Source: Actinomycetota bacterium
GTDB lineage: Bacteria; Actinomycetota; Acidimicrobiia; Acidimicrobiales; Ilumatobacteraceae
NCBI GenBank assembly: GCA_017853375.1
Contig: JAFMJP010000005.1
Coordinates: 1 to 39,510 of the forward strand
DNA length: 39,510 nucleotides
Direction: 5' to 3'
Position 1 is the stretch's first letter. Every line of letters starts with the position of its first letter. Position numbers and translations under genes: made by a program. Positions 1-39,510 of the stretch are shown here, one piece after another. The notes below the pieces were generated by a model. It was not told the origin of the DNA and ran no database searches. It saw only the letters and a list, made by a program, of their open reading frames with translations.

Positions 1-2
1 AA

Positions 3-719
3 CTAGACCGTGACGCGGGTTGGTTGCGTTGCGCCCTGACTACGAATCTGCTCGTGGTAACCGAGAATCTGCAACTCCACGCCAAGATCCACGTTGCGCA
101 CCGTCACACCCTTCGGGGCGGTCAGAACCACCGGCGCAAAGTTCAACAATGATCCGATTCCGGCAGCGATGAGATCATCTGCCACCGACTGTGCCGCGGT
201 GGAAGGCACGGCGAGCACACCGATGTGTACGCCATTGGCGCGTACGAAGTCCTTCAGCTCATCGAGGTTGCGTACCACAAGCTCACCTACTCGCGTTCCA
301 ACCTTGCGTGGGTCGACGTCGAAGATTGCCACGACCGGAAATCCACGCGACGTGAATCCTCCATTGACGGTGATGGCAGATCCGAGGTTGCCGGCACCGA
401 CCACGATGGTCTTCCACTGCGAGAGCAGCCCGAGTTCACGTTTGATTTGGTAAATGAGAAAGGTCACCTCGTACCCCACGCCACGCGTGCCGTAGGTACC
501 GAGGTACGACAAGTCCTTTCGCACCTTTGCCGCATTCACGTTGGCAAGTGCCGCAAGTTGATCGCTCGACACCTGAGTGGTCTCCGTCAATTGCAGGTCC
601 GTGAGAATCTGCAGGTACACCGGCAAACGATTCACTGCCGCACTCGGAATTCGACGCCGACGTGGAGATGCAGTGTTGTCGTCGATGTGCTTCTGTGTCG
701 CTGTATTGAGAGCGGTCAT
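3..719 (-). CDS. rex: Redox-sensing transcriptional repressor Rex
   Basis: Complete 238-aa protein. Rex dimers sense the NADH/NAD+ ratio and repress fermentative and respiratory genes when NAD+ is high. Residues about 23-84 form the winged helix, with the family's recognition stretch around AAKVRKDLSYLG (63-74) followed by GTRGVGY. A Rossmann NADH-binding fold begins at VVGAGNLG (106-113), and the C-terminal domain-swap helix ends near LGYHEQI. Length is within the family's usual range, with about 20 extra disordered residues at the N terminus. The ATG is preceded by TACCCT with a 6-nt gap, suggesting a leaderless mRNA. No clear Rex operator (TTGTGA-N6-TCACAA type) is visible in the 137-bp upstream gap, so autoregulation is not supported. 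Confidence 0.95.
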   Translation of the reverse strand: MTALNTATQKHIDDNTASPRRRRIPSAAVNRLPVYLQILTDLQLTETTQVSSDQLAALANVNAAKVRKDLSYLGTYGTRGVGYEVTFLIYQIKRELGLLSQWKTIVVGAGNLGSAITVNGGFTSRGFPVVAIFDVDPRKVGTRVGELVVRNLDELKDFVRANGVHIGVLAVPSTAAQSVADDLIAAGIGSLLNFAPVVLTAPKGVTVRNVDLGVELQILGYHEQIRSQGATQPTRVTV

Positions 720-856
720 GACTCAAGGGTACGGCGCTTGCGCATAGTTTCACTAGCCGTTTTCGCGGGAGTGTCCGATGCCACCTTGCGTACGGATACT
801 CCATGTTCTGCAACGGCGAACCGGGATGCCGCCGAGTTCCCTAGCCTGCTCTCTTC
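720..856. promoter_or_regulatory. Divergent promoter region rex / membrane protein
   Basis: This 137-bp gap separates divergent starts. On the minus strand TACCCT (726-731) lies 6 nt before the rex ATG. On the plus strand TAGCCT (842-847) lies 9 nt before the GTG at 857. Both fit the leaderless -10 pattern seen through the window. No -35 or operator is convincing. Confidence 0.5.
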
Positions 857-1612
857 GTGGACCGTCTCACCATCTCGCTTGCTGCGTTCGCGAGTCTGGT
901 GGCCCTGACGTTCGCTCTCGTCACCGCCGATCGTTGGCATCGACGTCGTCTCACTCACCACGGCGCGTGGGCGATTGCGATGGCACTCTTTTTCGTCGGA
1001 TCGTTTGCCTTGTGGTGGGCCACGGCGACGGGTTGGTCGAACGGAGTCTTCCGCGTGTTCTTCACCGCTGGAGCAGTACTGAACGTTGCGTGGCTTGCAC
1101 TCGGCTCCGTCGCACTGCTCGCCGGCGATCGCATTGCGCGACCTCTCCGCGCAGTATTGGCACTGCTCAGCGCATTTGCAGTCGGAGTGATGACGGTGGC
1201 ACCTACCACTGCGCCATTCGTTTCCGAGGAGTTTCCCCGAGCACGTGACCACTTTGGGATTCTTCCCCGCATGTTGGCCGCAGTCGGCTCCGGGGTTCCC
1301 GCTCTGGTCATCATCATCGGAGCACTGTGGTCGGTGGCGCGGTTGCTCAGTGGTCGGACTCCAGCCGTCGGTGGTGCTCGCCGGGCAGGTCTCGTGACTC
1401 CAGGGAGATTGGTGGTCAGCAACGTGCTCATCGCGTTGGGCACACTCGTGCTGTCGGCAAGTGGCTCGCTCGCTGGCCGTCTTGGTGAGGAGCGCGCCTT
1501 TACCATCACCTTGTCCGTCGGTGTTGTCGTGCTGTTCGTGGGTTTCCTCGTCCCGAGCGCTCGGGGTGGTGCTCACCTCGCAGCGAGTCCCGCCAAAGCT
1601 CGAGCGACTTAA
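857..1612 (+). CDS. Polytopic membrane protein, unknown function
   Basis: 251 aa, GTG start, not recognised. It has about seven hydrophobic segments (roughly 4-24, 37-56, 66-90, 98-116, 138-163, 186-205 and 217-235). Arg/His-rich loops (26-33) suggest positive-inside topology. There is no enzymatic motif. It is divergent from rex and convergent with the acyl-CoA ligase. The two stop codons interlock in the palindrome TTAA (1609-1612). A -10-like TAGCCT ends 9 nt before the GTG, which supports this start. It could be a sensor-type or transport-accessory protein, but nothing in the sequence decides. Confidence 0.75.
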   Translation: MDRLTISLAAFASLVALTFALVTADRWHRRRLTHHGAWAIAMALFFVGSFALWWATATGWSNGVFRVFFTAGAVLNVAWLALGSVALLAGDRIARPLRAVLALLSAFAVGVMTVAPTTAPFVSEEFPRARDHFGILPRMLAAVGSGVPALVIIIGALWSVARLLSGRTPAVGGARRAGLVTPGRLVVSNVLIALGTLVLSASGSLAGRLGEERAFTITLSVGVVVLFVGFLVPSARGGAHLAASPAKARAT

Positions 1613-3108
1613 CGCAGGGCGCGGCGCAACACCTTGCCCGTCGCACCCACGGGAAGTTGCGGAACGAACAACACCTTGGTCGGACACTTGTAGCGCGCCA
1701 GACGAGCACGACAGTGATCGATCAACGCATCTTCGTCCAACTGCGCCCCGACGCGCAGTACCACGTATGCGCGCACGCTCTCACCGGTGTGCGGATGTTC
1801 GACACCAACGACGGCAGCTTGCGCAACACTCGCGTGTTCGAGGAGTGCTTCCTCCACTTCGGCTGGAAACACGTTGAAGCCGGAAACGATGATCAAGTCC
1901 TTCGCACGATCAACCAGGTACAGAAAACCATCATCGTCGATCACGGCAACGTCACCGGTCCGCAGCCAGCCATCGGGCGTGACCGCTCGCGCCGTTGCCT
2001 GTGGATCCTCGAAGTAACCGCGAAACACGTTCGGACCGCGCACCAAGATCTCGCCGGCATCTCCCCGAAGCGTGTTGTCGCCGTTGTCATCCACCAGCCG
2101 CACTTCGACTCCGGGCAACACGCGACCGATGGAACCAATCTTTGTGAGCGCAGTGGCTTTGTCCACGTCGGTCGTGGTGGTGACGACGGGTGAGCATTCG
2201 GTGAGGCCGTAGCCCTCCGTCACCAGGAGTCCGAACCGCTCGTACAGCGCTCTGGTGGTGTGTTCGGGCATCTTTGCGGCACCCGTGAGTGCAGTGCGGA
2301 CGCTTGCGAACGTATCTTTGGGCAAATTCGGCATCTGTTCGAACGCCATCCACAACGGTGGCGCACCCGGGATGAGCGTCACTTTGCGGTCGCGAATGGT
2401 TTCAATGGCGGTCATTGGATCGAAACGCTCCACCAACACGATTGCCGACCCGCGCAGGAGCGAATACGCAAGCACCACATTCAGACCAAAGATATGGAAG
2501 AGCGGCAACACGCCGTACACCACGTCGGTGCCGTCGAGTTTTCGAACCTGCGCCAGCTGCTCCAGATTTGAGTGGAGGTTGCCGTGCGACAGCATCGCTG
2601 CCTTCGGTGAGCCGGCGGTGCCACTGGTGAACAACATGATGGCCAGGTCGTCGGCTTGCACGTCCACCACGGGTGCTGCTGGTTTGGTGAGAAGATCAGC
2701 GAAGTGAACGGCGCCCGGCACATCGCCGGATGTCGTGATGACGTGCGCAAGATGAGGAAGCGAATCGCGATCCACCTGCGACCACCCGGCAACTGCGGAC
2801 GGTGCAATCACCACCGCTCGCGCACCTACCACGCCGAGCTCGCGCTGCAGTTCGGGAGCCGGAGCCGTCGGATTCAGTGGGACACAAACGATGCCGCGCC
2901 CCAAGCAGGCGAAATACGCGACGACAAATTCGACCGTATTGCCACACAAGAGCGCCACCCGATCGCCTCGACCAACGCCCATGGCAGCGAGTGCTCCGCG
3001 CATTCCAGCGACGTGTTCGCGCAGTTCACCGTACGTCGTGGTGTTTCCACGACTGATGAGGGCAGGTGCGGTTGCCGGATGACCTTCGAGCAGCGTTGCA
3101 AGATTCAT
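1609..3108 (-). CDS. Long-chain fatty acid/acyl-CoA ligase (AMP-forming)
   Basis: 499-aa ANL-superfamily enzyme that activates a carboxylic acid as acyl-AMP and then transfers it to CoA. The phosphate-binding loop TSGTAGSPKA is at 161-170 and is followed by a YGLTE-type motif near residue 300. The hinge region has the RTGD motif and the VDRAKD/ISGFNV-like block (here VSGFNVFP). The C-terminal catalytic Lys is K492 in GATGKVLRR. Length and motif order match FadD-like ligases of actinobacteria. The substrate cannot be read from sequence. A GGGGTG stretch lies about 5 nt before the ATG. The gene probably follows a 27-aa ORF and the SAM hydrolase in one transcript. Confidence 0.9.
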   Translation of the reverse strand: MNLATLLEGHPATAPALISRGNTTTYGELREHVAGMRGALAAMGVGRGDRVALLCGNTVEFVVAYFACLGRGIVCVPLNPTAPAPELQRELGVVGARAVVIAPSAVAGWSQVDRDSLPHLAHVITTSGDVPGAVHFADLLTKPAAPVVDVQADDLAIMLFTSGTAGSPKAAMLSHGNLHSNLEQLAQVRKLDGTDVVYGVLPLFHIFGLNVVLAYSLLRGSAIVLVERFDPMTAIETIRDRKVTLIPGAPPLWMAFEQMPNLPKDTFASVRTALTGAAKMPEHTTRALYERFGLLVTEGYGLTECSPVVTTTTDVDKATALTKIGSIGRVLPGVEVRLVDDNGDNTLRGDAGEILVRGPNVFRGYFEDPQATARAVTPDGWLRTGDVAVIDDDGFLYLVDRAKDLIIVSGFNVFPAEVEEALLEHASVAQAAVVGVEHPHTGESVRAYVVLRVGAQLDEDALIDHCRARLARYKCPTKVLFVPQLPVGATGKVLRRALR

Positions 3109-3125
3109 CCGTTCACCCCGTATCG

Positions 3126-3209
3126 CTAGCTCATCAAGATGGAAACGAGACCTGCGGCAAAGATCGCAGCCAACAACAAACCGAGTGCCAGCGTGGTTGC
3201 GGGACGCAC
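3126..3209 (-). CDS. Candidate 27-aa single-pass membrane peptide
   Basis: Small ORF between the SAM hydrolase stop and the acyl-CoA ligase start, in the same orientation. It starts at GTG (3207-3209) and ends at TAG (3126-3128). The peptide begins VRPATTLALG and continues with an almost wholly hydrophobic stretch rich in Leu, Ala, Ile and Phe, ending VSILMS. It is one transmembrane helix with an Arg at the N-terminal end. An AGG-containing purine stretch lies about 10 nt upstream. The function is unknown. The composition and the fit into an otherwise unexplained 121-bp operon gap argue for coding, but the short length makes chance possible. Confidence 0.4.
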   Translation of the reverse strand: MRPATTLALGLLLAAIFAAGLVSILMS

Positions 3210-3229
3210 AACGCCAACCTAACCGAGCG

Positions 3230-4111
3230 TCACGCCGGGCTCGGTGGGTTGCGACGTAACTGCACCGTCGTCGTAGCTCCGGTTGGTTCGGAGTGTGCCG
3301 ACAAGGTCACGGCATCGCCGACGCCAATCGACAACGATTCGGCCGCCGATCCGCGATCGACACAAATCGCGAGCATGCCGAAAGAGTCGATGACCAGTCC
3401 AATGCCGCCTCCGATCGCGGAAAAGTTCGGCACGATCGCTGCCGAGCGATTCACTCGCTCGCCGTTTGCCGCCGTAAAGGCGACCCCGAGCGTCGTGCCC
3501 AGGTTTGCGACTTCGTCGGGGCCGACATTGAGTTGACAGTTTCCGTACCGATCCACCCACGTGATCTCTGCAACGAGATCATCACCCTCTTTGCGCGAGA
3601 GAGGAACGACGCCCGGCAACAACAGATTCGGATCGATGACTTCTCCGAGTTCGGTCAACGGCACTCCATTACAAAGATGTGCCGCGGCTGGTGCGAACAC
3701 GTCACGACCGGCAAATGTTGCACCAGGTGTGGCGAGTTGGTACTCGGGATTGTTCAGCACGACGGCTGCCTCCGCACCACCTGCCAACGCAGTACCCATG
3801 GAGAGCAGGCCGTTGTCCGGGCCGATCAGTACACCCCTTCCTCCACCCACCGATACGGCCACCGATCGCCGCGCGGTCCCCACTCCCGGGTCCACCACCG
3901 CCAGCACGATGCCCGTTGGCACGTAGGAGATACAGCGGGCCAGAGCCAATGAACCTGCACGCACATCGAACGGCGGAATGTCGTGCGTGAGATCGATCAC
4001 CTTTGCGTGAGGGGCAATATCGGAAACGACGCACTTGACGATGCCGACGAACTCGTCGCGAGTTCCGTAATCGGAGAGAAACGAAATGGTGTCGTATCGC
4101 TGCGTAGTCAC
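3230..4111 (-). CDS. SAM hydrolase / S-adenosyl-L-methionine hydroxide adenosyltransferase (DUF62)
   Basis: 293 aa. Family members split SAM into adenosine and methionine using water or hydroxide, and are related to fluorinase and chlorinase. Conserved blocks are SDYGTRDEFVG (13-23), the H/D block LTHDIPPFDV (41-50), VVDPGVG (72-78) with an Arg pair soon after, and GPDNG (97-101). The C-terminal beta domain includes DRYGNCQLN. The only plausible start is the GTG at 4111, since a TAG lies in frame 5 codons upstream. TAGCGT (4121-4126) ends 9 nt before it. Nothing suggests a halogenase: no fluorometabolite genes are nearby. The gene sits just downstream of a structured RNA and terminator. Confidence 0.9.
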   Translation of the reverse strand: MTTQRYDTISFLSDYGTRDEFVGIVKCVVSDIAPHAKVIDLTHDIPPFDVRAGSLALARCISYVPTGIVLAVVDPGVGTARRSVAVSVGGGRGVLIGPDNGLLSMGTALAGGAEAAVVLNNPEYQLATPGATFAGRDVFAPAAAHLCNGVPLTELGEVIDPNLLLPGVVPLSRKEGDDLVAEITWVDRYGNCQLNVGPDEVANLGTTLGVAFTAANGERVNRSAAIVPNFSAIGGGIGLVIDSFGMLAICVDRGSAAESLSIGVGDAVTLSAHSEPTGATTTVQLRRNPPSPA

Positions 4112-4130
4112 CGAATGGTCACGCTACGCC

Positions 4131-4175
4131 AAAAAAACGTAAGGGTCGGTGCCAACCCCCCGACGGCACCGACCC
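4131..4175 (-). terminator. Intrinsic terminator upstream of the SAM hydrolase
   Basis: On the minus strand an 11-bp perfect GC-rich stem pairs 4165-4175 with 4143-4153 around an 11-nt loop containing six consecutive G. It is followed after five bases by seven T (4137-4131). It is the clearest rho-independent terminator in the window. It ends only about 20 nt before the SAM hydrolase GTG and lies 175 nt beyond the proC stop, so it can serve as the end of a short leader or sRNA, as an attenuator, or as the proC terminator. Confidence 0.85.
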
Positions 4176-4234
4176 ATACGGCGCAACCCTTTCGGGCGCG
4201 ACTCCCGGAACGGCAAGCCGTCCGGTGATCTGTT
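4131..4234 (-). ncRNA. Candidate ~104-nt structured RNA (sRNA or leader/attenuator)
   Basis: The predicted transcript starts near 4234 and ends in the T tract at 4131. It can fold into three consecutive hairpins. The first is a 4+4-bp stem with one bulged base at 4204-4224. The second is a short GCCC/GGGT stem closed by a GAAA tetraloop, flanked by a CGC/GCG pairing, at about 4180-4200. The third is the 11-bp terminator. I compared it from memory with SAM-I, SAM-II, SAM-IV, SAH, fluoride, guanidine-III and other riboswitch consensus motifs and recognised none. Its job is unknown. The neighbouring gene makes a SAM-related ligand the first hypothesis, but the SAM hydrolase also seems to have its own leaderless promoter, so a free-standing sRNA is equally possible. 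Confidence 0.45.
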
Positions 4235-4242
4235 GAATTCCT

Positions 4243-4270
4243 ACCTTACGCAGAGTTGGGGAATTTGCAA
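4243..4270 (-). promoter_or_regulatory. Candidate promoter for the structured RNA
   Basis: Minus-strand TTGCAA (4270-4265), a 16-bp spacer and TAAGGT (4248-4243) match a sigma-70-type promoter. An A at 4234, 8 nt beyond the -10, is the likely start. An AATTCC...GGAATT inverted repeat (about 4236-4265) overlaps the spacer and could be an operator. Confidence 0.4.
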
Positions 4271-4349
4271 CACCCAAGTGCACAAAATTTCGCGGGCGAA
4301 GAAATGGCGAGTTCGCACTCGCGGAGGTTGCTAACCTGACCACGCGACG

Positions 4350-5147
4350 CTATGCGTCGCCGAGTTCCTTGCTTCGCGCAGTTGCCGATTGCACTGCCGC
4401 CGCCAGTGCTTCGCGCACTCGATGTGCATCGAGCTCTGCCACACCTGCTGCCGTGGTTCCATTCGGCGAAGTAACGCGTTCGCGCAATTGTCGTGCATGC
4501 TTCGGCTCGCGCTGCAGCAGTGCCGCGGACCCCGAGAGGAGTTGCGCAACCAAGCTCGCGCTCGTTTCCGTGTCGAAACCTTCGGCCATTGCCGCTGCGT
4601 GCAGCGACTCGGCCAGATAAAAGACGTACGCCGGCCCCGACCCCATGAGCCCCGTGAACGCATCCAGCATCGACTCATCGAGCTCGATCACCATTCCGAC
4701 GCATTCCATGAGTTCGCGTGCCCATGCACGATCCGAATCCGCACAATCCGTCGAAACCGCAATTGCTGTTGCTGCCATGCCCACCACGGCAGGAGTGTTG
4801 GGCATGGCCCGGATGACACGTACGCCTGGTCCACTTGACATCTGCAGAGATGCAAGGCGGACTCCAGCCGCAATCGACATGACCCGAGTGGCACCTGCCG
4901 CAGCTGCGGCTGCACATGCTTCTGCGACGTGCGCCGGCTTCACTGCAACGATGACATCGCTGCATGCCGGGACGGCATCAACGACGACGACCCCAGGAAA
5001 CATCTGGATGAGTTCCCGTCGACGGACCTCGCTCACCTCGACAATCGTGATCCCGTGGGGATTACGGCCCGCTCGCAATACGCCTTGCACCAGGGCTGCG
5101 CCCATGTTTCCTCCGCCGATGACGACCAGCGTCGAGGTACTTTCCAC
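4350..5147 (-). CDS. proC: Pyrroline-5-carboxylate reductase
   Basis: 265 aa. It reduces 1-pyrroline-5-carboxylate to proline with NAD(P)H, the last step of proline synthesis. The N-terminal Rossmann motif VVIGGGNMG lies at 8-16. The C-terminal half carries the P5CR signature around MGSGPAYVF and the SPNGTTAAG block. I chose the GTG at 5147. The open frame continues upstream to 5564, but that part is arginine/serine-rich shadow sequence antiparallel to nothing and overlapping the YbjN gene. The chosen start lies 10 nt after the YbjN stop and gives the family's usual length. It is third in the apparent mshA-ybjN-proC transcript. Confidence 0.93.
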   Translation of the reverse strand: MESTSTLVVIGGGNMGAALVQGVLRAGRNPHGITIVEVSEVRRRELIQMFPGVVVVDAVPACSDVIVAVKPAHVAEACAAAAAAGATRVMSIAAGVRLASLQMSSGPGVRVIRAMPNTPAVVGMAATAIAVSTDCADSDRAWARELMECVGMVIELDESMLDAFTGLMGSGPAYVFYLAESLHAAAMAEGFDTETSASLVAQLLSGSAALLQREPKHARQLRERVTSPNGTTAAGVAELDAHRVREALAAAVQSATARSKELGDA

Positions 5148-5157
5148 CTCGGGAAGG

Positions 5158-5634
5158 CTACTGAGCCGAGGAAAATCGGCTGGCGAAACCTCGGCGTACC
5201 AGCTCGTTGAACTGTGCTTCAACGGTTGCATACAACGTGCCGATGATTCGATCGAGTTCCGGCTCCACCACTGCACTGAGCACCAACTCTCCGGTGAGGA
5301 ACACGGCACTTTCCGCGCCGAGCGCGTAGTGCGCACCGACGAGACGTTCATTGCGGCGCAAGAGCAACTCGAACACCTCCATGGAGTTTTCCTCCGGATA
5401 CGGCATGACATAGGTTTCGTAGCGAAGTGTGCGCTGACCCAGTCGCAGCCAAATGGTGATGAACTCCTTCGCTTCGCCCCGAAGTCGAACGAGCCAGCGA
5501 TCGGCTTCGTTCGGCGCACGTCCAGCCGACACGGTATTCGGATGCGACTGGTGCACCGTGGCAAGCCACTCGTCGATTCTCCTTTCGAGCGCCGCGCGTT
5601 GACCTTCGTCGAACAGGTTGCTCATGGCGAGCAC
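5158..5634 (-). CDS. YbjN-domain (T3SS-chaperone-like) protein
   Basis: 158 aa from GTG 5634. An ATG three codons in (5625) is an equally good start and gives MSNLFDEGQ. Actinobacterial YbjN proteins adopt a fold like type III secretion chaperones and often follow mshA. The sequence has the typical pattern: an amphipathic N-terminal helix, strands with WLVRLRG and IWLRLGQRTLRYETYVMP, then ELLLRRN and a long C-terminal helix ending near FNELVRRGFA. No catalytic motif is present and no function is established. It lies 13 nt after the mshA stop and 10 nt before proC, so cotranscription is likely. Confidence 0.8.
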   Translation of the reverse strand: MLAMSNLFDEGQRAALERRIDEWLATVHQSHPNTVSAGRAPNEADRWLVRLRGEAKEFITIWLRLGQRTLRYETYVMPYPEENSMEVFELLLRRNERLVGAHYALGAESAVFLTGELVLSAVVEPELDRIIGTLYATVEAQFNELVRRGFASRFSSAQ

Positions 5635-5647
5635 TCAGGCGACATCA

Positions 5648-6874
5648 CTAGCTGCACAGAACGAGGTCGCGAGCCGCAAACTCGGCCACCACGCGACGCA
5701 TACGCATTGCGGCATGCTGCCACGAATACCGCTGACTTCGAATCACTGCTTGGTCGCTCAAGCGGCCCGCGAGATGTGGGTCATCCAATATCCGTGTGAC
5801 CCGATCCGCAAACGTTGCTGCATCACGCTCGGGTACCAGGTAGCCGTTCACATCATCGGTGATCAATGACAACAGTCCACCCACCGCAGTGGCAACTACC
5901 GGGGTTCCGCATGCCGAAGCCTCGAGAGCCACGAGCCCGAAGCTTTCGCTGCGTGACGGCACGAGTACCACATCGGCCGCGCGATAGTAGGAGGACAATA
6001 GGTGATGCGGCTGAGGATCGATGAAGCGCACTCGACTTGACACGCCGAGTTGTTCGGCCAACCCCACGACGCGCGCATATTCCCTGTTTCCCTCAATGCC
6101 ACTGGCACCACCCACCACGAGCAACACGGCATCGTGGTGCGGAAGTGCAGCGAGTGTCTCGATGGCAACATCAAGTCCCTTCAGAGGCTGTATGCGCCCG
6201 ACGAACAACAGCACGGGGTGTTTGCCGAGACCAAGTGCGCTGCGCGCACCAGCTCGACTTCCCGGCGAGAAAAACGCACGGTCCACCCCAGGGGTGATGA
6301 CTTCCACCGTTCCCGGTGATGCGCCGTACAACCGGCGAAACTGCTCACGCTCCTCTTGGCATGAAACGAAGATTGCGTCGCTACAACCGATGATGGACGA
6401 CTCGATTTTCTCCCGATCAACGGACTCGGCGTCACCGTGGAGAGTCTTCACCCGCGCCAACGTGTGGAAGGTGGTGATGAGTGGCAGGTTCAGGTCGTGC
6501 TTCAGGTGGTGTCCGGACAAACCCGAGAGCCAGTAATTGGCGTGGATCACGTCGGCCGGCGCATGCGTACGGAGATGGTGGCTCACCGTGTCCGTGAATT
6601 CCGGAACGATGTCGACCAGTTGCTCTTTTGGCAGATCAACATCACCTGCGCGCACATGGACGAGTCGATGATTCGGCTCGATCTCCACCACGTCGGGCAA
6701 GCCGTGTTTCCATGCGCGCGTATAGGTGGTGCACTCGACACCCAGACGTGCCAATGACGACGTGAGTTCACGCACGTACACGTTCATGCCCCCTCCGTCA
6801 CCGACGCCAGGCTGGGCAAGTGGCGACGTGTGCAGCGACAGCACGGCGACGCGCTGCGCAGGTGAAGCTGCCAT
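5648..6874 (-). CDS. mshA: D-inositol-3-phosphate glycosyltransferase (mycothiol synthesis)
   Basis: 408-aa GT4 retaining glycosyltransferase. It joins GlcNAc from UDP-GlcNAc to 1L-myo-inositol-3-phosphate, the first committed step of mycothiol, the main low-molecular-weight thiol of actinobacteria. Diagnostic features are the N-terminal GGGMNVYVREL loop (about 27-37), HANYWLSG near residue 110, FVGRIQPLKG near 225, and the EX7E region SRSESFGLVALEA near 315. The start codon is ATG, with TAGGTT (6884-6889) ending 9 nt upstream, which suggests a leaderless transcript. The YbjN gene follows closely, as in many actinobacteria. Confidence 0.95.
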   Translation of the reverse strand: MAASPAQRVAVLSLHTSPLAQPGVGDGGGMNVYVRELTSSLARLGVECTTYTRAWKHGLPDVVEIEPNHRLVHVRAGDVDLPKEQLVDIVPEFTDTVSHHLRTHAPADVIHANYWLSGLSGHHLKHDLNLPLITTFHTLARVKTLHGDAESVDREKIESSIIGCSDAIFVSCQEEREQFRRLYGASPGTVEVITPGVDRAFFSPGSRAGARSALGLGKHPVLLFVGRIQPLKGLDVAIETLAALPHHDAVLLVVGGASGIEGNREYARVVGLAEQLGVSSRVRFIDPQPHHLLSSYYRAADVVLVPSRSESFGLVALEASACGTPVVATAVGGLLSLITDDVNGYLVPERDAATFADRVTRILDDPHLAGRLSDQAVIRSQRYSWQHAAMRMRRVVAEFAARDLVLCS

Positions 6875-6922
6875 GGGATTCTGAACCTATCTGGAAGATG
6901 CACCCGCAGTCGGGGTCGAGCG

Positions 6923-7276
6923 TCAAGGGGTAGAAGTGTCACCAGCCACAAAACTGCGATAGATCGCCAACATCGCCTGCTTTTGGTCGTCATTCAAACG
7001 CTGGTCAGTGGCGATGGCGTCGATCACGGCATTGCCCTGTGACTCCTTCGGGTCGAGCATGCCCGCACGCTCGTAGAGGGTCTCGGCAGAAATCTCCAAA
7101 GCTCGCGCGATTTGCTGCAAAATGTCGGCCGACGGTTTGCGTAAGCCACGTTCGATCTGGGACAAGTACGGATTCGAAACCCCGGCTCGTTTCGCGAGGT
7201 CGCGTATCGATTGCTGGGCAATTTCCCGCTGCTGGCGTATGAACGAACCGAGATCCGGACGTTTTCGGCTGGGCAC
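6923..7276 (-). CDS. XRE-family transcriptional regulator
   Basis: 117 aa, GTG start. A Cro/C1-type helix-turn-helix spans residues about 10-67: FIRQQREIAQQSIRDLAKRA, then SNPYLSQIERGLRKPSADIL and the trailing helix QIARAL. The C-terminal part (75-117) is helical and acidic, with no ligand domain. The architecture matches short actinobacterial regulators whose targets are mostly unknown. It lies 33 nt after the stop of the MoaD-RsiG gene on the same strand, with no obvious -10 box at leaderless distance, so it may be the second gene of that operon. mshA downstream has its own promoter. Confidence 0.9.
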   Translation of the reverse strand: MPSRKRPDLGSFIRQQREIAQQSIRDLAKRAGVSNPYLSQIERGLRKPSADILQQIARALEISAETLYERAGMLDPKESQGNAVIDAIATDQRLNDDQKQAMLAIYRSFVAGDTSTP

Positions 7277-7309
7277 GTCAACTCACTCTCGGTGCATCAA
7301 AAACGGTGT

Positions 7310-8032
7310 CTAGTGACTCTCGTCGAGTAGCGAATCGACATTGGTCGAACCCGCTCGATATCGCCGAACCAACTCGTTGGAGATTGCGTCAATTTGGGCA
7401 AACAACGTCTTTCGTAGGGAAGATACCCGGAACTCGAACTCGGACAACCGTCGACAACAGTTGTCGAGCTCACCGTCGTCGAGCTGTCGCAAGCTCCCGA
7501 AGCCACTCTCCACGCACAGCGCTTCGAGTTCCACCACCAACGGGTGGTCCGCCACCACGGCGGTATCACGCGGTGGACGATTGGATCCCGAACCTCGTTC
7601 TTCGGCAAACACCCGCGCAATCCCGTCGGTGACATCCACATTCGATGCATCGCCACTGCTCCGGCGACGCTGTTCGTCACGGGCGATGTCCAAACGTCCT
7701 TGCGCAAGTCGACGGGCGAACGACACTGCATCTTCTTGTTCTTGCAATGCATTTCGCTCCGCACGTACCTGCTCCAACGACAGAGCAGAAAAGTCGCTGC
7801 CGCCCGACACTGGTGGAAGTACCGCAACTTCGTCTGCGTCGCTCACCCGCGCATCGGGACTGCATTCCTCTCCGTTGAGCCACACCGTGCACGACGCCAA
7901 GACGGCTTCAAACGAGGGACCGAACTGGCGCTTGGCCGTGCTGAGTACTTCCTCAACCGTGGCACCGGCAACGGTGTCGCGAGAAACGCCTGCTGCCTCG
8001 CGTGCTGATGCAAAAAGGAGCAAGCGCGCCAC
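7310..8032 (-). CDS. MoaD/ThiS domain fused to an RsiG-like c-di-GMP-binding domain
   Basis: 240 aa in one uninterrupted frame, GTG start. Residues 1-78 are a MoaD/ThiS ubiquitin-like fold ending in VLPPVSGG (71-78), the Gly-Gly tail that is adenylated and thiocarboxylated in molybdopterin-synthase small subunits. Residues 79-240 are two long helices joined by a variable linker. They contain the RsiG signature E-x3-S-x2-R-x3-Q-x3-D exactly at E100, S104, R107, Q111, D115. A second copy at E200, S204, R207, F211, D215 has Phe in place of Gln. In Streptomyces, RsiG uses such helices to bind a c-di-GMP dimer and hold sigma WhiG. The fusion's role is inference. TACGCT (8039-8044) ends 6 nt before the GTG. 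No separate moaD is seen in the window, while moaE is at 33538. Confidence 0.82.
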   Translation of the reverse strand: MARLLLFASAREAAGVSRDTVAGATVEEVLSTAKRQFGPSFEAVLASCTVWLNGEECSPDARVSDADEVAVLPPVSGGSDFSALSLEQVRAERNALQEQEDAVSFARRLAQGRLDIARDEQRRRSSGDASNVDVTDGIARVFAEERGSGSNRPPRDTAVVADHPLVVELEALCVESGFGSLRQLDDGELDNCCRRLSEFEFRVSSLRKTLFAQIDAISNELVRRYRAGSTNVDSLLDESH

Positions 8033-8075
8033 GAGGTCAGCGTACAGAAGCGGCTACTCTGCCTCCTTGCATCTC
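8033..8075. promoter_or_regulatory. Divergent promoters, MoaD-RsiG gene / histidine phosphatase
   Basis: A 43-bp gap. The minus-strand TACGCT (8039-8044) lies 6 nt from the GTG. The plus-strand TACTCT (8055-8060) lies 15 nt from the ATG, giving only a very short leader. The two promoters must overlap. Confidence 0.45.
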
Positions 8076-8714
8076 ATGACCCAACTTCATGCCCCGACGT
8101 CCGCAATCGTGATTCGTCACGGTGAGTCGGAGTGGAACGTGCTCGGGAAGTGGCAAGGGCGTGCCGATACCCAGCTGACTCCCGCTGGACGTGCACAAGC
8201 CCGAGCAGCCGCCGAACGACTCCTCGTCGATGGCGTCTCCGTCGACCGAGTTGCGGCCAGCTCCCTCACGCGAGCACGAGAGACTGCAGAGATCATCGCC
8301 ACACATCTGGGGGTTGGCGAAGTGCTCGTCGACGACCGCCTCGTCGAAACCGATGTTGGACCGTGGCAAGGCCTACGAGAGCACGAGATTGAAGCCCGCT
8401 GGCCCAACTACTTGCGTGATCGACGTACTCCCCCACATTTCGAGGCACCCGACCTGGTGTTTGCGCGGGCGGAACAAGCACTGCGCGACCTCATGAGACT
8501 CACTCGTGGTGCCGGACAAACTGCACATCGTGTACTGGTGGTAACACATAGCGGCGTCATTCGTACGGTGAGGCGAGTCATGCAAGTACACGATCGCCGA
8601 CTGCACAATCTCGAGGGTTGCCACTTCACGATCGACGCTGAGGGCAACCTGGTAGCCGGAGATTTCGTGGCTCTCGTGACTCCCTCGCACGTCACCACGA
8701 ACGACGCCGTCTAA
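8076..8714 (+). CDS. Histidine phosphatase family protein (phosphoglycerate-mutase-like)
   Basis: 212 aa from ATG 8076. The longer open frame upstream is antisense to the previous gene. The catalytic RHGE motif is at R14-H15-G16-E17, with the second core Arg near R66, a conserved acid around E91 and the second His at H158 in VVTHSG. All four elements are intact, so this should be an active phosphatase. This group includes broad-specificity phosphatases and, in actinobacteria, glucosyl-3-phosphoglycerate phosphatase (GpgP). True cofactor-dependent mutases are longer. The substrate cannot be assigned. The MFS gene follows 11 nt later, but has its own -10 box overlapping this gene's stop codon. 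Confidence 0.88.
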   Translation: MTQLHAPTSAIVIRHGESEWNVLGKWQGRADTQLTPAGRAQARAAAERLLVDGVSVDRVAASSLTRARETAEIIATHLGVGEVLVDDRLVETDVGPWQGLREHEIEARWPNYLRDRRTPPHFEAPDLVFARAEQALRDLMRLTRGAGQTAHRVLVVTHSGVIRTVRRVMQVHDRRLHNLEGCHFTIDAEGNLVAGDFVALVTPSHVTTNDAV

Positions 8715-8725
8715 GGTCGTTCATC

Positions 8726-9913
8726 GTGCGTCGCCTCCTGGATTCGTCGTACGACGCCGCGGTGCGAGACAACCTCATTCCACTCACCGTCACTCGAATC
8801 GCAGCCAACATGTGTTACCGATTCGCACCACCATTCATCGCCATCATCGCCGGCGAGGCACAAGGATTCGACGTTTCCATCACCCGTGTCGGTTTGGTGA
8901 TCAGCATTTCCGAACTTGCAGGATTCCTTGCGCCATTGCTGGGCAACTTCGTGGACCGTGTTTCGCGACGCACCTCGCTTGCGGTGGGTCTGCTCGGTTC
9001 GTTCGTCGGCATCATGATGATGGCTGCGGCACCAAACCTCGTGGTGCTGTGCGTCGGACTCACACTCCTCAATCTGCTCAAGTCGTGTTTCGATCTCGGC
9101 ATGGCTGCTTGGATCAGTGATCGAGTTCCGTACGACCGTCGCGGTCGCGTCGTGGGTATCACCGAAACATCATGGGCGCTGAGTTTCTTGCTGGGTGTAT
9201 CGGCGCTCGGCGTCATCACCGCCGTGACATCGTGGCGGGTCGCCAGTGTCGTCGGCGGGATGTGCATCGCCGTGTGCGCCATCTGGCTCGACCGGCGAAT
9301 TCGAGCCGCGGGTGACGTCGTCGTGACGACGGGTCCTGCTGCACCCGCTGTCGGTCGCATGTCTCGACGCGATTGGCTGGTACCACTGTCCATGTTTGGC
9401 CTCATGGGCGGAAGTCAATGTTTGTTCGTCACCTTTGGCGCGTGGCTCGCGGATGACTTCGGCTTTGATGCCAGCGGCATTGCTGCAGTCGGGTTTGCAA
9501 TTGGGGCTGGCGAGTTGCTCTCGTCGATCTCGAGTGCACGACTCACCGACCGCATCGGCAAGGAGCGAAGTGTCGCCCTCGGCGCAGGAATCATGATTCC
9601 CAGCGCGCTCATACTGGCGGGGTTCGACTCCGTATTACCGCTCGGCTTGGCCGCTCTCGCCATCTTCATCGTTGGATTCGAGTACGGAGTCGTCAGTATG
9701 TTGCCGATTGCCACCAACCTCGTGGCTTCAGCTCCAGGAAAAGGATTCGGTCTCGTGATTGGCGCAGGGACATTCGGCCGTGGCGTGCTCACCTTCGTAG
9801 CCACTGCGCTCTACGAATGGTCGGGTATCACAGGCGCGGCTCTTGCGAGTATCGCGTGCGCGGTACTCAGCGCCGGAACGATTCTGTCGTTCAACCGCGG
9901 TATGCGTTCGTAA
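8726..9913 (+). CDS. Major facilitator superfamily transporter
   Basis: 395 aa, GTG start, with about 12 hydrophobic helices in two six-helix halves. The loop between helices 2 and 3 has the MFS pattern GNFVDRVSRRTSL (near 75), and a similar SARLTDRIGKERS block repeats it in the second half (near 270). A charged cytoplasmic loop (about 187-215) separates the halves. The substrate is unknown. The family resembles drug or sugar-phosphate exporters only in a general way. TAAGGT (8712-8717) uses the stop codon of the phosphatase gene and ends 8 nt before the GTG. The last 23 nt overlap the convergent nadE. Confidence 0.85.
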   Translation: MRRLLDSSYDAAVRDNLIPLTVTRIAANMCYRFAPPFIAIIAGEAQGFDVSITRVGLVISISELAGFLAPLLGNFVDRVSRRTSLAVGLLGSFVGIMMMAAAPNLVVLCVGLTLLNLLKSCFDLGMAAWISDRVPYDRRGRVVGITETSWALSFLLGVSALGVITAVTSWRVASVVGGMCIAVCAIWLDRRIRAAGDVVVTTGPAAPAVGRMSRRDWLVPLSMFGLMGGSQCLFVTFGAWLADDFGFDASGIAAVGFAIGAGELLSSISSARLTDRIGKERSVALGAGIMIPSALILAGFDSVLPLGLAALAIFIVGFEYGVVSMLPIATNLVASAPGKGFGLVIGAGTFGRGVLTFVATALYEWSGITGAALASIACAVLSAGTILSFNRGMRS

Positions 9914-11576
9914 TCGGAAGTCGGCGATCCTTCCCGAATGCCTTGCTGGTTACCCGTACACCCGGCGGAAGTTGACGTCGCTTGTATTCGTTGTTGTCCA
10001 CCAGACGAACGATTCGACGCACCAATGATTCGTCGTAGCCACGGGCAATGATTTCTGCGGCCGTGCAATCTTGCTCCACGTACATTGCGAGCACAGCGTC
10101 GAGGACGTCGTAAGGCGGCAAGCTCTGGTCGTCACGTTGATCAGGTCGCAACTCGGCTGATGGTGGCTTGGTGAGAGTCGCCTGCGGAATGATTTCGCGA
10201 CCCGCGCGAGCATTCACTCGATTGCTGAGTTCGTAGACATCGGTTTTGAAGATGTCCTTGATGACGGCAAAACCTCCCACCGAGTCGCCATACAACGTGA
10301 AGTATCCGACTGCCAGCTCGCTCTTGTTGCCCGTGGTCAGCACCATCCAGCCGAACTTGTTGGACAATGCCATCAACGTGGTGCCGCGCACACGGCTTTG
10401 CAAGTTCTCCTCGGTGAGATCGGCTTCGCGCCCGTGAAATGCGTCGGTCGTCATCTCCAAATAGGCCGCGAAGGCAGGCTCGATGGGAATCGTGAGCAGG
10501 TCGATACCGAGGTTTCGCGCGAGCGCAGCGGCATCGGTTTGTGATCCTTTGCTCGAGTAGCGCGAAGGCATCGACACGCCGTGCACGTGGTCGGCGCCAA
10601 GTGCATCGACTGCAATCGCGGCAACGAGGGCGGAGTCGATTCCACCCGACAAGCCGAGCACCACATCGCTGAAACCGTTCTTATGTACGTAGTCCCGGGT
10701 GCCGAGCGCTAGAGCCGCCAACATCTGGTCAGGCTCACTGCCCATTGGTGCAATACGCGCAGTCACCGGAACACGCGAAGCCGTTTCGGCAACGGGTACG
10801 TCGACCACCAGGAGTTCTTCGGTGAAGTGTTCTGCTCGTGCCACGACGTTTCCGGCGGAATCCACCACAAGGGATCCGCCGTCGAATACCAATTCGTCCT
10901 GCCCGCACACTTGATTCACGTACACGATCGGCAGACTCGCCTCTTTTGCTCTCTCTACGATCGTCCGCTCGCGAACACCGCTCTTTGCCCTGTCGAACGG
11001 CGAGCCGTTGATGTTCACACATACTTGGCTGCCGGCAACACGTTGCCGTGCAACCGGCCCGTTTGCCACCCAGACGTCCTCGCAGATACTGAGCGATACG
11101 GCGACACCTGCAACGTCGTACAACGTGACATCGTCGTGGCCGGCTGCAAAGTAGCGAGCCTCATCGAAGACGGAATAGTTCGGCAGCAACTGCTTGTGGT
11201 ACACACCCACTACGGACCCATTGGCGCAGATTGCGGCGGCATTGAACAAAGCGGGCGGCTTGGCACTGGATTGCTCGATGGATTCGTCATCGGCAACATC
11301 CACGAATCCCACCACCACGGCACATCGACCACTTCGTGCAGCAACCTTTTCCAACGCCGCCCGATTGTCGGCAACGAATCCGGATTTCAACACCAGGTCT
11401 TCGGGTGGATATCCCGAGAGCGTCAGTTCGGGAAACGCCACGATGTCGCAGCCTGCCTCCTCCGCACGGCTGAGGAATTCCTCGACTTTGCCCACGTTGA
11501 ACGCCAAATCCCCCACTCGAGGGTTGATTTGGGCAAGTCCCACACGCAGCACGGCTGGGGCAGCGGTTTTTGCCAC
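9891..11576 (-). CDS. nadE: Glutamine-dependent NAD+ synthetase
   Basis: 561 aa, a two-domain enzyme that amidates nicotinic acid adenine dinucleotide to NAD+. The N-terminal nitrilase-like glutaminase has its triad at E50 (AFPELTLSGYPP), K128 (YHKQLLPNY) and C165 (SLSICEDVW). The C-terminal synthetase has the PP-loop GLSGGIDSA (308-316). The C terminus KDRRLPITNAYRG is typical, so the 23-nt convergent overlap with the MFS gene is real rather than a mis-set stop. The start is GTG, with TAGCCT (11583-11588) ending 6 nt upstream. Confidence 0.96.
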   Translation of the reverse strand: MAKTAAPAVLRVGLAQINPRVGDLAFNVGKVEEFLSRAEEAGCDIVAFPELTLSGYPPEDLVLKSGFVADNRAALEKVAARSGRCAVVVGFVDVADDESIEQSSAKPPALFNAAAICANGSVVGVYHKQLLPNYSVFDEARYFAAGHDDVTLYDVAGVAVSLSICEDVWVANGPVARQRVAGSQVCVNINGSPFDRAKSGVRERTIVERAKEASLPIVYVNQVCGQDELVFDGGSLVVDSAGNVVARAEHFTEELLVVDVPVAETASRVPVTARIAPMGSEPDQMLAALALGTRDYVHKNGFSDVVLGLSGGIDSALVAAIAVDALGADHVHGVSMPSRYSSKGSQTDAAALARNLGIDLLTIPIEPAFAAYLEMTTDAFHGREADLTEENLQSRVRGTTLMALSNKFGWMVLTTGNKSELAVGYFTLYGDSVGGFAVIKDIFKTDVYELSNRVNARAGREIIPQATLTKPPSAELRPDQRDDQSLPPYDVLDAVLAMYVEQDCTAAEIIARGYDESLVRRIVRLVDNNEYKRRQLPPGVRVTSKAFGKDRRLPITNAYRG

Positions 11577-11659
11577 AAAATCAGGCTACTGAGCGTGCTT
11601 CCATCGGAATCTTCACACCGCGTTAACACACGGATGATGCCCCCGACACGCAGATGAAG

Positions 11660-11686
11660 GAAACTGAGACGTCACATTCGACGAAA
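11660..11686 (+). promoter_or_regulatory. Weak GlnR-box-like repeat upstream of glnII
   Basis: The pattern GAAAC-N6-GTCAC-N6-CGAAA resembles alternating GlnR half-sites (GTnAC and GAAAC spaced by 6). It is only 11 nt from the ATG, which is too close for a normal activator, and one box is missing. GTTAAC at 11622-11627 may belong to another site. This is weak evidence. Confidence 0.22.
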
Positions 11687-11697
11687 GGAAACATCCC

Positions 11698-12762
11698 ATG
11701 CCATACCAGGCCGAATACATCTGGATCGACGGTGTCAAGCCGACGCCACTCTTGCGATCGAAAACCAAGATCCTCGACAACTCGGTGAAGACTCCACCAA
11801 TCTGGGGCTTCGACGGTTCGTCCACCGAGCAAGCCACGGGCGAATCATCCGACTGCATGTTGAAGCCGGTGTTCTGGTGCAAGGATCCGCTCCGTGGAGG
11901 TCGAAACATTCTGGTGATGTGCGAGGTGTATCTCGCCAGCACGGGTCAGCCACACCCCACCAACACGCGTGCAGCATGCGCTGCCGCCGCTGCGCGGTAC
12001 AAGGCCAACGGAATGATCTACGGCATCGAGCAGGAGTACACCTTCATGCGACTCAACGGTCGCCCGTACGGCTTTCCAGAGGTCGACGGGGAACCCGGAC
12101 CGCAGGGTCCCTACTACTGCGGCGTGGGCGCCGGACGTGTCATGGGACGCGATGTCATCGAGATTCACACGCAAGCGTGCCTCGATGCCGGGCTCATGAT
12201 CTCGGGCACCAACGCCGAGGTGATGCCTGGTCAGTGGGAATTCCAGGTGGGACCGCTCGATGCACTCGCCGTGAGTGACCAGCTGTACGTTGCACGCTGG
12301 TTGTTGCATCGCATCGCCGAAGATTTCGACATCGTGGTGTCGTTCGATGCCAAGCCCCAGAAAGGTGACTGGAACGGGGCTGGTGCTCACACCAACTTCT
12401 CCACCAAGGCAATGCGCTCGTCGTACGAAGCCATCGAAGCCGCGTGCAATGCAATCGGAGGTCGCGTCATGGAGCACGTGAAGAATTACGGTCACGACAT
12501 CGAAAGCCGACTCACCGGCAAGCACGAAACTGCGCCATGGAACCAGTTCAGCTACGGCGTCTCGAATCGCGGCGCTTCGATTCGAATTCCATGGCAGGTT
12601 GCCAAGGACCGCAAGGGTTATGCCGAAGATCGTCGACCGAACGCGAACATGGACCCGTACGTGGTCACTCGCTTGATCCTGGAGACGGTCTGCTCGCAGG
12701 AAAAGGCCCCTGCCGCAAAGGGCAAGTCGCCGGCAAAGTCGAAGAAGAAGACTCGCAAATAG
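11698..12762 (+). CDS. glnII: Glutamine synthetase type II
   Basis: 354 aa. It catalyses ATP-dependent condensation of ammonia with glutamate. This is the eukaryote-like GSII class: the beta-grasp domain contains WGFDGSSTEQA (near 36-46), and the catalytic domain has GIEQEYTFM, GTNAEVMPGQWEFQVGP, the NGAGAHTNFST ATP-binding segment and SIRIPWQV. The family is usually about 340-350 aa; here a lysine-rich tail (about 340-354, KSPAKSKKKTRK) is added. A good Shine-Dalgarno AGGA lies 8 nt before the ATG, unlike the leaderless genes around it, consistent with strong translation. It heads the block glnII-glnA-glnR. Confidence 0.95.
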   Translation: MPYQAEYIWIDGVKPTPLLRSKTKILDNSVKTPPIWGFDGSSTEQATGESSDCMLKPVFWCKDPLRGGRNILVMCEVYLASTGQPHPTNTRAACAAAAARYKANGMIYGIEQEYTFMRLNGRPYGFPEVDGEPGPQGPYYCGVGAGRVMGRDVIEIHTQACLDAGLMISGTNAEVMPGQWEFQVGPLDALAVSDQLYVARWLLHRIAEDFDIVVSFDAKPQKGDWNGAGAHTNFSTKAMRSSYEAIEAACNAIGGRVMEHVKNYGHDIESRLTGKHETAPWNQFSYGVSNRGASIRIPWQVAKDRKGYAEDRRPNANMDPYVVTRLILETVCSQEKAPAAKGKSPAKSKKKTRK

Positions 12763-12763
12763 C

Positions 12764-12811
12764 CCAGCAGGGCGCATGCCGTCGGCCATTCGACGACATG
12801 CGCCCTGCTGG
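12764..12811 (+). terminator. Long hairpin between glnII and glnA
   Basis: A perfect 15-bp inverted repeat (12764-12778 with 12797-12811) continues after one mismatch into a further CGTCG/CGACG pairing. This forms a stem of about 20 bp starting two bases after the glnII stop codon. No T tract follows, so it may be a U-less actinobacterial terminator, a partial terminator or an mRNA-stabilising structure that sets the glnII:glnA ratio. Confidence 0.6.
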
Positions 12812-12854
12812 ATGAACCGCACCGCGGTGACGGTTGACTGAAGGGATGCCCGAC

Positions 12855-14192
12855 ATGCGTGACGCCCAACGCGATTACGTGCTTCGCACGGTGGAGGAAC
12901 GTGGCATCCGCCTGGTGCGCTTGTGGTTCACCGACGTGCTCGGCAACCTGAAGAGTTTCGCCATCAGCCCCGCAGAGATGGAGAATGCGCTCAACGATGG
13001 CATGAGCTTCGACGGCTCATCCATCGATGGTTACGGCCGCGTCCAGGAAGCCGATGTCCTTGCCCTCCCCGATCCCAACACGTTCGAAGTGCTGCCGTGG
13101 GTGGAGTCCAAGTCCGCCGAAGCCCGCGTGTTCTGCGACATCGCCCAACTCGACGGCACCCCGTTCGAAGGCGACCCTCGACAAGTGCTTCGTCGCAACT
13201 TGGATGCAGCGCGGCGCCAGGGTTTCGTGTTCTACGTTGCGCCCGACATCGAATACTTCTACTTTGCACCGGGCGAACATGGTGGGCGGCCAGTTCCGCT
13301 CGACCACGGCGGATTCTTCGACCTCACCACTACGGACATCACCAGCTCGCTGCGAAAAGAAACCATCCGCACGTTGGAGACCATGAGCATTCCCGTGGAG
13401 TACAGCTTCCACGAAGATTCTCCCAGCCAGCACGAAATCGACTTGCGCCACACCGACGCGCTCACCATGGCCGACAGTGTCATGACCTTCCGTTTCGTGG
13501 TGAAGGAAATCGCCGCCATGCGCAACGTGCATGCCACCTTCATGCCAAAGCCGTTGGAGTCGGTCCAAGGTTCGGGTATGCACCTGCATTTGTCGTTGTT
13601 CAAGGGCGATACGAATGCGTTCCACTCGGAGGATGATCCGTACAACTTGAGCGATACCGCTAAGTCGTTCATGGCGGGTTTGTTGCGGCATGCCGGAGAA
13701 ATTGCGGCAGTCACCAATCAAACGGTCAACAGTTACAAACGACTCGTTCCGGGTTTTGAAGCGCCGGTTCACGTGTCATGGGCGCGCAACAATCGCAGCG
13801 GGCTCATCCGGGTTCCCGTTCCTAAGCGCGGCAACGAGCACGCCACACGCATCGAGCTGCGCTCGCCCGACCCCGCATGCAACCCGTACCTCGCCTTCTC
13901 GGTGATCCTTGCTGCAGGCCTGCGCGGAATCGAACAGGGCTACGAACTTCCGATGGAATCCGATGCCAACCTCTTCGAAATGGGTGACGCTGCCCTCACC
14001 AAGTTGGGCATCGAACAACTTCCGCAGTCGCTCAATGACGCCTTGAGGACGATGGAGTCCTCCACATTGGTTGCCGAAGCACTCGGCGAACACATCTTTG
14101 AATGGTTCCTGCGCAACAAGCGGGCAGAGTGGCGCAAGTACAAGACGCACGTCTCGCAATTCGAAGTCGACACCTACCTGCGAGCCCTATGA
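12855..14192 (+). CDS. glnA: Glutamine synthetase type I
   Basis: 445 aa from ATG 12855, which has GAAGGG 9 nt upstream. ATG 12846 and TTG 12834 are in frame but poorly placed. Conserved GSI blocks include LWFTDVLGNLKSF, the SFDGSSIDGYG loop, the HEDSPSQHEID glutamate/metal site, the GSGMHLHLSLF ATP/metal motif and the NSYKRLVPGFEAP flexible loop. The region corresponding to the adenylylation site reads NLFEMG, with Phe where Tyr would be, and the short C-terminal form resembles the GSI-alpha group. It should therefore not be controlled by GlnE adenylylation. glnR overlaps its stop by ATGA. Whether it makes glutamine or acts on another amine cannot be read from sequence alone. Confidence 0.92.
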   Translation: MRDAQRDYVLRTVEERGIRLVRLWFTDVLGNLKSFAISPAEMENALNDGMSFDGSSIDGYGRVQEADVLALPDPNTFEVLPWVESKSAEARVFCDIAQLDGTPFEGDPRQVLRRNLDAARRQGFVFYVAPDIEYFYFAPGEHGGRPVPLDHGGFFDLTTTDITSSLRKETIRTLETMSIPVEYSFHEDSPSQHEIDLRHTDALTMADSVMTFRFVVKEIAAMRNVHATFMPKPLESVQGSGMHLHLSLFKGDTNAFHSEDDPYNLSDTAKSFMAGLLRHAGEIAAVTNQTVNSYKRLVPGFEAPVHVSWARNNRSGLIRVPVPKRGNEHATRIELRSPDPACNPYLAFSVILAAGLRGIEQGYELPMESDANLFEMGDAALTKLGIEQLPQSLNDALRTMESSTLVAEALGEHIFEWFLRNKRAEWRKYKTHVSQFEVDTYLRAL

Positions 14193-14878
14193 GCGCTTCC
14201 GGGATGCTCGCCGTCTTCCCGGACAGTCCCGGCGTCGAACTTGCCCGCACGCTCGACTTGTCCGGTTATTCATGGAAAGGCGTCGCAACTCCCGAGTTGA
14301 TGGGCCGGCTGCAACCAGCCGAAGGGTGGATGGGCGCCGTGGTGTGCTGTGATGAAGATCCCGAAGGTGGCTGGGCAGCGTGTCGCGCCTTGCGCAGATT
14401 GGATCGTCCCGTACGGCGCATTCTCGTGTTGGTAACGGGGGCACACATCGGCGACTTGGAGATTCGCGAGAATCTCTTCGACGACTTTCTTCTTTCGCCG
14501 TTTCATCCCCGCGAGCTCGAGGCGCGACTGCGTCATTTGTTCTACAACGAACTCACCGCACCGTCGTCGTCGGTGGTCGAGCACGCCGGGCTTCGCCTGA
14601 ATCTCGAGACCTACCAGGCCACGTTTGGTGGTAGTCCACTCGACCTCACGTACATGGAATACGAATTGCTCAAGTACTTCGTGCAGAACCCTGGACGAGT
14701 GTTCTCGCGCGAAGTGCTCCTCTCGGAGGTGTGGGGGTACGAGTACTTCGGCGGAGCTCGCACGGTCGATGTGCACGTTCGGCGTTTGCGCGCCAAGTTG
14801 GGCGAAGAACATGCACACCTCATCGAAACGGTGCGCAGCGTCGGTTACCGCTTCGGCTCCTCCAAATGGTCGGGCTGA
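14189..14878 (+). CDS. glnR: GlnR-like OmpR-family nitrogen regulator
   Basis: 229 aa from the ATG that overlaps the glnA stop (ATGA). The open frame to 14102 is shadow. The C-terminal winged helix (about 135-229) is very close to actinobacterial GlnR: LDLTYMEYELLKYF, PGRVFSREVLL, EVWGYEYFGG, RTVDVHVRRLRAKLG and TVRSVGYRF. The N-terminal receiver (1-120) is degenerate: an Asp-rich CCDED ends beta-3, but the acidic pair of beta-1 is absent (AVFPDSPG) and the usual switch Lys is Ser in LLSPFHP. That fits GlnR as an orphan, phosphorylation-independent regulator. Known GlnR targets include glnA, glnII and ammonium uptake, and here it is translationally coupled to glnA. Confidence 0.85.
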   Translation: MSASGMLAVFPDSPGVELARTLDLSGYSWKGVATPELMGRLQPAEGWMGAVVCCDEDPEGGWAACRALRRLDRPVRRILVLVTGAHIGDLEIRENLFDDFLLSPFHPRELEARLRHLFYNELTAPSSSVVEHAGLRLNLETYQATFGGSPLDLTYMEYELLKYFVQNPGRVFSREVLLSEVWGYEYFGGARTVDVHVRRLRAKLGEEHAHLIETVRSVGYRFGSSKWSG

Positions 14879-14898
14879 CCACGAATACGGGGTGAGCC

Positions 14899-15471
14899 CT
14901 AGATGAACGTGGCAGCGCCAATCAATATGAAGAGAATTCCGGCGGCCCGCTGAATCAACTTGAGATTCAACCGCCGAGTAAGTGCAGAGCCCACGAGCAC
15001 GGCAAGACCCGATACCAGAGCCAATGCGCTCGCTGCACCGGCACCAACTGCCCAGGGTGAATCGCGCGTGGCCGCCAAACTTGCGGTTGCGAGTTGCGTG
15101 ATGTCCGCAAACTCCGCCAATCCGACGGTGGCTGCCGACACTGCGTACACCGAACGCCATGAGCGGGGAGTTTCCGTCGTTGCCTGCGCGTCAAGTTCGT
15201 CTTTTCGCCATGAATCCCACGCAACGAATACACCGGCCAGAACGAACAACACCCCCACCACATTCCGAACCGGATCCTCGGGAAGTCGCGAGAGTAGTCC
15301 ACCAAGCAGCGTTGCAACCACCACATGCATCGAATACGCAGTGGTGACCCCGCACCACACCGCCGACTTGCGTTGGAATCGAGTTGCCAACAACAACGTG
15401 GCGAACATGGTCTTGTCGGGTAGTTCTGCGAGAAACACCACACCAAGTGCAGCGAGAAAATCGGAAATCAT
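14899..15471 (-). CDS. TMEM165/GDT1 family transporter (UPF0016)
   Basis: 190 aa from ATG 15471. A GTG at 15513 would add 14 residues overlapping the next gene. It has about six transmembrane helices in two inverted halves. Each half carries the family's acidic motif: first FLAELPDKT (E16, D19), second LAEFADITQLA, where the consensus is E-x-G-D-K/R-T/S. Both Gly positions differ (Pro and Ala) and the second Lys/Arg is Ile. The half-linker carries a soluble DSWRKDE segment. Bacterial members export Mn2+ (MneA/Mnx group), while eukaryotic GDT1 moves Ca2+/Mn2+. A cation is likely, and Mn2+ is the best guess. It lies between glnR and the deaminase operon with no evident link. Confidence 0.85.
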   Translation of the reverse strand: MISDFLAALGVVFLAELPDKTMFATLLLATRFQRKSAVWCGVTTAYSMHVVVATLLGGLLSRLPEDPVRNVVGVLFVLAGVFVAWDSWRKDELDAQATTETPRSWRSVYAVSAATVGLAEFADITQLATASLAATRDSPWAVGAGAASALALVSGLAVLVGSALTRRLNLKLIQRAAGILFILIGAATFI

Positions 15472-15481
15472 GTACGGATGA

Positions 15482-16864
15482 CTAGCGACCCGCTGATTGC
15501 ATCTCGCGGGCAAGGCGTGCGTGATCGTTCAGCATTGCGTCGACCCTGCTGCTCACCAGACGATGATCGCGGACGACCGGAACGCCGTTCACGATGGTGT
15601 GCTTTGCTGCTGCCGGACCACATCGCAGCCAGCCTTCAATGGCATCGTCCACCACTCCTGCAAACTGCGGACCGTCCAACGACCACACCACCAGGTCACC
15701 AACGCTCCCTGCGCTCAGTTCGCCGATCTCGCCGAGACGCCCGAGACATCCTGCTCCCCCGCGCGTCGCCATCTCCAATGCCATGCGCGCCGTGCCAGCT
15801 GCAGCCCCGTTGACCAACTTGGCGAGCAGCATCGCCTGTCGCGCCTCCATCCACAACGACGCGGAATCCGCAGACGACGAGCCGTCCACTCCGAGACCCA
15901 CGTGCACACCAGCCGAACGCAGCTTCACTACTGGTGCAATACCCGACGAAAGAATCAAGTTGCTGCTCGGACAGTGCGCAACACCGACTCCGGCAACGCC
16001 CAGGCGACGCACTTCGTCATCATTTGGCTTCACACAGTGCGCGAGCCACACGCGATCGTGCAACCAGCCGACGTCCTGCAGATACTGCGTGGGTCGACAG
16101 CCGAACTTCTCCAGTGAATACGCGTCATCCTCGTCGTTTTCTGCAAAATGTGTGTGCAGGCGAACGTCGAGTCGCTCTGCCAAATTCGCTGAGTCGATCA
16201 TCAGTTGCTTGGTCACGCTGAACGGAGAACACGGGGCCAGCGCCACCCGCACCATGGCGCCATGTGCTCGATCGTGATGCTGCTGTACGGCACGCTCGCT
16301 TGCAGAGAGAATCTCGTCGTGATCCTGCACCACATTGTCGGGAGGAAGTCCACCATCCTTCTCCGACAGCGACATCGAGCCGTATGTGGGATGAAATCGC
16401 ATACCGATATCGCGAGCCGCTGCAATCTCCGCCGACAGCAAGTCGCCACCGCCCCGCGGATGCAGATACAGGTGATCCGACGACGTCGTGCAGCCGGCCA
16501 ATGCCAACTCCGCCAGACCCACCCATGCTGATACGTGTGCCGACTCTTCATTGAGCGAGCTCCACAATGGATACAACGTTCGCAACCAACCAAACAACGC
16601 CGAGTCGGTCATCGGGCCATATGCACGTGTGAGATTTTGATACAGGTGATGGTGTACGTTGACCAGCCCAGGAGTCACCAAGCATCCGGAAGCGTCGATC
16701 TTCTCGCGTGCCGATGGCGGGGCCCCCGATCCAACTGCACTCACCACACCATTGGTGATTGCCACCCAGCCATTGGGAAGCTCGCGGCGTTGTTCATCCA
16801 CCGTGGCAAGCAGACGCGCCGAATGGACGACGAGGTCGGCAGTCGCGAGAGGCGCAGCGCTCAG
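15482..16864 (-). CDS. 8-oxoguanine deaminase / atrazine-chlorohydrolase-type amidohydrolase
   Basis: This metal-dependent amidohydrolase very probably deaminates 8-oxoguanine to urate, judged by close similarity to the Pseudomonas PA0142 type. Motifs are NVHHHLYQNLTRAYG (metal His), CTTSSDHLYLHP, HTHFAENDEDDAYS (metal His and Glu), AHCVKPNDDE, AHCPSSNLILSSGIAPV and GLGVDGSSS (metal Asp). The first standard start is GTG 16801, giving 439 aa. The frame stays homologous-looking upstream (ADLVVHSARLLATVDEQ), where no ATG, GTG or TTG exists. A CTG at 16864 overlaps the preceding small gene's stop as CTGA and gives 460 aa. I prefer that start, though it is unproven. Confidence 0.88.
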   Translation of the reverse strand: MSAAPLATADLVVHSARLLATVDEQRRELPNGWVAITNGVVSAVGSGAPPSAREKIDASGCLVTPGLVNVHHHLYQNLTRAYGPMTDSALFGWLRTLYPLWSSLNEESAHVSAWVGLAELALAGCTTSSDHLYLHPRGGGDLLSAEIAAARDIGMRFHPTYGSMSLSEKDGGLPPDNVVQDHDEILSASERAVQQHHDRAHGAMVRVALAPCSPFSVTKQLMIDSANLAERLDVRLHTHFAENDEDDAYSLEKFGCRPTQYLQDVGWLHDRVWLAHCVKPNDDEVRRLGVAGVGVAHCPSSNLILSSGIAPVVKLRSAGVHVGLGVDGSSSADSASLWMEARQAMLLAKLVNGAAAGTARMALEMATRGGAGCLGRLGEIGELSAGSVGDLVVWSLDGPQFAGVVDDAIEGWLRCGPAAAKHTIVNGVPVVRDHRLVSSRVDAMLNDHARLAREMQSAGR

Positions 16865-17016
16865 GTATTGAGCTCGAGCAGTTCGCTCGCTTCGTTACGC
16901 ACGCGGGCATCTCGGTGGAGCGACTCACCCAAGACGGCGGCGATGACTACCGTGCCCAATCCAACCAACACGGGGAATGCGAGCAGGAATGCAACGAGGA
17001 CAAATGCGCCGGCCAT
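16861..17016 (-). CDS. 51-aa single-pass membrane protein, unknown
   Basis: ATG 17014-17016. The peptide begins MAGAFVLVAFLLAF, has one strongly hydrophobic helix (about 3-30) and a charged cytoplasmic tail with HRDARVRNEASELLELNT. It starts 4 nt after the ridA stop and overlaps the proposed CTG start of the deaminase by CTGA, so it sits exactly between two genes on the same strand without leaving a gap. That fit is the main evidence that it is translated. The function is unknown. A membrane anchor or small regulator of the neighbouring enzymes is only conjecture. Confidence 0.6.
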   Translation of the reverse strand: MAGAFVLVAFLLAFPVLVGLGTVVIAAVLGESLHRDARVRNEASELLELNT

Positions 17017-17020
17017 GGTG

Positions 17021-17413
17021 TTACTTCGTTCGTTTCGTCGGTTTCGCCGACTTTGTTGCTTTGCCGGCTGGCAGGTACGCCCACGCCTCGATTTCCACCG
17101 CACCATTTGCGGGCAACGATGCAACACCAATCGTGCTTCGCGCCGGGCGATGGGAACCAAAACCAGCAACGTATGCCTCATTGAACGTGGAGAACGTATC
17201 CATGTCGGTGAGGAAACACAACGTCTTGGACACGTCGCTCAACGATGCACCGACGCTCTCCAGTTGCATCTTCAGATTTGCGATTGCTTGCGAGGTTTGC
17301 GCCTTCACGCCACCCTCAACGATGCTGCCATCACGCAAACCAAGTTGACCGGAAACGATCACCCAATCCCCTGCGCGAACCACGGGTGTGTAAGGACCGA
17401 TCGGAGTTGCCAT
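17021..17413 (-). CDS. ridA: RidA (YjgF/YER057c) family enamine/imine deaminase
   Basis: 130 aa from ATG 17413. The longer frame above it is antisense to the lipoprotein gene. RidA proteins hydrolyse reactive 2-aminoacrylate and related imines. Visible features are GPYTPVVRAGDWVIVSGQLG (6-25), the conserved Arg at R92 in RPARSTIGV, and an acidic residue in EIEAWA (107-112). A lysine-rich tail (119-130) extends the usual 120-130-residue fold. It heads the operon with the 51-aa membrane protein and the 8-oxoguanine deaminase. RidA-like proteins also occur in pyrimidine and purine catabolic operons, so a role with nucleobase deamination products is possible. TAGCCT (17421-17426) ends 7 nt before the ATG. 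Confidence 0.9.
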   Translation of the reverse strand: MATPIGPYTPVVRAGDWVIVSGQLGLRDGSIVEGGVKAQTSQAIANLKMQLESVGASLSDVSKTLCFLTDMDTFSTFNEAYVAGFGSHRPARSTIGVASLPANGAVEIEAWAYLPAGKATKSAKPTKRTK

Positions 17414-17455
17414 ACGCCCAAGGCTAGACGCATGCATCATCACTACCCTTGTCGC
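17414..17455. promoter_or_regulatory. Divergent leaderless promoters ridA / Tat lipoprotein
   Basis: A 42-bp gap. The minus-strand TAGCCT (17421-17426) is 7 nt from the ridA ATG. The plus-strand TACCCT (17444-17449) is 6 nt from the lipoprotein GTG. GCATGC (17429-17434) is a small palindrome between them. Confidence 0.5.
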
Positions 17456-18343
17456 GTGAAGTTCACCACGCGCCGAGCCTTCTTGCGCAAGACAGGCGAG
17501 CTGATGCTGGGGGGTTCTACAACTCTTGCGTTTGGATCCGTACTCGCTGCATGCGGACGTAGGGGAACCAGCGCGGGACTTCCCGACGATGTCCAAATCG
17601 TCCAACGATTTCCACAGAACCTCGTCGTCGGCAAGGTTCGAATTCCTGTTTCACTCGCCAGCAAGGGTGGTCTCCTCACGGTTGACGGGGGTGTCGCAAC
17701 TCCGAGCGAACTTTCAGCCCGCATCGTTCGCATCGACGGCGGAGGCGACGACGTGGTGTTGGAGGATCTCCGCGCACCGAAACATGACGCGGGTATGGCG
17801 ACGCCATACTGGCCGTTTCGCGCAACCATCACCGAGCCTGGTTTCTACCGATTGGTACTCGACGGCGGCCCGGAAGATGGTGCGGCCTTTCAGGTTTTCG
17901 CGCGCGGCGAAGTAGCAGTGCCGGGAATCGGCGATCCCCTTCCTCCGTTCGACACTCCGACATTCGCCGATGCCCGCGAAGTTTCCCCGATTTGTACTCG
18001 CCAACCCGATCCATGCCCCATGCACGAAGTCACGCTGCGTGAAGCCCTCGCACTCGGCAAACCCGTTGCCTTCCTGGTTGGCACTCCTGCACATTGCGCA
18101 ACGGGCACTTGCGCACCGGCACTCGAAGCGATGATTTCTGCACGCGAAAGCGCTCGTGGATCCACCACGTTCATCCATGCCGAGGTGTACGCCGACCAAG
18201 ATGCAACACGAATCGCACCGGCAGTCAATGCAATGTCGATGAACTTCGAGCCCGCTCTGTTCATCACCGACAGCGGCGGTGTCGTAGTCGAACGACTTGA
18301 CGCCGTTTTCGACGCCGTTGAAGTTCAGTCGCTGATCAGCTGA
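17456..18343 (+). CDS. Tat-exported thioredoxin-like lipoprotein
   Basis: 295 aa from GTG 17456. The N terminus has a twin-arginine motif (TTRRAFLRK, 4-12), a hydrophobic core and a lipobox LAAC, so it is probably folded before export and lipid-anchored outside. The mature part has an N-terminal beta-sandwich-like domain (about 40-150) and a C-terminal thioredoxin-like domain. In the latter, TPAHCATGTCAP places two cysteines four residues apart, a pattern seen in actinobacterial thioredoxin-family lipoproteins rather than the classic CxxC. A disulfide or metal-handling role is plausible. Its substrate is unknown. The gene overlaps the convergent erpA by 8 nt. Confidence 0.78.
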   Translation: MKFTTRRAFLRKTGELMLGGSTTLAFGSVLAACGRRGTSAGLPDDVQIVQRFPQNLVVGKVRIPVSLASKGGLLTVDGGVATPSELSARIVRIDGGGDDVVLEDLRAPKHDAGMATPYWPFRATITEPGFYRLVLDGGPEDGAAFQVFARGEVAVPGIGDPLPPFDTPTFADAREVSPICTRQPDPCPMHEVTLREALALGKPVAFLVGTPAHCATGTCAPALEAMISARESARGSTTFIHAEVYADQDATRIAPAVNAMSMNFEPALFITDSGGVVVERLDAVFDAVEVQSLIS

Positions 18344-18656
18344 AGCTTTGACCGCAACCGCAAGTGCGGTTCGCATTCGGATTGGTGATCTTGAAACCCG
18401 ACTCGTTCAACCCGTCGGTGTAGTCCAGGCTTGCACCAGCCAACAATTGTGCCGACGCAGGGTCGACGACCACCTTGACATCGCCGAATGCTTCCACCTT
18501 GTCTTCGGCCGTAAAGTCACCATCGAAGTACATTTCGTAGGAGTACCCCGAACATCCACCGGGACGCACGGCAACACGCAGTGCGAGGTCGGATGCATTC
18601 TCGGTCTCGAGCAATTGCTTCACTTTGACGGCGGCGGATGGAGTGAGAGTAATCAT
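18336..18656 (-). CDS. erpA: Iron-sulfur cluster insertion protein (ErpA/HesB A-type carrier)
   Basis: 106 aa from ATG 18656. The frame extending to 18773 overlaps the divergent mrp and is shadow. A-type carriers pass 2Fe-2S or 4Fe-4S clusters to target enzymes. The three cluster ligands are C35 (RPGGCSGY), C99 and C101 (TCGCGQSFS). Length is the standard 105-110 aa. TAGTTT (18665-18670) ends 8 nt before the ATG. It stands divergent from mrp, another Fe-S carrier, which makes a shared maturation role likely. Confidence 0.94.
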   Translation of the reverse strand: MITLTPSAAVKVKQLLETENASDLALRVAVRPGGCSGYSYEMYFDGDFTAEDKVEAFGDVKVVVDPASAQLLAGASLDYTDGLNESGFKITNPNANRTCGCGQSFS

Positions 18657-18745
18657 GATGCCCCAAACTACCGCCGACACGGGGTGTGATGACAAGCACT
18701 GCCCCACCAAGCCAGCGAAACTCGACACATCGGTAGGTTGAGGGC
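18657..18745. promoter_or_regulatory. Divergent promoters of the Fe-S genes erpA / mrp
   Basis: An 89-bp gap with minus-strand TAGTTT (18665-18670) 8 nt from erpA, and plus-strand TAGGTT (18734-18739) 6 nt from mrp. I see no convincing IscR-like or SufR-like operator. Confidence 0.5.
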
Positions 18746-19936
18746 GTGCCCGACCGTGCGGTTTTGCCCCCATCTGCCGACGAAGTTCGCAATCTCCTGC
18801 GTGCAGTCATCGATCCGGAACTGGGCGCCAACATCGTCGACCTGGGAATGGCGACCGACGTGGAGGTGTCGCCCGAGGGTCTCATCACCATTGGCGTGAA
18901 ACTCACGATCAAGGGATGTCCCCTGCGTGCCCAGATCAAAAACGACATCGAGTCCCGGCTGGAAACGCACCCTGGAGTCACCAAGATAAAGATCAATTGG
19001 GGTGAGATGAACGCTGATGAGCGATCTGCGGTCATGACCAAGGCCCGCTGGAACGCACGAGAAAATGCCGGCGACACTGCGATACCCAACTCCACTCGCG
19101 TGTTGGCGATTGCAAGCGGCAAGGGTGGGGTGGGCAAGAGTTCCGTCACCGCCAATCTGGCCGTCGCAATCGCTTCGCACGGTCATGTGGTGGGTGTTCT
19201 CGACGCTGACATCTGGGGTTTCTCCATCCCGCGAATGTTGGGCATGAGCGACCGGCTCGAAGCACGGCGAATCGACGGAGTGGAGAAGCCGCGCATCATC
19301 CCCAACGAACGCAGAGTTGGCGATGGTCTGCTCAAAGTAGTGAGCACCGGAATGCTCGTGGAGGACGAAGGCACGGCGCTCATGTGGCGAGGTCTCATGC
19401 TCACCAAGGCGGTGGAGCAGTTTCTCAACGATGTGCATTGGGGTGATCTCGACTACCTACTCATCGACATGCCACCCGGTACGGGCGACGTGCAGATGGG
19501 TTTGGCACGAATGTTGCCGCGCACCGATCTCATCATCGTCACCACACCGGCAGTTTCGGCTCAGAAGGTGGCGATTCGCGCAGCTGACATGGCCCGAAGA
19601 AGTTTCTTACGCGTCGCCGGCGTCATCGAAAACATGAGTTACTTCACGTGCGATCACGGCAGCACGTATCCGTTGTTCGGCGAAGGCGGTGGAGCGACAT
19701 TGGCCGACGACATCGGCGCCGAGTTGCTCGGACGAGTTCCCATCGAGCCTGCCGTGGCGCACGGCAGCGACACTGGCGAGCCGGTGGCACTGTCGGGTTC
19801 CTCGGTTGCCGCCGACGTATTCCGTGACATCGCCGACAAGATTCTCTCTGCCACGGTTCCCGTGACGGAGATGGCCGGCTGTTCAGCGCGCTTGCTCGAG
19901 TCCGTAGAAGTCGCACTCCGAAAAAAATCGACATGA
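18746..19936 (+). CDS. mrp: Mrp/NBP35 family Fe-S carrier ATPase
   Basis: 396 aa, GTG start. Residues 1-87 are a MIP18/DUF59 domain (VIDPELGANIVDLG; IKGCPL). Residues 115-390 are a P-loop scaffold ATPase with a deviant Walker A SGKGGVGKS (124-132), LDADIWGFSIPRMLG and the IDMPPGTGD Walker B-type block. Mrp/ApbC proteins carry and transfer 4Fe-4S clusters. The cluster-binding CxxC of E. coli ApbC is here C-x-x-G (FTCDHG), leaving one cysteine. This variant seems common in actinobacteria, but it raises doubt about the mode of cluster binding. A second Cys occurs late (AGCSAR). Confidence 0.93.
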   Translation: MPDRAVLPPSADEVRNLLRAVIDPELGANIVDLGMATDVEVSPEGLITIGVKLTIKGCPLRAQIKNDIESRLETHPGVTKIKINWGEMNADERSAVMTKARWNARENAGDTAIPNSTRVLAIASGKGGVGKSSVTANLAVAIASHGHVVGVLDADIWGFSIPRMLGMSDRLEARRIDGVEKPRIIPNERRVGDGLLKVVSTGMLVEDEGTALMWRGLMLTKAVEQFLNDVHWGDLDYLLIDMPPGTGDVQMGLARMLPRTDLIIVTTPAVSAQKVAIRAADMARRSFLRVAGVIENMSYFTCDHGSTYPLFGEGGGATLADDIGAELLGRVPIEPAVAHGSDTGEPVALSGSSVAADVFRDIADKILSATVPVTEMAGCSARLLESVEVALRKKST

Positions 19937-19946
19937 CGAAGTGCGC

Positions 19947-19965
19947 GGCGCCCCGGCGCGGCGCC
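19947..19965. terminator. GC-rich hairpin between convergent mrp and nudix genes
   Basis: GGCGCC pairs with GGCGCC (19947-19952, 19960-19965) in a run of almost only G and C. It lies in the 52-bp convergent gap and has no T tract. It may act in both directions. Confidence 0.35.
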
Positions 19966-19988
19966 CACCGCGGGCAACGGCCCAACTA

Positions 19989-20804
19989 CTACGGCAGGAG
20001 TGCATACGCGGGATCGTCCGGAAAGACGATCTCCACCACTCGGCCGTCGTCGTCGTAACGCAACTTCGGCAGAATCGGTGTCGGCACGCCGATGGTCCGG
20101 GCCGCAGCGACGGCTTCGCGCGTCGTGCGATGGGGTGCCAAGAATTGCAAGTTGGCCACCGTGGGCGGAATCATCGCCAACTCGCCGCGTTGGGCACGCC
20201 GCAATGCTTCGCTGGGGGTCACCCACAAACTGTCGATGGTTTCCTGATCGTCATGCAGTGGATCCTGCGCCAATGGAGCAACTGCCACGAAGAATCTCGT
20301 GTCAAAACGTCGCCGCTCACCGACCGGAGTGATCCAGTGGCTCACGTAACGAATGGTGTCGACCGCCAATCGCAGCTCCTCGCTGCGACAGAACTCCGCC
20401 AGCGAGAGCGTGCCCTCGTGTACTGCATGGCGAGCTCGCGCGAATCGTTGCTGCACTTCGGGATCGTCGAGTTTCACGAACTCGCCCGAGTGATCGCGTG
20501 CCAGCAAGACGCCGGCTTCCTCGAACGACTCACGAATGGCGGCCACCCAATAAGCAAGTCCACCGCTCGGCACGCGGAGTAAGTCGCTCGCTTCGGCATC
20601 GGTAAGGCCGTCGCACAGGTCGTTGAGTTCTGAAGCCCCGTCAATGTCGTCGACTCGTCCACCAGGGAACACGTACATGCCGCTTGCAAAGGCGGCTGAT
20701 GTCGTTCGCTGCATCATAAAAACTTCTACGTCGGTTGGTGTGTCGCGCAGCAACATCACCGTTGCCGCTGGCCGCAAAGGAACCTGGGCGTAGTCCAAGG
20801 TCAT
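19989..20804 (-). CDS. NUDIX hydrolase (NUDT19-like, split Nudix box)
   Basis: 271 aa from ATG 20804. The frame to 21008 overlaps nfeD. The Nudix box is interrupted: the GG of FPGGRVDD is separated by about 40 residues from AAIRESFEEAGVLLA, which contains the REx2EE metal ligands. That insertion is typical of NUDT19-type and related CoA- or RNA-cap-directed hydrolases rather than of MutT. The C-terminal part (HWITPVGERRRFDTRFFVA) fits the same subgroup. The substrate is unknown. The gene lies 19 nt after nfeD and is probably cotranscribed. Confidence 0.85.
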   Translation of the reverse strand: MTLDYAQVPLRPAATVMLLRDTPTDVEVFMMQRTTSAAFASGMYVFPGGRVDDIDGASELNDLCDGLTDAEASDLLRVPSGGLAYWVAAIRESFEEAGVLLARDHSGEFVKLDDPEVQQRFARARHAVHEGTLSLAEFCRSEELRLAVDTIRYVSHWITPVGERRRFDTRFFVAVAPLAQDPLHDDQETIDSLWVTPSEALRRAQRGELAMIPPTVANLQFLAPHRTTREAVAAARTIGVPTPILPKLRYDDDGRVVEIVFPDDPAYALLP

Positions 20805-20823
20805 CTCCAGAACGACCCGTGCA

Positions 20824-22182
20824 TCAGCCTTCGCGGGACTTGCGCATTTCGCGATAGTCGCGAGCTGCACCTTCGAGCGGCTCCACGTCGAGCGTGACTC
20901 CGTCGATCGACGCCACGCGCACGGACTCACCAATCTTGATTGGAGTCGCGCGGTTGGTGCGTGCGCGCCATCGGGCGCCTTGCACGGTGGCTTCACCTTC
21001 GGGTGCAATGTCGGTGGCAGCAGTGCCCTCGAGCCCGATCAACCACTCCCGACCAATGGTCGGGGTGGCAAAACGAGTTCTCACCATCGACGGCATACCC
21101 ACGACGAATGCAAGGGTCATGGATGCAACGCCCGAAATGAGCGTGAGCCACGACAGACGCAATGCCTCTTCCTGCACCGACCCGTACAGCGTGAAGGACG
21201 CAGCGACGAACATGGTGAGACCTATTCCCGTCCACACACGCGGGATTCCAACTTGTACATCGACTGCCAACGCAATCACGGACAGGATCAACATCGCCAA
21301 GCCCAGTGGTCGCACGGGCAACTCGGCCAGGCCGAAAGCACCGAGCAAGGTGGTGATGGCGCCAACGAATCCGGCAATACCAACGCCAGCGGTATAGAAC
21401 TCAAAAATCAGCAATGCCAAGCCGAACGAAAAGAGAAGGTACGCGAGTGCTGCGCTCGCCGATGTGTGCATGAGTTGCTCGAGTGTTCCCAGCTTGAAGA
21501 ATCTGGTCGTGGCTGCCTCACGAGTGATGGCGCCGGACCCATCGACTACTTCAACCACCGTGTTGAGTTGTACGCCCTTGATGGTGAGTCCGTCCAATGC
21601 AAACAACATGTTGCGCAACACCGGAACGCCTTCATCGGCAATTTCCAGCCGAAGCACACCACGCTTCCTGGCCTCGGCGGTATCCAGCACTCCGCTTCGT
21701 AGCAACGTACTTGCTTCGCCGAGCGACACCGGAGACCCGTCGATCTCAATCGGCAAACCCGTACGACCGATGGTTGCTCGCGGGGCCATGGCCGATACGT
21801 CCGCCACTGCAAGGAGCAGCGCCGACCATCCATGTGCCTTCGCGCCGCTTGGACCAACCCAGACACCAACGGGTATCGAAGAGTCACGAATGGCAATCAG
21901 CACCTCTCGCATGCGAGCTTCGTCGACAACCGCACCGCGAGAGTTCACCTGCAAGACGAGTGCTTGCGCACCGTTGGTTTCGGACCGTTCGACGGCCTTC
22001 TCAATGCCACGCGCCACTACCGAATCGATGAGACCGCTCACCTCGAACACGTCCACCTTGTCGAGTGCGGCCGCATCGTCCGGACTGGTCACCGCGTGAT
22101 GAAGGACTACTGCATCATCCCGATGCTGCGGCACGATGCCAGCCAGCATCATGAAAAGGCCGAAAGTTACTGCTGCAAACAT
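20824..22182 (-). CDS. NfeD-family membrane protein with a ClpP-like domain
   Basis: 452 aa. The order is a signal peptide or TM segment (1-16), a ClpP/SDH-like domain (about 43-230), four or five TM helices (about 235-360) and a C-terminal NfeD OB-fold (about 375-445: GLEGTAATDIAPEGEATVQGARWRA, split by family positions). Family members are membrane proteases acting on stomatin-like partners. The catalytic Ser usually sits in a G-A-R-A-A-S-A-G motif. Here the aligned residues read G113-A-K-A-H-G118-W-S120, so the Ser position is Gly, and activity is doubtful unless S120 substitutes. TACCGT (22192-22197) ends 9 nt before the ATG. Confidence 0.85.
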   Translation of the reverse strand: MFAAVTFGLFMMLAGIVPQHRDDAVVLHHAVTSPDDAAALDKVDVFEVSGLIDSVVARGIEKAVERSETNGAQALVLQVNSRGAVVDEARMREVLIAIRDSSIPVGVWVGPSGAKAHGWSALLLAVADVSAMAPRATIGRTGLPIEIDGSPVSLGEASTLLRSGVLDTAEARKRGVLRLEIADEGVPVLRNMLFALDGLTIKGVQLNTVVEVVDGSGAITREAATTRFFKLGTLEQLMHTSASAALAYLLFSFGLALLIFEFYTAGVGIAGFVGAITTLLGAFGLAELPVRPLGLAMLILSVIALAVDVQVGIPRVWTGIGLTMFVAASFTLYGSVQEEALRLSWLTLISGVASMTLAFVVGMPSMVRTRFATPTIGREWLIGLEGTAATDIAPEGEATVQGARWRARTNRATPIKIGESVRVASIDGVTLDVEPLEGAARDYREMRKSREG

Positions 22183-22223
22183 GACACGACAACGGTATCC
22201 ACGCCAAGAGATAACCTTGCGTT
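22183..22223. promoter_or_regulatory. Divergent leaderless promoters nfeD / response regulator
   Basis: A 41-bp gap holding minus-strand TACCGT (22192-22197; 9 nt from the nfeD ATG) and plus-strand TAACCT (22212-22217; 6 nt from the GTG at 22224). The two -10 boxes are only 14 bp apart, so the promoters must be interleaved. Confidence 0.5.
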
Positions 22224-22631
22224 GTGCATGTTCTCGTAGCGACCGACGCCCAGTACGTTCTCGACGACATCATCGCCGCACTCGGTACACCTGAGACATC
22301 GTTCACCGTCTGTCGTGACGGGCGTGACGTGACAGCTGCCGTCACTCAGCGCACTCCGGATGTTGCCGTGCTTGATTTGCAGGTCGGCTCGATGGGCGCA
22401 ATGGCCGTCACCATGAATCTGAGACTCGACGAAAGTGGTGGTCGGATGCCACACGTACCGGTCGTGATGCTGCTCGATCGAACAGCCGACGTACATCTTG
22501 CGCGACGCAGTGGTGCCGAGGGGTGGCTGGTGAAACCGATCGATTCGCTCCGTTTGCGTCGTGCGGTGTCGGAGATCCGCGCCGGCGGCACCTGGCACGA
22601 ATCTGCATCGCCAGTGATGCAAAACAGTTAG
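22224..22631 (+). CDS. Single-domain response regulator (receiver only)
   Basis: 135 aa, GTG start, CheY-like fold with no output domain. The phosphoacceptor is the Asp in VAVLDLQVG (near residue 50), and the switch Lys is in GWLVKPID (near 105). The acidic pair after beta-1 is reduced to a single Asp (VATDAQ), so metal binding may be weak. MLLDRTAD holds the position of the usual Thr/Ser. No kinase is adjacent. It could act by protein-protein contact, as stand-alone receivers do. tRNA-Pro follows 41 nt downstream. Confidence 0.8.
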   Translation: MHVLVATDAQYVLDDIIAALGTPETSFTVCRDGRDVTAAVTQRTPDVAVLDLQVGSMGAMAVTMNLRLDESGGRMPHVPVVMLLDRTADVHLARRSGAEGWLVKPIDSLRLRRAVSEIRAGGTWHESASPVMQNS

Positions 22632-22672
22632 CTGCGCACACCGTTAGGCTGACGACGCGTGAAAACGCACTT

Positions 22673-22750
22673 CGGGGAGTAGCGCAGCTTGGCTAGCGCG
22701 CCACGTTCGGGACGTGGAGGTCGGGAGTTCAAATCTCCCCTCCCCGACCA
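22673..22750 (+). tRNA. tRNA-Pro (anticodon CGG)
   Basis: The acceptor stem CGGGGAG (22673-22679) pairs with CTCCCCG (22740-22746). The D arm contains GCGC/GCGC. The anticodon arm CCACG-TTCGGGA-CGTGG places CGG at the anticodon and reads CCG. The T arm GGGAG-TTCAAAT-CTCCC is canonical, and CCA is encoded (22748-22750). Confidence 0.97.
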
Positions 22751-22765
22751 ATCGTCAACCACATT

Positions 22766-22819
22766 TTCTCGTATGCGACGGGTGACGTCATCTTCTCGTA
22801 TCTGCCGGGTGATGTATCG
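22766..22819 (+). repeat. Imperfect 27-bp tandem duplication downstream of tRNA-Pro
   Basis: Two adjacent 27-bp units both begin TTCTCGTAT and share CGGGTGA. They match at 19 of 27 positions by eye. They fill most of the gap between the tRNA and the asd stop codon. No function is evident. Confidence 0.5.
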
Positions 22820-22863
22820 CGACGGCTGAAGGCGATCGTTACTCGCCGGTGTGCTCGGCGTTG

Positions 22864-24781
<1,918 letters not shown>

Positions 24782-25294
24782 TTACTTGCGTTCGGGTAGT
24801 GGTGCCGAGTAGTCGTCGCCACTGTCGAGCCCGAACGCAGTGTGCAGGGCCTGGACGGCCGTTTGCATCATCGCCGCCCTTACCACCACCGAGACCCGAA
24901 TGGTCGATGTGGAAATCATCTCGATGTTCACGCCGTTGTCGGCCAAGACTCGAAACATCTTGGCTGCTACTCCGGGACTTGTCTTCATGCCGGCACCAAC
25001 CAGCGAGACCTTGGCAATGTCATCATCATGGTTGACTCCACCTGCCTTGAGGTCGCGTGCGATGCGCGACACGATTGGTTCTGCCGTTGCCACGTCGGCT
25101 TTCGGCACGGTGAACGAAATATCGGTGGAGCCGGACGTCGACGTGTTCTGCACGATCATGTCCACGTTCACGTTCGCCAGGGCGAGTGCTTCGAAGATGT
25201 CCGCCGAAACACCGGGACGATCCGGTACGGCGAGCACGGTGATTTTCGATTCGCTTGCATCCTGAACGACTCCAGAGATGACTGGTTCTTCCAT
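24782..25294 (-). CDS. lysC: Predicted internal start: aspartokinase beta subunit
   Basis: An in-frame ATG at 25294 gives a 170-aa product covering both ACT domains, beginning [10 protein letters not shown]. Just upstream is a strong Shine-Dalgarno AAAGGA, 8 nt from the ATG. This is rare in a window where most starts lack one. Corynebacterium and Bacillus lysC genes produce a beta subunit from the same place (the Corynebacterium beta also starts MEE...). This is therefore very likely a second translation product forming an alpha2beta2 enzyme. Confidence 0.65.
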
Positions 25295-26044
25295 GTTCTT
25301 CATCCTTTCGTGATGACGACCTACCACCCATGTACCTTCTTCCCACGTGAAGCTCGATCGCACATGAATTGGTACATCGTGATTGCGGGCGAATTCCACC
25401 GAACGCAGGGCGAGCACTTTGCTACCGGCTCCTGCCATCTCCAGCATTTCGTCGAACTGCAACACCGGTACCTTGCGCGCCTGCGGCACGACTCGCGGAT
25501 CAGCCGTGAACACACCCGTGACATCGGTGTAAATCTCGCAGGAGTCCGCCTCGAGCGCCGCAGCAAGTGCCACTGCCGTGGTGTCGCTACCGCCACGTCC
25601 CAGCGTCGTGATTTCCTTTGCCGTGCTGATCCCCTGGAAACCTGCCACCACCGCAACCTTGTTGTCCGCAAGTGCTGCACGCACTCGGTCACCCTTCACT
25701 TCAAGAATCTTGGCCTTCGTATGCACGGTGTCGGTGATGATGCCCACCTGGGAACCCGTGAAACTCACGGCGTCAACGCCGGCATCGTGGAGTGCCATGC
25801 ACAACAGGGCCATGCTGATGCGCTCCCCCGTGGTGAGCAACATGTCCATCTCGCGACTCGGCGGATTGGCCGAAACCTGATGCGCCAACTGCAGGAGGTT
25901 GTCCGTGGCCTTGCCCATCGCCGACACCACCACCACCAACTGATGTCCATTGGCTCGTGTGGCGGCTATGTGGCGGGCCACGTTGCGCATTCGTTCCGGG
26001 TCGGCAACCGACGTTCCCCCGTACTTCTGCACGATGAGCGCCAT
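24782..26044 (-). CDS. lysC: Aspartokinase
   Basis: 420 aa. It phosphorylates aspartate in the first step of the lysine, threonine and methionine pathway. The amino-acid-kinase domain opens with [11 protein letters not shown] (5-15) and includes [19 protein letters not shown] and [16 protein letters not shown]. Two ACT domains (about 265-340 and 345-410) provide feedback control. The length is that of the Lys+Thr-regulated type with an alpha/beta arrangement. An internal start inside the gene is supported separately. TAGCGT (26054-26059) ends 9 nt before the ATG. The methyltransferase and asd follow. Confidence 0.96.
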
Positions 26045-26097
26045 GACAAAACAACGCTATCCGCAGACGATATGCGGGTAGGTAGCATTTCACACTC
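26045..26097. promoter_or_regulatory. Divergent leaderless promoters lysC / cyclophilin
   Basis: A 53-bp gap. The minus-strand TAGCGT (26054-26059) is 9 nt from the lysC ATG. The plus-strand TAGCAT (26083-26088) is 9 nt from the GTG at 26098. No T-box, L-box or other leader can fit, so lysC is not controlled by a lysine riboswitch here. Confidence 0.5.
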
Positions 26098-26937
26098 GTG
26101 GGAACTTCAAAGCGTGAACGACAGAAGAAGAACCGTGATGCTCGTCGCGAGCAGATGACACGACGACATCAGCAGGGAAAGGCGCGCAAGCGCGGTGCTC
26201 AGGTTGGCGTCATCGTCCTCGTGGTGGTGGCGCTGGTGGGCTTCGTGTTCGTCACCGGTAACAACCCCGACACCGAGGTCGTGGAGACCGAGACGGATTC
26301 AACCCAAGAAACGGTCGATACCACTCAGGACACCGTTGCCTCCGAGGTGAGCGGTCCATTCGAATACGGCACCGGTGAATGCCCGCCAACCGATGGCAGC
26401 GCGGAACAGCGCCGCGAGTTCGCCGACGCTGCCCAGCTCTGCATCGATCCGGCCAAGACCTATACCGCCACGTTCGATACCACGCAAGGTTCGTTCACGG
26501 TGCGACTGTTCTCCGATCGGGCACCTGGCACGGTGAACAACTTCGTGTCACTCGCGCGTTGGAAGTATTTCGACGGCACCCAGTGCCACCGTGTGATCGA
26601 AGATTTCGTCGTGCAATGCGGTGACCCGACTGCGAACGGTACGGGTGGCCCGGGCTATTCCTTCGCCGACGAACTTCCGCAAGCTGGCGAGTACAAGATT
26701 GGTTCGCTTGCCATGGCCAACTCCGGCCCCAATACCAACGGCAGCCAGTTCTTCATCATCACCGGCGACAACGGTGCTTCGTTGCCACCTAGCTACTCGT
26801 TGTTCGGAGAAGTTGTCGAAGGCCTCGATACTGCGGTGCAGGCCATGGGTGCGCTCTTCAATCCAGATCCGGCGGCCAACGGCGTGCCACCGGCTGCAGA
26901 AATCGTGCTGAAGAGCGTCACCATCAACGAGTCGTAA
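26098..26937 (+). CDS. Membrane-anchored cyclophilin-type peptidyl-prolyl isomerase
   Basis: 279 aa, GTG start. A very basic cytoplasmic N terminus (1-34) is followed by one TM helix (about 36-53) and an acidic Thr/Glu/Asp-rich linker (58-85). An extracytoplasmic cyclophilin domain (about 115-279) follows. Core residues are recognisable: APGTVNNFVSLARWKYFDGTQCHR, GDPTANGTGGPGYSFADEL, the LAMANSGPNTNGSQFFI active-site strand and PSYSLFGEV. It probably helps protein folding outside the membrane. The stop lies inside the convergent phosphatase gene (14-nt overlap). Confidence 0.92.
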   Translation: MGTSKRERQKKNRDARREQMTRRHQQGKARKRGAQVGVIVLVVVALVGFVFVTGNNPDTEVVETETDSTQETVDTTQDTVASEVSGPFEYGTGECPPTDGSAEQRREFADAAQLCIDPAKTYTATFDTTQGSFTVRLFSDRAPGTVNNFVSLARWKYFDGTQCHRVIEDFVVQCGDPTANGTGGPGYSFADELPQAGEYKIGSLAMANSGPNTNGSQFFIITGDNGASLPPSYSLFGEVVEGLDTAVQAMGALFNPDPAANGVPPAAEIVLKSVTINES

Positions 26938-27703
26938 GCGCATCGGTAAGGGCGCGAGCTGCGTCGTCGCTCACTCCGATTTCACGAACATAGTTGAGTA
27001 TCGAGCCGTGACGGCCGACGATGTCGTTCAGGATGACCGCCATCGCACGCGGATCTGCAGCCGTGAATCGTGGTGGCATTTTGTCGTAGAGATTCGCGAG
27101 CTCGGGTTGATGTTGACGGGCCCACGCACGCAGTCGCTTCGTTGCAGCTTGTGTCAGTCCGTAGTCGGCTGCGATGATCGCCTCATTCACGCCAAGGACG
27201 CCCAACACGAGCGCCGCCAGAATGCCCGTTCGGTCCTTTCCCGCAGCACAGTGAAACACCGCGGGCAAGACCGACTGCTGCGATAGCAAGTTGATGGCGT
27301 CGGCAAAGCGCGGTGCGGCCTCTTCCAACATCTCCCGGTAGGCCCAGACCAAGAAGTCGACTGCGTCATCGAACTCGGGGGTTTGCGTTTCACCCCACGT
27401 GGCATCGATGATCGGCAGATGGTGGTACGCCACCGCGTGATCTTTGACGGGAAACGTTCCACGTTCGCTCACCTCGTTGCTGGTACGCAGATCAACCACC
27501 GTTCGAACCCCGAGGTTCGTCACGATTCGCGCATCCTCGGGTGTCAGTCGATACAAACCATCGGCACGAAACAGCGTCCGCCATCGGGTGTGGCGTCCAT
27601 CCGCAGTTGGATAGCCACCCAAGTCGCGGAAGTTGTGCACTGCAAAGAGGGGCACCACGCGGCGATCATCACCGATCAACGCGCCCACATCGAACATTGA
27701 CAT
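26924..27703 (-). CDS. Tyrosine/serine phosphatase, MptpB-like
   Basis: 259 aa. The P-loop signature HCAAGKDRTG (151-160, catalytic C152, R158) is the HCxxGKDRxG form of the MptpB/IphP family, which accepts phosphotyrosine, phosphoserine and phosphoinositides. NFRDLGGYPT (24-33) is the family's N-terminal motif, and TVVDLRT (68-74) is the general strand. No signal peptide is present. The start ATG has TACCGT (27713-27718) ending 9 nt upstream. It is oriented convergent with the cyclophilin and divergent from the hydroxyacyl-CoA dehydrogenase. The physiological target is unknown. Confidence 0.9.
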   Translation of the reverse strand: MSMFDVGALIGDDRRVVPLFAVHNFRDLGGYPTADGRHTRWRTLFRADGLYRLTPEDARIVTNLGVRTVVDLRTSNEVSERGTFPVKDHAVAYHHLPIIDATWGETQTPEFDDAVDFLVWAYREMLEEAAPRFADAINLLSQQSVLPAVFHCAAGKDRTGILAALVLGVLGVNEAIIAADYGLTQAATKRLRAWARQHQPELANLYDKMPPRFTAADPRAMAVILNDIVGRHGSILNYVREIGVSDDAARALTDALTTR

Positions 27704-27757
27704 CGCTCACTTACGGTAACCACTGCAAGGCCCGTCAACCAGAGCGGTAGATGTCCA
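27704..27757. promoter_or_regulatory. Divergent promoter region, phosphatase / hydroxyacyl-CoA dehydrogenase
   Basis: A 54-bp gap. TACCGT (27713-27718, minus) serves the phosphatase at the usual 9-nt distance. On the plus strand only a poor TAGATG lies near the ATG, so the dehydrogenase promoter is not clear. Confidence 0.4.
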
Positions 27758-28672
27758 ATGAGTGAACCATCTCACAATTCTGCGAACTGGGGCCGAAACA
27801 GTACGCTCGGCTTCGTGGCGGATGGCACGACATCATCGATTGGCATCGTTGGCTCGGGAATCATGGCAGCTGGCATCGCGGAGGTTGCGGCACGCGGTGG
27901 TGTCCGGGCCACCATTCGGGCACGTAGTGAAGCATCTGTGGCGTCAGCGCTCACGCAAATATCGGGAGGTCTCGCTCGACAGGTAGAGAAGGGCAAACTC
28001 GAAGCTTCGGAACGAGAACGAATTCTTGCCAACATCTCGACCACGACGGACCTCGCCGGGTTGGCCGATTGCGACATCATCATCGAGTCGGTGGTTGAGG
28101 ACCTTGACACCAAGCAGTCCTTGTTTCGCGAACTCGATGTCATCGCCAAGCCGACAGCGATCCTCGCCACCAACACGAGCACGCTGGCAGTGGTGGAGAT
28201 GGCCAAGGTCACCAAACGACCCGAACAGGTCTGTGGCATCCATTTTTTCAACCCAGCTGCCGTACTCCCGCTCGTGGAGATTGTGCGACCAATCACTGCC
28301 AGTGACGACACCATCGCACGCGCTGCGGCATTCGTAGCTGCAATCGGCAAAGAGGGCGTACACGTGCTGGATCGTGCAGGCTTCATCGTGAATGCACTGC
28401 TCTTCCCCTACTTGAACAATGCAATTCGAATGTTGGAAGACGGCACCGCGTCGATGGAAGACATCGATACCGCAATGAAGGGTGGCTGCAATTTCCCCAT
28501 GGGTCCGTTTGCATTGCTCGATCTCGTTGGACTCGATACGTCACTCTCCATCCTCGAAACCTTGCATGGCTCATTCGGTGACGACAACTTCTCGCCACGT
28601 CCACGCCTGCGCGAGCTGGTTGCACAGGGTCGTCTCGGTCGAAAAACCAAGGCTGGTTTCTACGTCTACTAG
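27758..28672 (+). CDS. 3-hydroxyacyl-CoA (3-hydroxybutyryl-CoA) dehydrogenase
   Basis: 304 aa. It oxidises or reduces the C3 hydroxyl of acyl-CoA with NAD(P). The nucleotide-binding loop is IGIVGSGIMAAG (28-39), with a preceding 25-residue N-terminal extension. The catalytic His is in GIHFFNPAAVLPLVEIV, and the Glu lies in the same block. The C-terminal domain has GFIVNALLFPYLNNAIRML and MKGGCNFPMGPFALLDLVGLD. Length is close to the 280-300 aa of FadB2/Hbd proteins. With meaA 0.7 kb downstream it may feed crotonyl-CoA or C4 metabolism, but that link is inferred. Confidence 0.92.
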   Translation: MSEPSHNSANWGRNSTLGFVADGTTSSIGIVGSGIMAAGIAEVAARGGVRATIRARSEASVASALTQISGGLARQVEKGKLEASERERILANISTTTDLAGLADCDIIIESVVEDLDTKQSLFRELDVIAKPTAILATNTSTLAVVEMAKVTKRPEQVCGIHFFNPAAVLPLVEIVRPITASDDTIARAAAFVAAIGKEGVHVLDRAGFIVNALLFPYLNNAIRMLEDGTASMEDIDTAMKGGCNFPMGPFALLDLVGLDTSLSILETLHGSFGDDNFSPRPRLRELVAQGRLGRKTKAGFYVY

Positions 28673-28709
28673 GACCGGCCCCCACGAGTCGCGTTGGGGA
28701 GACCTCGCA

Positions 28710-29393
28710 CTGTTACGCGCCACGAGTGGCTGGGACCGTTCGCCACAACCCGTCGGTGACTGCGAGTACGAATGGCCCGATGTTTCCTCGTGGCCGGTGG
28801 ATGATGATCTGATCGGTCAGGGCGCCGATCTCAATGCGTCCACCGTCATCGACGGATATCGACACGGCTTGTTTGCGATGGAACGAAACGGTGGAGACCC
28901 CGTGCTGTTCTGGTGGTCACCAGCCGAACGATGCGTGATTCCACTCGACGGTCTGCGGGTAACGCGTTCCATGCGCCGAAGCGCGCGCCAGTACCACATC
29001 CGAATCAATACGAACTTCGAACGCGTGATGCTCGGCTGTGCATCACGAGGTAGTGACGACAAGGTATGGATTACTCCCCGATTCATCGACCAGTATTGCG
29101 ACCTCCACGAACGTGGCTGGGCCCACAGCGTGGAAACCTACAACGAGGACGGTGTGCTGGTCGGCGGTCTCTATGGCGTACGTATCAAGAAATTTTTCGC
29201 GGGTGAGTCCATGTTCCACATGTCGCGTGATGCATCGAAAGTTGCACTCATGGCACTGGTCGACATCATGCGTTCGGCGAAGATGACCCTGCTCGATGCA
29301 CAGTGGCACACTCCCCACCTGTCCAGCCTCGGCGCAATCGTGGTGCCACGCGCCGACTACCTTGCACGACTCCGCACGGCCACAACGCCTTAG
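28710..29393 (+). CDS. aat: Leucyl/phenylalanyl-tRNA-protein transferase
   Basis: Adds Leu or Phe from aminoacyl-tRNA to N-terminal Arg/Lys of proteins, making Clp-targeted N-degrons. Family blocks are DDDLIGQGADL, YRHGLFAM, LFWWSPAERCVI, WITPRFIDQYCDLHERGWAHSVE and LVGGLYGV, then FAGESMFH and the LLDAQWHTPHLSSLGA end. The first standard start (GTG 28797) would cut into the conserved N-terminal block and has no ribosome site. CTG at 28710 is preceded by GGGGAG with 8-nt spacing and gives 227 aa, the usual size. I chose it. The frame upstream overlaps the dehydrogenase and is shadow. Confidence 0.85.
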   Translation: MLRATSGWDRSPQPVGDCEYEWPDVSSWPVDDDLIGQGADLNASTVIDGYRHGLFAMERNGGDPVLFWWSPAERCVIPLDGLRVTRSMRRSARQYHIRINTNFERVMLGCASRGSDDKVWITPRFIDQYCDLHERGWAHSVETYNEDGVLVGGLYGVRIKKFFAGESMFHMSRDASKVALMALVDIMRSAKMTLLDAQWHTPHLSSLGAIVVPRADYLARLRTATTP

Positions 29394-29403
29394 CCTTGTC
29401 ACT

Positions 29404-31377
29404 GTGACCGATCAGCGTCCGCGCGCACAACGCGACGAGCCGTGGTTGATGAGAACTTACTCGGGGCACTCGTCCGCCGAGGCGTCCAACCAGCTGTACC
29501 GCACCAACCTGGCAAAGGGTCAAACCGGCTTGTCGATCGCCTTCGACCTCCCCACACAAACCGGATACGACCCCGATCACGTCCTGGCCCGTGGCGAAGT
29601 CGGCAAAGTTGGTGTTCCGGTTGCCCATCTGGGTCACATGCGCGCCCTGATGCGCGACATTCCGCCGGGGACCATGAACACCTCGATGACCATCAATTCG
29701 ACGGCTGCCTGGCTGCTTGCGTTGTATGTGGCAAACGCAGAGGAACAGGGGGTCGCCAGCACCGACCTGCGTGGCACCACACAGAACGACGTGTTGAAGG
29801 AGTACCTGTCTCGCGGAACGTTCATCTTCCCGCCTCTGGCGTCACGACGCATCATCGTCGACATGATTGCGTGGGCAAACACCCATGCACCGAAGTGGAA
29901 CCCCATGAACGTGTGCTCCTACCACTTGCAGGAAGTTGGAGCAACGCCGGTCCAAGAAATTGCATTCGCTTTTGCCAACGCCATCGACGTGTTGGACGCA
30001 GTTCGCGCCAGTGGCAAAGTGGACGACGATGCATTCCCGGGCGTGTTCGCTTCAATGTCGTTCTTCGTGAACGCTGGAATTCGTTTCGTCGAAGAGACAT
30101 GCAAGATGCGCGCGATGACCAAGATGTGGGAAACAATCGGTCGAGACCGGTACGGCATCACCGACGAACGCGCACTTCGTTTTCGCTATGGCGTACAAGT
30201 GAATTCACTCGGCCTCACGGAAGCTCAACCCGAAAACAACGTCCAGCGCATCATGTTGGAAATGCTTGCAGTCACATTGTCCAAGCGTGCCCGTGCACGA
30301 AGTGTGCAACTTCCGGCATGGAACGAAGCGCTCGGGTTGCCGCGCCCTTGGGACCAACAGTGGTCACTGCGGATGCAACAAGTATTGGCGTTCGAGACGG
30401 ATCTGCTTGAGTACGGTGACATTCTCGACGGTTCACATGTGGTGGAGGGCCTCACCGCCGAGCTGGTGGACGCGGCTACGGCAGAGTTGCGGGAAATCGA
30501 GTCGCTCGGTGGAGCGTACGCAACTGTCGATGAACTCAAACGTCGTCTTGTTTCCTCCATGGCCGACCGCACGCGACGAATCGAAAGTGGTGAACAAATG
30601 GTGATCGGCGTCAATGCCTATACCGAAACCACCGCGTCACCATTGGGTGGCAACGACAACATTCTCCGGGTCGACCCAATGGTCGAAGCTGCACATGTCG
30701 ACGACGTGCAGCGTTGGCGCAACCAGCGGGATTCGAAGGCGGTGGCCGACGCACTACGTGATCTTCGAGCAGCAGCCGAGGGCACTCGAAACATCATGGA
30801 GCCGTCGATTGCCCTTGCTCGGGCCGGTGGCACCACCGGTGAGTGGGCTGGCACGCTGCGCGAAGTGTTCGGTGAGTATCGCGCCCCCACCGGTGTCGGT
30901 GGCGTCGCCGCACCGCGTGGCAGCGAACTTCAGGCAGTTGCGCGACGTTCCAGTGCCCTCCCCGATGGGCCACCGCGGCTGTTGGTCGCCAAACCCGGTC
31001 TGGATGGACACTCCAGCGGCGCCGAACAAATCGCCATCGCGGCCCGCGATGCAGGAATGGAAGTGGTGTACGGCGGTATTCGATTGACACCTCGACAGAT
31101 TGCGGAGTCTGCTCGGGACGAAGACCCTGACGTCATCGGACTCTCGATTCTCTCTGGCTCACACCAAGCTCTCGTGCCGGATGTACTACGGGAGTTGGGC
31201 GCCGTCGGCGTCACTGCGCCCGTCATCGTTGGCGGAATCATCCCCGATGATGACCGTGTCGCGCTGCTTGCCGCTGGAGTAGCAGCCGTGTATACGCCGA
31301 AGGACTATGCGGTCGCACACATCATGTCCGACATCGTCGGCATCGTGGAACGCCGCCGCGCTTCACTCGAGAAGTAA
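29404..31377 (+). CDS. meaA: Ethylmalonyl-CoA mutase-type B12 enzyme (MeaA)
   Basis: 657 aa from GTG 29404. Coenzyme-B12-dependent acyl-CoA mutase in one chain: a TIM-barrel substrate domain (about 10-510: MRTYSGHSSAEASN, GLSIAFDLPTQTGYD, MNTSMTINSTAAWLLALY) and a C-terminal cobalamin-binding domain. The latter has the base-off signature D534-x-H536-x2-G539 in KPGLDGHSSG, with LSGSH later. Methylmalonyl-CoA mutase usually has a different YRPWTIRQYAG-like start. LMRTYSGHSS and the size match MeaA/Ecm, which converts ethylmalonyl-CoA to methylsuccinyl-CoA in acetate assimilation. TAGCCT (29391-29396) shares the aat stop codon and ends 7 nt before the GTG. Confidence 0.88.
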   Translation: MTDQRPRAQRDEPWLMRTYSGHSSAEASNQLYRTNLAKGQTGLSIAFDLPTQTGYDPDHVLARGEVGKVGVPVAHLGHMRALMRDIPPGTMNTSMTINSTAAWLLALYVANAEEQGVASTDLRGTTQNDVLKEYLSRGTFIFPPLASRRIIVDMIAWANTHAPKWNPMNVCSYHLQEVGATPVQEIAFAFANAIDVLDAVRASGKVDDDAFPGVFASMSFFVNAGIRFVEETCKMRAMTKMWETIGRDRYGITDERALRFRYGVQVNSLGLTEAQPENNVQRIMLEMLAVTLSKRARARSVQLPAWNEALGLPRPWDQQWSLRMQQVLAFETDLLEYGDILDGSHVVEGLTAELVDAATAELREIESLGGAYATVDELKRRLVSSMADRTRRIESGEQMVIGVNAYTETTASPLGGNDNILRVDPMVEAAHVDDVQRWRNQRDSKAVADALRDLRAAAEGTRNIMEPSIALARAGGTTGEWAGTLREVFGEYRAPTGVGGVAAPRGSELQAVARRSSALPDGPPRLLVAKPGLDGHSSGAEQIAIAARDAGMEVVYGGIRLTPRQIAESARDEDPDVIGLSILSGSHQALVPDVLRELGAVGVTAPVIVGGIIPDDDRVALLAAGVAAVYTPKDYAVAHIMSDIVGIVERRRASLEK

Positions 31378-31397
31378 GGTCTCCTCGCCAGGGCACG

Positions 31398-31415
31398 GCC
31401 GAAATCGTTCGGCTG
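31398..31415. terminator. Short hairpin between convergent meaA and LysM genes
   Basis: GGCCGAA pairs with TTCGGCT around ATCG (7 bp including one G-U pair) in the 50-bp convergent gap. There is no T tract. It is a weak candidate. Confidence 0.3.
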
Positions 31416-31427
31416 ACGACTGAACCC

Positions 31428-31790
31428 TTACGGCAGCATCGTGGTGGATGGTGCTACGGGCACGAATCCCGTCGCCGGTGGCATCACCAATTCGTCGCCC
31501 GCTTCGACACGGTCAGGGTTCGTAATGCCGTTCAGGTCCATGAGTGCCTGCATATCCACCTGAAAACTGGAGGCAATGGCAAACAATGTGTCGCCACGTT
31601 GCACCACATAGGTGATTGGTGGTTGATACACGGTGGTGGTCGTGGTTGAAGTGGTTGCCGCAATGGTGGTGGGTACGGATTCGACTCCACTGTCATTTCT
31701 TTGGGCGAAGAACAATGCAAGCCCACCCGAGATGAGCGTCACCGCCAGAAGCGTCCACTGCAGCCGGCCTCGAAGAAACATCGGATTCAT
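31428..31790 (-). CDS. LysM-domain membrane protein
   Basis: 120 aa. The start is MNPMFLRGR with a basic N terminus, then one TM helix (about 11-29), a Thr/Ser-rich linker (41-55) and a single LysM repeat (about 60-103: YVVQRGDTLFAIASSF, LNGITNPDRVEAGDELVMP). LysM binds peptidoglycan glycan chains, so this is likely a small wall-binding anchor. It is the last gene of the moaE-orf79-mreB-acyltransferase operon, and its ATG is one base after the acyltransferase stop. A wall-related role alongside mreB is sensible. Confidence 0.88.
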   Translation of the reverse strand: MNPMFLRGRLQWTLLAVTLISGGLALFFAQRNDSGVESVPTTIAATTSTTTTTVYQPPITYVVQRGDTLFAIASSFQVDMQALMDLNGITNPDRVEAGDELVMPPATGFVPVAPSTTMLP

Positions 31791-31791
31791 G

Positions 31792-32268
31792 CTAGGAGTT
31801 CGCGTCGACGCGTGACATCCGAGTGAGTCGAATTCGGTTGTATCTCGCCACGATGATGCACGGAAGATTCACCGCAACACCGAACACAAGGTTGATGATC
31901 ACCCACCACCCACGACTCCACGCCATGGTGAGTGGGATTACGGCAAGTAGCAGGAAGTGGACGCGCTCGGCCCGCAACGACTCGGCGGCAAATCGAGCAC
32001 GCCCCCCATCGAGAAATGACGGCAGGTGTCGCTTGCTCACACCCCCAAACCACGTGCCGGCTTCGGGTAGGCGGTCCTTCCAGCGCCGTACGCCGAGCCA
32101 ACGTTCATAGAGCAACCGACTCTCCCAAGGTCGTAGTCGTGTCAACATGCCCTCTTGGCGCAAACCCTGCCAGTCACGACGTGCATACGACCACCCGACT
32201 GCAGTTCCACACGCGAGCCACACCGCTGCGTTGAACACCGCAGACAACAAAGTGACGTCGCTCACCAC
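31792..32268 (-). CDS. Membrane protein resembling CrtO-type glycosyl-carotenoid acyltransferases
   Basis: 158 aa with three or four TM segments (about 8-28, 100-118, 121-145). The central motif YERWLGVRRWKDRLPEAG-x-WFGG (about 55-77) with SKRHLPSF, and the terminal NLPCIIVARYNRIRL, match the pattern of the glycosyl-4,4'-diaponeurosporenoate acyltransferase family. Many members occur outside staphyloxanthin pathways, where their acyl acceptor is unknown. No carotenoid gene lies nearby. The mreB/LysM context suggests an envelope lipid or glycan acceptor instead. That is inference. Confidence 0.65.
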   Translation of the reverse strand: MVSDVTLLSAVFNAAVWLACGTAVGWSYARRDWQGLRQEGMLTRLRPWESRLLYERWLGVRRWKDRLPEAGTWFGGVSKRHLPSFLDGGRARFAAESLRAERVHFLLLAVIPLTMAWSRGWWVIINLVFGVAVNLPCIIVARYNRIRLTRMSRVDANS

Positions 32269-32294
32269 AAACCCTTCGTCACTTCACGTCGCAC

Positions 32295-33299
32295 TCAGCG
32301 ACGAGCATCCATGAACATGCCGCGCAACGCCTGATAGTTCTCGATGCAGTGACCGGCACCGAGTACGACGGCCTCGAGTGGCTGTGGCGACAACTGCACG
32401 GGCACTTTGGTTTCGTACTGCAAACGTTCGGGAAGTCCGCGCAACAATGCGCCACCCCCCACAAGGTAGATGCCACGCATCAACAAGTCTTGAGCCAACT
32501 CCGGAGGTGTCACTGCCAGACATTCCTTGACCGAATCAATCATCTGCGTCACCACCTCATCGAGGGCTTCACGAATCTCGGCGGCAGTCAACACCACGGT
32601 TTTGGGCAGTCCGGTAACGAGATCGCGGCCCTTCACCTCTGCATCGCGGTCGGCAGCCGATGGTTGAGCACTACCAATCTGTTTCTTGATTTCTTCTGCC
32701 GTGCGTTCACCAATCGCCAAACCGTGTTCTTTGCGAACCCAACCTTGGATGGCCTCGTCCATGGTGAATCCACCGACCCGCTCGGCGCGAAGTGTGACGA
32801 TGCCACCGAGACTGATGACGGCAGTTTCCGTCGTGCCACCGCCGATGTCGACCACCATGTTGGCAATGGGCTCCTCGATCGGAAGATCGGCACCGATTGC
32901 AGCGGCCATCGGCTGTTCCAACAATTGCGCATCAGCAGCACCGGCACGACGAGTCGCTTCGGTAACGGCACGCCTCTCTACCTCGGTGATGGCTGACGGT
33001 ACGCAAATCAGCACCTTGGGGCGGGCAAACCTGGATACGCCGGCCCGCTTGAGGAGCAGACGAATCATCTGTTCGGTGGTTTCGAAGTCGGTGATGGCTC
33101 CGCCACGCAACGGTCGCACAGCCACGATGAAACTCGGGGTGCGGCCGATCATGTCCCATGCCTCGTGGCCGGTTGCCAGCACCTCATTGGTACGGCGGTT
33201 CTTGGCAATCACCGTCGGCTCATTCATGATGATGCCCTCGCCCTGCTTGTACACCAACGTGTTTGCGGTGCCGAGGTCGATCGCTAAGTCACGTGCCAT
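32295..33299 (-). CDS. mreB: Rod shape-determining actin homologue MreB
   Basis: 334 aa. MreB forms membrane-bound filaments that guide lateral peptidoglycan synthesis. The actin-fold phosphate-1 loop is DLGTANTLVY (7-16), phosphate-2 is VVDIGGGTTETAVISLGG, and the adenosine motif is LVGGGALLRGL near 277-287. It is complete and of standard length. Many actinobacteria grow from the pole and lack MreB or use it only in sporulation, so its presence suggests lateral growth or another use. mreC, mreD and rodA are not in the window. The 79-aa membrane protein ends 2 nt upstream. Confidence 0.95.
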   Translation of the reverse strand: MARDLAIDLGTANTLVYKQGEGIIMNEPTVIAKNRRTNEVLATGHEAWDMIGRTPSFIVAVRPLRGGAITDFETTEQMIRLLLKRAGVSRFARPKVLICVPSAITEVERRAVTEATRRAGAADAQLLEQPMAAAIGADLPIEEPIANMVVDIGGGTTETAVISLGGIVTLRAERVGGFTMDEAIQGWVRKEHGLAIGERTAEEIKKQIGSAQPSAADRDAEVKGRDLVTGLPKTVVLTAAEIREALDEVVTQMIDSVKECLAVTPPELAQDLLMRGIYLVGGGALLRGLPERLQYETKVPVQLSPQPLEAVVLGAGHCIENYQALRGMFMDARR

Positions 33300-33301
33300 G
33301 G

Positions 33302-33541
33302 TTATCTTCCTTGTCGCTGCTCACGGGCAATACGGATTTGCTCACGCAGATGCTCGCGTGAATCGTCTGAAAGCGCATTCAGGTGACGACGAAACTGGGC
33401 GGCTCCGTCCACGGGTTTGTGCCGACGATTGTCGGTTGCCACGAGATAGGCCAGCGTTGCGGCGGATGCGATCGAGATTGATGCGAACACCAAACTGGTC
33501 ACCGAAGTTGCTGCGATGATGAACGCCGATGTGACGATCAT
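33302..33541 (-). CDS. Small membrane protein upstream of mreB
   Basis: 79 aa. An N-terminal hydrophobic segment (about 3-36, probably one long or two short TM helices) is followed by a charged helix with RRHLNALSDDSREHLREQIRIAREQR. Not recognised. Its ATG overlaps the moaE stop (ATGA) and it ends 2 nt before mreB, so translation is probably coupled in both directions. Position and shape would suit an MreB partner that recruits filaments to the membrane, but this is conjecture. Confidence 0.75.
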   Translation of the reverse strand: MIVTSAFIIAATSVTSLVFASISIASAATLAYLVATDNRRHKPVDGAAQFRRHLNALSDDSREHLREQIRIAREQRQGR

Positions 33542-34017
33542 GAAATCACTCGCGTTGAGTCTCGATCAACCGCAGATACCGATACGGGCTCGACCGCGTT
33601 GGTTCCCCAATCGCTGCCGCCACTCCACTCTTCCTTCTTCCAAATTGGAACGGTTTGCTTCAACGCGTCGATACAAAAGCGTGCAGCATCAAATGCCTCG
33701 GGTCGATGCGGGGCCGACACCGCCACCACCACCGATGACTCCGTCAATTGCAGCTCACCGAGTCGGTGAACAAGTGCTACTCGACCGACTCCAGGAAATC
33801 GACGGCGAGCCTCATCGATGACCTCCTGCAGTTTTGCGTGCGCAGCCGTGCCGTACGCCTCGTAGGTGAGCGAGGTCACACCGGTTCGACCCTCCGCATG
33901 ATCTCGCACGGTGCCGGAGAACAGGACTACTGCACCGCATTCCGGGGACAGAGCCCATTGATACAAACTCGCAATGTCGAGCGGCGAGTCTGACACTTCG
34001 ACGCGGTCGTGTCTCAT
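33538..34017 (-). CDS. moaE: Molybdopterin synthase catalytic subunit
   Basis: 159 aa. MoaE converts precursor Z (cPMP) to molybdopterin, using sulfur carried on the MoaD C-terminal Gly-Gly. Landmarks are GAVVLFSGTVRDHAEG (28-43), LTYEAYG (50-56), VHRLGEL (83-89), APHRPEAF with H104 and R105, and the active lysines K120 and K127 in VPIWKKEEW. It is complete. The only MoaD-like domain in the window is fused to the RsiG-like protein 26 kb away, making that fusion a candidate partner. TACGCT (34026-34031) ends 8 nt before the ATG. It heads the mreB operon, which is an odd context. Confidence 0.93.
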   Translation of the reverse strand: MRHDRVEVSDSPLDIASLYQWALSPECGAVVLFSGTVRDHAEGRTGVTSLTYEAYGTAAHAKLQEVIDEARRRFPGVGRVALVHRLGELQLTESSVVVAVSAPHRPEAFDAARFCIDALKQTVPIWKKEEWSGGSDWGTNAVEPVSVSAVDRDSTRVIS

Positions 34018-34059
34018 TGTTGTTCAGCGTACTTGCGAACCGTCATAGGCTCTAGGCGC
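34018..34059. promoter_or_regulatory. Divergent leaderless promoters moaE / zincin-like gene
   Basis: A 42-bp gap with minus-strand TACGCT (34026-34031, 8 nt from the moaE ATG) and plus-strand TAGGCT (34046-34051, 8 nt from the GTG at 34060). Confidence 0.5.
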
Positions 34060-35223
34060 GTGGCCGAGGACGAAACGCCGAATCCGTTCAGCAATCCGTT
34101 GTTCGCGCAGTTTCAGCGAGCGATGTCGGCACAAGGTCCGTTGCAGTGGGACGTGGCACGACAAACTGCGCTCATGGCAGCCACGCAGGGCACTACCGAG
34201 CACAATGTAGACCCACAACGACGAATCGCCGTTGAGTCCCTTGCTGCCGTCGCGCAGATGCACGCCGCCGAAGTCACGGGTCGGGAGATTCTGAATATTG
34301 GAAAACTCGAAGTGGTGGCACGTGCCACCTGGGTGAACATGACGCTCGATTCATGGAAACCGTACTTTGATGCACTCGCACGTGCCATCGGCGGGGCCCC
34401 GGAAGAAACACCTGACGACGACACCGCTGATCCGATGATGAAAATGCTTGCGAGCGTGAGCAAGATGATCGCTCCGTCGATGCTTGGTATGTCGGTGGGC
34501 ACCCTGGTCGGTCGGCTTGCGGTGAACACCTTCGGGCAGTTCGACTTACCATTGCCTCGCGAGCCCCACGGAAAGCTGGTGATCGTGATCGGCAATGTCG
34601 ACAACTTTGCCGACGAGTGGTCGATTCCGCGCGATGATATGACGATGTGGGCACTCCTCCACGAGTTGGTGAGTAGTGCGGTGTTCGGCGTCGACCATGT
34701 GCGCGATACATTGCAGAAACTCGTCATCAGTTTTGCTTCCGGGTTCCGACCCAACCCTGCCGCACTCTCCGACAGCATCGGACAACTCGACGTGTCATCC
34801 GGAGACCCGATGAAGATCCTGGATTCTCTGCTCTCGGATCCAACGGTGCTGCTTGGGGCGCAGCGCTCCGGCGCACAGGACCAAATTGCACCAACACTCG
34901 ATGCGGCAGTGGCAGCAATCGTTGGCTACGTCGATCATTGCGTCGATCGAGCCAGTGCTCGAGTCTTGGGTGAGGGTTCCCGAATCGCCGAAGCAGTAAG
35001 GCGGCGACGTGTTGCGCAATCGGGTGACCGGGTCTTCGTCGAACGGCTGTTGGGACTCGACCTCACCACGGAGCGTGTGTCGCTGGCTCAGCAGTTCGTG
35101 GCGGGAGTCATTGACCGAGCCGGAGAAGCAGGTCTCAGCCAACTCATAGAAAAGCCGGGTAACTTGCCGACGCCGGCCGAAATCGTCGCGCCGGGCTTGT
35201 GGCTGGCTCGCCTCGAAGGCTGA
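34060..35223 (+). CDS. Zincin-like DUF2342 family protein with degenerate HExxH
   Basis: 387 aa from GTG 34060. The frame to 34009 adds residues with no support. It resembles the actinobacterial zinc-dependent-metalloprotease-like family (DUF2342), sometimes called F420-biosynthesis-associated or hydrolase. The order fits: an N-terminal helical part, GKLEVVARATWVNMTLDSWKP, MLGMSVGTLVGRLAV, a VIGNVDNFADEWSIPRDDMTMW segment, then the metal site. That site reads H201-E-L-V-S205 where HExxH needs a second His, so zinc binding is probably lost or altered. The long C-terminal helical region (230-387) is family-like. TAGGCT ends 8 nt before the start. The function is unknown. Confidence 0.8.
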   Translation: MAEDETPNPFSNPLFAQFQRAMSAQGPLQWDVARQTALMAATQGTTEHNVDPQRRIAVESLAAVAQMHAAEVTGREILNIGKLEVVARATWVNMTLDSWKPYFDALARAIGGAPEETPDDDTADPMMKMLASVSKMIAPSMLGMSVGTLVGRLAVNTFGQFDLPLPREPHGKLVIVIGNVDNFADEWSIPRDDMTMWALLHELVSSAVFGVDHVRDTLQKLVISFASGFRPNPAALSDSIGQLDVSSGDPMKILDSLLSDPTVLLGAQRSGAQDQIAPTLDAAVAAIVGYVDHCVDRASARVLGEGSRIAEAVRRRRVAQSGDRVFVERLLGLDLTTERVSLAQQFVAGVIDRAGEAGLSQLIEKPGNLPTPAEIVAPGLWLARLEG

Positions 35224-35255
35224 GTGACGCGACGAGTCTGCGAGTGGAGCTTGCT

Positions 35256-35279
35256 CGGGCGACCTAGGCAGGTCGCTCG
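35256..35279. terminator. Hairpin between convergent zincin-like gene and regX3
   Basis: CGGGCGACC pairs with GGTCGCTCG around TAGGCA (9 bp, one G-U pair). It contains the regX3 stop codon in its loop and could stop transcripts from both sides. On the plus strand GAATTT follows rather than a T run. Confidence 0.45.
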
Positions 35280-35977
35280 AATTTGTAGCCCAGACCGCGA
35301 ATCGTGAGGATTGCCGTCGGGTTGCTCGGATCGACTTCCACCTTGGACCTCAATCTCTTGATATGTACGTCCAACGTCTTGGTGTCGCCGTAGTAGTCGC
35401 TTCCCCACACGCGATCAATCAGTGTGTCGCGGGTGATGACCCGACCAGCGTTGGCGATCAATACGTACAGCAACTCGAATTCCTTGAGCGGCAGCTTCGT
35501 CACCTTCCCACGTACGGTCACCACGTGCTGCTCTGGATCGATCGCCACGTCACCAACGTTGATGCTGGCTCCGGAATCGACGCCACCACTGGAACCCGCC
35601 ACGTTGCTCCGGCGTAGTGCTGCGCGAACACGCGCGACGAGTTCACGGATTCGATACGGCTTCACGATGTAGTCATCGGCGCCGACTTCCAAACCAACCA
35701 CGGTGTCGATCTCCGTCCCTTTTGCGGAAACCATGATGATGGGTACCTGACTCTTCTTGCGTATCTCGCGACACACGTCGGTTCCCGACACCTTCGGCAA
35801 CATCACGTCCAGCAACACGATGTCCGGATTCACCCTGTCGAAGTTGGAGAGCGCTTCAGCGCCATCGCGAGCAACCTCTACTCCAAAACCCTCGCGGCGA
35901 AGTCCCACCACGAGTGCATCGATGAAGGCCTCTTCGTCCTCGACCACCATCACGGTTTGGGATGCATTGGCGTTCAT
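35264..35977 (-). CDS. regX3: Phosphate-responsive response regulator (RegX3, OmpR family)
   Basis: 237 aa. The receiver is intact: acidic pair E13-D14, phosphoacceptor D57 (LLDVMLP), S/T position in VSAKG and switch K106 (YIVKPY). The C-terminal winged helix (about 138-235) has LPLKEFELLYVL, RVITRDTLIDRVWGSDYYGDTKTLDVHIKRLRSK-type blocks and ILTIRGLGYKFE. The order phoU-senX3-regX3 and close similarity to mycobacterial RegX3 identify the phosphate-starvation regulator. It overlaps senX3 by ATGA, so translation is coupled. The triple direct repeat before phoU is its most likely target. Confidence 0.92.
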   Translation of the reverse strand: MNANASQTVMVVEDEEAFIDALVVGLRREGFGVEVARDGAEALSNFDRVNPDIVLLDVMLPKVSGTDVCREIRKKSQVPIIMVSAKGTEIDTVVGLEVGADDYIVKPYRIRELVARVRAALRRSNVAGSSGGVDSGASINVGDVAIDPEQHVVTVRGKVTKLPLKEFELLYVLIANAGRVITRDTLIDRVWGSDYYGDTKTLDVHIKRLRSKVEVDPSNPTAILTIRGLGYKFERPA

Positions 35978-37158
35978 GCGGACACTCTCCCTCCATCGAC
36001 ATTCGAGTCGATGACATTGCCGGCGCCAGAGCTCGGCACGCGTGGCAGCACGATGGTGAACGTGGATCCGCGACCTTCTTCTGATACCACCGAAACCGTT
36101 CCCCCGTGGTTCGATACGACGTGACGCACGATGGAAAGACCGAGTCCGGCGCCACCAGTGGTTCGTGAACGTGCCCGGTCGACTCGATAGAAGCGTTCAA
36201 AGATGCGTTGATGATCCTTGGCCGCAATTCCGATGCCTTGGTCGATGACTGCGATACTCACCAATTCTTCGGTCGCATGCACCTCCACCAACACCTTCTT
36301 GCCATCGCCGCTGTACTTCATCGCATTCGTCACAAGGTTCTCCAGTGCAGACACCAGCTGCATTCGATCCCCTAATACCCGAACGGGATCCGACTGCCTC
36401 ACCTCGATTGCCACACCCGACCTCATCGATTCGTGCTGCAGTCGAGCAACCACCTCATTGACCATGTCGCCGACGACCACTGGTTCCCAGTCGTCTGCGC
36501 CACCGAACTCGATGCGCGAAAGATCCAACAAATCGTCGACGATTCGAGACAATCGATAAGACTCATCCACGATTCGCGAGGTGAGACGTTCAATCACCTG
36601 AGGATCCGTCTCACCAATCATGGTGTCGGCGAGTGCAGCAATCCCGCCAATCGGCGTCTTGAGTTCATGACTGAGATTGGCCACGAAGTCGGTGCGTACG
36701 GTGTCGATTCGGGCTTGCTCGGTGACATCTTCGATGGTGGCAACGAGCTTTCCATCGGCGAGTCGCTGCGTGCGGAGGTCGAACGAGCGCGAGGGCGTCC
36801 CGGCAGTATCGAACCGGCGATGTTGTGGCTCCGAGCCCACGGTGTTTTTGAGGAGCATCAATACGGCTTCGTCTACCAGTACGTCGACGTGCCGGACACC
36901 GCTGATTGCTTCGGCTGCAGAATTCTTGAACAGTATCTGTCCTTTGGCATCAGTAATCACCACGCCGCTTGGTAGTGAATTCAGTGCAGCTCCAAGGACG
37001 TTCTCTGGCTTGCCGAGAAACTGGAGTGTCGCCGACTGCTCCGCGGCTTCAGGCTGCCGTAGGGATTCCTCGTCAATTGCAAGTACGTGTCGTCGCGCCA
37101 CCGAAACGCCGAGGGCTGCTCCAACCAGAAACGTGACAATCGCGAACAAGTAACTCAT
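35974..37158 (-). CDS. senX3: Phosphate sensor histidine kinase (SenX3-like)
   Basis: 394 aa. There is one N-terminal TM helix (about 2-22), a PAS-like domain (about 52-150: SLPSGVVITDAKGQILFKN) and a HisKA helix with H164 in NLSHELKTPIGG. The catalytic ATPase has an N box (ENLVTNAMKYS), a G1 box (IDQGIGIAAKD) and a G2 box (TTGGAGLGLSIVR). The kinase shows all active residues. SenX3 is thought to receive the phosphate signal through PhoU and the Pst transporter, because the protein itself has no large external domain. No pst genes are in the window. It lies 14 nt after phoU. Confidence 0.92.
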   Translation of the reverse strand: MSYLFAIVTFLVGAALGVSVARRHVLAIDEESLRQPEAAEQSATLQFLGKPENVLGAALNSLPSGVVITDAKGQILFKNSAAEAISGVRHVDVLVDEAVLMLLKNTVGSEPQHRRFDTAGTPSRSFDLRTQRLADGKLVATIEDVTEQARIDTVRTDFVANLSHELKTPIGGIAALADTMIGETDPQVIERLTSRIVDESYRLSRIVDDLLDLSRIEFGGADDWEPVVVGDMVNEVVARLQHESMRSGVAIEVRQSDPVRVLGDRMQLVSALENLVTNAMKYSGDGKKVLVEVHATEELVSIAVIDQGIGIAAKDHQRIFERFYRVDRARSRTTGGAGLGLSIVRHVVSNHGGTVSVVSEEGRGSTFTIVLPRVPSSGAGNVIDSNVDGGRVSA

Positions 37159-37172
37159 CGCGACGGTTACGG

Positions 37173-37910
37173 TTATCCCTGCGTAACTGGAAACTCACCA
37201 GTGGCATCACGCTGACGCTGTCGCTGGATTGCACGAAGTTCGGGCTTCCATCCAGTGAGGGCGAACTGCACGCGCTCACCAACGTTCACGGCGTGGTCAC
37301 CAATGCGCTCATAGAAACGGGCAACGATCGCCAATTGGACGGCGAGCTGCAGATCCATCCGTTCACGCGCATGAGTTTCGAAAATTGCTTGAATGAATTG
37401 GCGGTGCAGGGCGTCGAGGAATGAATCCATGTCTTCGATTGCTGCCGCCGTTGCAGCGTCGTTTTCTGCGAACGAATTGATCGCAGCTTGATACAGCTGC
37501 TCGGCTTGTTCGCTCATCTTGGAGATGAGCCCGCGCAATACTGGATCAATTTCTTTACCGTAAATCCGACGGGCCGCCTTGCAGATATTGACGGCTAGAT
37601 CGGCCGAACGCTCGAGGTCACTCGTGATCTTGAGGATCGACACCAACTGTCGGAGCTCTCCTGCCACCGGTGCTTGCAGCGCGAGGATTTCGAAGGTTCG
37701 ACTTTCGATGTCGTGGGCCCGCGCATCTATCTCATCGTCGGACTGCACCAGATAATCCGCACCTTCGAGATCTCCACTCAACAACACGTTGGTGGCCCGG
37801 GGTACCACTTCGATCACCGAGGCTCCGAGGCGTACTACGAGAGCCCGCAGCTCGTCGAGTTCCGAGTGGTACGACTTTCGGGTCTCTTCCATGGTCTCTA
37901 CGGTAGGCAC
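37173..37910 (-). CDS. phoU: Phosphate-transport regulator PhoU
   Basis: 245 aa from GTG 37910. An ATG 6 codons in (MEETRKSYHSEL) matches family starts better. Two PhoU three-helix repeats are present (about 20-105 and 120-210), each with the E/DxxxD metal-binding type: DDEIDARAHDIE and the later ERIGDHAVNVGERV. PhoU relays phosphate status from PstSCAB to the histidine kinase, keeping the Pho response off when phosphate is plentiful. A basic tail (about 222-240) is longer than usual. It is the first gene of phoU-senX3-regX3, with the PHO-box-like repeat 43 nt upstream. Confidence 0.94.
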   Translation of the reverse strand: MPTVETMEETRKSYHSELDELRALVVRLGASVIEVVPRATNVLLSGDLEGADYLVQSDDEIDARAHDIESRTFEILALQAPVAGELRQLVSILKITSDLERSADLAVNICKAARRIYGKEIDPVLRGLISKMSEQAEQLYQAAINSFAENDAATAAAIEDMDSFLDALHRQFIQAIFETHARERMDLQLAVQLAIVARFYERIGDHAVNVGERVQFALTGWKPELRAIQRQRQRDATGEFPVTQG

Positions 37911-37952
37911 GCTACGCCCTGAACCCCTACGAAGTCGTGCAAAAACCTAAAC

Positions 37953-37985
37953 GCCCGTTGGACAACTGCTGAACATTGCGTGAAC
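37953..37985 (-). promoter_or_regulatory. PHO box: three 11-bp direct repeats before phoU
   Basis: On the minus strand three contiguous 11-mers, GTTCACGCAAT (37985-37975), GTTCAGCAGTT (37974-37964) and GTCCAACGGGC (37963-37953), have the GTTCA-led 11-bp period of actinobacterial PhoP/RegX3 sites. The third unit is degenerate, as is usual. TAGGTT follows at 37945-37950 and could be the -10, so the boxes sit at the -35 position of an activated promoter. The site starts 4 bp after the ppk stop codon. Confidence 0.65.
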
Positions 37986-37989
37986 TGGC

Positions 37990-39510
37990 CTAGCGCGACT
38001 GCGTTGCCACCACCCACTCATACAACTGCCGCTGGGCATCATTCGGGGTATGGTGCTCACCGACCTGCGTCCAGATGTTGTCTGCACCCATCCGATAATG
38101 CACGTTGTTGTCGTCCAACAAGAACGACAGTGCCGTGTCAAGCCATGCCCGATGCTTGGGGTGGGTCAGTCGAACCAAGGTCTCGACTCGACCTTTCAAG
38201 TTACGAATCATGAGATCGGCTGAACCAACGAGGTGCAGTGGCTCATCGCCGTCGTGTCCGTGGTCGAAACGATAGATGCGCGAGTGCTCCAGATACCTGC
38301 CGAGAATCGACCGGATCGTGATGTTGTCGGAGAGCCCCGGTACGCCAGCCCTCATGCAACAGATACCGCGGACGATGAGGTCGATTTTGACGCCTGCCGA
38401 ACTTGCCGCATACAGCGCATTGATCACTTCCGGATCTTGAACGGCGTTCAACTTGAGTGTGATTCGACCTTTCTCGGCAAATGTGGCCTCGTGTTCGATC
38501 AGCGAGATGATCTCCCTCTTCAACTGATGCGGGGCTACGAAGAGCTGCTCGTACTTCGGCTCACGACCGTACCCGGTCAGATAATTGAACAGCTGCGTGG
38601 CATCTCGTCCCACCGCCTCCTCACAGGTAAAGAAACCGATGTCCTCATAGACGCGTGCCGTCACCGAGTTGTAGTTCCCGGTCGCCAAGTGCACGTACCG
38701 GCGAATTCCGCCGGCCTCCTCCCGTACCACGAGGATGCACTTTGAGTGCGTCTTCAGACCAACCAACCCGTAGTTCACGTGCACACCGGCAAGTTCCAGT
38801 TCCCGGGCCCAACTGACGTTTCGTGCTTCGTCGAATCGCGCTTTCAGCTCCAGCACCACCGCTACCTGCTTGCCGGCTTCGGCTGCCCGAATCAGGTGTC
38901 GGGCGATCTGGCTGTCGCCCGAGGTTCGATACAGGGTCATCTTGATCGACAACACCTTGGGGTCGCGTGCTGCTTGTTCAACGAACATCTCCGTCGATGA
39001 CGCAAACGACTCGTACGGGTGGTGCACCAGCAACTGCCGCGAACGAATGACGTCGAACACCGACTTGCCTGCCTCGTCGGCTGCTGCAAGGCGTCCAGCC
39101 GTCACCGGAGTCCACGGCTTGAACCGAAGTTTGGGCATGTCCAGGTTTGCGAGCTGCTGAAGAGCCGACAGCTCCACGAACGAGTCGTGACGGATCACAT
39201 CGACGGGCTCCAACTCCAGCTCCGCACACATGCGCGCAAGAGCCGCTTCACGAATGTTGGTCTGCACCTCGAGACGTACGGCGCGACCGAAGCGCCGACG
39301 ACGAAGCTCCATTTCCACCGCTGCGAGAAGGTCTTCTGCATCCTCATCGTCGAGCGAGAGGTCGGCATTCCGAGTTACTCGGAAGCGCGAAACGCTGACG
39401 ATCTCCATTCCGGGAAACAACCGATCCAGATGCGCCTCAATGAGATCCTCCAACAAGATGAAGTCATGGGAGTCCGGTATTGGAATGAATCGTGGAAAGT
39501 TCCGCGGCAC
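37990..39510 (-). CDS. ppk: Polyphosphate kinase 1, C-terminal part (cut by window edge)
   Basis: 506 codons are visible. The gene continues beyond 39510, and the GTG at the edge is not a real start. PPK1 makes inorganic polyphosphate from ATP and is usually about 690-740 aa, so roughly the first 200 residues are missing. The visible part covers the head domain (FPRFIPIP, LEDLIEAHLDRLFPG) and both PLD-like catalytic domains. These include VHHPYESF, IKMTLYRTS, ARFDEARNVSWA, the first His block KTHSKCILVVR and the second YVHLATGNYN. C-terminal RSILGRYLEHSRIYRF and DLMIRNLKGRVE are typical. Placement beside phoU-senX3-regX3 fits phosphate-regulated polyphosphate metabolism. Confidence 0.95.
   Translation of the reverse strand: MPRNFPRFIPIPDSHDFILLEDLIEAHLDRLFPGMEIVSVSRFRVTRNADLSLDDEDAEDLLAAVEMELRRRRFGRAVRLEVQTNIREAALARMCAELELEPVDVIRHDSFVELSALQQLANLDMPKLRFKPWTPVTAGRLAAADEAGKSVFDVIRSRQLLVHHPYESFASSTEMFVEQAARDPKVLSIKMTLYRTSGDSQIARHLIRAAEAGKQVAVVLELKARFDEARNVSWARELELAGVHVNYGLVGLKTHSKCILVVREEAGGIRRYVHLATGNYNSVTARVYEDIGFFTCEEAVGRDATQLFNYLTGYGREPKYEQLFVAPHQLKREIISLIEHEATFAEKGRITLKLNAVQDPEVINALYAASSAGVKIDLIVRGICCMRAGVPGLSDNITIRSILGRYLEHSRIYRFDHGHDGDEPLHLVGSADLMIRNLKGRVETLVRLTHPKHRAWLDTALSFLLDDNNVHYRMGADNIWTQVGEHHTPNDAQRQLYEWVVATQSR

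Follow-up and report, generated by a model that had tools for sequence, protein, structure and literature searches.

A MoaD sulfur-carrier domain fused to an RsiG-type anti-sigma factor in Ilumatobacteraceae, a probable further case of a processed MoaD fusion

The window, i.e., the whole stretch of 39,510 nucleotides analyzed here, belongs to a genome of 1.58 Mb that is 87% complete. An open frame of 240 amino acids with a GTG start was found on its minus strand at positions 7310–8032, encoding an N-terminal MoaD/ThiS domain followed by a C-terminal RsiG domain with twin motifs. The parts of this gene and the genes discussed together with it are the following (positions are those of the window; loci are those of 80 relatives):

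7310–8032, minus strand: moaD-rsiG fusion gene, 240 aa, GTG start (open frame and Pfam)
7799–8032, minus strand: MoaD/ThiS domain, residues 1–78, ending in PPVSGG (Pfam ThiS at 5–78; model compared with 6jbz_B)
7799–7804, minus strand: codons of Gly77-Gly78, with the proposed cleavage site between Gly78 and Ser79 (invariant in 13 fusions; pLDDT <50 at 76–78)
7778–7798, minus strand: variable linker, residues 79–85 (sequence and length differ among fusions)
7655–7777, minus strand: RsiG helix 1 (residues 86–126) with the motif E100/S104/R107/Q111/D115 (Pfam, AlphaFold model, alignment)
7349–7477, minus strand: RsiG helix 5 (residues 186–228) with the motif E200/S204/R207/F211/D215 (Pfam, AlphaFold model, alignment)
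6923–7276, minus strand: XRE-type HTH regulator directly downstream of the fusion, likely in the same transcription unit (Pfam HTH_3; such a gene matched near moaD/rsiG in 41/80 loci)
5648–6874, minus strand: MshA-like glycosyltransferase, conserved neighbour (Pfam Glycos_transf_1; 77/80 loci)
5158–5634, minus strand: YbjN-family gene, conserved neighbour (Pfam YbjN; 67/80 loci)
8076–8714, plus strand: divergent upstream histidine-phosphatase gene, phosphoglycerate-mutase-like (Pfam His_Phos_1; 66/80 loci)
33538–34017, minus strand: moaE, the sole MoaE found in the genome and the expected partner of released MoaD (profile match)

The N-terminal part was recognized by the Pfam profile ThiS (PF02597) over residues 5–78 with an E-value of 2.5e-11, which is over the cut-off; the NCBIfam moaD profile (TIGR01682) gave 46.6 bits, below its cut-off of 66.15. 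Structural comparison of this part of the predicted model with mycobacterial MoaD (6jbz_B) yielded Z 13.5 and 1.6 Å over 77 residues. Many residues of the MoaD domain, including all of PPVSGG, were invariant in the alignment of the fusions, and the Gly-Gly pair was invariant in 13 fusions with synonymously varying codons (GGC/GGT/GGA/GGG), unlike the residues that follow it, which vary. MoaD/ThiS sulfur carriers function only with a free C-terminal Gly. In the encoded chain the Gly-Gly is internal and would become free only after a cut. The fusion is also the sole MoaD-type ThiS domain of the genome: the other ThiS matches are a CysO-like protein and the TGS domain of ThrRS, and no further MoaD with a free Gly-Gly was detected among them.

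Residues 79–240 constitute the RsiG part, which matched the Pfam profile RsiG (PF22802) in two stretches (E = 8.6e-25, over the cut-off), with no RsiG match to the fusion in NCBIfam; in the PDB, residues 77–236 matched RsiG of Streptomyces venezuelae best by sequence (6pfj, E = 5.3e-12). The AlphaFold model, computed with a family alignment of 98 rows (mean pLDDT 82, pTM 0.56), comprises a beta-grasp domain and then long helices at 86–126 and 186–228, with low confidence (pLDDT <50) and disorder at residues 76–78 of the Gly-Gly junction; as modeled, the fusion is a chain of two predicted folded domains with a disordered junction. Its RsiG part resembles the antiparallel helix pair of 6pfv_B (Z 12.5, 3.9 Å over 149 residues), and although helical pairs readily give middling Z values, the fold call is also backed by the Pfam and PDB sequence matches. 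A Foldseek comparison matched it to 6pfv_T with E = 7e-6.

The MoaD and RsiG assignments of the initial annotation were therefore borne out by Pfam, PDB sequence matches and the two-domain model, and the translated frame places Gly77-Gly78 and both motif sets at exactly the residues it had named. The twin RsiG signature that it had read from the two helices stands in part. RsiG anti-sigma factors with twin motifs carry E-x3-S-x2-R-x3-[Q/H]-x3-D twice. Here both motif sets are in place and the first is complete, but in the second the Gln of S. venezuelae RsiG is replaced by Phe, and nine of the ten motif residues are kept. Gln and His at that motif position stack on guanine. The Phe of the helix-5 motif (window region 7388–7435) is common to 53 of the 58 family rows of the alignment. 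The published RsiG family (Schumacher et al.) includes Acidimicrobiales, with three of four species (PMC8325347).

The distribution of the fusion was analyzed in 200 genomes of a family in which most named records come from Ilumatobacteraceae or other Acidimicrobiia. A full-length stop-free fusion was present in 11 of 12 further genomes of the same genus, at 68–83% identity; the twelfth match (G119) covers residues 89–237 and ends at a contig edge. Outside the genus, the match was stop-broken or split in two in the genomes compared, except in Desertimonas (G007). Among the 80 named loci, whose ranking, based on resemblance to the fusion, favours adjacent moaD-rsiG pairs, nine were fused (eight from the uncultured genus to which the window belongs, plus Desertimonas flava SYSU D60003, an isolate) and 71 separate. 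In the unfused RsiG-bearing genomes common to both profile lists, the listed positions place moaD immediately upstream of rsiG in 24 cases out of 24. The window and the seven same-genus loci used formed one starred clade in the tree, which needs two changes of state between fused and unfused, and a single clade of all nine fusions was weakly rejected (AU p 0.03, from a quick tree with a long Desertimonas branch). Judging from these sequences, the fusion likely arose twice, in Desertimonas flava separately from the window's genus. Four public MAG records named Bifidobacterium breve (L041, L074, L089 and L090) carry an acidimicrobial moaD/rsiG locus and are apparently misnamed.

The proximity of the two genes extends beyond the family. 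In genomes outside it with both genes listed, moaD and rsiG lay on one contig less than 20 kb apart in 22 of 33, and 21 of these 22 pairs were on one strand with moaD upstream of rsiG; mshA, HTH, ybjN or proC genes often accompany the pair in these Actinomycetota (L207–L219 included), with mshA, ybjN or HTH genes frequently on its downstream side. In two genomes with Streptomyces-like content, no moaD match was found within ~8 kb of rsiG. By gene order, moaD-rsiG is an old gene neighbourhood across Actinomycetota, and for this reason a fusion could arise easily without a functional link between its halves.

Gly-Gly followed by further residues is not peculiar to the fusions. Among the 71 unfused family MoaDs, 66 carry 1–34 residues after PPVSGG (e.g., GGDQ, GGCR, GGC, GGF), and in the remaining five Gly-Gly is the very end. 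As PPVSGG was among the two patterns used to collect the 80 loci, conservation of Gly-Gly in that set is partly due to selection, while the tails were no search criterion. In the ThiS-profile set, each of the 11 unfused MoaDs inspected next to an rsiG was tailed, and so were the MoaDs of the three genomes lacking RsiG (tails G, A and AV); the tails, therefore, do not come merely from moaD overlapping the start of rsiG. Since the carrier needs a free C-terminal Gly, yet most of these MoaDs are tailed, a trimming peptidase is implied. Probably, C-terminal trimming of family MoaDs is ancestral and older than the fusion, which would represent an extreme tail. Some unfused MoaDs have long tails after PPVSGG, namely L110 (6001–6336), L113 (5068–5361), L054 (6001–6270) and L139, with 34, 20, 12 and 34 residues, respectively; they bridge the gap from short tails to the complete fusion. 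Tails are also frequent among the family's CysO-like carriers. The carrier of the window genome (L001, C92:13569–13829) ends in GG-Arg, i.e., would need trimming too, and that of another genome (L159, G148, C10:1746–2006) has its C-terminus copied in tandem (PAVAGGQAVSIVPAVAGGQVVSTAVVVDSER).

The genome encodes partners for both halves. Along with the single MoaE, it has three MoCoBD molybdoenzymes and one clear ThiF-type E1 (at C133), which means that a usable MoaD is needed. A JAMM peptidase (Prok-JAB) gave one strong match each in 39 of 40 genomes; in the window genome (E = 9.1e-24) its Glu and HxHx7SxxD residues are intact. Its gene lies apart from the fusion gene and adjoins a CysM-like gene of the PALP family and a MurI-like racemase gene, a setting similar to the mec-cysO-cysM region of mycobacteria. 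The only genome without a JAMM match (G040, 95% complete), where an assembly gap may be the cause, has a tailed MoaD. As to the RsiG half, a WhiG orthologue (C70:526–1203) exceeded the cut-off of TIGR02479, had 6pfv_A/6pfj_A as its best PDB matches and keeps, by sequence, the K-x3-G-R residues predicted to contact c-di-GMP; two GGDEF proteins are also encoded. In a relative, whiG is located between recombinase and M23-type genes, judged from translated starts. Search of the genome for WhiG-type promoters (TAAA-N15-GCCGATAA, up to two mismatches) gave 16 matches versus 44 in the reversed control, i.e., no regulon signal, and none above chance within the window. Of the genes whose co-occurrence with the fusion was to be checked, whiG and moaE are present and no separate moaD was recognized.

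Considering these facts, we assume, with a probability of about two in three, that the fusion is a polyprotein which a peptidase, probably the genome's one Mec-type JAMM, cuts behind Gly78 into an ordinary MoaD and an ordinary RsiG; the cleavage, its agent and the activities of the products are all inferred. The fusion would have originated when moaD lost its stop and an adjacent or overlapping rsiG its start, and would have been tolerated since MoaDs of the family already had short tails that needed trimming. The chain would be translated as one, which is most likely because no internal start is conserved. The peptidase, most likely the JAMM, would then cut after Gly78 and expose the C-terminus of MoaD, so that MoaD could be activated by the MoeB/MoeZ-like E1 and employed by MoaE, while the freed RsiG would hold WhiG in a c-di-GMP-dependent complex. 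Cleavage at this very position, suggested in the initial annotation, gains support from the disordered junction, the synonymous Gly-Gly codons, the single complete JAMM, the tails and the precedent of MoaX.

In MoaX of Mycobacterium tuberculosis, MoaD is likewise N-terminal, with an internal Gly-Gly and a second functional domain behind it; the next residue is Ser in MoaX and in the window fusion and Ala in most other moaD-rsiG fusions. The cut in MoaX falls between Gly82 and Ser83 and is made by a protease that was not identified; the uncut mutant is inactive, and cutting is only partial in vivo (PMC4326299). MoaX differs in that the partner of MoaD is MoaE instead of an anti-sigma factor, and in being an extra MoaD copy in its genome, whereas the window fusion is the only one. 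Deinococcus radiodurans also combines a linear MoaD fusion (MoaD-MoaE, DR2607) with a JAMM in the genome; there the partner is again MoaE, and the cut by DRJAMM has been demonstrated (PMC8832034), whereas that of the window fusion is deduced. Mycobacterial Mec+ is a hydrolase of CysO-Cys, and CysO and MoaD share MoeZR as their activator (PMC3227635). The window genome is similar in having a CysO-like carrier and a JAMM beside CysM-like and MurI-like genes; the natural substrate of Mec+ is the CysO-Cys adduct, in distinction from the MoaD fusion for which the JAMM is a candidate here. RsiG of S. venezuelae (6PFJ/6PFV) shares with our protein two helices bearing motifs of the E-x3-S-x2-R-x3-Q-x3-D type, of which our protein has the first complete, as well as the predicted fold and the presence of WhiG, and differs in bearing a tail at the N-terminus in place of MoaD and Gln in place of Phe in the second motif.

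It is unlikely, in our opinion, that the protein works uncut, in a form in which MoaD would be held inactive, or RsiG controlled by MoaD/MoaE, so that binding of c-di-GMP or WhiG would regulate molybdenum cofactor synthesis. Persistence of the fusion throughout the genus at 68–83% identity, its apparent double origin, the proximity of moaD and rsiG across the phylum and the partial cutting of MoaX in vivo (PMC4326299) speak for such a form; the inactivity of uncut MoaX (same source), set against the fact that the fusion is the genome's only MoaD, the tails, which imply trimming older than the fusion, and a neighbourhood with mshA, ybjN and HTH genes without evident tie to the molybdenum cofactor speak against it. 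The pattern of loss has the same sense. Of 40 genomes, 35, the window genome included, have both RsiG and WhiG over the family cut-off, two RsiG only, none WhiG only and three neither (Fisher p 0.001, a value that takes no account of relatedness and depends on three losses). The three genomes with neither (G008, G023 and G050, of three genera) retain MoaD, MoaE and JAMM; hence, RsiG follows WhiG and not MoaD. One genome (G002, 96% complete) has RsiG and no WhiG over the cut-off, which may be due to incomplete assembly or to an RsiG that acts on a different partner. The coupling of molybdenum cofactor supply to c-di-GMP signalling, put forward in the initial annotation, is not supported, in view of these RsiG-less genomes and of the age of the moaD-rsiG neighbourhood. 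No report of such a link through MoaD or RsiG was found in the literature searched, and we regard it as possible but unlikely. It is similarly doubtful that regulated cleavage, or an active uncut form, makes one processing step set the supply of usable MoaD and free RsiG together.

There is still less reason to believe that the MoaD part is a mere N-terminal appendage of RsiG, no longer a sulfur carrier, with molybdopterin (MPT) synthesis relying on the CysO-like carrier. This second carrier does exist in the genome, and an uncut MoaD cannot be activated (PMC4326299), but many MoaD residues, all of PPVSGG among them, are invariant in the fusions, and mycobacterial CysO with MoeZR gave no nitrate reductase activity above background in E. 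coli, unlike MoaD1 and MoaD2 (PMC3227635). Separate translation of RsiG from an internal start, with the fusion supplying only a part of it, appears very improbable: in-frame TTG/GTG/ATG codons do follow Gly78 in single genomes, but no such position is kept in all fusions, no obvious and conserved ribosome site occurs in the listed upstream stretches, and MoaD would still exist only as the fusion. An internal RsiG start was rejected on this ground. Finally, an assembly or sequencing artefact that deleted a stop codon, conceivable for a window derived from a MAG, is ruled out by the same two-domain architecture in 11 other genomes of the genus, with linker length changing in frame, and in the isolate D. 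flava.

Taken together, moaD-rsiG is a real domain fusion, for which no paper joining RsiG with MoaD was found in the literature searched, and is best seen as a further, probably processed MoaD fusion. Since MoaD and CysO of the family both frequently have variable residues behind Gly-Gly, the fusion lends itself to asking, in a natural setting, if trimming sulfur carriers is a general task of bacterial JAMM peptidases. If JAMM does trim these carriers, the processing of MoaX-type fusions without an assigned protease could be explained along these lines, a large number of proteins annotated as MoaD and CysO would be precursors, and an anti-sigma factor would be produced within a polyprotein.
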